44,008 bases of DNA from the NCBI GenBank assembly GCA_016292255.1, contig JAEEZZ010000150.1, positions 1 through 44,008 of the forward strand, in the 5' to 3' direction. Below the pieces are notes generated by a model, which was given only the letters and a program-made list of their open reading frames with translations, had not been told where the DNA came from and did no database searches. Every line of letters begins with the position of its first letter. Positions within the stretch are counted from its first letter, which is position 1. Below are positions 1-44,008 of the stretch, piece after piece. A program made the position numbers and the translations under genes. Origin of the DNA: Oscillospiraceae bacterium (GTDB taxonomy: Bacteria > Bacillota > Clostridia > Oscillospirales > Oscillospiraceae).

Positions 1-3000
1 TAATAGAAGCCCGTCTCCGTGTCATAGTAGTAGCCGCGGTAGCGCAGGGGGTTGACGCTTGCCAGGCTGCCGGTGGCGGACAGAATATTGCCGTAGGCGT
101 CATAGCTGTAGTCGGCAACCGGGACTTCGGAGGCATTAACGATTTCCACCACGTCGCCCTGAAGGTTCAGCAGATAGTAGTACGGCGTCGTTGTGCTTGC
201 TCCGGAAACCGTCGTGGTCAGATTGAGCATATAGGGCCTGCCGCTGTGATCGTAGACGAAATCCAGCGTGTAGGCGGTACCGCTCTGGGTGTAGCTCTCC
301 CGGAGCAGCTGGCCGGAGGCATAGATATAGTCGTGCCGGACGCCGTCCACGATCTTGTAGGTTCGCAGACCGTTGACGTCGTAGTCATAGCTGACGCTAT
401 GGGTTCCGTTGACGGCCGTTGCCAGCTCCCGGCCATTTCTCCAGGTCATCGTCCAGCTTGTTCCGTCCCCAATGTTGTAGAAGCTGGTGGGATTGCCCGC
501 GCCATCGTAGCTGTAAGAGCCGGAGAAGCTCACGCCGTTTTTGGTGCCGCTGACAGCCGTCAGCAGATCCAGCCAGTTGGAATTCCCATAGGTATAGCTG
601 ATATAGTCTGTCCCGTGATACGTGTTGCGGATGTTTCCGTAGGCGTCATACTGATAATACCAGGTTCCGTTGGCGCTGCTGGCGGCGGAGGTGAGCTGAC
701 TCTGATTGTCGTAGCTGTAATATACAGCGTCTGAAAGCGTGCTGTTTTGCGTAATGGTTTCGGCGCTGGCGATATTGCCCAGCTCGTCATAGGAATAGCG
801 GAAGAACAGCTGCTTGTATCGGTTGGCGTTCGTCGTTCTGGGGTTTATGCTGAACTGGTGTACGGCGTTTGTTGTTCCGGTTCCGTTTTGCGCTGCGAGA
901 TAGTTGTAGTAGATATCATAGACCGGAGAAGTGACCGCGGACAGACGGCTCAACTCATCGTAGTTCAGAAAGATATTCGCGGAGGTGTTGCCCGGCAGCG
1001 TGAGCTGCTTTTGCGTGAGCCTGCCGTGGCTGTCGTAGGCGTAGCCCTCTTGATAGGTCTTACCGCTCAGCGCCCATACCTGCCGGGCCAGCCGATTGGC
1101 GTTGTCATACTGGTGCTGCGTCCGAAGTGTCAGGGTACTGCCTGAATGCATGGAGCTTCCGATCAGGCGTCCGAGGGTATCGTAGGTGTATTGATAGAGC
1201 AAATTCCCTGCGTTATCCTTCATCTGCCAGAGCTGCCCGTCGCCGGTATACCTGTATCGATAGGAATCGCCGTCGGAGCTCGTGGTCTGCGTTTTGCGTC
1301 CGTAATTGTCATAGGTGTAACTGACCGTAGCTCCGTTGCCGTAAGACATACCGGTCAGCAAGCCGTCATTCGCCGCGTAAGTATAGGTTCCGAGGCTGTA
1401 CGGCGCAGTGCTGCCGACGCTGATGCTTGTTGTGTTTCCAAACGTATCGTAACTGAAATTGTAATATTGGTTATGCGGCGTCGGATCGTTCCCGGTAACA
1501 TTATATCCCCCGCGGTTCAATGTTGTCAATTGGTTTTTCGCGTCATAAGTTCTGAAAACGCCAACGTAAGAGCTGATCCAGGAGCCGGAGATTCTGCCGT
1601 CGCTCAGAAGGCTGGTTGTAACGCTTGTTCCCTTGGCATTGGTGCTCGAAGATGCGACGCCAACCATGATATTCAAGCTTGCGTTATAGGCGAAGCTTGT
1701 GGAATACCCGTTGGCATTTGTCTGAGACTGTAACAGGTTTCCTCCGTTGGTATATGATCTGCTGCTGTTAATTGTTTTAGTTGGAGATGGCGTGCCATCC
1801 GCCTTTGTCAGAGCAGAAGCGACCATGTTACCCTTGCTGTCGTAGGTGTAGTCCTCCTTCACCACTTGATTTGATGCCTGTGTCAGATTATGTTTATTGT
1901 CATAACTATAGTTGTAGGTTCCACTGCTTCCGGTATTCATCTGCGTCAGGTTGCCGTTGCTGTAAGCTGCGGATTCTGGCGTGGTGCCAGTGGAATTCAC
2001 GCAAATGAGATTTCCGTCATCGTCATAGGTCATTGTCTGCGCAACCTCTTTTACCAGAGAAAGGTTGTCAAACCAGGCGGTATTTGCGTTTTTCTCATAG
2101 GCACAAATCACTTTGATCGTGGAAACGGTTCCGCTGGTCTTCTTCGGCACAATCGCAAGGGATGTAAACTGCCAGTCGGTGACGTCGGGATTAAATGGCA
2201 CATAGTGCGCTTCTGTTGAATTGTCGCTATAGGTCAAAACTGCACGCAAACCAAACTGCTTATTGGTGTCATTCTCCGGTGCTGTGTTTTCTGCGCTTAC
2301 GTTATCCGGTACCGCATTGGCCTTAGCCCAGCCGGAAAGAACGTAAGTCTGGCTTACGGGCTGATTGACGGAAACAGTCTGATGGATATATTTGTTCGTA
2401 TTGGGACTGCCGACAATTTTCAGAGCTGTTGTGCCTTCAATCGCACCGCCAGACGGGGTTTCAGAAGTCGCGGTACCGTTGCTTTCATTCAACCAACCGC
2501 TTGAAGAACTCAACAAGCCGCCGTTATCCAAAAGATTGACGTTGGACGGGCCGGATGCCTCTTCAATTTGGAAATCATCAAAATAGACGGAGCCCGTCAT
2601 ATCGGCGTTGTAAAGATAAACTGTGTGATTGCCATTCCTTTCAGTTGTAAAGGGAAAAACGAGTCTGACCCACCCGTCGTCTATTGCTGAGTCTGTCTTA
2701 TAGTTCAAATGCGTACTGATCCAGGTGCAGTTCCAAGGATCAACTACCTTCAAATAGATTCCCTGACTGTTGATTGCCGTGGCCTGTGAAGTGTTGACGT
2801 AAACAGAAAGCGTGTAGGTTTTGTTTGCTGTCAAATACCCAAGAGATTTGCTGCAGCCGGTAGGCTGGGAAGCTGAGCCGGTTACGATGGTTTTGAATGC
2901 CTTGCTGCCTGTGCGCGCTAACTCGCCGCTTTTGACAAGGGCGCTGTTGCCGGAGCCAGAAGGAATAATTGGAGTCCATGCAGTGGCAGTTTCGGTAAGC

Positions 3001-5756
3001 TCAAAGCCTCCGTTTCGCACAAGAGACATTCCGGCAGTTCCGATCCCTGCACTGCGAAGCGTCCTGTTGTTTTTCTTGTCCGTATCGCCGGTACCGCTGT
3101 GTACTGCGTTGGAAGCGCCAAGGATCTTGCCGTCTTTATCTGTGGTAAATGCGTTTACAGTCCGGGCTGCATGGTCAAAGAGATAAGACGTAAGAATATC
3201 GTCGTTGGTCTGATAACTGCGGTCATTTCCCCAATCTGTGTAAACAGTGCGTTCACCCGGAAGTCGAGAGATCGTCGCACCTGCACCGGTAACAACCTGG
3301 TTGCCGGAATTAACAGACTCCCAAAAGCTTGCTGCTCTGCCGTTCAAATAGGAAAGGTTGATACTGAAATCACTGATGCAATCCGTCAGCTTTGTCATTC
3401 GGAAACCGTTGCCGCTGTAAGCGTATTCAACGTAATCCTTGTAATTACTTTCATCAAACAGCTTTCTCTTAATCGCCTGTAGACGATTTCCACTATAGTT
3501 AAACTGATATATGCTGCCGGAAGCGTCGGTGATACTGCGAAGCACTTTTTGCCCATTGACAACTTCATATTGGAAGGAAGCAACCTGAATACTGTCCGAT
3601 TCTCCGATGTTAGTCTGCTCGACATGGTCAATCCGATCTCCGGAATACGTGGGATAACCGGATGATCCCATGGTTCCATCGCTATGGCGGAAGAAAATGT
3701 CATAGCGGTTTCCGTTTGCATCGATTAAAATCGTCAAATAGCCACAAATGAAGAACATTCGGTTTCCCCGATCATCTTCCATTTGGAAGTAATCTGTTGC
3801 GTACTCCTTGATCTTTAACCCAAGCCCGTCTTCATCATAATAGTAGGTTGGCGATCCTTGCGGTTCATTGTTCTGCTTCTCTTCATCAGGAGCAAAATAG
3901 TGTGCAGTGCCGTCCCCATCCGTATACTTGATATACCGTTTTGTTTCGTTCCCATCTAATTCATACTGCAGATCCACATATTGAACCTTTTGCATCAGGT
4001 TTAATCGGGTTCCGCTCCCCATGAAAAAGCCGTAGCCCATTTGCTGAGGAGTATCATACAAGGAGTCACTTTCTGCAAAGTAAGAGCTGTTATAGATCAA
4101 GTTCAAGCTAAATGGATTAACCGTTGAGGCATAGGATACCAGCGGGGTTACCGTTGTCAGCGCGCCGGTATAGTCAGAGATATAGGCAGAGCCGGCCCGG
4201 TCAGCACCGAGCGACTGATACGTATAGTATGGCTCAATGCCCGTTAGATCGCGATAGGTTACTACAAACAGTGGGCCGGTCGAGGAACCATAGCCGTGGA
4301 ATTTTGCTGTTGCATAATATGAGCTGCTATAAGAAGAGACATTAAATAGCTTAATTCCGGCTGCCCTTGTCTGTGTGTTTCCTTGTACATACCATGCTTT
4401 AACAAGTTCAGTTATATCCCATGGAATGTAGCGCGACACTGTCGTGCTGTCCATTACGGTATAATCTATAACGGTATTGTCAAGCGTTGGTTTATGATTC
4501 CAATCAAGGTCACAGATCCAATTGTAATTCGTTGAGTAGTCATTCGGACGAGAACTGCTGACTGCATGAATCTCGCCGATCATAGAAGATGGACCTACTG
4601 CTTGATAATCCAACTGCCCCATATATAATCGAGCGTTGATCACTTCGCTGCCGAAAGGAACTGTAGGCAATGCGTCCCATCCAACATAAATCTGATGCTC
4701 ATACAGGCCTGCGTACGGAGTATATCCGAACCACAAGCTCTGATGATGCGTATGTTTCGTGCTTGGTTCTCCGGAGACAACATATGTAACTCCGATTCCC
4801 TGGGCTGACCAGGTAACCTTGTCTATGATTGTCGGGTCAATTGCCACCGGGAAGGATCTGGCCTCGTCGTTAATCCATTCCGAATCTGCAATGACAGTCA
4901 ATGCCCAGGAACCGGAATCTGCTTCCTCCAGCGCGTAGGATACCGCATCAGACTCCGCTCCGGCGGCGTCGGTCATGAATGGCGCTGGGATCAGATAAAT
5001 CACTTCTCCATCCGCGGTTCGCAGTTCAATGGAACTATCTTCAAGCAGGACAGGCGTCAAGCCCTCAGCGTCCAGCGTGAAGGGAAAGCTGTAGCTGCTG
5101 CGGGGCTGGTTGAGCACAATGGTTTCTTTGATGTTGTAGCTGTAGAGCGTATAACTCAGATCCACCCCGTCGTAGACGTTCCGATAGAGTACATCCGCCC
5201 GGAGCTTTTCCGGCGTAACCTGTTCAGCAAAAGGCATTTCTTCATTCCCGCGGTTTTTTTCGTCCGGATAGCTGATTTCTGCGGAAGCAGAAACGTTTCG
5301 ATTTTCACCATCCGCGTTATCCGTGTCAGAGGCCAGCCCCATTTGAATGCTGTAGTTACCGTTGGCAACGGTAAATATCCGGCCGTCCTGGAGATTTGAC
5401 GCAAAGCCGCGCACAGAATCACCGTTTTCGGCAGTGTAAAGCTCATCATCGTCGCGAGACAGCACCAGCGTGTTGTCGATGTCATTCCAAGTTTCTCCGT
5501 CGTCTTCGGTGAAATGAACAGGAGCACCGTAGTCTACCGCTGTAAAGCTGCCATCGTTCATACGAAAGTGCTTTTCACTTTCGCCGCGCCGATCCGTCAT
5601 TTCACCGAGGACGACCAGTCCAGGCTCCTGCACGCCAGGTTCAACTGCTTCAACGAGAGGATTGTCGCTTGCATCGTCTTCCGCGAAAACATAGGTCGGA
5701 AGAATCTGAACAAGCAAGGCCAGTACCAGTGCAATTGAGATCATTCGCTTTTTCAT
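1..5756 (-). CDS. Secreted RHS/YD-repeat protein, WapA-like polymorphic toxin (3' end beyond window)
   Basis: Open frame of about 1,918 codons from ATG at 5756 (AAAGGAG about 11 nt upstream), still open at the left edge. I translated most of the frame piecewise and met no stop. Residues 1-25 are a signal peptide (MKKRMISIALVLALLVQ... then AYVFA-like cleavage region). Residues about 50-330 are the N-terminal region usual in Firmicutes RHS proteins (HFTEDDGETWNDIDNTL). About 335-500 resembles a DNRLRE/CBM96 module (VINARLYMGQLDY). About 520-880 holds the first RHS-like repeats. About 905-1245 holds two jelly-roll carbohydrate-binding-like modules (NGGFEL...; TAWFDNLSLV). About 1255 onward holds dense YD repeats (YSYDAYGNILSATG). 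The last visible residues are NPLRYRGYYYDTETGFYY, the conserved RHS core boundary. Family knowledge: the variable C-terminal toxin and its immunity gene should follow. The region is more AT-rich than the core genome, suggesting transfer. Confidence 0.9.
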   Translation of the reverse strand, partial: MKKRMISIALVLALLVQILPTYVFAEDDASDNPLVEAVEPGVQEPGLVVLGEMTDRRGESEKHFRMNDGSFTAVDYGAPVHFTEDDGETWNDIDNTLVLSRDDDELYTAENGDSVRGFASNLQDGRIFTVANGNYSIQMGLASDTDNADGENRNVSASAEISYPDEKNRGNEEMPFAEQVTPEKLRADVLYRNVYDGVDLSYTLYSYNIKETIVLNQPRSSYSFPFTLDAEGLTPVLLEDSSIELRTADGEVIYLIPAPFMTDAAGAESDAVSYALEEADSGSWALTVIADSEWINDEARSFPVAIDPTIIDKVTWSAQGIGVTYVVSGEPSTKHTHHQSLWFGYTPYAGLYEHQIYVGWDALPTVPFGSEVINARLYMGQLDYQAVGPSSMIGEIHAVSSSRPNDYSTNYNWICDLDWNHKPTLDNTVIDYTVMDSTTVSRYIPWDITELVKAWYVQGNTQTRAAGIKLFNVSSYSSSYYATAKFHGYGSSTGPLFVVTYRDLTGIEPYYTYQSLGADRAGSAYISDYTGALTTVTPLVSYASTVNPFSLNLIYNSSYFAESDSLYDTPQQMGYGFFMGSGTRLNLMQKVQYVDLQYELDGNETKRYIKYTDGDGTAHYFAPDEEKQNNEPQGSPTYYYDEDGLGLKIKEYATDYFQMEDDRGNRMFFICGYLTILIDANGNRYDIFFRHSDGTMGSSGYPTYSGDRIDHVEQTNIGESDSIQVASFQYEVVNGQKVLRSITDASGSIYQFNYSGNRLQAIKRKLFDESNYKDYVEYAYSGNGFRMTKLTDCISDFSINLSYLNGRAASFWESVNSGNQVVTGAGATISRLPGERTVYTDWGNDRSYQTNDDILTSYLFDHAARTVNAFTTDKDGKILGASNAVHSGTGDTDKKNNRTLRSAGIGTAGMSLVRNGGFELTETATAWTPIIPSGSGNSALVKSGELARTGSKAFKTIVTGSASQPTGCSKSLGYLTANKTYTLSVYVNTSQATAINSQGIYLKVVDPWNCTWISTHLNYKTDSAIDDGWVRLVFPFTTERNGNHTVYLYNADMTGSVYFDDFQIEEASGPSNVNLLDNGGLLSSSSGWLNESNGTATSETPSGGAIEGTTALKIVGSPNTNKYIHQTVSVNQPVSQTYVLSGWAKANAVPDNVSAENTAPENDTNKQFGLRAVLTYSDNSTEAHYVPFNPDVTDWQFTSLAIVPKKTSGTVSTIKVICAYEKNANTAWFDNLSLVKEVAQTMTYDDDGNLICVNSTGTTPESAAYSNGNLTQMNTGSSGTYNYSYDNKHNLTQASNQVVKEDYTYDSKGNMVASALTKADGTPSPTKTINSSRSYTNGGNLLQSQTNANGYSTSFAYNASLNIMVGVASSSTNAKGTSVTTSLLSDGRISGSWISSYVGVFRTYDAKNQLTTLNRGGYNVTGNDPTPHNQYYNFSYDTFGNTTSISVGSTAPYSLGTYTYAANDGLLTGMSYGNGATVSYTYDNYGRKTQTTSSDGDSYRYRYTGDGQLWQMKDNAGNLLYQYTYDTLGRLIGSSMHSGSTLTLRTQHQYDNANRLARQVWALSGKTYQEGYAYDSHGRLTQKQLTLPGNTSANIFLNYDELSRLSAVTSPVYDIYYNYLAAQNGTGTTNAVHQFSINPRTTNANRYKQLFFRYSYDELGNIASAETITQNSTLSDAVYYSYDNQSQLTSAASSANGTWYYQYDAYGNIRNTYHGTDYISYTYGNSNWLDLLTAVSGTKNGVSFSGSYSYDGAGNPTSFYNIGDGTSWTMTWRNGRELATAVNGTHSVSYDYDVNGLRTYKIVDGVRHDYIYASGQLLRESYTQSGTAYTLDFVYDHSGRPYMLNLTTTVSGASTTTPYYYLLNLQGDVVEIVNASEVPVADYSYDAYGNILSATGSLASVNPLRYRGYYYDTETGFY

Positions 5757-6272
5757 GGGTCAATAAGCTCCTTTCATAATAGTACAGATGTGTTTTTGGG
5801 GATACAAAGAATGCTTTGATATTCTATGCATCCATTCTTCTCGCAGGGGAATTGACCGATGAATTCCCACATCTTTATAGAGGTTTTTTTATGTTGTTTT
5901 GCAACAAGAATCATTACTAAAGTGAGATCTTTTTCAAAAAACACATAAAACACACAAAAGTCGAGATTCGATGACAGTTTTCATGCGTTTTGATAATAGG
6001 ATTATAATTATGATCTGTTGTCCCATTCGTGATCGCTCCTAAAGTATAAGTGGATAGAGCATTATAATCGCCAGAGACCGATAAATGAAAACTGCGTATC
6101 TTAGCTTAAAATGTTGCATAATATTAGTTTTATTTGTTATCCAATTGGGAGATTATAACTGAGTTCGTTTATCACTTTTGCTTGAGCAATAAGACAATAG
6201 CATTAAAATAATAGCCGGGGTATGTGATTCTCACTTGCTCCCGGTGGCGCATGCCCCGCAGGAGGTATGCGC
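5757..6272. other. AT-rich divergent intergenic region between RHS gene and sigma-like gene
   Basis: About 516 bp without a convincing gene. It contains a 7-bp inverted repeat GGGAATT/AATTCCC with an 8-nt spacer at 5847-5868, about 90 bp upstream of the RHS start, which could be an operator. A plausible rightward promoter lies at 6182-6209 (separate entry). No clear sigma-A promoter for the RHS gene was recognised; a TTGCAA ... CTATAA pair near 5880-5910 on the minus strand is weak. Confidence 0.5.
6182..6209 (+). promoter_or_regulatory. Possible promoter of the sigma-like/HTH pair
   Basis: TTGAGC at 6182-6187, 16-nt spacer, TAAAAT at 6204-6209, about 60 bp upstream of the first gene start. 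Moderate match to the housekeeping consensus; inference only. Confidence 0.4.
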
Positions 6273-6683
6273 ATGTTCAAATCGAATATTGATCCCAACG
6301 AAAAGATTCGAGCCGAATTCACATCCTGGCTTACCACATTACTGCGGCGAGCCAGGATTGATTATTTCCGGAGCAAAGAAAGAGAGGTGAAAACTGTATC
6401 GTTAGATGAAGTGAATGAGACCGACCTTGCGGTTCAGGACAAGTATGCCGTTTTGGAGTCTGCATTTCAGTTTGAGGAGGAACGCCTTGCCAGGGCGTTC
6501 TTTTCTTTACCCCTGCATCGGCAGCAGATTCTTACCATGCTGTTCGTCGAAGAAAAGAAACCAGAGGAAATTGCCCGGATTCTTTGTTGCAGCACGGATT
6601 ATGTCAGATTGCAGAAATATCGGGCTATTCAGAAACTAAGGAAGCTATTATCTGAGGAGGATCACAATGAAGATTTCAAATGA
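6273..6683 (+). CDS. Sigma-70-like factor of Tn916-type conjugative elements (ORF7-like)
   Basis: 136 aa. The start is ATG 6273, seven nt after AGGAGG; the ATG at 6267 is too close to that site. The N-terminal part has a region-2-like segment (RRARIDYFRSKEREVKTVSLDE) and the C-terminal part a region-4-like helix-turn-helix (SLPLHRQQILTMLFVEEKKPEEIARIL...YRAIQKLRKLL). Small sigma-like proteins of about 140 aa paired with an HTH_16 protein are typical of the regulatory region of Tn916-family elements, where they control transfer and excision genes. It overlaps the next gene by 17 nt, so the two are probably co-translated. No conjugation genes are visible here; they may lie left of the window or be lost. 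Confidence 0.8.
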   Translation: MFKSNIDPNEKIRAEFTSWLTTLLRRARIDYFRSKEREVKTVSLDEVNETDLAVQDKYAVLESAFQFEEERLARAFFSLPLHRQQILTMLFVEEKKPEEIARILCCSTDYVRLQKYRAIQKLRKLLSEEDHNEDFK

Positions 6684-6864
6684 GGAATTCCGAAAAGTCT
6701 TAGAAGGTGCTGTTGCGGGAAAACACGAGGATTTGGAATCAATTCTCCAGCTTTATATGCCGCTGATTAATAAGTTCTCCATGCAGTATGGTGAACTCGA
6801 TGAAGATCTTCGGCAATACTTACTGATACATATCGCCTTGAATATTTCAAAATTTATTCTCTAA
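6667..6864 (+). CDS. Small HTH_16-type protein (Tn916 ORF8-like)
   Basis: 65 aa, overlapping the end of the sigma-like gene, with GAGGAGG just upstream of its ATG. The sequence (AGKHEDLESILQLYMPLINK...GELDEDLRQYLLIHIALNISKFIL) matches the pattern of the short helix-turn-helix proteins (Pfam HTH_16) encoded beside the sigma-like gene in Tn916-like elements, which resemble sigma region 2. It is a little shorter than usual and ends abruptly after ISKFIL, so the C-terminus may be clipped. Function is inferred from family and context: regulation of element genes. Confidence 0.7.
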   Translation: MKISNEEFRKVLEGAVAGKHEDLESILQLYMPLINKFSMQYGELDEDLRQYLLIHIALNISKFIL

Positions 6865-7187
6865 ATGATGAAAAATTAGCTTATCCTGAAATATTTGGCT
6901 GTCAGCTTCTCGTAGTTATCAGTGAACGCACCCCATGCGACTGTAGCTTGACAATTGTATCGTGCCTGATCTTTCCCCGGAAGCCGAGCGGCTATCTCTC
7001 CTGTTGTCGACAGGAGCAAGAGCACTCATGTGCGGGCGGCACCCACACAACGCGACGACGCTTCCGGGGGTACAATGATACTTCCGCCCAACGCGGCCCG
7101 GTCGGAGAGACGGGGAGATGAGATTTCTATGTGTCCATTCGCCAGGCGTCAGGCTTTCCCCCGCAAAAATACATTTTTGGAGGTTAT
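6865..7187 (+). other. Non-coding stretch between HTH gene and excisionase, GC-rich and structured
   Basis: About 320 bp with no credible gene. An ORF-like stretch starting at 7030 is discounted because it lacks a ribosome site and overlaps xis in another frame. It contains the potential structured RNA at 6974-7070, a second GC-rich patch at 7085-7115, and a strong GGAGG just upstream of xis. TTGACA occurs at 6948-6953 without a matching -10 at standard spacing. Confidence 0.45.
6974..7070 (+). ncRNA. Candidate structured RNA closed by a 10-11 bp stem
   Basis: CCCCGGAAGC (6975-6984) pairs perfectly with GCTTCCGGGG (7060-7069); a T-G pair may extend it. The enclosed 75 nt can form at least two hairpins: CTCCTG/CAGGAG and GTGC/GCAC. 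This gives a multi-branch junction upstream of the excisionase gene. It could be an RNA, a leader controlling xis/int, or a protein-binding DNA structure. I do not recognise a known RNA family. Confidence 0.4.
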
Positions 7188-7385
7188 ATGCCTAAACCAT
7201 GTAATAAAGCAAAAGACCTCCCCCTTGTGCTCAAGGTGGAGGATCTGATGCAGATTCTCTGTATTGGAAGAAACACGGCCTACAGGCTTGTGCGAACCGG
7301 GAAGATTTACAGTGTCCGGGTCGGACGTTCCTATCGGATTCCTAGGGATGCTCTCGAGGATTATCTGCGAAAAACGTCGGAATAA
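7188..7385 (+). CDS. xis: Excisionase, MerR-like helix-turn-helix (HTH_17)
   Basis: 65 aa. The ATG at 7188 follows GGAGG by 4 nt; longer readings from 7131 lack a ribosome site. The sequence LVLKVEDLMQILCIGRNTAYRLVRTGKIYSVRVGRSYRIPRDALEDYLRK is the classical winged-helix DNA-binding excisionase pattern: helix-turn-helix, an R(V)GRSYRIP wing, then a terminal helix. It lies 75 bp upstream of the integrase in the same direction, as in Tn916. Known role: binds DNA near the element ends and steers the integrase toward excision. Confidence 0.85.
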   Translation: MPKPCNKAKDLPLVLKVEDLMQILCIGRNTAYRLVRTGKIYSVRVGRSYRIPRDALEDYLRKTSE

Positions 7386-7386
7386 G

Positions 7387-7415
7387 TTGTAAATCAGCCA
7401 CATCATCGGTATAAT
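7387..7415 (+). promoter_or_regulatory. Integrase promoter
   Basis: TTGTAA at 7387-7392, a 17-nt spacer and a perfect TATAAT at 7410-7415, 45 bp before the integrase start. The integrase can therefore be transcribed apart from xis. Confidence 0.7.
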
Positions 7416-7459
7416 ATAGTAGAGACAACATCTGCTGTGTGGCTGGAAAGGAGGCAGTC

Positions 7460-8647
7460 ATGCCAGACAGCAAAACGCATAGAACGGTAGCCGGAACCGG
7501 CTCAATCCGGCAAAAAACGTTAACGCAAAAAGGAAAGAAGTACGCTTACTGGGAAGGCCGTTTTACGACCGGGTACGATCCCGGTACCGGGAAGCAGATC
7601 CAACGCACAATTTACGGAAAGTCCAAGAAAGAGGTTGCGCAGAAGCTTCGTGAAGCAACCGCCAGCGTCGATAAAAAGACTTACCTTGACCCCTGTAAGA
7701 TGACGCTTGGCGAATGGCTGGATATCTGGGTAAAGGATTATCTCGTAGGTGTTAAGGAATCTACGGCTTACACCTACAAGACAGCCATCAAAAACCATAT
7801 CAAGCCTGCTATGGGTGCCATTCGGCTGGATTCTCTGAATCCTCACACAATTCAGAGTTTCTATAACAGCAAGACCGAAACCCATTCCGCCAAAACGATC
7901 AAGAACTTCCACGGAGTCCTGCATGCGGCGCTAAAACAGGCAGTGCTCAATGGTTATATCGCAACGAATCCCGCAGATTCCTCTGTGCGTCCGCGAGTTG
8001 AGAAAAAGGAGATGCATCCTATGGACCAGTACATGATTTCCGACTTCTTAGAAGAGATCAAAGGCGACGAGTACGAACACCTGTTTTTTGTGACGTTGTT
8101 TACCGGCTTGCGCAAGGGAGAGGTCCTCGGCCTGACCTGGGACGCGGTAGATTTTTCCCGCGGCACGCTCTTAATCGATAAGCAGCTCCAGCGCCCCCGG
8201 GAGGGGGACGGTAGGTGCAAGCTTGTCACGACGAAGAACGGAAAGGCCAGAAAGCTGAAGCCGGCGAAAGAGGTCATGAACGTCCTGTACCGCGTCAAGA
8301 AGCAGCAGCAGTCCTGGCAGCTTCAGCACGGTGAGTGTTTTCAGAATCCCATGAATCTCGTGTTCACCCATGAGCTTGGCGAGTATCTGAATCCGAACAC
8401 GGTCTACAATCACTTCAAGGAGATTGTGGCCAGGATTGGCGCCCCGGAGGTTCGCTTCCATGATATGCGCCACTCCTATGCTGTCGCAGCATTACAGGCC
8501 GGAGACGACGTCAAGACGGTTCAAGGCAACCTGGGACACGCCACGGCAGCCTTTACGCTGGATGTCTACGGCCACGTCACCGACCAGATGAAGGAGGAAA
8601 GCGCCAACCGGATGGAGCGTTTTATTCACAGCGTAAGGTCTGCTTGA
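7460..8647 (+). CDS. int: Tyrosine recombinase/integrase, Tn916 Int-like
   Basis: 395 aa; ATG 7460 preceded by AAAGGAGG at 5 nt. Residues about 20-65 form an AP2-like arm-binding domain (YAYWEGRFTTGYDPGTGKQIQRTIYGKS is split here only by context). A SAM-like core-binding domain follows (MTLGEWLDIWVKDYL). The catalytic domain has R218 (TGLRKGEVLGL), H334-x-x-R337 (HDMRHS), H360 (LGHA) and nucleophile Y370 (LDVYGH). All key residues are present, so it is probably active. It is the last gene before tRNA-Gln and points toward the tRNA 3' end, the usual layout at the end of an integrative element. Confidence 0.93.
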   Translation: MPDSKTHRTVAGTGSIRQKTLTQKGKKYAYWEGRFTTGYDPGTGKQIQRTIYGKSKKEVAQKLREATASVDKKTYLDPCKMTLGEWLDIWVKDYLVGVKESTAYTYKTAIKNHIKPAMGAIRLDSLNPHTIQSFYNSKTETHSAKTIKNFHGVLHAALKQAVLNGYIATNPADSSVRPRVEKKEMHPMDQYMISDFLEEIKGDEYEHLFFVTLFTGLRKGEVLGLTWDAVDFSRGTLLIDKQLQRPREGDGRCKLVTTKNGKARKLKPAKEVMNVLYRVKKQQQSWQLQHGECFQNPMNLVFTHELGEYLNPNTVYNHFKEIVARIGAPEVRFHDMRHSYAVAALQAGDDVKTVQGNLGHATAAFTLDVYGHVTDQMKEESANRMERFIHSVRSA

Positions 8648-8850
8648 GCGTAAATCAGCAAATTGAATAATGCGAATAAGGGAAAACTTTTTTGATGGCT
8701 GACGAGCAAAAATGCTTGATACAGGCTCAGAAATTCAGCGTATATTTTCGATGAATACAGTGGGTAAAGGGCAAACTAAAGGCCAAACTTTTTCGCCGGA
8801 ATCCGGAAAAGCATATTTCGACAGAAAAGTACACTGAAAAGCGTCGAAAA

Positions 8851-8883
8851 GCAAAGAAAAAGAGCCAAAATCCGAAGATTTTG
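8851..8883 (-). terminator. Intrinsic terminator of tRNA-Gln
   Basis: Perfect 7-bp stem CAAAATC/GATTTTG (8866-8872 with 8877-8883) followed, on the minus strand, by a T-rich run (complement of 8851-8862), 12 nt after the tRNA end. Confidence 0.6.
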
Positions 8884-8894
8884 ACTCGATTTCT

Positions 8895-8968
8895 TGGCAG
8901 CGGGTGAAGGATTCGAACCCTCACAAACGGAGTCAGAGTCCGGTGTGCTACCATTACACAAACCCGCT
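8895..8968 (-). tRNA. tRNA-Gln (anticodon CTG)
   Basis: 74 nt with encoded CCA. The acceptor arm AGCGGGT pairs with ACCCGCT; the T-arm is GAGGG-TTCGAAT-CCTTC; the D-arm is GTGT/GCAC. The anticodon loop CTCTGAC reads CTG, decoding CAG (Gln). There is one mismatch at the top of the anticodon stem. The 3' end faces the integrase gene, making it the likely attachment site. Confidence 0.93.
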
Positions 8969-9008
8969 ATCGTGCGCTCTGCTCTGACCATTTCGCGAAC
9001 GCATTATT

Positions 9009-9036
9009 ATTATATGCACATTTCAGAAAAAGTCAA
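9009..9036 (-). promoter_or_regulatory. Promoter of tRNA-Gln
   Basis: On the minus strand TTGACT (9031-9036), a 16-nt spacer and TATAAT (9009-9014), about 40 bp before the tRNA. A 10-bp inverted repeat AAAAAGTCAA/TTGACTTTTT (9027-9054) overlaps the -35 element and could also act as a weak terminator. Confidence 0.7.
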
Positions 9037-9130
9037 GAAATATTTTGACTTTTTTCAGGATTTTTTCTTTTTTGCTGTTTTCAGGCTTTCCTGTCTGCCC
9101 GATTCTGTTCTCATCGTCTCCGGGTACGGA

Positions 9131-9160
9131 AAAAGCAGGGAGCGTAGGGCTCCCTGCTTT
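9131..9160 (-). terminator. Terminator of the zinc-ribbon gene
   Basis: 12-bp perfect stem, AAAGCAGGGAGC (9132-9143) with GCTCCCTGCTTT (9149-9160), followed on the minus strand by T's. It starts 25 nt after the stop codon. Confidence 0.85.
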
Positions 9161-9184
9161 CCTTCGTTTTCATCCGGAAAACGC

Positions 9185-9742
9185 TTATTTCTTCATCTTC
9201 TCGATCAGCAGCATGATGGAGCAGCCGGTGAGGCCAAGCTGGAAAATGAAGAAGAACCAACCGGCGACGGAGAGCTTCACCTCAGAGTCGATCCAGAGGA
9301 TGATGAAGAGGATGAGGATCAGCGCCATAGCGCCGGCCACAAAGAACCAGAGCCACTTGAAGGTGAACTTATCGAAGTAGTCCTGCACAAAGAAGGTGAT
9401 GCACAGGGTGAGCAGAACGGTGATCAGCGCAGTCCAGAAGGGATAGCCGCGGGACATCGCAACGGAAGTGCTGTAGGCGGAGTAGATCGGCAGCAGGAGC
9501 AGGATGAAATTCAATACCAGCAGGCCGCCGACGATGGGGTAGAAGATCTTCTCCAGCCCCTGCAGATCGTTAAACTTCCCCAGCAGGCCGCCGGAAGCAG
9601 ATCTCACAGGACGGGAATTGCCGTAAGCAGGACGAGGAGCCGATGCGGGAGCGTTCGACGCGCCGCCGCCCATACGCTTGCCGCAGTTGGGGCAGAAGGG
9701 CTGGCCGTCTTCCACGCGGGTGCCGCAGTTGTCACAGAACAT
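9185..9742 (-). CDS. Zinc-ribbon multi-pass membrane protein of unknown function
   Basis: 185 aa; ATG 9742 with GGAGG 6-7 nt upstream. Residues 1-23 form a double-CxxC zinc ribbon (CDNCG...FCPNCGKR). Then comes an Ala/Pro/Gly-rich linker to about residue 50, followed by four hydrophobic segments: FYPIVGGLLVLNFILLLL, TALITVLLTLCITFFV, LWFFVAGAMALILILF and AGWFFFIFQLGLTGCSIML. Such zinc-ribbon plus membrane-anchor proteins are common in Clostridia and mostly uncharacterised. It is a single-gene unit with its own promoter and terminator. Confidence 0.8.
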   Translation of the reverse strand: MFCDNCGTRVEDGQPFCPNCGKRMGGGASNAPASAPRPAYGNSRPVRSASGGLLGKFNDLQGLEKIFYPIVGGLLVLNFILLLLPIYSAYSTSVAMSRGYPFWTALITVLLTLCITFFVQDYFDKFTFKWLWFFVAGAMALILILFIILWIDSEVKLSVAGWFFFIFQLGLTGCSIMLLIEKMKK

Positions 9743-9793
9743 AATCTTTCCTCCGATCTCAAATTTCTGACAGCGGCATCTGCCGCCGGATTC

Positions 9794-9822
9794 ATCATAC
9801 TACAATTTCATAAATATGTCAA
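9794..9822 (-). promoter_or_regulatory. Promoter of the zinc-ribbon gene
   Basis: On the minus strand TTGACA (9817-9822), a 17-nt spacer and TATGAT (9794-9799), about 50 bp before the start codon. Near-consensus housekeeping promoter. Confidence 0.75.
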
Positions 9823-9940
9823 TAAATTGTCCCGGATTTATCCGGAAAAACTTTTTGGATTTCGGCCTCTTCGCGGGATTTTTGCAAACAGCGGCATTAG
9901 AATGGATGCAGAATGCAAAAGATGAAAGCGGAGGATGATT

Positions 9941-10786
9941 ATGCAAAAAGCAAAAAACAAGTCGGATATGGGCGCCGGCAGACTGCTTCTGCTGTCCCCG
10001 GAGCAGATCCGCCCCAACCCGGGGCAGCCCCGGCGCTGCTTTGACCGGGCCGGGCTGGAGGAGCTGGCGGCCTCGATCGCAAGGCATGGGATGCTCCAGC
10101 CCCTGACCGTCCGCAGGCAGGGCGCGCTCTACGAGCTGGTGGCCGGGGAACGGCGGCTGCGGGCCGCCAGGATGCTGGGGATGACGGAGGTGCCCTGCCT
10201 GCTGCTGTCCCTCACCGAGGAGCAGAGCGGCCTGGCCGCCCTGGTGGAGAATCTCCAGCGGCGGGATCTGGACTGCTGGGAGCAGGCGGAGGGGATCGCC
10301 CGGCTCATGAAGCTCTATGCCCTGAGCCAGGAGCAGGCGGCCACGCGGCTGGGGATCAGCCCCTCCGCCGTGGCCAACAAGCTCCGCCTGCTCAAGCACT
10401 CCCCTGCCGTCCGGGCCGCCCTCCGGGATCACGGCCTGTCGGAGCGCCACGCCCGGGCCCTGCTTCGGCTGCCGGAGGAGGATCAGCGGCTGGAGGCCAT
10501 CGGGGTCATTGTCCGGGGCGACCTGAACGTGGCCAAGACGGAGGCGCTGGTGGAGGCCATGCTGACCAAGCAGCCGAAACCGAAGCCCAGGCGGAAGCTG
10601 CTCGTCCGGGATCTGCGGCTGTTTCTCAACTCTGTGGATCGGCACCTGGAAACGCTGAAGCAGGCAGGCTTCCCCGCGGGAACCACCCGGGAGGAAACGG
10701 CAACGGAGATCGTGCTGACCATCCGTCTGCCCAAGCAGCAAAAAACGGTTTCAAGCACTTGCGAAACAGAGGCCGATGTGATATAA
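9941..10786 (+). CDS. ParB/Spo0J/Noc-family CTP-dependent DNA-binding protein
   Basis: 281 aa. ATG 9941 lies 6 nt after GGAGG; the ATG at 9935 abuts that site and is rejected. The N-terminal ParB domain has PNPGQPRR, the CTP-binding GERRLRAARMLG box and ENLQRRDLDCWEQA. A parS-binding helix-turn-helix follows (LSQEQAATRLGISPSAVANKLRLL), then a C-terminal dimerisation region. No parA or rsmG neighbour is present, so it may be a stand-alone Noc-like nucleoid occlusion protein or a second ParB; sequence alone does not decide. No parS-like palindrome was noticed nearby. The promoter of dapA overlaps its 3' end. Confidence 0.85.
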   Translation: MQKAKNKSDMGAGRLLLLSPEQIRPNPGQPRRCFDRAGLEELAASIARHGMLQPLTVRRQGALYELVAGERRLRAARMLGMTEVPCLLLSLTEEQSGLAALVENLQRRDLDCWEQAEGIARLMKLYALSQEQAATRLGISPSAVANKLRLLKHSPAVRAALRDHGLSERHARALLRLPEEDQRLEAIGVIVRGDLNVAKTEALVEAMLTKQPKPKPRRKLLVRDLRLFLNSVDRHLETLKQAGFPAGTTREETATEIVLTIRLPKQQKTVSSTCETEADVI

Positions 10787-10787
10787 T
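10759..10787 (+). promoter_or_regulatory. Promoter of the dapA-dapB-ddh operon
   Basis: TTGCGA (10759-10764), 17-nt spacer, perfect TATAAT (10782-10787), overlapping the last codons of the parB-like gene and 41 bp before dapA. Confidence 0.75.
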
Positions 10788-10828
10788 GAGCAGAAGAGAC
10801 GAACCATATCTCACAAAGGAGAAAGGTT

Positions 10829-11716
10829 ATGGAAAAGAAGCATATCTTTACCGGCACGGCCACCGCGCTGGTCACCCCGATGAAAGAGGACGGCGTGGAC
10901 TATGAAGCGCTGGGCAATCTGATCGACTGGCAGGTCGCCTCCGGCGTCAAGGCGCTGGTGGTCTGTGCCACCACGGGCGAAGCTCCCACCCTCACCGACA
11001 ATGAGCACTGCAAGGTGCTGGAATATGCCATTGAGCGCTCGAAGCACCGCGTCCCCATCATCGCGGGCACCGGCTCCAACGATACCGCCCACGCGATCAT
11101 GATGACCCAATTTGCCTGCGCCATCGGCGCTGACGCGGTGCTCTGCGTGACGCCCTACTACAACCGGCCCACCCAATCCGGTCTGATCGCCAGCTTTACC
11201 GCCATCGCGGACGCGGCCACCGCACCGGTGATCCTCTATAACGTCCCCTCCCGCACCGGGACTGCCATCGAGCCCGAGACCTTTGACGTCCTCGGCGACC
11301 ATCCCAACATTGTGGGCATCAAGGAGGCCAGCGGCCGCCTGCCCAAGATCATGGAGACCTTCCGCCGGGTCCGGGGCAAGCTGGACATCTACTCCGGCAA
11401 CGACGACCAGACGCTGCCCCTGCTGGCCATGGGCGGCAAGGGCCTGATCTCCGTGGCGGCCAACGTAGTGCCCGCCCAGACCGTGGCGCTGTGCGAGAAA
11501 TTCTTCGCCGGCGACCTTGCCGGCGCGGCGGACATCCAGCTGGAGCTGCTGCCTCTGATGCAGGCGCTGTTCTACCAGACCAATCCCATTCCCGTGAAGG
11601 CCGCCCTGGCCCGTATGGGCCGCATCGAGGATCGGCTGCGCCTGCCGCTGACTCCCATGGAGGAGCCCCAGCGGGGGAAGCTGTTCGGCGTCATGGAAGA
11701 GATGGGGCTGATTTAA
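10829..11716 (+). CDS. dapA: 4-hydroxy-tetrahydrodipicolinate synthase
   Basis: 295 aa, the normal family length; ATG 10829 with AAAGGAG upstream. Condenses pyruvate with aspartate semialdehyde, the first committed step to lysine and meso-diaminopimelate (cytosolic TIM barrel). Diagnostic segments: GTATALVTPM at the start, the TTGEAPTL substrate loop, the catalytic Tyr in ILYNVPSRTG and the Schiff-base Lys in VGIKEASG. It heads a dapA-dapB-ddh operon and is followed one base after its stop by dapB. Confidence 0.97.
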   Translation: MEKKHIFTGTATALVTPMKEDGVDYEALGNLIDWQVASGVKALVVCATTGEAPTLTDNEHCKVLEYAIERSKHRVPIIAGTGSNDTAHAIMMTQFACAIGADAVLCVTPYYNRPTQSGLIASFTAIADAATAPVILYNVPSRTGTAIEPETFDVLGDHPNIVGIKEASGRLPKIMETFRRVRGKLDIYSGNDDQTLPLLAMGGKGLISVAANVVPAQTVALCEKFFAGDLAGAADIQLELLPLMQALFYQTNPIPVKAALARMGRIEDRLRLPLTPMEEPQRGKLFGVMEEMGLI

Positions 11717-11717
11717 G

Positions 11718-12461
11718 ATGGATTGCGTTTTGAACGGCGCCTGCGGGCGCATGGGACAGGTTTTTGAAAAGACCTTCCGGGAGAAGTGCCCCGACGGGAC
11801 GCTGATCCCGGTGGACGCCATGGGGCAGCCGGGGGAGGTCTACACCGCCCTGGTCGACTACAACGGCCCCGCCGACTGCATCGTGGATTTTTCCCACCAC
11901 AGCCAGACTGTGGCTCTGACGGACTATGCCGTTGCCCGGAAGCTGCCCCTGGTGATCGCCACCACCGGCCAGACTCCGGAGGAGGCGGACGCCATCCGGG
12001 CCGCCGCAAAGGCCGTCCCGGTGCTGCAGGCCAGCAACTTTTCCCTGGGGATCGTGGTGCTGTGCACCCTGGCCCGGCAGGCTGCCCGTGTCTTCCCGGA
12101 GGCGGACATCGAGATCGTGGAGATCCATCACAACCGGAAACAGGATGTACCCAGCGGCACGGCTCTGACCCTGGCCAAGGCTGTGCAGGGGGAGCGCCCC
12201 GGCAGCCGTCTGGTCATTGGCCGGCATGAGAACGGAAAACGGGAGCCCGCCGACATCGACATCCATTCCCTGCGAATGGGCAACGTGGTGGGCGTCCACG
12301 AGATCCATATCTGCACCGACACCCAGACCCTCACCCTGCGGCACGAGGCCCACGATCGGGCCCTGTTTGCCGAGGGTGCGCTGACGGCCGCCAAGTGGAT
12401 CACCGGCATGGAGCCGGGGCTCTACGATATGCAGCGCGTTTTAGACGAGATTTTACAGTAA
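11718..12461 (+). CDS. dapB: 4-hydroxy-tetrahydrodipicolinate reductase
   Basis: 247 aa. The ATG starts two bases after the dapA stop, with no strong ribosome site of its own, suggesting translational coupling. Reduces 4-hydroxy-tetrahydrodipicolinate with NAD(P)H. The nucleotide-binding loop is NGACGRMG at residues 6-13. The catalytic motif EIHHNRKQDVPSGTA carries the paired His, Lys and the SGTA substrate loop. It is slightly shorter at the N-terminus than many homologues (about 5 residues before the glycine-rich loop) but appears intact. Confidence 0.96.
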   Translation: MDCVLNGACGRMGQVFEKTFREKCPDGTLIPVDAMGQPGEVYTALVDYNGPADCIVDFSHHSQTVALTDYAVARKLPLVIATTGQTPEEADAIRAAAKAVPVLQASNFSLGIVVLCTLARQAARVFPEADIEIVEIHHNRKQDVPSGTALTLAKAVQGERPGSRLVIGRHENGKREPADIDIHSLRMGNVVGVHEIHICTDTQTLTLRHEAHDRALFAEGALTAAKWITGMEPGLYDMQRVLDEILQ

Positions 12462-12466
12462 TCCGT

Positions 12467-12492
12467 AGGGCGGTCTGGGCACAGGCCGCCCT
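12467..12492. repeat. GTAGGG-type palindrome between dapB and ddh
   Basis: Ten-bp stem AGGGCGGTCT/AGGCCGCCCT with one G-T pair and a 6-nt loop, preceded by CGT as in the other GTAGGG palindromes. It is followed by GTGCAGTTTT, so it may also attenuate ddh expression. Confidence 0.6.
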
Positions 12493-12520
12493 GTGCAGTT
12501 TTCGGAGGAGGAACAAGTAC

Positions 12521-13507
12521 ATGAAGACCCGTATTGCCATTCTCGGCTATGGAAACCTGGGCAGGGGCGCAGAGGCCGCCATCGCCCGCAACGACGATCA
12601 GGAGCTGGTGGCCGTGCTGACCCGGCGGGATCCCGCTTCCCTGACGCTCCGCACCCCCGGCGTGCCCGTCTATGCCATGGAAAAGGCCCCGGAGCTCCGG
12701 GATGCCGTTGACGTTCTGCTGCTCTGCGGCGGCAGCGCCACCGACCTGCCTGTGCAGGCGCCGCAATATGCCGCGATGTTCAACATTGTGGACAGCTTCG
12801 ACACCCACGCGAAGATCCCCGCCCATTTTTCCGCTGTGGACGCTGCGGCCGGGGCCGCCGGGACGCTGGGGCTGATCTCCTGCGGCTGGGACCCCGGTAT
12901 GTTCTCCCTGGCCCGGCTCTACGCCAACTGCATCCTGCCGGAGGGCAGGGACGAGACCTTCTGGGGCCGGGGCGTCAGCCAGGGTCACTCCGACGCGATC
13001 CGCCGCATTGACGGCGTGCTGGACGCCCGGCAGTATACGGTGCCCATCCCTGCGGCGATGGAGGCTGTCCGCCGGGGCGAGGGCGTGAAGCTCTGCCCCC
13101 GGGACAAGCATCTGCGTGAATGCTATGTAGTTGCCGCCGAGGGTGCGGACAAGGCCCGCATCGAGCGGGAGATCAAGACCATGCCCTACTACTTTGACGA
13201 ATACGACACCACGGTCACCTTTATCACCCGGGAGGAGCTGGCCCGGGATCACGCGGGGCTGCCCCACGGGGGCACTGTGCTTCGCAGCGGCGTGACCGGC
13301 TGGCAGAACGAACACAGACATTCCATCGAATACAGCCTGCAGCTGGATTCCAACCCCGAGTTCACAGGCTCCGTCCTGGCTGCCTGCGCCCGGGCCGTCC
13401 ACCGGATGCACCGGGAGGGCATGAGCGGCTGCAAGACCATTCTGGATATTCCCCCCGCTTATCTGAGCCCTCGCAGCGCAGAGGAGCTCCGCGCCCATCT
13501 GCTGTAG
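12521..13507 (+). CDS. ddh: meso-diaminopimelate dehydrogenase
   Basis: 328 aa. ATG 12521 follows a GGAGGAGG ribosome site; an in-frame extension back to 12395 overlaps dapB and is rejected. NADPH-dependent reductive amination of tetrahydrodipicolinate directly to meso-DAP, bypassing the acyl-blocked or aminotransferase routes. Rossmann motif IAILGYGNLGRG at residues 4-15. Substrate-site segments include VDSFDTH, SCGWDPGMFS, WGRGVSQGHSDAIRRIDGV and the NEHRHSIEYSLQLDSNPEFT region, all typical of Ddh. With DapA, DapB and MurE this links central metabolism to wall precursor. Confidence 0.95.
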   Translation: MKTRIAILGYGNLGRGAEAAIARNDDQELVAVLTRRDPASLTLRTPGVPVYAMEKAPELRDAVDVLLLCGGSATDLPVQAPQYAAMFNIVDSFDTHAKIPAHFSAVDAAAGAAGTLGLISCGWDPGMFSLARLYANCILPEGRDETFWGRGVSQGHSDAIRRIDGVLDARQYTVPIPAAMEAVRRGEGVKLCPRDKHLRECYVVAAEGADKARIEREIKTMPYYFDEYDTTVTFITREELARDHAGLPHGGTVLRSGVTGWQNEHRHSIEYSLQLDSNPEFTGSVLAACARAVHRMHREGMSGCKTILDIPPAYLSPRSAEELRAHLL

Positions 13508-13558
13508 CAGCGCGTTCCCACCCACACCATTTTTGATTGGATCAGGAGGTACAGTAAC

Positions 13559-16114
13559 ATGAAACGAATTCTTTGCATTCTTCTCATTGCCGTAATGTTG
13601 GTTCCGCTCTGCGTGCCCTGTGCCTCCGCGGAGGGGCTCACGGTCACGATCCTGGGCAGTCCCATCGCCTATGACGCCGCCTCCGGCTTCCCCTATCTGG
13701 CGGACGGCACCCTCTTTCTCCCGGTGAACCGCACTGCGGAGGCTATGGGCGCCGTGGTCACGGAAGACAGCGCCACCGGCGAGCTTCTGCTGCAGCAGGG
13801 CACCAAGGAGCTTCGGCTCAGCGCCGGGGAAGCCTCCATGATCGTCAACGGCAGCAAGCTGGCGCTCCCCGTCCCCGTTGCGGCGGGCTCCGGCGTCCTC
13901 TACGCCCCCGCGAGGGAGCTGGTGACCGGGATGGGCGGCTATTGCACCTTCAACGGCAGCGTGCTGGACATCGACCCGCAGAGCATGGATTACGCCGTCA
14001 TGCAGATGGAAGCCGCGCAGCCCATCGGCCCCAACGAATTCTGGCAGGTCTGGGGGCAGGCCGTCCAGCTGTACAACGACGGCGCCTATGCCGAGGCCAT
14101 TCCCCTTCTTGTCCGGGCTGTCCCCGACTTTACCCGGGAGGACTCTCAGAACCACAATCACACCAACGCCGCTCTCGCCCTCAGCAAGCTGGGCGACTGC
14201 TACGCCCGGACGGGAAGCTATGACTTAGCCGCCGCGGCCTACAGCAGATCCTCCTATTATTGGGGTCTGGCCGGCTACGCGGAGAGCAAGCTGGCCCTGT
14301 ATGAATTCGCAAAGGCCTGCCGCACCGAGCTCTCCCTGTATCTGCACACGGACGATCTCAGCCTCTCCCGGGAGCAGACCCACAACGTCGCCTATGAGCC
14401 GGAGCGCGGCATCGTCCTGGGCTACACCTCCGAAACCTTCGGCCCCAACGATAGCTACCCCGCCGTCTCCGCAAAAACCGCCGGGATGCGCCTTGTCTAT
14501 TTCCACTGGGGCGCTTCATCCCTGCGGGAACGGCTCAGCTGGATCCCCTCGGACGCGGTCATCGAGCTTGCGGTAGAGCCCCTGAACGGCTTCTCCTACG
14601 TGACGGACGACGACGTTATCTCCTTTGCCCAGGAGCTGGCCGGGCTTGTCAACAGCGGATGGCGGATCATGATCCGCTATGCCAACGAGATGAACGAGGT
14701 CTCCACGCCCTGGTACGTGGCCCCCGAGGTCTATCGGACGGAGTACATCCGTTTCGCTCAGATCATCCGTCAATACGCCCCCGGCGTGCCCATGATCTGG
14801 GCGCCGAACTTCTGGCCCATGACCACCGTTGACAGCTACTACCCCGGAGACGATTATGTGGACTATGTGGGCGTTTCCAGCTATTACACCGGCTACTACT
14901 ACACAGACTCGGAAAAGAGCTATGGCTACGACATCTTCGGCGATGGCGTCAAAACCACCCGCTGGGCCCAGCAGATCGACTTCCTCTACAATCACTACGG
15001 CTACAAAAAGCCGCTGCTGATCGCGGAGGGCGCCGCCTCCTACATCAACCTCAAGGACAATATCGACACCACGGAAATGGCCGCCTCCCAGCTCCGCGAG
15101 TTCTACACCTATCTCCCCATGCGATACCCGAATCTGAAATACGCCGTCTACTTCAACCTGAACCGCACAGACGAGGCGGAACGGTATGAGCGCTACGTCC
15201 TCAGCGACCGCCAGGCCCTGGTCGAGGCCTACAACGCGGGCATCGCGGACGAGCAGTTCCTGTCCTCCTGCACCGACAGCGCCAACAGCTGTTACGTTCC
15301 CTTTGAGACCATTTTACCCTCTGACGAGCTGCAGGGGCAGGCGCAGGAGCTCTGCACCTATGCGCGCTACGGGAAAAACAACGAGGTCGCCACCGTCCGC
15401 TATGAGATCAACGGTACCGAAGTGGGAAGCTCCGACGTCGCCCCCTACCGGGTGAATGTGGATTTCTCCAAATACGGCGGCAGGGACATCACCATCACGG
15501 TAAGCGCTCTGGACGCGGCGGGCAACACCCTGTGCACCAAGCGCTTCCAGACCAGGGTACGCAGCAAATCCGGTTTTGTGGACGTGCCGGATGACGAGTG
15601 GTTCGCCAATCCCGTGGTTTGGGCGGTGGAGCACAATGTGACCAGCGGCATTGACGCCACCCATTTTGCCCCGCAGAATCCCTGCACCCGGGAGCAGGTG
15701 GTGACCTTCCTCTGGGCCACCTTCGGCAAGGAAGCGCCCCCCAGCCTGGAGAATCCCTTCCAGGACGTCTACGACGGCGCGTGGTTCATGCTCCCCGTGC
15801 TTTGGGCAAGGAGCAGGAACATCACCGCGGGCGTGACCCCCGACTGCTTCGGCGTGGGCAGCAGCTGCACCAGAGCGCAGGTGGTGACCTTCCTCTGGGC
15901 CGCTGCCGGAAAACCGGATCCCATCCGGACAGATTGCCCCTTCACAGACGTCTCAGAGAACGATTACTTCTACAGGGCAGTGCTCTGGGCCGCGGAGAAC
16001 CGCGTCACCAGCGGCATGACGCCCGATACCTTCGGGCCCGCCAGCACCTGCACCCGCGCCCAGGTGGTGACCTTCCTCTACAAGGCCTATCCCATCCTGG
16101 TCCCCGCCGCATGA
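13559..16114 (+). CDS. Secreted SLH-anchored protein with copper-amine-oxidase-like N-domain and GH26-like hydrolase domain
   Basis: 851 aa; AGGAGG before the ATG. Residues 1-24 are a signal peptide ending ASA|EG. About 27-140 is a Cu_amine_oxidN1-type domain (GTLFLPVNRTAEAMGA). About 160-245 holds TPR-like helices. About 280-570 is a TIM-barrel glycosidase-like domain with candidate acid Glu377 (RYANEMNE) and nucleophile Glu490 (LLIAEGAA), reminiscent of GH26. Then an Ig-like domain (VATVRYEINGTEVG) and three SLH repeats from about residue 671 (FVDVPDDEWFANPVVWA...TREQVVTFLW). SLH repeats bind secondary wall polymer, so it should sit on the cell surface. Substrate unknown. Likely its own unit after ddh (51 bp gap). 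Confidence 0.85.
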   Translation: MKRILCILLIAVMLVPLCVPCASAEGLTVTILGSPIAYDAASGFPYLADGTLFLPVNRTAEAMGAVVTEDSATGELLLQQGTKELRLSAGEASMIVNGSKLALPVPVAAGSGVLYAPARELVTGMGGYCTFNGSVLDIDPQSMDYAVMQMEAAQPIGPNEFWQVWGQAVQLYNDGAYAEAIPLLVRAVPDFTREDSQNHNHTNAALALSKLGDCYARTGSYDLAAAAYSRSSYYWGLAGYAESKLALYEFAKACRTELSLYLHTDDLSLSREQTHNVAYEPERGIVLGYTSETFGPNDSYPAVSAKTAGMRLVYFHWGASSLRERLSWIPSDAVIELAVEPLNGFSYVTDDDVISFAQELAGLVNSGWRIMIRYANEMNEVSTPWYVAPEVYRTEYIRFAQIIRQYAPGVPMIWAPNFWPMTTVDSYYPGDDYVDYVGVSSYYTGYYYTDSEKSYGYDIFGDGVKTTRWAQQIDFLYNHYGYKKPLLIAEGAASYINLKDNIDTTEMAASQLREFYTYLPMRYPNLKYAVYFNLNRTDEAERYERYVLSDRQALVEAYNAGIADEQFLSSCTDSANSCYVPFETILPSDELQGQAQELCTYARYGKNNEVATVRYEINGTEVGSSDVAPYRVNVDFSKYGGRDITITVSALDAAGNTLCTKRFQTRVRSKSGFVDVPDDEWFANPVVWAVEHNVTSGIDATHFAPQNPCTREQVVTFLWATFGKEAPPSLENPFQDVYDGAWFMLPVLWARSRNITAGVTPDCFGVGSSCTRAQVVTFLWAAAGKPDPIRTDCPFTDVSENDYFYRAVLWAAENRVTSGMTPDTFGPASTCTRAQVVTFLYKAYPILVPAA

Positions 16115-16234
16115 CGGCGGATCGCTCCACAGAAAGGAATGAGCGCAGATGAACCGATCCTTCCTCCGTCGTTTCGGCGGCACGCTCTGCCGTGACGTCG
16201 GAGCGCGGCTGCGGTCCTGCGCCGGGCTTCTGCC

Positions 16235-16666
16235 ATGAAAAAGCTGCTCTACATCCTCTGCCAGTGGACCTGGGGCCTGCCCCAGAACCTGGTGGGCCTG
16301 GGCTTCTTCCTGTTCTATCGGTGCAAGGGCTGCCGCAGCTTCTCCTATCAGGGGGCGCGGGTGACGATCTGGACGCAGCGGTCCGGCTCCATGTCCATGG
16401 GCCGCTACCTCTTTATGGAGCCCAGCTGGACGCCGAAGGACCACGGCCTGCTGGCCCACGAATACGGCCACACGATCCAGTCCCTGTTCTTCGGCCCCCT
16501 CTATCTGCCGGCGGTAGGCCTGCCGTCTCTGCTCTGGGCAGGTCTGCCCTGCTTCCAGAAGATGCGCCGCGCCGGGAAACGCAGCTATTACTCCGTCTAC
16601 CCGGAAAGAAGCGCCACGAGGCTGGGAGAGCGCTTTGCCAAGCAGACCCCGCCGGAGCAGCCGTAG
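16235..16666 (+). CDS. Small membrane-associated protein with HExxH-like motif
   Basis: 143 aa. The N-terminal hydrophobic segment (LYILCQWTWGLPQNLVGLGFFLFY) is followed by a basic/Cys turn. The metallopeptidase-like motif HEYGHTIQS lies near residue 74 and is followed by a second hydrophobic segment (LYLPAVGLPSLLWAGL). Proteins with this LLAHEYGHTIQS pattern recur in Clostridia and Bacteroidetes without assigned function. The HExxH suggests Zn binding but a third ligand is not obvious. The ribosome site is weak, so the start is uncertain. Its TAG stop falls in the first bases of a GTAGGGGC palindrome. Confidence 0.65.
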   Translation: MKKLLYILCQWTWGLPQNLVGLGFFLFYRCKGCRSFSYQGARVTIWTQRSGSMSMGRYLFMEPSWTPKDHGLLAHEYGHTIQSLFFGPLYLPAVGLPSLLWAGLPCFQKMRRAGKRSYYSVYPERSATRLGERFAKQTPPEQP

Positions 16667-16726
16667 GGGCGCACACTGTGCGCCCGCCCGGACGCACCCT
16701 ACGGTAGCGCGGGCTATCAGCCCGCC
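16663..16726. repeat. Two GTAGGG-type palindromes downstream of the HExxH gene
   Basis: First: GTAGG then GGCGCACA/TGTGCGCC (16663-16685), overlapping the preceding stop codon. Second: GCGGGC/GCCCGC with loop TATCA (16709-16725), preceded by GTAGC. Confidence 0.75.
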
Positions 16727-16748
16727 TGTTTCCCCGCCCGAAAGGGAA

Positions 16749-16776
16749 TGCAAAATGCATAGTGCATAATGCATAA
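16749..16776. repeat. 7-nt tandem array (TGCATAA type)
   Basis: Four consecutive heptamers TGCAAAA, TGCATAG, TGCATAA, TGCATAA. Same period as the arrays near 25.3, 30.6, 31.1, 35.3, 36.7 and 40.1 kb. Confidence 0.8.
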
Positions 16777-16899
16777 TTGAGCCCGTAGGAACAAGCACCT
16801 GTGCCCTTCATGGGTATCGCTTGTCCGCAAATACCGTCCTTTGGGATGCCTTTTTATGGCGTTTCAAAGGGCGGTTTGTTATATCTCGATAATTTTTTA

Positions 16900-16928
16900 T
16901 TGACAAACGATAAAAACAGTGGTAAAAT
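16900..16928 (+). promoter_or_regulatory. Near-consensus promoter upstream of the 17082 membrane gene
   Basis: TTGACA (16900-16905), 17-nt spacer, TAAAAT (16923-16928). Transcription would start within the palindrome cluster, giving a GC-rich leader of about 145 nt that can fold into several hairpins. Confidence 0.8.
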
Positions 16929-16933
16929 GTGGC

Positions 16934-17034
16934 AAAACGGCCGGCAGATTGCCGGCGCTGCGACACGCGGGGCGTCGAGGGCGCCGCCCCCTACAACCCT
17001 GAACCGGCGGGCGCACACTGTGCGCCCCTACGAC
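16934..17034. repeat. Cluster of three palindromic modules
   Basis: Modules in order: GCCGGCA/TGCCGGC (within 16934-16965), GGGGCG/CGCCCC (16969-16994) and GGGCGCACA/TGTGCGCCC (16995-17034). The first and third recur almost unchanged at 17583-17614 and 17515-17554, and the second is identical over 26 nt to 23961-23986 inside an ABC transporter gene. Confidence 0.85.
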
Positions 17035-17081
17035 ACACGGACGGCAGCGACGCGAAGCCAAGGTCAAAGGAGGAAATCAGC

Positions 17082-17522
17082 GTGCAGCAACGAATGAACC
17101 GATGGAAGTGGATTTGCCTGGGACTGATTCTCTATGTGTTGATTGTTTCTGCAGCGGAAGTGATCGCTGTCATTTTGTCCAGCCGCTTATGGAGCAGGAT
17201 CGATCTCTTCAATCCGATGGCACCGGTTCTGGCCTTCGCCGCTCTGTTTCTGCAAGGGTCGGAAACCTTAGCAATAAAACTGGTTTTTTTATTTCTACTG
17301 ATGATTGAGCCGCTTCTTCTGTTGCTGGGCTGGCGGCTGGCAGCCCGGAGAAAACGGAGCGGAAGCTGCATCACAGTTTCCTGCGCGCTGATCCATCTTT
17401 TGGTCCACGTATTTTTGATCGCAATTTTACCGATGGCAGGCATTCCTACCGTGTTATGCCTTGCCTTCCCGATCCTTCTGCTGGTTGGGTATACAAAATG
17501 GCAGCCGCCGTTGAAACCCTGA
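17082..17522 (+). CDS. Small multi-pass membrane protein, unknown
   Basis: 146 aa from GTG 17082, 8 nt after AGGAGG; an in-frame reading back to 16929 would translate the palindromes and is rejected. It has four hydrophobic segments: WICLGLILYVLIVSAAEVIAVI, MAPVLAFAALFL, LVFLFLLMIEPLLLLLGW and the pair LIHLLVHVFLIAIL / TVLCLAFPILLLVGY. No family recognised. The gene is flanked on both sides by palindrome clusters sharing two long identical modules, and its TGA stop lies inside the right one. It could have been moved or duplicated with those repeats. Confidence 0.65.
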   Translation: MQQRMNRWKWICLGLILYVLIVSAAEVIAVILSSRLWSRIDLFNPMAPVLAFAALFLQGSETLAIKLVFLFLLMIEPLLLLLGWRLAARRKRSGSCITVSCALIHLLVHVFLIAILPMAGIPTVLCLAFPILLLVGYTKWQPPLKP

Positions 17523-17643
17523 ACCGGCGGGCGCACACTGTGCGCCCCTACGACGCGCGGACGGCAGAGTGCCGTCCCTACGAAAACGGCCGGCAGATTG
17601 CCGGCGCTGCGACATGCGGACGGCAGGGTGCCGTCCCTACGAG
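17515..17643. repeat. Cluster of four palindromic modules
   Basis: Order: GGGCGCACA/TGTGCGCCC (40-nt module identical to 16995-17034), GGACGGCA/TGCCGTCC, GCCGGCA/TGCCGGC (32-nt module identical to 16934-16965), GGACGGCA/TGCCGTCC with a different loop. The modules are the same as in the left cluster but in another order. Confidence 0.85.
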
Positions 17644-17656
17644 TGGAGGTACGAAT

Positions 17657-18097
17657 ATGCAAAACAAGGCTGTGAAGCTGTCGCTGGCGGCGGTGGCGCT
17701 GTTGATTCTGGCTGCGGTGGGGCTGGCGGTGGCCATGCCCTGGCTGGCGAAGTGGTACGCGGATTACCGGATGATCCGGGACAGCGGGCGGATCGCCATT
17801 CTGGCGGCCTATTACGGCTGCCTGCCCTTTGCGCTGACGGCTCTGGTCTGCCTTTGGCGTCTGCTCCGGAACATCCAGGCCGGGCAGGCCTTTCAGAAAT
17901 CCAGCAGCCGCCTGCTGGCGGTGGTAAGCTGGTGCTGTCTGGGGGTGGCCCTGGCGACCCTGGCGGCCTTCCGCTGGTATCCCCCGCTGATCTTCATCAC
18001 CCTGTCCATGATTTTTCTCTTTCTGATCGTGCGGGTGGTGCGCAACTGCTTCATCGCCGCCATCGCCCTCCGGGAAGAGAACGATCTGACGGTGTAG
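17657..18097 (+). CDS. DUF2975 family membrane protein (YoaS-like)
   Basis: 146 aa from ATG 17657 with TGGAGGT upstream; the longer frame from 17456 runs through palindromes and is rejected. Four membrane segments: LSLAAVALLILAAVGLAVAM, IAILAAYYGCLPFALTALVCL, LLAVVSWCCLGVALATLAAF and PLIFITLSMIFLFLIVRVV. The motif WRLLRNIQAGQAFQKSSSRLL between segments 2 and 3 is typical of DUF2975. It is followed after 12 nt by an Xre regulator, the arrangement seen for B. subtilis yoaS/yozG. Function unknown, possibly a membrane sensor or toxin-like partner of the regulator. Confidence 0.82.
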   Translation: MQNKAVKLSLAAVALLILAAVGLAVAMPWLAKWYADYRMIRDSGRIAILAAYYGCLPFALTALVCLWRLLRNIQAGQAFQKSSSRLLAVVSWCCLGVALATLAAFRWYPPLIFITLSMIFLFLIVRVVRNCFIAAIALREENDLTV

Positions 18098-18109
18098 GAG
18101 GGCGCGGCT

Positions 18110-18319
18110 ATGGCGATCATCGTGAATTTGGACGTGATGCTGGCAAAGCGGAAAATGTCCTCCGGCGAGCTGGCCGAACGGGTGGGCATCACCCAGGCCA
18201 ATCTGTCCATTCTGAAAACCGGCAAGGCCAAGGCCGTGCGCTTTTCCACGCTCAACGCCATCTGCGAGGCCCTGGACTGCCAGCCGGGAGACATACTGGA
18301 ATGGACAAGGGACAAGTAA
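18110..18319 (+). CDS. Xre-family helix-turn-helix regulator (YozG-like)
   Basis: 69 aa; GGAGGGCG ribosome site. A single Cro/C1-type domain: LDVMLAKRKMSSGELAERVGITQANLSILKTGKAKAVRFSTLNAICEALDCQPGDILEW, with the recognition helix near residues 31-42. Almost always paired with a DUF2975 membrane protein, as here. Likely autoregulates the pair. The TAA stop lies within the first unit of a 7-nt repeat array. Confidence 0.9.
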   Translation: MAIIVNLDVMLAKRKMSSGELAERVGITQANLSILKTGKAKAVRFSTLNAICEALDCQPGDILEWTRDK

Positions 18320-18348
18320 TAGGTAAGAAGTAAGAAATAATAAGTAAG
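18314..18348. repeat. 7-nt tandem array (AAGTAAG type)
   Basis: AAGTAAT, AGGTAAG, AAGTAAG, AAATAAT, AAGTAAG. The array starts inside the last codons of the Xre gene. Confidence 0.75.
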
Positions 18349-18415
18349 AAATCTTGCAAGCTTCATCTAATTCAATTGTTGTTGGAACATGGTCCAATAA
18401 GGAACGGAGGACAAC

Positions 18416-19225
18416 ATGGAGTTGACAAACCACAAAAGCCATCTGCCCCGATGGGCGATTCTGGCACTGATCTGGATTGGGCCGTTGCTGGCGCACTGGT
18501 GCTTCTGGACCTTCGCCTGCGGTCTGATTTTGAATATCATCAGCTTTCCCTTCTTTGTTCTGGGGCCGGGGCTGATTGTGTCGCGGCTGATTTTCCTCCT
18601 TCGCTCCCGTCGCAGCATCCGAGCGAAAACAGGGCGGGCGATTTTTTATGTTGCTTTGCTCTTTCTTCTTCTCTTTTTGGGGCTGTTCAGTCCCCATCAG
18701 ATTCACCGTTCGAGCCAGAGAAACGCCGTGGCGCGCTTTGAAAGCACGCTTCCGGACTCCGACAAGCGCAGTACAGCCTTTGGGTCTCCGACGCTTGGAG
18801 CACCGGAGAAGACGACCTATCACTACTACAAAACATGTGCCGCAGTTTTTGAGTCCCATGCGCATATTCTGCTCTGCCGCTACAGCCCTGCGGACTACGC
18901 AGCGCAAAAGGACAAATTGGAACGGCAATACGCGTTTCGGACGGAAGCGCTGATCGGCTCTCCCGACCTGCGCGGAGAAAGCACGCTGCTGATTGAACCC
19001 TACGCAAGTATTGAAAACGACGAGTTTCGTTTTCTCTTTCCCTGGGACGGGGCGAATGAATACGGAGATCGGTATTTCAAAACCTGTCTGATGTTCGTCA
19101 CCAACGACGAAACGCACGAAATCGGCTTCATTGCCTTTGACGACGGCGATTTGGACGAGGCAAAGGATCTGACGCAATTCATCACCGACTACTGCGGTTG
19201 GTCTGTCATTCGGTCAAGCAAGTGA
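18416..19225 (+). CDS. Membrane-anchored protein of unknown function
   Basis: 269 aa; CGGAGG 5 nt before the ATG. Residues about 12-60 form two membrane segments (WAILALIWIGPLLAHWCFW, FACGLILNIISFPFFVLGPGLIV), and about 75-93 a third (AIFYVALLFLLLFLGLF). The remaining about 175 residues are soluble, with alternating strands and charged turns (TTYHYYKTCAAVFESHAHILLCRYS... HEIGFIAFDDGDLDEAKDLTQF). No family recognised. Possibly co-transcribed with the next gene (17 bp gap). Confidence 0.7.
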   Translation: MELTNHKSHLPRWAILALIWIGPLLAHWCFWTFACGLILNIISFPFFVLGPGLIVSRLIFLLRSRRSIRAKTGRAIFYVALLFLLLFLGLFSPHQIHRSSQRNAVARFESTLPDSDKRSTAFGSPTLGAPEKTTYHYYKTCAAVFESHAHILLCRYSPADYAAQKDKLERQYAFRTEALIGSPDLRGESTLLIEPYASIENDEFRFLFPWDGANEYGDRYFKTCLMFVTNDETHEIGFIAFDDGDLDEAKDLTQFITDYCGWSVIRSSK

Positions 19226-19242
19226 AAAGGAGATTATCAAAC

Positions 19243-20793
19243 ATGGACGAATACAAAAACGCCGCCCAAGCGGCGGCGTCTGCGGAAAATACGGGCACGG
19301 CCGGCGGCCTGGGGGCTGTCGATCCCCTGCCGGTCTACACGCCGCGGGAAGTCTATCCCAAGCGGCGGGCGCAGAAGCGGGATCTGGCGCTGGCCGGGAC
19401 GCTGCTGGGGCTTTGCCTTCTGCTCTGGGACGCGCTCTGCTGGGCAGGGGGCCTCGGCCTCGCGGAAGCCCTGGCGCTGGCGGGTCTGCTGCCCGCGACG
19501 CTGATCTACCTCAAAAACCGGCCGGGCCGCATGACGGGCTACGGCCGGGTCTGCGCGGCGCTCTATCTGCTGGGCGCGGTCAGCCTCTTCCTCTCCGGCG
19601 ACCGCTCCTTGAAAATCCTGACCGTCTGCGCGATGGTCCCGCTGTATCTGATCGTCCTGCTGGAGCGTCTGGGCCTGCGGACCGGCCTGGGCTTGCAGCA
19701 CCGGCTCCACGATCTGTCCGCCGTCGGCTTCTCGATGTCCCTCGGCCGGGCGGGCGTCGGCGTCTGGGCGCTGACCCACTGCGGCGAAGCCGACTCCAAA
19801 CAGCGCAAGCGGATCGGTGCGGTTCTGATCGGTCTGTTCTGCGCGATCCCCGTGCTGGGCATTCTGGTACCCCTGCTGATCTCCTCCGACGCGGCCTTTG
19901 AGGGCATGGTCGAGCGGATGGATTGGGATCTTGGCAGACGGGCGCTCGTGACGCTGTGCTTTGGCAGCCTTGCCGCGCTGCTGCTGTTCTCCCGGCTCTT
20001 TACCTCCGACAAGGGGCCGCGTGTCCTGCCGGGCTTTACCCGCAAGGGCATTGAGCCTGCCGCCGTAGCAGCCTTCCTCGGCGTGATCGGCGCGGTCTAC
20101 CTGCTCTATCTGCTGGCCCAGTTCGCCTACTTCACCGACGCCTTCCGGGGTCTGCTGCCCAAGGGCTTCACCGTGGCCAAATACGCCCGCCGGGGCTTCT
20201 TCGAGATGTGCGGCATCGTGGCCATCAACCTCTGTCTGATCGTCCTGGCCCTTTCCGTCTGCCGGAAGGACGCGGAGGAGCGGATCCCCGGCGCAGTGCG
20301 GGGGCTGGCCCTTTTCCTCTGCTTCTTCTCCCTGGTCCTAGTGGCGACCGCCCTGTCCAAGATGATCCTCTACATGGGCAGCTTCGGTCTCACCCGGCTG
20401 CGTCTGACCACCTCGGTGTTTATGGTGTTCCTGGGGCTGATCGTTGCGGCCGAGGGGCTCCGCCTGTTTGTGAAAAAGCTTCCGGTGGCGCAGCTTGCCG
20501 TCACCCTGGGGGCTGTGATCCTCATCGGGCTCAGCGTGGCCAACGTGGACGGGATCGTGGCCCGGTACAACGTGGACGCCTGGAAATCCGGCAAGCTGGA
20601 CAGCCTGGACGTGGAAATGATCTGCGATCTGGGAGACGGGGCCGTCCCGGTGCTGGCGGAGCTGGCGGAGGGGAACTATTACGCCGTCTCCGAGCTGGCC
20701 CACCGGGAGCTGGAATTCCGGCGGCCGGAAACGGATCTGCGAAGCTGGAACCTGGTCACCCAGGCGGCAAACGACGCGCTGAAGCGGCGCTGA
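19243..20793 (+). CDS. Multi-pass membrane protein, DUF4153/DUF4173-like
   Basis: 516 aa from ATG 19243 (AAAAGGAG upstream); an in-frame TTG at 19198 overlaps the previous gene and is rejected. Residues 1-50 are cytosolic and Ala/Pro-rich. Then come about ten hydrophobic segments, for example LALAGTLLGLCLLLWDALCW, IGAVLIGLFCAIPVLGILVPLLIS, AAFLGVIGAVYLLYLLAQFAYF and MVFLGLIVAAEGLRLF. The last about 100 residues are soluble (VDAWKSGKLDSLDVEMICDLGDGAVPVLAELAEG). The architecture matches DUF4153/DUF4173 proteins of Firmicutes; biochemical role unknown. Read-through beyond its stop would run antisense to spoIIR. Confidence 0.75.
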   Translation: MDEYKNAAQAAASAENTGTAGGLGAVDPLPVYTPREVYPKRRAQKRDLALAGTLLGLCLLLWDALCWAGGLGLAEALALAGLLPATLIYLKNRPGRMTGYGRVCAALYLLGAVSLFLSGDRSLKILTVCAMVPLYLIVLLERLGLRTGLGLQHRLHDLSAVGFSMSLGRAGVGVWALTHCGEADSKQRKRIGAVLIGLFCAIPVLGILVPLLISSDAAFEGMVERMDWDLGRRALVTLCFGSLAALLLFSRLFTSDKGPRVLPGFTRKGIEPAAVAAFLGVIGAVYLLYLLAQFAYFTDAFRGLLPKGFTVAKYARRGFFEMCGIVAINLCLIVLALSVCRKDAEERIPGAVRGLALFLCFFSLVLVATALSKMILYMGSFGLTRLRLTTSVFMVFLGLIVAAEGLRLFVKKLPVAQLAVTLGAVILIGLSVANVDGIVARYNVDAWKSGKLDSLDVEMICDLGDGAVPVLAELAEGNYYAVSELAHRELEFRRPETDLRSWNLVTQAANDALKRR

Positions 20794-20796
20794 GGT

Positions 20797-20850
20797 GCGG
20801 ACGGCAGAGTGCCGTCCCTACAGAACCGTGGCGCACCGGTGTGCGCCGCT
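20797..20850. repeat. Two GTAGGG-type palindromes between DUF4153-like gene and spoIIR
   Basis: GGACGGCA/TGCCGTCC (20799-20817) followed by CTAC (GTAG on the other strand), then GGCGCAC/GTGCGCC (20830-20847). They lie between two convergent genes and could serve as bidirectional barriers. Confidence 0.75.
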
Positions 20851-20860
20851 GCGGAGCACG

Positions 20861-21466
20861 TCAATCAAACAGCTCCGCCAGCCAATCCAGAAGGCGGAAT
20901 TTGAACTGCACGCTTTCGCTGTCCGAGCTGACCAGCTCGATCTCCTCCGGCGTCAGACCGGCGGAACGGGCGGTCTCCGCGAAGCGCTCCCCCGCCTCCT
21001 CCGTTCCGGCGGGCAGGCAGAGGGCCGGGAAGGCCACGCACCACCAATTATGCCCCGCGCCGGCCCCCAGGGTCACCCGCAGGGCCCGGTAGGTCCCGGC
21101 AGGCAGGGAAAAGCTGTCGTAATCCCGGCGGGGAAAGACCTCCTCCGCCAGGGTCGCGCTCACGGTTTCCCCCGTTCCCAGGCTTTCGAAGGCAGTCTCC
21201 CGCAGGGCGGGCAGGCCCTCGGCCAGGGCGGCAGCCGCCTCGTCCGCGTCGGCGCAGTCCACGGTCAGCGCGGCGATCTGGGGCAGGAGGGCGTCCCGGA
21301 CGGCCAGCTTCCGGGCCTGGTCCAGAGGGTCGTCCGAGGCCGCCACCACATGGAGGCGGATGATCCGATCGGCAAGCGCCCGCTGCTGGAGCAGCACCTG
21401 CCAGGCCATCGCCAGCACACAGATCAGCATACAAGACACGGTCATAAGGAAATATTTTCGATACAC
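20861..21466 (-). CDS. spoIIR: Stage II sporulation protein R
   Basis: 201 aa from GTG 21466, 5 nt after AGGTGA; an upstream TTG at 21499 lies inside a hairpin. The N-terminal membrane/signal segment is FLMTVSCMLICVLAMAWQVLL. Family hallmarks: IRLHVVAASDDPLDQARKLAVRDALLPQI and the C-terminal PAGTYRALRVTLGAGAGHNWWCVAFPALCL. Known role: secreted from the forespore under sigma-F and needed to activate SpoIIGA, hence pro-sigma-E processing in the mother cell. This is direct evidence for a sporulation programme. A 15-bp perfect inverted repeat covers its ribosome site region. Confidence 0.93.
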   Translation of the reverse strand: MYRKYFLMTVSCMLICVLAMAWQVLLQQRALADRIIRLHVVAASDDPLDQARKLAVRDALLPQIAALTVDCADADEAAAALAEGLPALRETAFESLGTGETVSATLAEEVFPRRDYDSFSLPAGTYRALRVTLGAGAGHNWWCVAFPALCLPAGTEEAGERFAETARSAGLTPEEIELVSSDSESVQFKFRLLDWLAELFD

Positions 21467-21473
21467 AAAAATC

Positions 21474-21511
21474 ACCTGTCCATACTTGATTTGTAGCAAG
21501 TATGGACAGGT
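21474..21511. promoter_or_regulatory. 15-bp perfect inverted repeat at the spoIIR start
   Basis: ACCTGTCCATACTTG (21474-21488) and its exact complement at 21497-21511, with an 8-nt loop. On the minus strand the 3' arm contains the AGG of the spoIIR ribosome site. On the plus strand it is followed by a T-rich run, so it can act as a terminator for rightward transcripts. Confidence 0.7.
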
Positions 21512-21571
21512 TTATTGTTTTTTATACTTTTTTGAAGGCGAGTAACACCCCTCATCCGGCGCTGCGCGCCA

Positions 21572-21597
21572 CCTTCCCCCCAGGTGGAAGGCTTTTT
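21572..21597 (+). terminator. Rightward terminator-like hairpin at the ABC gene end
   Basis: CCTTCC/GGAAGG stem with an overlapping CCACCT/AGGTGG alternative, followed by CTTTTTT on the plus strand. The T-run includes the complement of the ABC gene stop codon. The CTCATCCGGCGC...CACCTTCCCCCCAGG context resembles an intergenic repeat common in gut Clostridia. Confidence 0.55.
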
Positions 21598-23411
21598 TAT
21601 ATGGCGTACTGGCTCTGGAAGAGCTCCGCGTAGAAGCCCCTTTGGTTCAGCAGCGCCCGGTGGGTGCCCTGCTCCACGATGCGGCCGTCCCGGAGCACCA
21701 GGATCAGATCCGCGTCCACGATGGTGGACAGCCGGTGGGCGATGACGAAGCAGGTGCGGCCCCCCATGAGCCGGTCCATGGCCTTCTGGATCAGCAGCTC
21801 CGTGCGGGTATCCACGTTGGAGGTGGCCTCGTCCAGGATCAGAATGGGCCGGTTGGCCAGCATGGCCCTGGCAATGGTGAGCAGCTGCTTCTGGCCGGAG
21901 GAAACGGCGGTGCTGTCCTCGGAGATCACGGTGTCATAGCCCTGGGGCAGACGGCGGATGAAGTGGTCGCAGTAGGCCTGGTCGCAGACCCGCCGGATCT
22001 CCTCCCGGCTGGCTCCGGGACTGCCGTAGCCCACGTTTTCGGCCACGGTACCCTTGAAGAGCCAGGTCTCCTGGAGCACCATGGCAAAGAGCTTCCGGTT
22101 CTCCTCCCGGGACAGCTCCGAGGCGTCCCGGCCATCGATCAGCACCCGGCCCTGCTGGATGTCGTAGAAGCGCATCAGCAGGTTGACGATGGTGGTCTTG
22201 CCCGCCCCGGTGGGGCCCACGATGGCCACCTTCTGGCCCGGCTTGACCTCCATATTCAGATCCCGGATCAGGGGCTTGTTGGGATCGTAGGAGAAATCCA
22301 CGTGCTCAAAGACCACGCGGCCCTTGGTCTCCCCTGCCACAGCTCCGGTGGGGTCCTCCTCCTCGGGCAGATCCAGCATGGCGAACACCCGCTTGGCCGC
22401 GCCCTTGATCTGCTGGATGTAGCCCAGGCCAAAGGCCATACGCTCCAGGGGCGAGGAGAGACGGCGGGCAAAGAGGATGATGGTGACCACCGTACCGATG
22501 GCAACGCCCCGGTTCAAAATCAGCCAGCCGCCCACAACGGTGACGACGATATAGGCCAGGGCGTTCACCGTGGCGATGACCGGCTGGACGATGGAAGATA
22601 GGAAGTCGCCCAGGATGCGGCTGTGCTGGTGACGCTTGGAGAGGGCGTCGTATCTCTCCTGCATGATCCCTTCCCCGCAGAAGGCCTTGGTGGTGGGATA
22701 ATTGGTGAAGGCCTCCTCCGCCAGGGCGGTCAGCTTGCCGCCCAGGTCCCAGTGCTTGTCCCAGTGCTTTTCGCCCAGGGTCGCCATCTTGGTAGAAAGA
22801 AGGATGGACAGCGGCGACAGCAGCACCACAGGGATCGCCATGCGCCAATCCGTCAGAAAGAGGATCACGGCGATCACGGTCATTTGCAGGAAGCCGGACA
22901 GCAGGATATCCACGATGATATAGATGCTGTCGGCCATATTGCCCACGTCGTCCATCATGCGGTCGATCACGTCGCCGGCCGGGGTCTTATCCACGAAGGA
23001 CACAGGCAGACGGCGCAGCTTTTCCGAAATGCGGATCCGAAATCCCGCACAGAAGTAACGACTGACGACGTTTTGCAGGAAGAAGTACTTGCCGTAGGTC
23101 ATCAGCCCCTCCATGGCGTACACGCCCAGGAGCAGGCCCAGCCCCGGCAGCAGACCGGCCGCCAGGCCGGGGGTCTTGTTCTTGGTCCAGTCGTATAGCT
23201 TGTCGATCTGCTTGCCCAGCAGCTCCGGCTCCGCCACGGCGCAGCCGATCAGCAGCAGGCAGAACAGGGCGCAGAGCAGGATCCAGGCCCACAGGGGCTT
23301 GATCTCCCGCAGCAGGCGCTTGCCGGTCTCGTCCAGCAGGCGGCGCTTGCCCTTCGGCTCCTTGCCCGCTTCGGCCTGTTCCGATTCAAGATTTCGTTCT
23401 GTGGAACTCAT
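21597..23411 (-). CDS. ABC exporter half-transporter, canonical NBD (TM288/BmrD-like)
   Basis: 604 aa with a long charged N-tail (1-35), six membrane segments to about residue 330 and a nucleotide-binding domain from about 365. Walker A GPTGAGKTT near 399; signature VSSGQKQLLTIARA (second Gly replaced by Ser); Walker B ILILDEATSNVD with catalytic Glu; H-loop AHRLST. The start ATG overlaps the stop of the preceding half-transporter (ATGA), implying coupled translation and a heterodimer. Known relatives are multidrug exporters (TM287/288, BmrC/BmrD); the substrate here is unknown. Confidence 0.9.
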   Translation of the reverse strand: MSSTERNLESEQAEAGKEPKGKRRLLDETGKRLLREIKPLWAWILLCALFCLLLIGCAVAEPELLGKQIDKLYDWTKNKTPGLAAGLLPGLGLLLGVYAMEGLMTYGKYFFLQNVVSRYFCAGFRIRISEKLRRLPVSFVDKTPAGDVIDRMMDDVGNMADSIYIIVDILLSGFLQMTVIAVILFLTDWRMAIPVVLLSPLSILLSTKMATLGEKHWDKHWDLGGKLTALAEEAFTNYPTTKAFCGEGIMQERYDALSKRHQHSRILGDFLSSIVQPVIATVNALAYIVVTVVGGWLILNRGVAIGTVVTIILFARRLSSPLERMAFGLGYIQQIKGAAKRVFAMLDLPEEEDPTGAVAGETKGRVVFEHVDFSYDPNKPLIRDLNMEVKPGQKVAIVGPTGAGKTTIVNLLMRFYDIQQGRVLIDGRDASELSREENRKLFAMVLQETWLFKGTVAENVGYGSPGASREEIRRVCDQAYCDHFIRRLPQGYDTVISEDSTAVSSGQKQLLTIARAMLANRPILILDEATSNVDTRTELLIQKAMDRLMGGRTCFVIAHRLSTIVDADLILVLRDGRIVEQGTHRALLNQRGFYAELFQSQYAI

Positions 23412-25174
23412 GCGATTTCACCTCCAGTCTGGGAGAGATAGATCTCCCGATAGATGGAGCAGCTCTTCAGCAGCTCCGCGTGGGTCCCGCCTCCCACCAG
23501 AGCGCCGTCGGACAGGACGAAGATCCGGTCGGAGTGCATGGCGGAGACCACCCGCTGGGTAATGACGATGCGGGTCCTGCCCGCCAGCTTCTCGTTCAGG
23601 GCCTTGCGGACCCGGGCCTCGGTGATGAAGTCCAGGGCGGAGAAGGAATCGTCAAAGATATAGATGGGTGCGTCCTTGAGGATGCCCCGGGCAATGGCAA
23701 GCCGCTGCTTCTGGCCGCCGGAGACGTTGGTGGCTGCAGGCTCCAGCTTGAAGCTCAGCCCCTCGGGCTGCTCCCGGATGAAGTCCGCCACCTGGGCCAG
23801 CTCCAGAGCGGCCCAGAGCTCCTCGTCGGTGGCGTCGGGCTTGGCCATGCGGAGATTTTCCGCCACGGTCCCGGCGTAGAGCATGGACTTTTGCAGGGCG
23901 CAGGAAATGTTGTTCCGCACGTCCTTGGGGGACAGTGCCGCAGCGTCCTGCATTTCGGACGGGGCGTCGAGGGCGCCGCCCCCTACGGCGAAGCGGAGCT
24001 TGCCCTCGGTGGGCTGGCGGAAGGCCAGCAGGAGCTCCGCCAGGGTGGTCTTGCCGGAGCCGGTGCCGCCGATGACGGAGACCCACTCCCCTGCCCGGAT
24101 ATGGATGTCCACGTCGCTCAGTGCAGGCAGGGCGCTGCCGGGATAGGTGAAGCTGACGTGATCCAGGTCGATGGCGCCGGAAAAACGCCGACCCTCGGCA
24201 GTGCGCGCTTCCTCAAGGCCGGTGGACTCGGTGATCTGGCCCAGGCGCTTGATCGCCACTCGAATATGGGGCAGCATAACGATATCGTAGGAAATGGCGA
24301 TGATCGCGCCCAGGATGATGTTGATGTACTGAATGATGGCGAACACGTCGCCGGCGGTCAGGCCGCTGCCCCGCTCCATGCGGATCCCGCCCAGATAGAC
24401 GATCAGCAGGGCTGCCGCGTTCAGCACGAATGCTGCCGCAGGATCGATGATCTCCATGCGGACGTTGGCGCGAATCAGGTGCTCCGCCATGATCTTGGTG
24501 GAATCGGTGACGCGCTCATGGGCATTCTGCTCCCGGTTGAAGGCGCGGATGACCCGCACGCCCCGGAGCCGCTCCCGAACCAGGTCGTTCTGCTTGTCGC
24601 AGTAGTCGTCGGCCACGTCCCAGAGGTGCTCGATCTTCTTGCTCATCAGCATACCCGCACCGATCAGCAGAGGCACGGCGCAGAGGATCACCAGGGAGAG
24701 GGTCACGTCCTTCCGCATACAGAGGAAGACGCCCCCCAGGAACATCAGCGGAATGATCAGGATGCTCCCGCAGAGGGAGGAAATGATCCAGGTCAGAGTT
24801 CCCACGTCATGGGAAAAACGAGTGACCAAATTGGAGGTACCGATCCGGCCAACCTCCGACAGGGTCATGGTGTGGACCTTGCGGAAAAGCGCGGAACGGA
24901 GATCCATGGTATAACCGGCCACAACGTGGTAGACCACCCAGTAACCGCCCGCCACAGAGGCAAGGCTCACCAGGGAAGTCGCCAGCATCAGTCCGGCGGT
25001 TTTGAGAATATAGGGAAAGGTGTTGGTCTCCGCTGCGCCGTAGACGCCCTTGTCCAGCACGTTGGACATGAGGGTGGGCAGCAGCAGATCGCAGACCGCG
25101 GAAATCGCCATCAGCAGGGTCGCCAGGGCGATCTTGCCCCTGTAGGGCTTCAAATAACAAAACAGCTTTCGCAT
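23408..25174 (-). CDS. ABC exporter half-transporter with degenerate ATP site (TM287/BmrC-like) and a repeat-derived insert
   Basis: 588 aa from ATG 25174 (AAAGGAGG about 8 nt upstream); an ATG at 25207 has no ribosome site. Six membrane segments, then an NBD with Walker A GGTGSGKTT near residue 368 and signature VSGGQKQRLAIARG. Walker B is IYIFDDSFSALD, with Asp in place of the catalytic Glu. Gln replaces the switch His (VITQRVVSAM). This is the classical impaired site of heterodimeric exporters. Residues about 396-409 (AVGGGALDAPSEMQ), between Walker A and the Q-loop, are encoded by a palindromic element that also occurs between genes near 16.97 kb. Probably in an operon with rsgA upstream. 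Confidence 0.9.
   Translation of the reverse strand: MRKLFCYLKPYRGKIALATLLMAISAVCDLLLPTLMSNVLDKGVYGAAETNTFPYILKTAGLMLATSLVSLASVAGGYWVVYHVVAGYTMDLRSALFRKVHTMTLSEVGRIGTSNLVTRFSHDVGTLTWIISSLCGSILIIPLMFLGGVFLCMRKDVTLSLVILCAVPLLIGAGMLMSKKIEHLWDVADDYCDKQNDLVRERLRGVRVIRAFNREQNAHERVTDSTKIMAEHLIRANVRMEIIDPAAAFVLNAAALLIVYLGGIRMERGSGLTAGDVFAIIQYINIILGAIIAISYDIVMLPHIRVAIKRLGQITESTGLEEARTAEGRRFSGAIDLDHVSFTYPGSALPALSDVDIHIRAGEWVSVIGGTGSGKTTLAELLLAFRQPTEGKLRFAVGGGALDAPSEMQDAAALSPKDVRNNISCALQKSMLYAGTVAENLRMAKPDATDEELWAALELAQVADFIREQPEGLSFKLEPAATNVSGGQKQRLAIARGILKDAPIYIFDDSFSALDFITEARVRKALNEKLAGRTRIVITQRVVSAMHSDRIFVLSDGALVGGGTHAELLKSCSIYREIYLSQTGGEIA
23961..23986. repeat. Palindromic element inside the ABC transporter gene
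   Basis: 26 nt identical to 16969-16994 in the intergenic cluster. It contains GGGGCG/CGCCCC arms and ends, on the coding strand, with the usual GTAGGG. It is read in frame within the NBD. Confidence 0.85.
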
Positions 25175-25226
25175 TGAAATCCCCTCCTTTCGGGGGTTAT
25201 GGTTCATAATTTATAGCGCATGGCTT

Positions 25227-25249
25227 GTAGGGACGGCTCGCAGCCGTCC
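25227..25249. repeat. GTAGGG-type palindrome upstream of the ABC genes
   Basis: GTAG followed by GGACGGCT/AGCCGTCC with loop CGC. It sits between rsgA and the ABC half-transporter gene. Confidence 0.8.
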
Positions 25250-25260
25250 TGATATGGCAT

Positions 25261-26250
25261 TCATTTTGCATTTTGCAATTTGCATTTTGCATTCCTCCTG
25301 AGCCTCCCGTGACGCTCCGACTCTTCGCGGAGCTTCCGGTACCGCTCCCAGCGGGCGGGGTCCAGATCCCCGGCGGCAATGGCCGCCTTGACGGCGCAGC
25401 CGGGCTCCTTTTCGTGGCGGCAGTCCCGGAAGCGGCAGCGGCCCAGGTATTGCTCCACGTCGGAGAAGGTCTCCGACAGGCCCTCGGTGGCCTCTGCCAT
25501 GCCCAGCTCCCGCATCCCCGGGGTGTCGATGATCAGCGCCCCGCCGGGCAGGCGGATCAACTGCCGGTGGGTGGTGGTATGGCGGCCTCTGCCGTCGGCC
25601 TCCCGAATGCCGCTGACGGTCATGACCTCCTCCCCGGCCAGGGCGTTCACCAGGCTGGATTTTCCCACCCCGGAGGAGCCCAGGAACACCAGGGTCTTTC
25701 CCGGCTGTAAATAGGTCGACAGCCCATCCAGGCCCATGCCCGTCCGGGCGCTGACGGCGTGGAGCTCCACCCCGGGAGCCACCTGGGCCGCCCGGCGCAG
25801 ATAGTCCGCCGGGTCTTCGGCCAGGTCCGCCTTGGTCAGCAGGATCACCGGCGTCGCCCCGGACTGCCAGGCCAGGGCCAGATAGCGTTCCAGCCGGGCG
25901 GGGTTGAAATTCTGGTTCATGGATTGCAGCAGGAACACCCAGTCAAAGTTGGCGGCCACGGCCTGATCCCGGGGGATCGGGCCCGGCTCCTTCCGGGCAA
26001 AGAAGCTCCGGCGAGGCAGGGTCGCCAGAATCTGGCTGTCCCCGTTTTCGATATATTGCAGCGCCACGTAATCCCCCACCGTGGGGAACAGCTCTGTCCC
26101 GGCGTAATATTCCTTGGTTTTCAGCCGGGCGAAGGCGTGGCCGTACTGACAGACGAGCTCATAGCGCTCCTTGTGCTGGGCTACGATCCGCGCCGGGATC
26201 CCCGGCCGGCCGCCCATTTCCGGCACGAGGCCGAATTCGTTCAGATTCAA
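25261..26250 (-). CDS. rsgA: Ribosome small-subunit-dependent GTPase A
   Basis: 329 aa. The start is TTG 26250 with GGAGGAG about 7 nt upstream. It has an N-terminal OB-fold (PARIVAQHKERYELVCQ...VGDYVALQY), then a circularly permuted GTPase with motifs in the order G4 (LLTKADL), G1 (FLGSSGVGKSSLVNAL), G2/switch (GRGRHTTTH) and G3 (DTPGMREL). A C-terminal zinc-binding segment follows (CRFRDCRHEKEPGCAV). Known role: late 30S subunit assembly and release of factors. The C-terminal tail NAKCKLQNAK comes from a 7-nt repeat array, longer than expected for the family. It is preceded by a leader of about 300 nt with its own promoter. Confidence 0.94.
   Translation of the reverse strand: MNLNEFGLVPEMGGRPGIPARIVAQHKERYELVCQYGHAFARLKTKEYYAGTELFPTVGDYVALQYIENGDSQILATLPRRSFFARKEPGPIPRDQAVAANFDWVFLLQSMNQNFNPARLERYLALAWQSGATPVILLTKADLAEDPADYLRRAAQVAPGVELHAVSARTGMGLDGLSTYLQPGKTLVFLGSSGVGKSSLVNALAGEEVMTVSGIREADGRGRHTTTHRQLIRLPGGALIIDTPGMRELGMAEATEGLSETFSDVEQYLGRCRFRDCRHEKEPGCAVKAAIAAGDLDPARWERYRKLREESERHGRLRRNAKCKLQNAK
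25263..25290. repeat. 7-nt tandem array at the 3' end of rsgA
   Basis: ATTTTGC, ATTTTGC, AATTTGC, ATTTTGC. It encodes the last residues of RsgA on the minus strand and reaches its stop codon. Confidence 0.8.
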
Positions 26251-26356
26251 GTCGTATCTCCTCCATTTTCAGTGTCGTTTCTGCTTGAAAGAGCTTCATA
26301 TTTCTGTTTTTCATAGCGGATCACCTTCTCTTTCCGTCAGTTTGAACTGAAAATGG

Positions 26357-26405
26357 GCGCAAAAATACCGCAGCAAAGCAGCTCCCATACGGCTGCATCC
26401 TGCGG
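26357..26405 (-). terminator. Terminator/attenuator-like hairpin in the rsgA leader
   Basis: On the minus strand CCGCAG-GAT-GCAGC, 9-nt loop, GCTGC-TTTG-CTGCGG, then TATTTTTGC. Two stacked stems (6 and 5 bp) followed by a short T-run, about 107 nt upstream of the rsgA start. Confidence 0.5.
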
Positions 26406-26485
26406 TTGCCATTATATGAAAGTCACTTGAACGGCGCACGGAACCAGAGGACTGCACCTCCATCCGATTTGCCCCATATTCAGTT

Positions 26486-26515
26486 CTACGCGATTACAAG
26501 CTCCCGATTGAACAT
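26486..26515 (-). CDS. Possible nine-residue leader peptide of rsgA
   Basis: ATG 26515 to TAG, encoding MFNRELVIA. It is preceded by AAAGGAG at 9 nt spacing and lies about 50 nt after the predicted transcription start. Position and ribosome site suggest translation; the hairpin downstream could respond to ribosome stalling. Not tied to a known leader family. Confidence 0.4.
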   Translation of the reverse strand: MFNRELVIA

Positions 26516-26562
26516 TCTGATTTACTCCTTTCCCGCCCGCTCCTGCGGACGCTTCGCCTTGG

Positions 26563-26591
26563 AATATAACACACACGGATGCGTTTGTCAA
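26563..26591 (-). promoter_or_regulatory. Strong promoter of the rsgA leader
   Basis: On the minus strand TTGACA (26586-26591), 17-nt spacer, TATATT (26563-26568). Near-consensus housekeeping promoter, about 310 bp upstream of rsgA. Confidence 0.85.
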
Positions 26592-26654
26592 GCGGCAATT
26601 TTCCTTTTTTTCGATCTTTTTTCGTTTTTTTCAAATCCTGCGAAAAAAACCGTC

Positions 26655-26690
26655 AAATAAAATCAAAGAACCCCCGGGTTTCCCCGGGGG
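26655..26690 (-). terminator. Terminator of the methyltransferase-HAD operon
   Basis: CCCCCGGG (26671-26678) pairs with CCCGGGGG (26683-26690) with a TTTC loop, followed on the minus strand by a T-rich stretch. It lies about 150 bp after the HAD gene stop. The interval 26691-26836 shows no convincing gene; a 66-codon frame there ends inside the terminator and is rejected. Confidence 0.85.
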
Positions 26691-26836
26691 CCTTTGAGAA
26701 AAGAAGAGAAGAAATGAAAAGTACAGCGGCTTTGTCGCTTCCACTTACAGTTGCATCATAACCCCCATTTATGAACAGGGTATGAATTCGGTGGAAACAA
26801 ACATTAAACCTTTTGTAAACAAAGAAAAACAGGCGA

Positions 26837-27691
26837 TTATTCCTTGATTTCAAGCCCTTCCAGCGCCTCGATCACCCCTGCCACGCTGCCCTCGGCGCAG
26901 GGACGAACCAGGCTGCAGCAGCCCAGCGCCTTGAGCTCCGGGACGCAGTCCGCCGGGGCGAAGGCCAGATCCGCCGCCTGGAGCATGGAGGCGTCGTTCA
27001 TGGCGTCGCCGACGCAGACCAGGATCTTGCAGCCCAACTGCTCCGCCAGCACCCGTGCGGCTCTCCCCTTCCCGGCCTGCCTGTCCTGGAGGTCGATGAT
27101 CTTCATGGCGGCCCGATCCGCCCGCAGCATGGGCCAATCCTCCATGATCCGGGCCTGGCACGCGCCGAAGCGGGCGTCCTCCTCCGGGCTGCCCGCAAAG
27201 AATTGGCTCACCCCGTTTTCGGTAAAGGCGCCGAAAAGGGCCACCTTGTGATAGCGCGCAGGGGCCTCGGCCACGGAGACCGTCCGATAGGCCACGCCCA
27301 TGTCCCGGTAAAAGGCCTCCCGGGCGGGATCCTCTCCGATCAGATAGTGGGCGTCCACCCCCTGGACCTCCAGCCTGAGCTCCGGAAAGGACTCCCGCAG
27401 GTAGTACAGCAGCTCCAGCCCCGTAGGCATCCAGACGGACGCCGAGAGCGTCTCGCTGTCGTAATCGTACACCGCCGCGCCGTTGTAGAGGATCAGCGGG
27501 GCGTTGGTGGGGATCTTCGTCAGATAAGGCCGGTACATGGGGACGCTGCGGCCGGTGCCCACGGTGAAGCGCCCGCCCCGCTCCATAAAGCGGCGGATCG
27601 CCTCTAAATTCGCAGCCGGGATCGTGCTGTCCGGCGCGGTCAGCGTCCGGTCAAAATCAGATACCAGCAGAATATCAGAAAAGTCTCTCAC
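26837..27691 (-). CDS. HAD-superfamily phosphatase, Cof type
   Basis: 284 aa from GTG 27691 (GAGGA about 9 nt upstream); an in-frame TTG at 27733 would overlap the upstream gene and add only a basic tail. Motif I is SDFDRTLT with nucleophile and acid Asp near residues 11-13. Motif II is in VGTGRS. A C2 cap lies in the middle. Motif III/IV is KILVCVGDAMNDASML near the C-terminus. Family members dephosphorylate sugar phosphates, flavin or other small phosphoesters; the substrate cannot be told from sequence. Second gene of a two-gene operon with the methyltransferase (19 bp gap). Confidence 0.88.
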   Translation of the reverse strand: MRDFSDILLVSDFDRTLTAPDSTIPAANLEAIRRFMERGGRFTVGTGRSVPMYRPYLTKIPTNAPLILYNGAAVYDYDSETLSASVWMPTGLELLYYLRESFPELRLEVQGVDAHYLIGEDPAREAFYRDMGVAYRTVSVAEAPARYHKVALFGAFTENGVSQFFAGSPEEDARFGACQARIMEDWPMLRADRAAMKIIDLQDRQAGKGRAARVLAEQLGCKILVCVGDAMNDASMLQAADLAFAPADCVPELKALGCCSLVRPCAEGSVAGVIEALEGLEIKE

Positions 27692-27710
27692 GGTTTTCTT
27701 CCTCGTTTTT

Positions 27711-28388
27711 CTACGCGTCCGCTGCCGGGGCAACTACCGCATACATCAGACTGTCAAATTCCGGCGGCGCGGCGGTCAGGCCTTCCTCCACAATCTCCAG
27801 ACCGGCCCGCTTTAATTCTTCCCGCAGGGTCGGAAAGCTGACCACGCGGCAGCTGGTGGCAGCCACGGTCACCGGGCCGGCGGAATGCTCCCGTCTGCGG
27901 GGCAAAAAGGCCTCGGCGGGGTCGGTGCAAAGCTCCCGCTGTCCGTCTCCCATGGAGCAGAGCAGGGCCTTTCCCCCTCCGGGCAGCAGGCAATCGCGCA
28001 CAAAGCGCAGGAACGCCTGCCGATCCGGATCCTCCACCAGCATATGAAGCACCGCCACCGCGTAAACGAAGTCCCATTGGCCCGGCGCCCGATCCCGGAC
28101 GCAATCCAGCACCCGATACCGATCCGCATGGGCCGGATCCTTTGCGCGGCACCAGGCCACCGCTTCCGCCGAAACGTCTGCGGCAGTCAGATCTCTGCCT
28201 GCGGCCAACAGGGGACGGGCGTCCCGACCCTCTCCGCAGCCAAGCTCCAGCAGGGCGGCCCCGGGATCCGGGAAAAAGCGCGCAAGGATCTCTCCCACGA
28301 TGGGGGTGGTTACGTCCGCAGTCCAGGACAGACCCTTGCCGTGGATCGTGCGATATCGCGCATCATAGGCCTCGTAGTATCGCTCCAT
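27711..28388 (-). CDS. Class I SAM-dependent methyltransferase
   Basis: 225 aa from ATG 28388 (AGGAG about 9 nt upstream; an earlier in-frame start at 28415 lacks a ribosome site). The Rossmann SAM-binding motif is ALLELGCGEGRDARPL near residues 46-60. The acidic loop is LTAADVSAEAVAWC, motif II-like WDFVYAVAVLHML, and post-motif LLPGGGKALLCS. It resembles small-molecule methyltransferases of the Methyltransf_11/25 group; the target is unknown. Confidence 0.85.
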   Translation of the reverse strand: MERYYEAYDARYRTIHGKGLSWTADVTTPIVGEILARFFPDPGAALLELGCGEGRDARPLLAAGRDLTAADVSAEAVAWCRAKDPAHADRYRVLDCVRDRAPGQWDFVYAVAVLHMLVEDPDRQAFLRFVRDCLLPGGGKALLCSMGDGQRELCTDPAEAFLPRRREHSAGPVTVAATSCRVVSFPTLREELKRAGLEIVEEGLTAAPPEFDSLMYAVVAPAADA

Positions 28389-28463
28389 CTCTTTTTCTCC
28401 TGTTTCCCGGCTCAAAATCGCCCCTGCCGGGCGCTTTGCTCCGCCTTTCGTTTTCTTCTGCCC

Positions 28464-28492
28464 ATGATACCCTCGCCAAATGCCGTTGTCAA
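28464..28492 (-). promoter_or_regulatory. Promoter of the methyltransferase-HAD operon
   Basis: On the minus strand TTGACA (28487-28492), 17-nt spacer, TATCAT (28464-28469). Divergent from the dcw promoter, with only 34 bp between the two -35 boxes. Confidence 0.75.
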
Positions 28493-28525
28493 CGAAAAAA
28501 ACTTGAAAAAATCACCAAAAAAAGA

Positions 28526-28554
28526 TTGCAATTTCGTTACAGAGGGGGTATACT
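28526..28554 (+). promoter_or_regulatory. dcw cluster promoter upstream of mraZ
   Basis: TTGCAA (28526-28531), 17-nt spacer, TATACT (28549-28554), 77 bp before mraZ. The stretch 28561-28622 contains several GTGG/CCAC words (AAGTGGATG, TTCCAC, TCCCAC, GGTGGAGG) that could be MraZ operator sites, but the usual evenly spaced direct repeats are not clear. Confidence 0.75.
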
Positions 28555-28631
28555 AAGAGCGAAGTGGATGAAAATGGTTTAAAGTTCCACAAATTCCCAC
28601 AAAAATCGCCGCGGTGGAGGAGGTGAGCAGG

Positions 28632-29051
28632 ATGTTCGGCAAGTTTACGCACAACGTGGATCCCAAGGGACGCTTGTTCGTTCCGGCCAAGCTCCGGGAG
28701 GAGCTGGGCGACGTGTTCTACGTGATGATCGGTCTGGAAAACAGCCTGATGGTCTTCCCCGAGGCCAAGTGGGCCCAGGTCAACGAGAGCTTCAACTCCG
28801 TTCCCCTCTCCGATTCCGGCGCCCTGCGCTACATCCGCTCCAACGTGGCGCGCTGTGAGCCCGACAAGCAGGGCCGCTTCGTTCTGCCGCCCATCCTGCG
28901 CAAATACGCCAACCTGACCAACGACGTGACCTTCCTGGGCCAGGGCGATCACGCGGAGATCTGGGACGCCGAAGCCTACAACGCCAAGGAGGCCGCCTGG
29001 CTTGCCGACTCTGACAATCTGGCGACTGCCCTGAAGGAGCTGGGCCTGTAA
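28632..29051 (+). CDS. mraZ: Transcriptional regulator MraZ
   Basis: 139 aa from ATG 28632, 8 nt after GGAGG; a GTG at 28614 is rejected. Two AbrB/SpoVT-like double-psi repeats: MFGKFTHNVDPKGRLFVPAKLREEL and ARCEPDKQGRFVLPPILRKYANL, each with the DxKGR/DKQGR signature. Known role: ring-shaped DNA-binding repressor of its own dcw cluster. First gene of the cluster; its TAA overlaps the ATG of rsmH (TAATG). Confidence 0.97.
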   Translation: MFGKFTHNVDPKGRLFVPAKLREELGDVFYVMIGLENSLMVFPEAKWAQVNESFNSVPLSDSGALRYIRSNVARCEPDKQGRFVLPPILRKYANLTNDVTFLGQGDHAEIWDAEAYNAKEAAWLADSDNLATALKELGL

Positions 29052-29983
29052 TGGACTTTCATCACATTTCCGTCCTGCTGGACGAGTCCATCGAGGCCCT
29101 GCACATTCGCCCCGATGGAATCTATCTGGATGGCACCCTGGGCGGCGCGGGCCATTCCTCCGAGATTGCAAAACGCCTGAGCACCGGCACGCTGATCGGC
29201 GTGGATCGCGACCCCAAGGCCCTGGCCGCCGCCGAGGAACGGCTGGCTCCCTGGCGGGACCGGGTCAAGCTGGTGCATTCCAACTTCCGGGAGCTGGACG
29301 CCATTCTGGACGGCCTGGGCATTCCCGCCGTAGACGGGATCCTGCTGGATCTGGGCGTCTCCTCGCCCCAGCTGGACGAGGCGATCCGGGGCTTCAGCTA
29401 CATGGCCGACGCCCCGCTGGATATGCGGATGGATCCTTCCGATCCGCTGACCGCCTGGGAGGTGGTCAACACCTGGCCCCAGGAGGAGCTGCGGCGGATC
29501 CTGTTCTCCTACGGAGAAGAGCGCTACGCACCGCTGATCGCCGCCGCCATTGTCCGGCGGCGGGAGCAGGCCCCCATCGACACCACCCTGGCGCTTGTGG
29601 ACTTGATCCGCAGCGCCATGCCCCAGAAGGCCCTGCGGGAAAAGCAGCATCCCGCCAAGCGCAGCTTCCAGGCCATCCGCATTGCCGTGAACGACGAGCT
29701 GGGCGCGGTGGACGCGGTCATGCGCCGGGCCATTGACCGGCTGAATCCCGGCGGACGGCTGGCTGTCATCACCTTCCACTCCCTGGAGGATCGGATCGTG
29801 AAAAACGCCATGGCCGAGGCCGTCCGGGGCTGCACCTGCCCCCCGGAATTTCCCGTCTGCGTCTGCGGCAAAAAGCCCAGCCTGAAGCTGATCTCCCGCA
29901 AGCCCATCGTGGCGGGGGATGCTGAACTTGAAATGAATCCTCGCGCCCGGAGCGCCAAGCTGCGGGTGGGCGAGAAGCTGTAG
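29051..29983 (+). CDS. rsmH: 16S rRNA (cytosine-1402-N4)-methyltransferase
   Basis: 310 aa, full length. SAM-binding loop GTLGGAGHSSEI near residues 29-40; DRDPKALAAAEERL; LLDLGVSSPQLDEAIRGFSYMADAPLDMRMD; C-terminal FHSLEDRIVKN and CTCPPEFPVCVCGKKP segments. All are family hallmarks. Methylates C1402 in the ribosomal P site. Standard second dcw gene, overlapping mraZ by one base. Confidence 0.97.
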   Translation: MDFHHISVLLDESIEALHIRPDGIYLDGTLGGAGHSSEIAKRLSTGTLIGVDRDPKALAAAEERLAPWRDRVKLVHSNFRELDAILDGLGIPAVDGILLDLGVSSPQLDEAIRGFSYMADAPLDMRMDPSDPLTAWEVVNTWPQEELRRILFSYGEERYAPLIAAAIVRRREQAPIDTTLALVDLIRSAMPQKALREKQHPAKRSFQAIRIAVNDELGAVDAVMRRAIDRLNPGGRLAVITFHSLEDRIVKNAMAEAVRGCTCPPEFPVCVCGKKPSLKLISRKPIVAGDAELEMNPRARSAKLRVGEKL

Positions 29984-30026
29984 TTGACCGATCACTTACC
30001 GGACACCCCAGAAGGAGGGGGACACA

Positions 30027-30533
30027 ATGGCTGACAAGCAATACGATTTTTACGGCAGCGCAGCATACGATCTGCGCGGCACAGCGGTACCCAAGCCCCG
30101 GCCTGCCAGGCTGCCCGAGGAAAAGCCGCTCCCCCAAACGAAACAGGTCCAAAAGCCCCGGCTTGCCGTCACGCCCCTGGCTGTGGTCGGCATCGTGGTG
30201 GTCATGGCGCTTTTGCTGATGGTAGTCAACAGCTACGTGCAGCTCTATGTGGCCAGAAATCGGATCGGCGAGCTGAACCGGCAGCTCTCCGCCGCCAATA
30301 CGGCGACGGAAAAGCTCCGCTCCACCTACGAAAGCCGCATCGACCTGGCTCAGATCGAAATGCGGGCAAAGGAGTTGGGCATGACCCAGCCCTCCACGCG
30401 TCAGACCGTCTATCTGAATATTGTAGGGGCGGATCACGCGGAGGTTCTGCAGGTTGACCGGCGCAGCTTCCTGGAAAAGGCCTGGGACGCGGTTTCCGAT
30501 GGCTTCAACGGCGTTCTGGAATATTTCCGCTGA
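30027..30533 (+). CDS. ftsL: FtsL-like divisome protein
   Basis: 168 aa; GAAGGAGG ribosome site. About 48 cytosolic residues rich in Pro and Lys, one membrane helix (TPLAVVGIVVVMALLLMVVNSYV, about 50-72), then an extracellular coiled coil (RNRIGELNRQLSAANTATEKLRSTYESRIDLAQIEMRAKELGM) and a short tail. Assigned by topology and position between rsmH and the division transpeptidase, since FtsL sequences are poorly conserved. Partners should be FtsQ/DivIB and DivIC-type proteins. Followed immediately by a strong terminator. Confidence 0.8.
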   Translation: MADKQYDFYGSAAYDLRGTAVPKPRPARLPEEKPLPQTKQVQKPRLAVTPLAVVGIVVVMALLLMVVNSYVQLYVARNRIGELNRQLSAANTATEKLRSTYESRIDLAQIEMRAKELGMTQPSTRQTVYLNIVGADHAEVLQVDRRSFLEKAWDAVSDGFNGVLEYFR

Positions 30534-30546
30534 ATCAACCATATAA

Positions 30547-30580
30547 AAAAAGGGGCGCGCACCGGGTGCCGCCCCTTTTT
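30547..30580 (+). terminator. Strong bidirectional terminator after ftsL
   Basis: AAAAAGGGGCG (30547-30557) pairs with CGCCCCTTTTT (30570-30580); an inner GCACC/GGTGC pairing is possible. It lies 13 bp after the ftsL stop, inside what is usually a continuous dcw operon. Confidence 0.85.
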
Positions 30581-30616
30581 CCAACGGGTCTGAGTGGGGA
30601 AGGAACGCAGTATTGA

Positions 30617-30641
30617 AAAAAGCAAGATGCAAAATGCAAAA
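30617..30641. repeat. Left arm of heptamer inverted repeat flanking the four-helix-bundle gene
   Basis: Heptamers AGCAAGA, TGCAAAA, TGCAAAA (30621-30641). Bases 30617-30637 are the exact reverse complement of 31080-31100 (21 bp). Confidence 0.85.
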
Positions 30642-30691
30642 TGTGCTTTTCCGATTCCCATGTTTGCCCAGAGAACAATTTGGTGTGATTG

Positions 30692-31045
30692 ATGGAAAAG
30701 AATGAGTTATTGGAGCAATCCTACACGTTTTCGATGCATATCGTTTTGACCTGCCGCTGGATGCGGAAGCGGAAGGTTGAATGGTTCTTGTGCGACCAGC
30801 TTATGCGCGCCGGAACTGCCGTCTGTGCAAACCTCTACGAAGCACAGAACGCGCACGGAATCAAGGATTTTACGGCAAAGCTTGAGATTTCCATGAAGGA
30901 GAGCAGCGAGTCTCTCTATTGGATTCGCCTGTTGACGGATCTGGGGGACATAAACAAGCCAACAGCAGACCGCCTTCTCACCGAGCTGACGTCTATTCGC
31001 AATATGTTAGGCGCTGCCATCCGAACCGCAAAGCAGAACAACTGA
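30692..31045 (+). CDS. Four-helix-bundle protein (S23 / 23S rRNA intervening-sequence protein family)
   Basis: 117 aa from ATG 30692; the ribosome site is poor. The sequence (QSYTFSMHIVLTCRWM...LCDQLMRAGTAVCANLYEAQNA...DFTAKLEISMKESSESLYWIRLLTDLGDI...LLTELTSIRNMLGAAIRTAK) fits the S23/IVP four-helix-bundle family, with its GTAVCANLYEA and KESSESLYWIRLL signatures. Members are encoded in intervening sequences of bacterial 23S rRNA genes, and relatives (Avd) assist diversity-generating retroelements; no reverse transcriptase is visible here. The gene is enclosed by a 21-bp inverted repeat and interrupts the dcw cluster, suggesting an inserted element. Confidence 0.85.
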   Translation: MEKNELLEQSYTFSMHIVLTCRWMRKRKVEWFLCDQLMRAGTAVCANLYEAQNAHGIKDFTAKLEISMKESSESLYWIRLLTDLGDINKPTADRLLTELTSIRNMLGAAIRTAKQNN

Positions 31046-31067
31046 CCATCCCGTTTCATTTCAAGTC

Positions 31068-31109
31068 ATTTTGCATCTTGCATTTTGCATCTTGCTTTTT
31101 GCATTTTGC
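31068..31109. repeat. Right arm: 7-nt tandem array after the four-helix-bundle gene
   Basis: Six heptamers: ATTTTGC, ATCTTGC, ATTTTGC, ATCTTGC, TTTTTGC, ATTTTGC. It contains 31080-31100, the 21-bp complement of the left arm, and ends 22 bp before the PBP start. Confidence 0.88.
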
Positions 31110-31131
31110 GTTTCACATGGGGGGTTCCCAA

Positions 31132-33468
31132 ATGTCCAAGAAACCGAGAATTAAGCTCCTCAAGGAGCCTGTGCCGGCCTATGATCGGGAAAAGGCCGGG
31201 CACGGCGTGCTGCGCCGCACCACCTTTATTATGATCTTCTGCGGGATCCTGCTGTTTATTCCGCTGATCTGGCAGCTGTTTCAGCTGATGATCGTCCAGC
31301 ACGACGAATTTGAGAGCGACGCCATCAGCAATCAGACCCGCTCCACCACCGTCTCTGCGGATCGGGGCGTGATCTACGACTGCAATATGAACATCCTCGC
31401 CGCCTCCAAGACCGTGGAGAACGTCTTTATCGACCCCTGGGAGATCCACAACTCCAACGAAAACGTGGATCTCATCGCCAACGGTCTGGCCTCCATCCTG
31501 GACGTGGACGCCGACTTCATCCGGGAGAAGGCCGCCATGCTGGATCGCCGCTATGAGGTCATCGCCCGGAAGCGGGAGCCTGAGGTGGCCGACGCCGTCC
31601 GGAAATTCATCAACGACAACGATCTCACCGGCATCCATCTGGAATCCGACTCCAAGCGCTACTACCCTGCCGGTACCACGGCGGCCCAGGTCATCGGCTT
31701 TACCAACGCCGAGAACCGGGGCGGCGACGGGCTGGAGGCCTACTATGATGACGTGCTCCAGGGCACGGCCGGCGCGGTCATCACCACCCGGGGCAACTAT
31801 GAGACCCAGATGCTCTACTCCTACGAGAAATACTACGAGGCCACCGACGGCAATTCCCTGGTGCTGACCATCGACTCCACGGTGCAGATGTACCTGGAGA
31901 AGAACCTCAAGGCCGCCATTGAGAAATATGACGTGCAAAACGGCGCCTTCGGCATCATCATGGACGTAAACACCGGCGCGATCCTGGCAATGGCCATCGA
32001 GGGCAGCTACGACCCCAACAACTATCTGGAGATCCTGGATCCCGCCGCGCTGAAAAAGCTGGACGAGATCGACGACGAGCTCCGGCAGCACAACACCAGC
32101 TCCACGGCCTATCAGGAGCTGATCCAGGAGTACAACAGCGCCGTGGCGGCCGCCCGGCTCAAGCAGTGGCGTAATCGCTGCGTCTCCGACGGCTACGAGC
32201 CCGGCTCCACCTTCAAGACCATCACCCTGGCCGCTGCCCTGGAGGAACAGGTGGTGAACGAAAACACCGGCTTCTACTGCTCGGGCCAGAAGGATTACGT
32301 AGACCGTGAATCCACCCTCCACTGCTGGAAGAGCGAGGGCCACGGCGCGGAGAGTCTGGCCAAGGCCCTGCAAAACTCCTGCAACATCGCCTTTGCCGAC
32401 ATCGGCATCCTGCTGGGCGGCGACAAGCTCTACGACTACATCGACGCCTTCGGTCTGCTGGAAAAGACCGGCATCGATATGTCCGGCGAAGCCATGGGCG
32501 TCTTCCACACCAAGGCAAAGCTCATGGAAAACGCACAGCTGACCACCGTGGCCTTCGGCCAGTCCGTAAAGCCCACTCCCATCCAGATGGTGCGGGCCAT
32601 TGCCGCAGTCGTCAACGGCGGCTACGTGCTCCAGCCCTACGTGGTCTCCGAGATCCTGGACGAGAACGGCAACGTGGTGGAAAAGCACGGCAAGACCGTC
32701 ATCCGCCAGGCCATCAGCGAGGACACCTCCAAGGAGATGTGCAAGCTGATCGAGTCCGTGGTCACCGACGGCACCGCCGGCAACGCCAAGCTGGCCGGCT
32801 TCCGGGTGGGCGGCAAGACCGGTACCTCCGAAAAGCTGGACGTCTACGACGAGAACGGCCAGCAGACCGACGACCGCATCGTCTCCTTCGTGGGCATCGC
32901 CCCCATGGACAATCCGCAGTACATCTGCCTGGTGGCTCTGGATACCCCCAGCCGCAAGACCGGCATCTACATCTCCGGCGGCGTGATGGCCGCCCCCGTG
33001 GTGCGCGACATCTTCGCCGACACCCTGCTCTATCTGGGCGTACAGCCCGACTACACCGGCGTGGACATGAGCACCGTCAACGTCGCCATGCCCGACGTCC
33101 GCGATCTGACCGAGGACGAGGCCTCCCGGACCCTGGCGGAGCTGAGCCTGAGCTACGTCACCGTGGGCGAGGGCGGCACCGTGACCGGGCAGATCCCCGC
33201 GCCCAACGGGATGCTCCCCGGCAATTCCAAGGTCATCCTCTACATGGGGGAGGACGTGCCCACGGACTACGTGACCGTCCCGGATCTCACGGGAATGCGG
33301 CCCGCCTCCGCCCGCGCCACCATGGAGAACTCCGGCCTGTACCTGCAGACCAAGGGCTCCAGCTGGGCCTATGCCGTGGTGACAGACCAGGATCCCGCTC
33401 CCGGAACGGACGTCCCCCGGGGCACCACAGTCACCGTGGAGCTGACCGACCAGACAGCGCTGGACTAA
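31132..33468 (+). CDS. ftsI: Division/sporulation class B penicillin-binding protein with two PASTA domains (FtsI/PBP2B/SpoVD)
   Basis: 778 aa from ATG 31132; the in-frame extension to 30919 reads through the repeats and the S23 gene and is rejected. Short cytosolic tail, membrane helix FIMIFCGILLFIPLIWQLFQLMI (about 30-52), PBP dimer domain (SADRGVIYDCNMNILAAS...), then transpeptidase with S359-x-x-K (PGSTFKT), SCN (QNSCNIAFADIG) and K562-T-G (GGKTGTSEK). Two PASTA domains occupy about 650-711 and 712-778. Cross-links septal or spore-cortex peptidoglycan with FtsW. An unusual charged insert (DEIDDELRQHNTSS...NSAVAAARLKQW) precedes the active Ser. FtsI versus SpoVD role cannot be decided. Confidence 0.93.
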   Translation: MSKKPRIKLLKEPVPAYDREKAGHGVLRRTTFIMIFCGILLFIPLIWQLFQLMIVQHDEFESDAISNQTRSTTVSADRGVIYDCNMNILAASKTVENVFIDPWEIHNSNENVDLIANGLASILDVDADFIREKAAMLDRRYEVIARKREPEVADAVRKFINDNDLTGIHLESDSKRYYPAGTTAAQVIGFTNAENRGGDGLEAYYDDVLQGTAGAVITTRGNYETQMLYSYEKYYEATDGNSLVLTIDSTVQMYLEKNLKAAIEKYDVQNGAFGIIMDVNTGAILAMAIEGSYDPNNYLEILDPAALKKLDEIDDELRQHNTSSTAYQELIQEYNSAVAAARLKQWRNRCVSDGYEPGSTFKTITLAAALEEQVVNENTGFYCSGQKDYVDRESTLHCWKSEGHGAESLAKALQNSCNIAFADIGILLGGDKLYDYIDAFGLLEKTGIDMSGEAMGVFHTKAKLMENAQLTTVAFGQSVKPTPIQMVRAIAAVVNGGYVLQPYVVSEILDENGNVVEKHGKTVIRQAISEDTSKEMCKLIESVVTDGTAGNAKLAGFRVGGKTGTSEKLDVYDENGQQTDDRIVSFVGIAPMDNPQYICLVALDTPSRKTGIYISGGVMAAPVVRDIFADTLLYLGVQPDYTGVDMSTVNVAMPDVRDLTEDEASRTLAELSLSYVTVGEGGTVTGQIPAPNGMLPGNSKVILYMGEDVPTDYVTVPDLTGMRPASARATMENSGLYLQTKGSSWAYAVVTDQDPAPGTDVPRGTTVTVELTDQTALD

Positions 33469-33472
33469 AACA

Positions 33473-33562
33473 AGTTATGATTGCCGTTGCCGGCAAGTTA
33501 TGATGCTCCTGCGGAGCAGTTATGATTCGTCTTCGACGAAGTTATGATTGCCCTGCAGGCAA
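33473..33562 (+). repeat. Left array: four AGTTATGA words alternating with variable-stem hairpins
   Basis: AGTTATGA at 33473, 33496, 33518 and 33540. The hairpins after each are TTGCCG-ttgc-CGGCAA, TGCTCC-tgc-GGAGCA, TTCGTC-ttc-GACGAA and TTGCC-ctgca-GGCAA. Each stem is different yet perfectly self-complementary. It begins 5 bp after the PBP stop codon. Confidence 0.92.
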
Positions 33563-33581
33563 GTGAGTTTGAAAGTTTTCA

Positions 33582-33610
33582 TTGTTTTTCTGTCAATCGT
33601 GTGGTAGAAT
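33582..33610 (+). promoter_or_regulatory. murE promoter between the two arrays
   Basis: TTGTTT (33582-33587), 17-nt spacer, TAGAAT (33605-33610). Transcription from about 33617 would place the whole right-hand array in a murE leader of about 225 nt. Confidence 0.65.
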
Positions 33611-33645
33611 AAAGGGAAATGCGCGGAAAGCAGTATTTCCATCAC

Positions 33646-33826
33646 TTGCGCAGCGATCATAACTTGCGAAGCAATCATAACTTGCGCAGCAATCATAACT
33701 TGCGCAGCAATCATAACTTGCGCAGCAATCATAACTTGCGCAGCAATCATAACTTGCGAAGCAATCATAACTTGCGAAGCAATCATAACTTGCGAAGCAA
33801 TCATAACTTGCGCAGCAATCATAACT
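33646..33826 (-). repeat. Right array: ten TCATAACT words (reverse of AGTTATGA) at 18-bp period
   Basis: TCATAACT at 33657 and every 18 bp to 33819 (ten copies), separated by TTGC-gca/gaa-GCAA hairpins; the first hairpin is a TTGC/GCGA variant. Loop order from left: gca, gaa, gca, gca, gca, gca, gaa, gaa, gaa, gca. Same unit as the left array but inverted. The 18-bp period keeps frames open, so a repetitive 71-codon frame at 33619-33834 is probably incidental; its ATG is too close to the only AAAGGG. Confidence 0.95.
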
Positions 33827-33842
33827 CACATTAGGTGGTACT

Positions 33843-35282
33843 ATGACACTATCAACCCTGTTAAAAGACGTTCCTATCCTTGAAAATACCGCTGATCTGA
33901 ATACGGAGATCACCGGGGTCAGCTTTGACTCCCGGAATGTGCAGGCGGGATACCTGTTTGTGGCGATTATCGGCTACGCTGCCGACGGACACAGGTTCAT
34001 CCCCATGGCCATGGAGCGGGGCGCGGCCTGCGTGCTCTGCGAGCGGAAGCCGGAGGTCGACATCCCCTACATCCGCGTCCCGGATACCCGGATCGCGCTG
34101 GCTGTGCTGGGAGCGAATTGGTTCGGCCACCCGGCGGAGAAAATGACCATTCTGGGCGTCACCGGCACCAACGGCAAGACCTCTGTGACCTACCTGCTGA
34201 AATCCGTGCTGGAGCAGACCCTGGGCGCGAAGGTGGGTCTGATCGGAACGATCCAGAACATGATCGGCGATCAGGTGATCCCCACGGAGCGCACCACCCC
34301 GGAGAGCTTTGAGCTCCAGGGGCTGTTCGCGCAGATGGCCCAGGCCGGATGCACCCATGTGGTGATGGAGGTCTCCTCCCACGCCCTGTTCCTGCACCGG
34401 GTGGACTGCATCCCCTTTGCGGTGGCGGCCTTTACCAATCTGACCGAGGATCACCTGGATTTCCACAAAACCATGGAGGCCTACCGGCAGGCCAAGGCAC
34501 TGCTCTTCCGCCGGGCCGGCTTCAGCGTCTTCAACATCGACGATGAAATGGTGGCCAAGACCGTCAACGAGGCCGCCTGCTGGAGTCTGACCCTTTCGGC
34601 CAAGGGCGGCAAGGCGGACCTCACCGCAGACGACATTGTGCTGGGCGCGGATCACGTTTCCTTTACCGGCAGCTACAAGGGACGTTCCTGGCCGGTACGC
34701 GTGGGGATCCCCGGCGGCTTCACCGTCTATAACGCCCTCACCGTGCTGGGTATGGCCATCGGCCTGGGCATTCGCCCGGAGGCGGCAGCAGAGGCCCTTG
34801 CCGGCGCCGCAGGGGTCAAGGGACGGCTGGAGGTGGTGCCCACCCCCGGGAAGGACTACACCGTTCTGATCGACTACGCCCACACCCCCGACGCGCTGGA
34901 AAACGTCCTGCGCTCCGTTCGCGGCTTCTGCAAGGGGCGGCTCATTGCCGTCTTCGGCTGCGGCGGCGACCGGGATCCCATCAAGCGGCCCATCATGGGC
35001 AAGATCGGCGTCAAGCTGTCGGATCTTGCCATCATCACCTCTGACAATCCCCGGACCGAAGCGCCGGATAAAATCATTGCCGATATTCTCAAGGGCGTCC
35101 AGGAACTGAGCAAGCCCTATCTGGTGGTGGAAAATCGCCGGGAGGCCATCGCCCGTGCCATGCGAGAGGCCCGCACCGACGACGTGATCGTCCTGTGCGG
35201 CAAGGGCCACGAGACCTACCAGATCCTGGGCACGGAAAAGACGCACCTGGATGAACGGGAAGAGGTTGCGAAGAATTTGTAA
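33843..35282 (+). CDS. murE: UDP-N-acetylmuramoyl-tripeptide synthetase (meso-DAP adding)
   Basis: 479 aa; AGGTGG 5 nt before the ATG. Mur ligase domains in order: N-terminal UDP-binding (GVSFDSRNVQAGYLFVAI), central ATPase with GVTGTNGKTSV (P-loop near residue 107) and EVSSHAL, C-terminal domain with DYAHTPDALENVL and the amino-acid selectivity motif SDNPRTEAP. DNPR indicates meso-diaminopimelate rather than lysine, in line with ddh in this window. Adds the third stem residue to UDP-MurNAc-dipeptide in the cytosol. Separated from the PBP gene by the repeat arrays and likely transcribed from its own promoter. Confidence 0.96.
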   Translation: MTLSTLLKDVPILENTADLNTEITGVSFDSRNVQAGYLFVAIIGYAADGHRFIPMAMERGAACVLCERKPEVDIPYIRVPDTRIALAVLGANWFGHPAEKMTILGVTGTNGKTSVTYLLKSVLEQTLGAKVGLIGTIQNMIGDQVIPTERTTPESFELQGLFAQMAQAGCTHVVMEVSSHALFLHRVDCIPFAVAAFTNLTEDHLDFHKTMEAYRQAKALLFRRAGFSVFNIDDEMVAKTVNEAACWSLTLSAKGGKADLTADDIVLGADHVSFTGSYKGRSWPVRVGIPGGFTVYNALTVLGMAIGLGIRPEAAAEALAGAAGVKGRLEVVPTPGKDYTVLIDYAHTPDALENVLRSVRGFCKGRLIAVFGCGGDRDPIKRPIMGKIGVKLSDLAIITSDNPRTEAPDKIIADILKGVQELSKPYLVVENRREAIARAMREARTDDVIVLCGKGHETYQILGTEKTHLDEREEVAKNL

Positions 35283-35292
35283 TCGGCAGACA

Positions 35293-35320
35293 TTTTGCAT
35301 AATGCATTATGCACTATGCA
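35293..35320. repeat. 7-nt tandem array between murE and murF
   Basis: TTTTGCA, TAATGCA, TTATGCA, CTATGCA, ending 20 bp before the murF start. Confidence 0.8.
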
Positions 35321-35339
35321 TTCCTCTGACGGAGGCATT

Positions 35340-36671
35340 ATGATCACTCTGAAACAAGCTGCCGCCTGGTGCGGCGGTACGGTATTACCGGAATATGAAA
35401 ACGTCGCCTTTTCCGGGGCCGAGAACGACTCCCGGAAGATATTGCCGGGGCAGCTCTTTGTGGCCTTGAAGGCGGCCAGGGACGGCCACGACTTCATCGG
35501 CAAGGCCATGGAGGCCGGGGCTGCGGCGGCCCTGGGGGAACGGCAGCTTCCCGGCGTGCCCATGATCGTTGCGCCGGACAGCCTCACTGCCCTGCAGCAG
35601 ATCGCCGCAGGCTGGCGCTCCACCCTCACCGGCACGCGCTTCATCGGCCTCACCGGCAGCGTGGGCAAGACCACCACCAAGGAAATGACCGCTGCAGCCT
35701 GCGCCGCCGTCTTCCGGACCCGGTGGACCCAGCAGAACTTCAACAACGAGATCGGCGTACCTCGGACGCTCCTGGATCTGGAGCCGGACACCCAGGTCGC
35801 CGTGGTGGAAATGGGGATGAACCACGCGGGAGAGCTCTCCCGCCTCACCCGTCTGGCGCGGCCGGACGTGGCGGTCATCACCAACATCGGCACCATGCAC
35901 ATTGAAAATCTCGGCTCCCGGGAGGGCATCTGCCGGGCAAAGCTGGAGATTCTGGAGGCCCTGGCCCCCGACGGCGTCGCCGTGCTCAACGGCGACGAAC
36001 CGCTGCTCCGGAAGGCCGCGCCTGCCTGCCGGACCCTGTGGTTCGGCCTGGGCCGGGAGAACGACCTGCGCGCCGAGGACGTCCGGCTGACGCCGGACAG
36101 CTCCACCTTTACCGCGGTGGGCTTTGGGCACCGGGTCCCGGTCACCCTTCCCGCACCCGGCGTGCACAACGTGGTCAACGCCCTGGCGGCCATGCTGGCC
36201 GCCCACTGCGTGGGCGTTTCCCTGGAGGCTGCGGCAAAGGCGCTGGCAGACTTCGTCAACACCGGCGACCGGCTGCGTACCTACCGGCAGGCCGGCTACA
36301 CCGTGATCGCCGACTGCTACAACGCAGGGCCGGAATCCATGCAGGCAGCCTTTACGGTACTGCAAAGCACCCCCACCGCCGGACGGAAGATCGCCGTTCT
36401 GGGCGATATGCTGGAGCTGGGCGACTTCGCCCCCGCCGCCCACCGGACTGTGGGCGAGGAGGCCGCCGCCGCAGCGGATCGGATCCTGGCCTACGGCCCC
36501 CTGTCCAGGGAGCTGGCCGCCGCCGCAGGCGAAAAGGCGCTGCACTTCGATACCCCCGAGGCGCTGTTGGAGGCCCTGCGGGCGGAGGCAAAGCCCGGGG
36601 ACGTACTGCTGTTCAAGGCCAGCCACGGGATGCACCTGGAAAAAGTCCTGGAGAACTTTTTCAAGGAATAA
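35340..36671 (+). CDS. murF: UDP-N-acetylmuramoyl-tripeptide-D-alanyl-D-alanine ligase
   Basis: 443 aa from ATG 35340 (GGAGG 5 nt upstream); an extension to 35295 would translate the heptamer array and is rejected. P-loop GLTGSVGKTTTKE near residues 102-114, NFNNEIGVP, EMGMNHAGEL, NIGTMHIENLGSREGI, and C-terminal ADCYNAGPESMQAA and LGDMLELG. Ligates D-Ala-D-Ala to complete the UDP-MurNAc-pentapeptide. Its TAA stop lies between two copies of AAGGAAT. Confidence 0.96.
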   Translation: MITLKQAAAWCGGTVLPEYENVAFSGAENDSRKILPGQLFVALKAARDGHDFIGKAMEAGAAAALGERQLPGVPMIVAPDSLTALQQIAAGWRSTLTGTRFIGLTGSVGKTTTKEMTAAACAAVFRTRWTQQNFNNEIGVPRTLLDLEPDTQVAVVEMGMNHAGELSRLTRLARPDVAVITNIGTMHIENLGSREGICRAKLEILEALAPDGVAVLNGDEPLLRKAAPACRTLWFGLGRENDLRAEDVRLTPDSSTFTAVGFGHRVPVTLPAPGVHNVVNALAAMLAAHCVGVSLEAAAKALADFVNTGDRLRTYRQAGYTVIADCYNAGPESMQAAFTVLQSTPTAGRKIAVLGDMLELGDFAPAAHRTVGEEAAAAADRILAYGPLSRELAAAAGEKALHFDTPEALLEALRAEAKPGDVLLFKASHGMHLEKVLENFFKE

Positions 36672-36697
36672 GGAATAAGTTGAGCGAACCCGTATTT

Positions 36698-36739
36698 CTT
36701 ATCACCTATTACCTGTTACTTATTACCTGTTACTTATTA
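36698..36739. repeat. 7-nt tandem array between murF and mraY
   Basis: CTTATCA, CCTATTA, CCTGTTA, CTTATTA, CCTGTTA, CTTATTA. Alternating CCTGTTA/CTTATTA pairs suggest a recent 14-bp duplication. A further pair AAGGAAT AAGGAAT (36663-36676) spans the murF stop. Confidence 0.85.
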
Positions 36740-36766
36740 CTTCGACAATCATACGGAGGAATCCCC

Positions 36767-37777
36767 ATGAAAGACGGACAGATCCTATCCACGATCCTTT
36801 TGACGCTTCCCTGCTTTGTGGTGGCGCTGGTGGCCGGGCGCTTTATCATTCCCTGGCTGCGGGCCATGAAGGCGGGACAGACGATCCGGGAGGTGGGCCC
36901 CAGCTGGCACATGAGCAAGACCGGCACCCCGGCCATGGGCGGTCTGATCTTCATTCTGGCTTCCCTGCTGGGCACCGTAGCCATGGGCTTTCTCTATTGG
37001 TCCTGGACCTCTGCGCTGGTCTTTGCCTTTGCCCTGGTCTTCGGCGCCATCGGCTTTCTGGATGACTTCTTCAAGGTCAAAAAGAAGCAGAATATGGGCC
37101 TCACCGCCCTGCAAAAGCTGCTGCTGCAGCTGGCGGCCTCTGCGCTCTACCTCTATATCCTCTACCGCAACGACCACCTGACCTCCACCCTCTGGCTTCC
37201 CTTCTCGGATCTGGCCTGGACCATCCCGATCTGGGTCTACATCCCCTTCGCAGTCTTCGTGATCGTGGGCACCGTAAACGCGGTGAACCTCACCGACGGC
37301 ATCGACGGCCTGGCCTCCGGGGTGACAATCCCGGTGATGATCTTCTTCCTGGTCACGGCCATCGCCACGGAAAAGGCGGAATTCGCCATCCTGCCCGCCG
37401 CTCTGCTGGGCGGCCTGTGCGGCTTCCTGTGCTACAACTTCCATCCGGCCAAGGTCTTCATGGGCGACACCGGCTCCCTGTTTTTGGGCGGCGCGGTCTG
37501 CGGCCTGGCCTTTGCCCTGGATATGCCCCTGATCCTGATCCTGGTGGGCCTGGTTTACATTGTGGAAACCGTGTCCGTGATCCTGCAGGTGGGCTATTTC
37601 AAGCTGACCAAGCACCTTTCCAGCGACCACCAGGGCAGACGTATTTTCAAAATGACCCCGATCCACCACCACTTTGAGATGTGCGGCTGGTCCGAGGTCA
37701 AAATCTGGATCGTCTTCGTCGGCGTCAGCGTGATCTGCTGCGTGCTCGCATATCTTGCCACTGCGCCGCTTCGATAA
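36767..37777 (+). CDS. mraY: Phospho-N-acetylmuramoyl-pentapeptide transferase
   Basis: 336 aa from ATG 36767 (ACGGAGG upstream); the long in-frame upstream extension runs through murF and the array and is rejected. About ten membrane helices. Catalytic and binding motifs: GPSWHMSKTGTPAMGGL, GFLDDFFKVKKKQNMGLTALQK (Asp-rich), VNLTDGIDGLA, FMGDTGSLFLGG and PIHHHFEMCG. Transfers phospho-MurNAc-pentapeptide to undecaprenyl phosphate, making lipid I. Followed after 23 bp by ftsW, not by murD as in most Firmicutes. Confidence 0.97.
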   Translation: MKDGQILSTILLTLPCFVVALVAGRFIIPWLRAMKAGQTIREVGPSWHMSKTGTPAMGGLIFILASLLGTVAMGFLYWSWTSALVFAFALVFGAIGFLDDFFKVKKKQNMGLTALQKLLLQLAASALYLYILYRNDHLTSTLWLPFSDLAWTIPIWVYIPFAVFVIVGTVNAVNLTDGIDGLASGVTIPVMIFFLVTAIATEKAEFAILPAALLGGLCGFLCYNFHPAKVFMGDTGSLFLGGAVCGLAFALDMPLILILVGLVYIVETVSVILQVGYFKLTKHLSSDHQGRRIFKMTPIHHHFEMCGWSEVKIWIVFVGVSVICCVLAYLATAPLR

Positions 37778-37800
37778 TCGGTAAAGGAGGGCGAAAAGCC

Positions 37801-38955
37801 TTGCTGAGTCATAACAATCCCCAGCGGCAGACGCAGCAAAACGCGACCGGTCTTTTGGATCTTCCCTTCCTGCTGCTGGTGGTGCTGCTCACCCTGGGAG
37901 GACTTCTGATGATGTTCTCCGCCAGCTACGCCAGAGCCAAATGGGACACCGACAACCCCGCCTACTACTTCGTGCGGCAGGCGGGCTTCGCCGCGGCAGG
38001 CATCATAATCATGCTGATTGTGGGCCGGCTGAACTACTTTATCTGGTACCGCATCGCCCTGCTGATCCTGGGCGGCTCCGTCTTCCTGCTGTTCCTGGTC
38101 CCCATCGCCGGCGTGGAGGTCAACGGCGCCAAGCGCTGGTTCCAGCTGGGGCCCATTCAGTTCCAGCCCTCCGAGATCGCAAAGCTGGGCATGGTCCTGG
38201 CCTTTGCCTCCATGATGGCGGTCTGGCAGGACAAAATGGAGACCTTCCACTACGGCGTACTGCCCTATGCGGTGATCATGGCAGTCATCGCGGGCCTGCT
38301 GTACCTGGAACGGCACCTTTCCGCCACCCTGATCATTCTGCTGATCGGCGCCATGATGATGCTGATCGGCGGCACGCAAAAGAAATGGCTCATTCTGGGT
38401 CTGCTGATCGGCGTGGCCTTCCTGTATCTCTACGTCAACACCAAGGGCTACGCCGGCGACCGGATCGCCGCCTGGAAGGATCCCTGGAGCGACCCGCTGG
38501 ATAACGGCTACCAGGCCATCCAGTCCCGCTATGCCATCGGCTCCGGCGGCTTTCTGGGCCTGGGTCTGGGCCGCAGCCGCCAGAAATACCTCTACCTGCC
38601 CGAGGAGCACAACGACTATATCTTCGCCATCGTCTGCGAGGAGCTGGGCTTCGTGGGGGCTGTGGGCATCCTTCTGCTCTTTGCCCTGCTGATCCTGCGG
38701 GGCTATTGGATCGCGATCCACGCCCGGGATCGTTTCAGCACCCTGGCCGCGGCCGGTCTGACCACCAAGCTGGCCCTGCAGGTGTTCTTCAACGTAGGCG
38801 TGGTCTCCGGTCTGCTGCCCCCCACCGGCATTTCCCTGCCCTTCTTCTCCTACGGCGGCACCGCCCTGCTGCTCCAGCTCTTTGAAATGGGCATCATCCT
38901 GTCCATTTCCCGCTGGTGCGTCAACAACGATTCCCTGGGAGGGAAGAAAGCATGA
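37801..38955 (+). CDS. ftsW: Lipid II polymerase FtsW/SpoVE (SEDS family)
   Basis: 384 aa from TTG 37801, 8-9 nt after AAAGGAGGG; the extension to 37681 overlaps mraY. About ten membrane helices. SEDS hallmarks: MMFSASYARA, NGAKRWFQLGPIQFQPSEIAKLG, LYLPEEHNDYIFAIVCEELGFVG and TGISLPFFSYGGTALL. Works with the class B PBP as septal or spore-cortex glycan polymerase; FtsW and SpoVE cannot be told apart here. Its TGA overlaps the murG ATG (ATGA). Confidence 0.94.
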   Translation: MLSHNNPQRQTQQNATGLLDLPFLLLVVLLTLGGLLMMFSASYARAKWDTDNPAYYFVRQAGFAAAGIIIMLIVGRLNYFIWYRIALLILGGSVFLLFLVPIAGVEVNGAKRWFQLGPIQFQPSEIAKLGMVLAFASMMAVWQDKMETFHYGVLPYAVIMAVIAGLLYLERHLSATLIILLIGAMMMLIGGTQKKWLILGLLIGVAFLYLYVNTKGYAGDRIAAWKDPWSDPLDNGYQAIQSRYAIGSGGFLGLGLGRSRQKYLYLPEEHNDYIFAIVCEELGFVGAVGILLLFALLILRGYWIAIHARDRFSTLAAAGLTTKLALQVFFNVGVVSGLLPPTGISLPFFSYGGTALLLQLFEMGIILSISRWCVNNDSLGGKKA

Positions 38956-40085
38956 ATGTAGTCTTTACCTGCGGCGGGACCGCGGGACACATCAACCCGG
39001 CCATCTCGGTGGCGAATCTGCTCCGGGAGCGGAAGCCGGAGACGAACATCCTCTTCGTGGGCGCGGAGGGCGAGATGGAGTCCGAACTTGTCCCCCGGGA
39101 GGGATTCCGGCTGGAGACCCTCAAGATCTCCAGCTACCGGCGCAAGCTGACGCCCAAGGCGATCTGGCACAATGTGGTCACGCTGAAAAACCTCCACGAG
39201 GCAAAGCGGAAGGCCGACCGGATCATCCGGGACTTTCAGCCCGACGTGATCGTGGGCACCGGCGGCTACGCCTCCTTCCCCATGCTGCACCAGGGGGCCA
39301 AGCACGGGATCCCCACGGCAGTCCACGAGGCCAACGCCATGCCCGGCCTCACCACCCGGATGGTGGCCGACTCCGCCACCCGGATCATGGTCTGCTTTGA
39401 GGAGAGCAAGGCCCACTACAAGCACCCGGAGCGGGTCCAGGTGGTGGGAATGCCTGTGCGGCAGGCCTTTCTCTACACCACCCGCGCCGAAGCGCGTCAG
39501 CGGCTCGGGCTCACTGACGAGCCCCTGCTGATCTCCGCCATGGGCAGCCTGGGCGCCCGGGAGATGAACAAGCGCATGGCCGACTTCCTGGCGCTGGAGG
39601 TCCAGGCGGGCTGTCCCTGGCACCACGTCCACGCCACCGGTTCCTTCGGCTGGCGCTGGATGCCGAATCTGGTAAAGGAAAAGGGCGTGGATCTGGCCGC
39701 GCATCCCCAGCTGGATATGCGGGAGTACATCCACAATATGCCCGACCTCATGGCCGCGGCAGACCTGATCATCACCCGGGCGGGCGCTTCCTCCCTCAAC
39801 GAGATCGAAGCCGCCGGGACGCCCTGCATCATCGTCCCCTCCCCCAACGTCACCGACAACCACCAGGAGAAAAACGCCCGGGTGCTGGAGCGCAACGGGG
39901 CGGCCGTGGTCCTGCTGGAGCAGGGCCTCACGGCACAGGCCCTTTTCGACACCGCCAAGGAGCTGCTCTCCGACCCCGCCAGGCGCAAGACCATGCGGGA
40001 AAACCTGCAAAGAATGGCCGTGGTGGACAGCGCGGAGCGGATCTACAATACGATATTGGAGCTGGCAAATACCCGGCACAGTTAA
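38952..40085 (+). CDS. murG: Undecaprenyl-PP-MurNAc-pentapeptide GlcNAc transferase
   Basis: 377 aa from ATG 38952 overlapping the ftsW stop; GGGAGGGAAG upstream. N-terminal glycine loop CGGTAGHINPAI (Ala in place of the second-loop Gly), VGAEGEMES, GTGGYASFPML, HEANAMPGLTTR; C-terminal donor site ITRAGASSLNEIEAAGTPCIIVPSPNVTDNHQEKNA. GT-B enzyme at the inner face of the membrane, converts lipid I to lipid II. Its TAA merges into the heptamer array that follows. Confidence 0.96.
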   Translation: MNVVFTCGGTAGHINPAISVANLLRERKPETNILFVGAEGEMESELVPREGFRLETLKISSYRRKLTPKAIWHNVVTLKNLHEAKRKADRIIRDFQPDVIVGTGGYASFPMLHQGAKHGIPTAVHEANAMPGLTTRMVADSATRIMVCFEESKAHYKHPERVQVVGMPVRQAFLYTTRAEARQRLGLTDEPLLISAMGSLGAREMNKRMADFLALEVQAGCPWHHVHATGSFGWRWMPNLVKEKGVDLAAHPQLDMREYIHNMPDLMAAADLIITRAGASSLNEIEAAGTPCIIVPSPNVTDNHQEKNARVLERNGAAVVLLEQGLTAQALFDTAKELLSDPARRKTMRENLQRMAVVDSAERIYNTILELANTRHS

Positions 40086-40155
40086 AAGTTGAAAATGGAA
40101 AGTTGAAAGTTGAAGCGAACAACCAAACTTTCAACTTTCAACTATCAACTTTCAA
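40085..40155. repeat. Two opposing 7-nt arrays forming a long hairpin after murG
   Basis: Left: AAAGTTG, AAAATGG, AAAGTTG, AAAGTTG (40085-40112). Right: CTTTCAA, CTTTCAA, CTATCAA, CTTTCAA (40128-40155). They pair over about 28 nt with a few mismatches around a 15-nt loop. Confidence 0.88.
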
Positions 40156-40214
40156 CTCACAAAAAAAGGCCGCCTGACATAGAATTGAGTAATTCTGTGT
40201 GAGGGGGGCCGTCA

Positions 40215-41456
40215 TTGAATACCATCTACATCACCGGCGGCAGGCCGCTGACGGGAACGCTGGCGGTGCAGGGCAGCAAGAATGCCGTTCTGCCCATCCT
40301 GGCAGCCACGGCAGCCATTCCGGGGCGCTTTGTGCTGACGAACTGCCCGGCCATCCGGGACGTGACTGTGACCCGCTCTCTGATGGAGGGTCTGGGCATA
40401 CAGAGCCGGGAATCGGCAGGTCTGATCACCGTGGACAGCCAAGGCCCTCTGCAAAGCGTGCCGGATCCCGGCCTGGCCGGTCTGCTCCGCTCCTCCGTGC
40501 TGCTGCTGGGGGCCCTGCTGGCCCGCCTGGGCGAGGCGGAGATTCCCCTTCCGGGGGGCTGCGTGCTGGGGGATCGTCCCCTGGATCTCCACCTGAAGGC
40601 CCTGAAGGGACTGGGCGTCCGGATCTGTCTGGCAGGCGACCGTCTGCTCTGCAAGGGCAGGCCGGAGGGCGGGATCGCGATCCTCCCCTATCCCAGCGTG
40701 GGCGCAACGGAAAACCTGATCCTGGCCGCTCTTGGGGCCACGGGCCCCGTTCGCATCATCGGCGCGGCCCGGGAGCCGGAGATCCGGGATCTGGCGGACT
40801 TTCTCACAGCCTGCGGCGCACGGATCACCGGCGCGGGGACCCCCTGCGTCCGGGTGGAGCCTGCCCCCCTCCACGGGGCGGCCCATCGGATCCTCCCGGA
40901 TCGGATCGAGGCGGCCACCTGGCTCTGCGCCGTTGCCGCCACCGGCGGGACGCTGACGCTGACGGAGCTGGATCCGGCGCAGCTGCAGCCTGTGCTTACG
41001 CTACTGGGGCTGGCCGGCTGTGAGATCCGGGAATCAGCGGCCGGGCTCACCCTCCATGCCGCAGCCCTGCAAGCCCCGGGCACGGTGGTGACGGGGCCCT
41101 ATCCCGCCTTCCCCACCGACGCCCAGGCCATCCTTATGGCGGCTTTGCTCCGGGCCTCCGGCGCGACCCTGTTTCGGGAGACGGTCTTTTCCGACCGCTT
41201 CCGCCATGTCCCCGCCCTGTGCGCCCTGGGGGCCGATATCCGGACGGCGGGGGATCTGGCCCTTGTCCGGGGCGTGGGCGCGCTGCACGCCGCAGAGATC
41301 AGCGCCACGGATCTCCGCGGCGGGGCCGCTATGGTGATCGGGGCGCTGGCCGCCGAGGGAACCAGCGTCATCCGCGACGCCTGGCACCTGGATCGGGGCT
41401 ACGGCAAATTTGCGGAACGCCTGCGCGCCCTGGGCGCGGACGTTATGACGGAATAA
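40215..41456 (+). CDS. murA: UDP-N-acetylglucosamine 1-carboxyvinyltransferase
   Basis: 413 aa from TTG 40215, with GAGGGGGG about 7 nt upstream. GSKNAVLPILAAT near residue 20 and PGGCVLGDRPLDLHLKALKGLG with the catalytic Cys of the flexible loop present, so it should be sensitive to fosfomycin-type alkylation. Later YPAFPTDAQAILMAALLRASG, FSDRFRHV and DLRGGAAMVIGALAAEGTS. First committed step of peptidoglycan synthesis (phosphoenolpyruvate transfer to UDP-GlcNAc). It is more GC-rich and more divergent than other cluster genes; a second murA elsewhere is possible, as in many Firmicutes. Confidence 0.93.
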   Translation: MNTIYITGGRPLTGTLAVQGSKNAVLPILAATAAIPGRFVLTNCPAIRDVTVTRSLMEGLGIQSRESAGLITVDSQGPLQSVPDPGLAGLLRSSVLLLGALLARLGEAEIPLPGGCVLGDRPLDLHLKALKGLGVRICLAGDRLLCKGRPEGGIAILPYPSVGATENLILAALGATGPVRIIGAAREPEIRDLADFLTACGARITGAGTPCVRVEPAPLHGAAHRILPDRIEAATWLCAVAATGGTLTLTELDPAQLQPVLTLLGLAGCEIRESAAGLTLHAAALQAPGTVVTGPYPAFPTDAQAILMAALLRASGATLFRETVFSDRFRHVPALCALGADIRTAGDLALVRGVGALHAAEISATDLRGGAAMVIGALAAEGTSVIRDAWHLDRGYGKFAERLRALGADVMTE

Positions 41457-41497
41457 AACAGTACTTAGCTTTTCTCACAGATACAAGGGAGACAGAT

Positions 41498-42550
41498 ATG
41501 GCACAAGACAGAAGACGACCTACGGAGCGCGGAAGAACCACTGTTTCGGCAGAGCGGCCCCAGCATCCTTCCTCCCGGCCCAGGGATGCCCGTCCCCGCA
41601 CCGGGAACGCTTCCGCCCGGGAAGCGGCCCGCCGGGAGCGGCTTTCCCGGGAGGCGCCCTCCTACCGGGAGGCAGAGCCGGAGCAGACGCCCCGACCGCG
41701 CCCCAAGAGCGCGCCCAAGCAGGCTGCTCCCCAGCAAAAGCGGAAAAAGGCCAGAAAGCCCCACCGGGTCTACAACACCAATTTCGGCCTCAAATTCCTG
41801 GTGATGCTGGCAGTGGTGGCCGTCATCGTGCTGAGCATGATCATCTTTTTCAAGGTCAAGCACATTGAGGTGCTTCCCCCCGAGGGCCAGGGCGGCGCAA
41901 CGGCCTACTACAGCGCCGAGGAGATCATCGCGGCCTCCGGGATCAACCTGGACGAAAACCTGCTGAGTCTCAGCAAGGCCACCGTGGCGGCCCGGATCCA
42001 CGCGGCTCTGCCCTACGTCAACGACATCCAGATCAAAAAACAGCTTCCCGGGACTGTGGTCATCTCCTTTACCGAGTTCGACGTCAGCTACGCGATCCAG
42101 GATGAAGCCGGCGGCTGGTGGCTCATGAGCCGCGAGGGTCGGATCCTGGACGCCACAGACGAGAAGGAAGCCAAGAACCACCTGTACGTCACCGGAATGC
42201 CGATCCAGGTCCCCCAGGTGGGCGACTATATCCAGGCCGCCTCCACCGAGGGCGCGGATCTCTCCGAGATCGCCGCCAAGCAGACGGTGGTGAAGGAGAT
42301 CATCCCGGCCCTGGAGGGCACCGACTTTGTCAAGCAGCTCGACCGGATCGACGTGAGCACCTCCTACGATCTGACCCTCTGGTGGACGGCGGACCGCTAT
42401 CAGATCCGCCTGGGCACCACGGAAAATCTGAGCTACAAGCTGCAATTCCTTCAGGCGACGCTGGAAAACACCGAGGTCCAGCACCGCTCCGGCATCATCG
42501 ACCTGACCTTCCAGGAGGACGAGAAGGTTCACTTCCTGGAATTCCGGTAA
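41498..42550 (+). CDS. ftsQ: Cell division protein FtsQ/DivIB
   Basis: 350 aa from ATG 41498 (AAGGGAG upstream); the extension to 41219 overlaps murA. About 95 cytosolic residues, very rich in Arg, Pro and Ala, then one membrane helix (KFLVMLAVVAVIVLSMIIFF). Next a POTRA domain (VKHIEVLPPEG...YYSAEEIIAASGINLDENLLSLSKATVAARIHAALPYVNDIQIKKQLPGTVVISFTE) and a beta domain. Scaffolds FtsL and the PBP at the septum. No ftsA gene follows; ftsZ is next. Confidence 0.9.
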   Translation: MAQDRRRPTERGRTTVSAERPQHPSSRPRDARPRTGNASAREAARRERLSREAPSYREAEPEQTPRPRPKSAPKQAAPQQKRKKARKPHRVYNTNFGLKFLVMLAVVAVIVLSMIIFFKVKHIEVLPPEGQGGATAYYSAEEIIAASGINLDENLLSLSKATVAARIHAALPYVNDIQIKKQLPGTVVISFTEFDVSYAIQDEAGGWWLMSREGRILDATDEKEAKNHLYVTGMPIQVPQVGDYIQAASTEGADLSEIAAKQTVVKEIIPALEGTDFVKQLDRIDVSTSYDLTLWWTADRYQIRLGTTENLSYKLQFLQATLENTEVQHRSGIIDLTFQEDEKVHFLEFR

Positions 42551-42589
42551 AAAAGTTGCAAAATTTTTACAAAAAAACATATTTTTCTA

Positions 42590-42618
42590 TTGACCAAACG
42601 GGAAACGCGGGTTAAAAT
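42590..42618 (+). promoter_or_regulatory. ftsZ promoter
   Basis: TTGACC (42590-42595), 17-nt spacer, TAAAAT (42613-42618), 86 bp before ftsZ in an AT-rich gap. Confidence 0.8.
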
Positions 42619-42703
42619 ATAACGGTATAAAAGCAATAACTTTGCATACACTACGCTTCGGATATATGTTCCAACGATTACAGATACATAGGAGGACGAA
42701 CAC

Positions 42704-43837
<1,134 letters not shown>

Positions 43838-43914
43838 ACAAGTAAAAAGAAATCCCGCTGCGAGTCTTGAACCGCTCCCCGTCAAGAGGACAGTGAAATA
43901 ATTAACGAAAAGTT

Positions 43915-43934
43915 CACAGCGCTGCGGCGCTGTG
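43915..43934 (+). repeat. Hairpin after ftsZ
   Basis: Perfect 8-bp stem CACAGCGC/GCGCTGTG with loop TGCG, directly before the ftsZ terminator; may strengthen it. Confidence 0.6.
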
Positions 43935-43936
43935 GC

Positions 43937-43990
43937 AACCGCAGATTTCGGTATGAGGCTTTCGGGCCTCATGCCGAAATTTGCGGTTTT
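43937..43990 (+). terminator. Terminator at the end of the dcw cluster
   Basis: Long interrupted stem AACCGCA-ATTTCGG-ATGAGGC / GCCTCAT-CCGAAAT-TGCGGTT with a TTTCGG loop, followed by TTTATTAT. Confidence 0.9.
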
Positions 43991-44008
43991 ATTATGCCGC
44001 TTTGTAAA

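Follow-up and report, generated by a model that had tools for sequence, protein, structure and literature searches.

The window analysed here, a 44,008-nt stretch of an Oscillospiraceae bacterium contig from an uncultured, gut-type Clostridia genome, carries two opposed arrays of a constant 8-nt word between a gene presumed, from its motifs, to encode a penicillin-binding protein (PBP) like SpoVD and a gene that we take to be murE, a name that comes from an earlier sequence-only reading of this DNA and from motifs. The features of this region, with both genes taken from the list of open reading frames, are as follows.

30919 to 33468, plus strand: PBP-like gene, start codon unsure, with its stop 4 bp before the first word
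33471 to 33564, minus strand: left array of four AGTTATGA words (TCATAACT on the minus strand), with hairpins of differing stems between them and GNA or GNNA loops on the minus strand
33565 to 33639, no strand assigned: core between the arrays, with a possible -10 box TAGAAT (33605 to 33610) and a weak TTGTTT 17 nt upstream (33582 to 33587), both placed by eye
33640 to 33826, plus strand: right array of ten TCATAACT words with an 18-bp period and TTGC-G(A/C)A-GCAA hairpins
33843 to 35282, plus strand: murE-like gene, with its start codon 16 bp past the last word

The sequence-only reading had described the word as recurring four times in one orientation and ten times in the other around the start of murE, and this layout was recovered by direct count, by shuffling and by Tandem Repeats Finder. 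On the plus strand AGTTATGA begins at 33473, 33496, 33518 and 33540 (span 33473-33547) and on the minus strand it occurs ten times (33657-33826), which with one unrelated stray at 1900 gives 15 matches in the window; 100 shuffles of the window gave a mean of 0.42 and a maximum of 2, and chance was dropped as an explanation. Tandem Repeats Finder reported a period 22 array at 33471-33564 and a period 18 array at 33640-33826, the latter with 10.4 copies and 96% matches. The copy number at murE comes from one metagenome assembly; the array class is no artefact, because the same design is present in many other assemblies.

On the TCATAACT strand, a unit consists of the TCATAACT word followed by a short hairpin whose loop is most often GNA or GNNA, and both murE blocks, when read outwards, run from hairpin to TCATAACT. 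The small palindromes that had been noticed between the constant words proved general in the host: among 41 word-to-word intervals of 8-26 nt from the window and host loci L042-L048, 35 are perfect hairpins, 5 have one mismatch and 1 is neither. On the TCATAACT strand, the 35 perfect hairpins comprise 23 with GNA loops, 8 with GNNA loops, 4 with another type and none with TNC, and 34 of them have a C-G closing pair; these counts are confined to the host group, which was picked by word alone, since loci retrieved with a CGNAG pattern favour GNA loops. The loops TGC and TTC reported at murE hold as the complements of GCA and GAA, the loops of the TCATAACT strand. The reported variety of stems is mostly found in the units of the left array, the right block having a nearly constant stem (TTGC/GCAA) and GAA or GCA loops. 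In DNA, loops of the form C(GNA)G or C(GNNA)G give unusually stable hairpins. Extraordinarily stable hairpins of 7-10 nt, in DNA or RNA, are described in the available part of PMC10527192, in which the term GNA does not appear.

The position of the arrays between the upstream stop and murE, a possible promoter between them and two matches resembling terminators within the left array (0.5 on average in shuffles) could all be accommodated if the arrays were a cis-acting RNA or DNA regulator of murE, such as a terminator, a leader structure or a protein sink, selected for expression control. The promoter claimed for this core is weak: a consensus scan found none at its threshold, and what stood was the TAGAAT box, which matches the position of TATAAT-like boxes in L246 and L248, from two congeners, when the spacers are aligned by eye. 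Matches to the murE-like gene were found in 28 of 29 genomes searched, host included, with orthologues in 17 congeners, and the 17 murE spacers were inspected by eye. Two of them (G214 and G203) have arrays, G205 has one inverted pair of words enclosing a promoter-like core, G206 has a comparable core and no arrays, G201, G202, G204 and G207 contain repeats of other kinds, and the remaining nine congeners have just a short spacer. That only 3 of 18 genomes of the genus, counting the host, carry arrays at murE, with a single-word form in one more, speaks against selection for control of this gene, as do the same arrays near unrelated genes and the switch of the GNA-loop strand between the blocks, which is as in a two-stranded DNA design, and we regard a murE regulator as unlikely. 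Neither a special tie of the design to murE nor control of that gene, as the sequence-only reading had suggested, is supported, given its dispersal elsewhere and its absence at murE in most of the congeners read.

The G214 and G203 spacers are alike outside the units and contain two units with stem changes on both arms: a right-array stem reads TCCGC/GCGGA in one of them and TTCGC/GCGAA in the other, and one left-array stem is changed on both arms. The compensating changes predicted for relatives are thus seen between these two murE elements, but not in the 5 of 41 host units that carry one mismatch. Because arrays at murE are patchy among congeners and their units altered, it follows that they come, go and change fast at this site. 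A by-eye comparison established no target-site duplication, the congener spacers being short or diverged. Exact inverted arms of up to 14 bp, and thus complementary ends, are present on both sides of the murE core, an arrangement that might allow the promoter segment to be flipped and murE to undergo phase variation. This reading is very hard to credit: murE is expected to be essential, similar inverted flanks surround the FHB genes described below, and none of the congeners read showed a flipped form.

A search of this and related genomes for the word followed by a palindrome, which the sequence-only reading had proposed, uncovered more arrays in the host and many on Clostridia contigs, so the original observation is real and larger than first reported. 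In the 2.94 Mb host assembly, TCATAACT occurs 86 times, compared with 38 for a control in which the pattern was read backwards, and it clusters on seven host contigs (C6, which contains the window, C52, C71, C82, C85, C118 and C132). A tandem-unit pattern scan of genome contigs returned at least 113 stretches, on which ground the idea of a host-specific repeat was dropped. The titles among 80 matches listed include 77 of Clostridia type, one 'uncultured bacterium' (L148), one Saprospiraceae (L114) and one Pseudoalteromonas (L107); L114 is a real array outside the Clostridia, and L107 looks like chance, its interval being no palindrome. Within the family of the host, the tandem TCATAACT pattern was present in 1 of 200 genomes, the host itself, and the tandem pattern with TCATMACT was present in 7 of 20 genomes of the genus. 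The arrays are widespread yet patchy.

The statement that no known repeat family has this design was upheld within Rfam and the open-licence literature. At gathering score, 18 whole loci yielded only an SRP RNA (L044) and a T-box (L136), both outside the word clusters, and no rRNA; for the murE stretch, searched by E-value, the best Rfam match was Gut-1 at 19.4 bits against a cut-off of 50. Searches on the words, on palindromic repeats and on FHB found nothing on this design in open-licence papers. Within these bounds, the repeat element is widespread and apparently undescribed.

A GuaA-like gene, so named from a motif, is present near arrays in nine loci (L048, L085, L093, L120, L124, L128, L129, L160 and L170); its 3' end is less than 80 bp from a word in seven of the nine and about 480 bp away in L124, the distance in L129 being ambiguous. 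This gene would be a recurrent landing site.

A common architecture was found in 50 elements (type B), which were fetched by a pattern of two exact words and picked by the letters of their link: H1, AGTTATGA, H2, GTTATGA, H3, a near-constant link ending in GGCRATCATATCATAAC, H4, word, H5, word and often CTAAACT. After three elements without a clear left end (L080, L171, L180) and three others left out by the author (L095, L108, L146) were set aside, 44 elements from 42 loci could be aligned (alignment A1). Their five helices are paired in 89.8% of 1213 cells, compared with 70.6% in shuffles and 21.5-43.7% when slid, and two-sided changes number 213 cells, compared with 51.7 in shuffles. Helices 3 and 5 are weaker (paired in 78.9% and 80.3% of cells, respectively), and helix 5 has 24 unpaired cells at each of two adjacent pairs, mostly G.A and A.G. 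The words of type-B elements are conserved in 99.2% of letters, a figure from author-chosen columns that is partly built in, and the stems in 74.6%. The hairpins are conserved as structures, as had been suspected at murE: their stems covary across the 44 related elements. In addition, one arm of H1 can pair over a long range with the link (TATGATYGCC/GGCRATCATA), a pairing that competes with H1 and is found in 98.6% of cells, compared with 14.8-48.6% when slid; 6 of its 10 pairs are invariant, and one pair is C-G in 22 elements and U-A in 22.

Two gene families were considered as partners of these arrays. A RAYT was favoured first, via a RAYT-like gene (P0001; NF047646 at 64.7 bits, below the 80-bit cut-off) between TCATAACT arrays on host contig C132. 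The murE arrays would then be REP/BIME sequences moved by a RAYT, an HuH tyrosine transposase, acting on single-stranded hairpins. Inverted palindromic units are also a feature of BIMEs, and units in opposite orientation occur here too: for 117 clusters of at least two words in the 113 matches listed, the order is '- then +' in 60 and '+ then -' in 6; another 48 keep to a single strand and 3 are mixed. At E <= 0.001, a RAYT-like gene was found in 34 of the 50 array-bearing genomes searched and in none of the other 16. Against this reading, the hairpins have no GTAG or CGTC tag beside them, which by the definition in the accessible part of PMC3733652 stands at the foot of the palindrome, and are accompanied by TCATMACT or related words; tblastn with three host RAYTs found none in the 113 array loci (matches listed); and relatives of P0001 turn up in 60 of the 200 genomes of the family, the host alone among these 60 having the tandem TCATAACT pattern. 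The C132 RAYT gene itself (L042:5500-6500) is directly flanked on both sides by its own GTAG-type hairpins, recognised by eye, and is nested between the TCATAACT arrays. The RAYT was dropped as partner on these own hairpins, the absence from the 113 loci, and the family and 50-genome counts, and we consider a REP/BIME origin improbable. A phage search with the RAYT protein returned one unannotated record.

The clearest partner of the design is instead a gene family that the sequence-only reading could not see. When proteins encoded within 3 kb of arrays were clustered (121 loci, with neighbours of the window copy left out), the commonest were the GuaA-like protein (9 loci) and a four-helix-bundle (FHB) protein (8 loci, including host L045). 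By tblastn, the FHB gene is present in 8 of 113 loci (matches listed), at 20-120 bp from the array in seven and at 2054 bp in the eighth (L090); FHB fragments are found in L085 and L104, and the FHB gene of L128 is cut by the locus end. Two short weak hits inside arrays (L098, L182) were not counted, as the query began in array sequence. In L073, L100, L120 and L157 a type-B element precedes the FHB gene and points the same way, with only a short gap to the start codon. The window and host copies belong to the PF05635/TIGR02436 family, the S23 or 23S-rRNA-IVP four-helix bundle; the L073 protein gave one structure match, to the solved structure 2rld, and a Pfam scan of the window FHB copy found no nuclease.

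A second layout is seen upstream of the FHB gene in L076, L093 and L128, where the adjoining element has its halves reversed and its word blocks run '+ then -', like swapped halves of the usual element. This might point to a circular intermediate.

The linkage between FHB genes and inverted repeats extends beyond the word found at murE. The host has 12 FHB genes, one of them between TCATAACT words (C85), and among the 29 FHB genes of the genus that could be analysed, 22 share at least three 9-mers in inverse between their 300-bp flanks, compared with 15 of 132 control genes; 10 of 39 FHB loci were unscored, with no signature hit, and 4 of the 15 positive controls are themselves FHB or RAYT genes. 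Direct sharing of 9-mers is alike for FHB and control genes (means 3.8 and 3.7). Among the FHB flanks shown, many carry inverted heptamer arrays and others hairpin arrays with other words. At the level of whole genomes, co-occurrence is weak. FHB genes were found in 42 of 50 array-bearing genomes, picked by the author from the 113 matches listed by differing record prefixes, and were missing from 8; FHB genes of TCATMACT type were found in 17 (G268, mislabelled, left out). The 20 genomes of the genus barely differ in this respect, with FHB genes in 6 of the 7 that have arrays and in 9 of the 13 that lack them. G203 and G214 contain many TCATMACT units (10 and 11 pattern hits) and no FHB with a matching word among the 9/10 hits examined, in assemblies that are 83% and 81% complete and with one short FHB hit in G203 left out; G203 has a sister-lineage FHB with heptamer flanks (L462).

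The window contains an FHB (PF05635) gene of its own at 30689-31045 (with 31067-31113), just upstream of the PBP-like gene and flanked by inverted CATTTTG/CATCTTG heptamers; L462 of G203 is an 81%-identical copy of it. Further 7-bp tandem arrays in the window, at 25262-25293, 36693-36742 and 40126-40157 (CATTTTG, TATTACT and AACTTTC), are like FHB flanks elsewhere.

FHB genes of the array-bearing genomes show the same layout with other words, so the relationship between word and protein lineage could be analysed. On a tree of 70 FHBs, seven words need six changes, which is the minimum; FHBs of the host that differ in word fall with same-word FHBs of other hosts, and two heptamer FHBs (L242, L244) fall among hairpin types. 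With the word patterns unchanged, 97 newly fetched FHBs gave 27 that could be labelled, on which five words need five changes (minimum four); 51 of the 97 were unlabelled (many of the 24 shown carry other words) and 19 were of heptamer type. All 167 FHBs together need eight changes for seven words. Among the misfits, L397 is mislabelled and L385 comes from a Saprospiraceae genome. In this second test the labels were made by eye beforehand, the FHBs came largely from array-bearing and genus genomes used in the first, and the tree was a quick one of few columns; proteins under 95 residues and identical proteins were dropped from both trees.

A label-free comparison of upstream regions gave a similar result. 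Between hosts, a common repeated upstream 6-mer is found in 194 of 7562 FHB pairs below 50% identity, rising to 130 of 1634 at 50-60%, 157 of 331 at 60-70%, 165 of 194 at 70-80% and 86 of 87 at 80% or more, and in 12 of 203 pairs within one host; of the 162 genes with at least 200 nt upstream, the 142 in which some 6-mer recurred four times entered the comparison, and 200 of 504 control ORFs have such a 6-mer. It is the FHB protein that the word follows, and not the host. A leader inherited with the gene, or homogenisation within arrays, would also follow the gene tree, a concern that is weakened by 136 FHBs fetched by protein family: for pairs at 70-80% identity, repeated upstream 6-mers are shared in 56.8% of cases and once-only 6-mers in 16.8% (background 9-11%), so the word outlasts the rest of the leader. 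Homogenisation could account for part of the excess of repeated 6-mers.

A Saprospiraceae (Bacteroidota) genome, G256, contains both the TCATAACT hairpin arrays of L114 and the FHB of L385 with TCATCACT-type words; the latter lies on a long branch, separate from those Clostridia FHBs that share its word group.

The fixed order of hairpins upstream of FHB genes in the same orientation (L073, L100, L120 and L157, with FHB fragments in L085 and L104) raises the question of whether the element acts as RNA, namely as a structured leader of the FHB transcript that is bound by the FHB protein, with the gene-less arrays as stray copies. The long-range pairing, with its exchange of C-G for U-A at one pair, fits this proposal. 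Yet some FHB genes of other word groups have a promoter-like match between themselves and the array (in L296 and L357 all 12 consensus letters agree), from which an FHB transcript without the array is expected in those groups; such matches of at least 9 of 12 letters precede only 14 of 56 FHB genes, and of the five in the TCATMACT group three or more share letters with the element itself. By consensus, moreover, TNC loops are found in about half of the hairpins on each strand. A role as an RNA leader therefore appears quite doubtful.

The interpretation that we prefer, at a probability of about 0.58, is that the murE arrays are one gene-less (non-autonomous) copy of a dispersed, FHB-linked selfish repeat element of Clostridia that resembles an intervening sequence (IVS). 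Its unit is a fixed word (TCATMACT) plus a short hairpin, with two opposed blocks placed around a core so that each runs hairpin-then-TCATAACT outwards; in the full form, the FHB gene stands directly behind the element. Words differ from one FHB lineage to the next, so a word probably serves as the address that its protein recognises on folded DNA, or RNA. The FHB protein probably aids the copying or keeping of the element, by analogy with an old proposal for the ORF of rRNA IVSs, and the element would be mobile, with murE presumably a mere landing site. The analysis establishes the design, its dispersal and patchiness, the covarying stems, the FHB linkage and the match of word to protein lineage; binding, mobility and the role of murE as a landing site are inferences from these. 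The weak co-occurrence of arrays and FHB genes and the partly built-in conservation of the word, which count against this reading, are offset by the 6-mer comparison of FHBs fetched by protein family.

A broader and more tentative proposal, which we put forward as possible rather than probable, is that FHB (S23/IVP) proteins define a new selfish repeat class as lineage-specific readers of a code of word plus mini-hairpin on folded DNA, spreading both their own gene and swarms of gene-less arrays. If true, such a reader class would give the orphan FHB family, and IVSs, a function, and an FHB-linked repeat could account for much intergenic repeat DNA in Clostridia metagenome genomes. A word that tracks a protein lineage across hosts also offers a direct and cheap question, namely whether each protein binds its own word.

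Several known systems share features with this element. PF05635 proteins resemble Avd, the accessory protein of diversity-generating retroelements, in the accessible part of PMC10053308. TIRtrons, which the part of PMC3733652 available to us describes as tyrosine transposase genes flanked by long inverted repeats, some of them repeated in the genome, are similar in combining a flanked gene with gene-less copies, and differ in that the gene here encodes an FHB protein, not a transposase. REP/BIME/REPIN sequences with their RAYTs (REPtrons) are likewise dispersed intergenic palindromes in opposite orientations, with a repeat type matched to protein lineage (PMC8266576, as excerpted), whereas the arrays described here have no GTAG/CGTC tag, no RAYT near the 113 loci (matches listed) and a four-helix-bundle protein as partner.

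A parallel in protein family is provided by the IVSs of 23S rRNA. According to the consulted part of PMC4990558, neither they nor the S23/IVP four-helix-bundle proteins have a known role, and the same paper cites the hypothesis that the IVS ORF helps the element to be copied or kept. An IVS is a compact selfish element whose ends are complementary and whose ORF belongs to the same protein family (S23p), and the Coxiella IVS has tandem heptamers ahead of its ORF (PMC4990558, same portion), as inverted heptamers flank many FHB genes here. Unlike an IVS, the window copy lies between the PBP-like gene and murE and not in 23S rRNA, the ends are hairpin or heptamer arrays, and the S23p/FHB ORF is absent from the murE copy while being present in 8 of the 113 loci (matches listed) and in host C85. 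Because it has no 23S rRNA site, no tag and no RAYT, the murE copy falls outside membership of both the IVS and the REP type, while the element resembles both systems in its behaviour.
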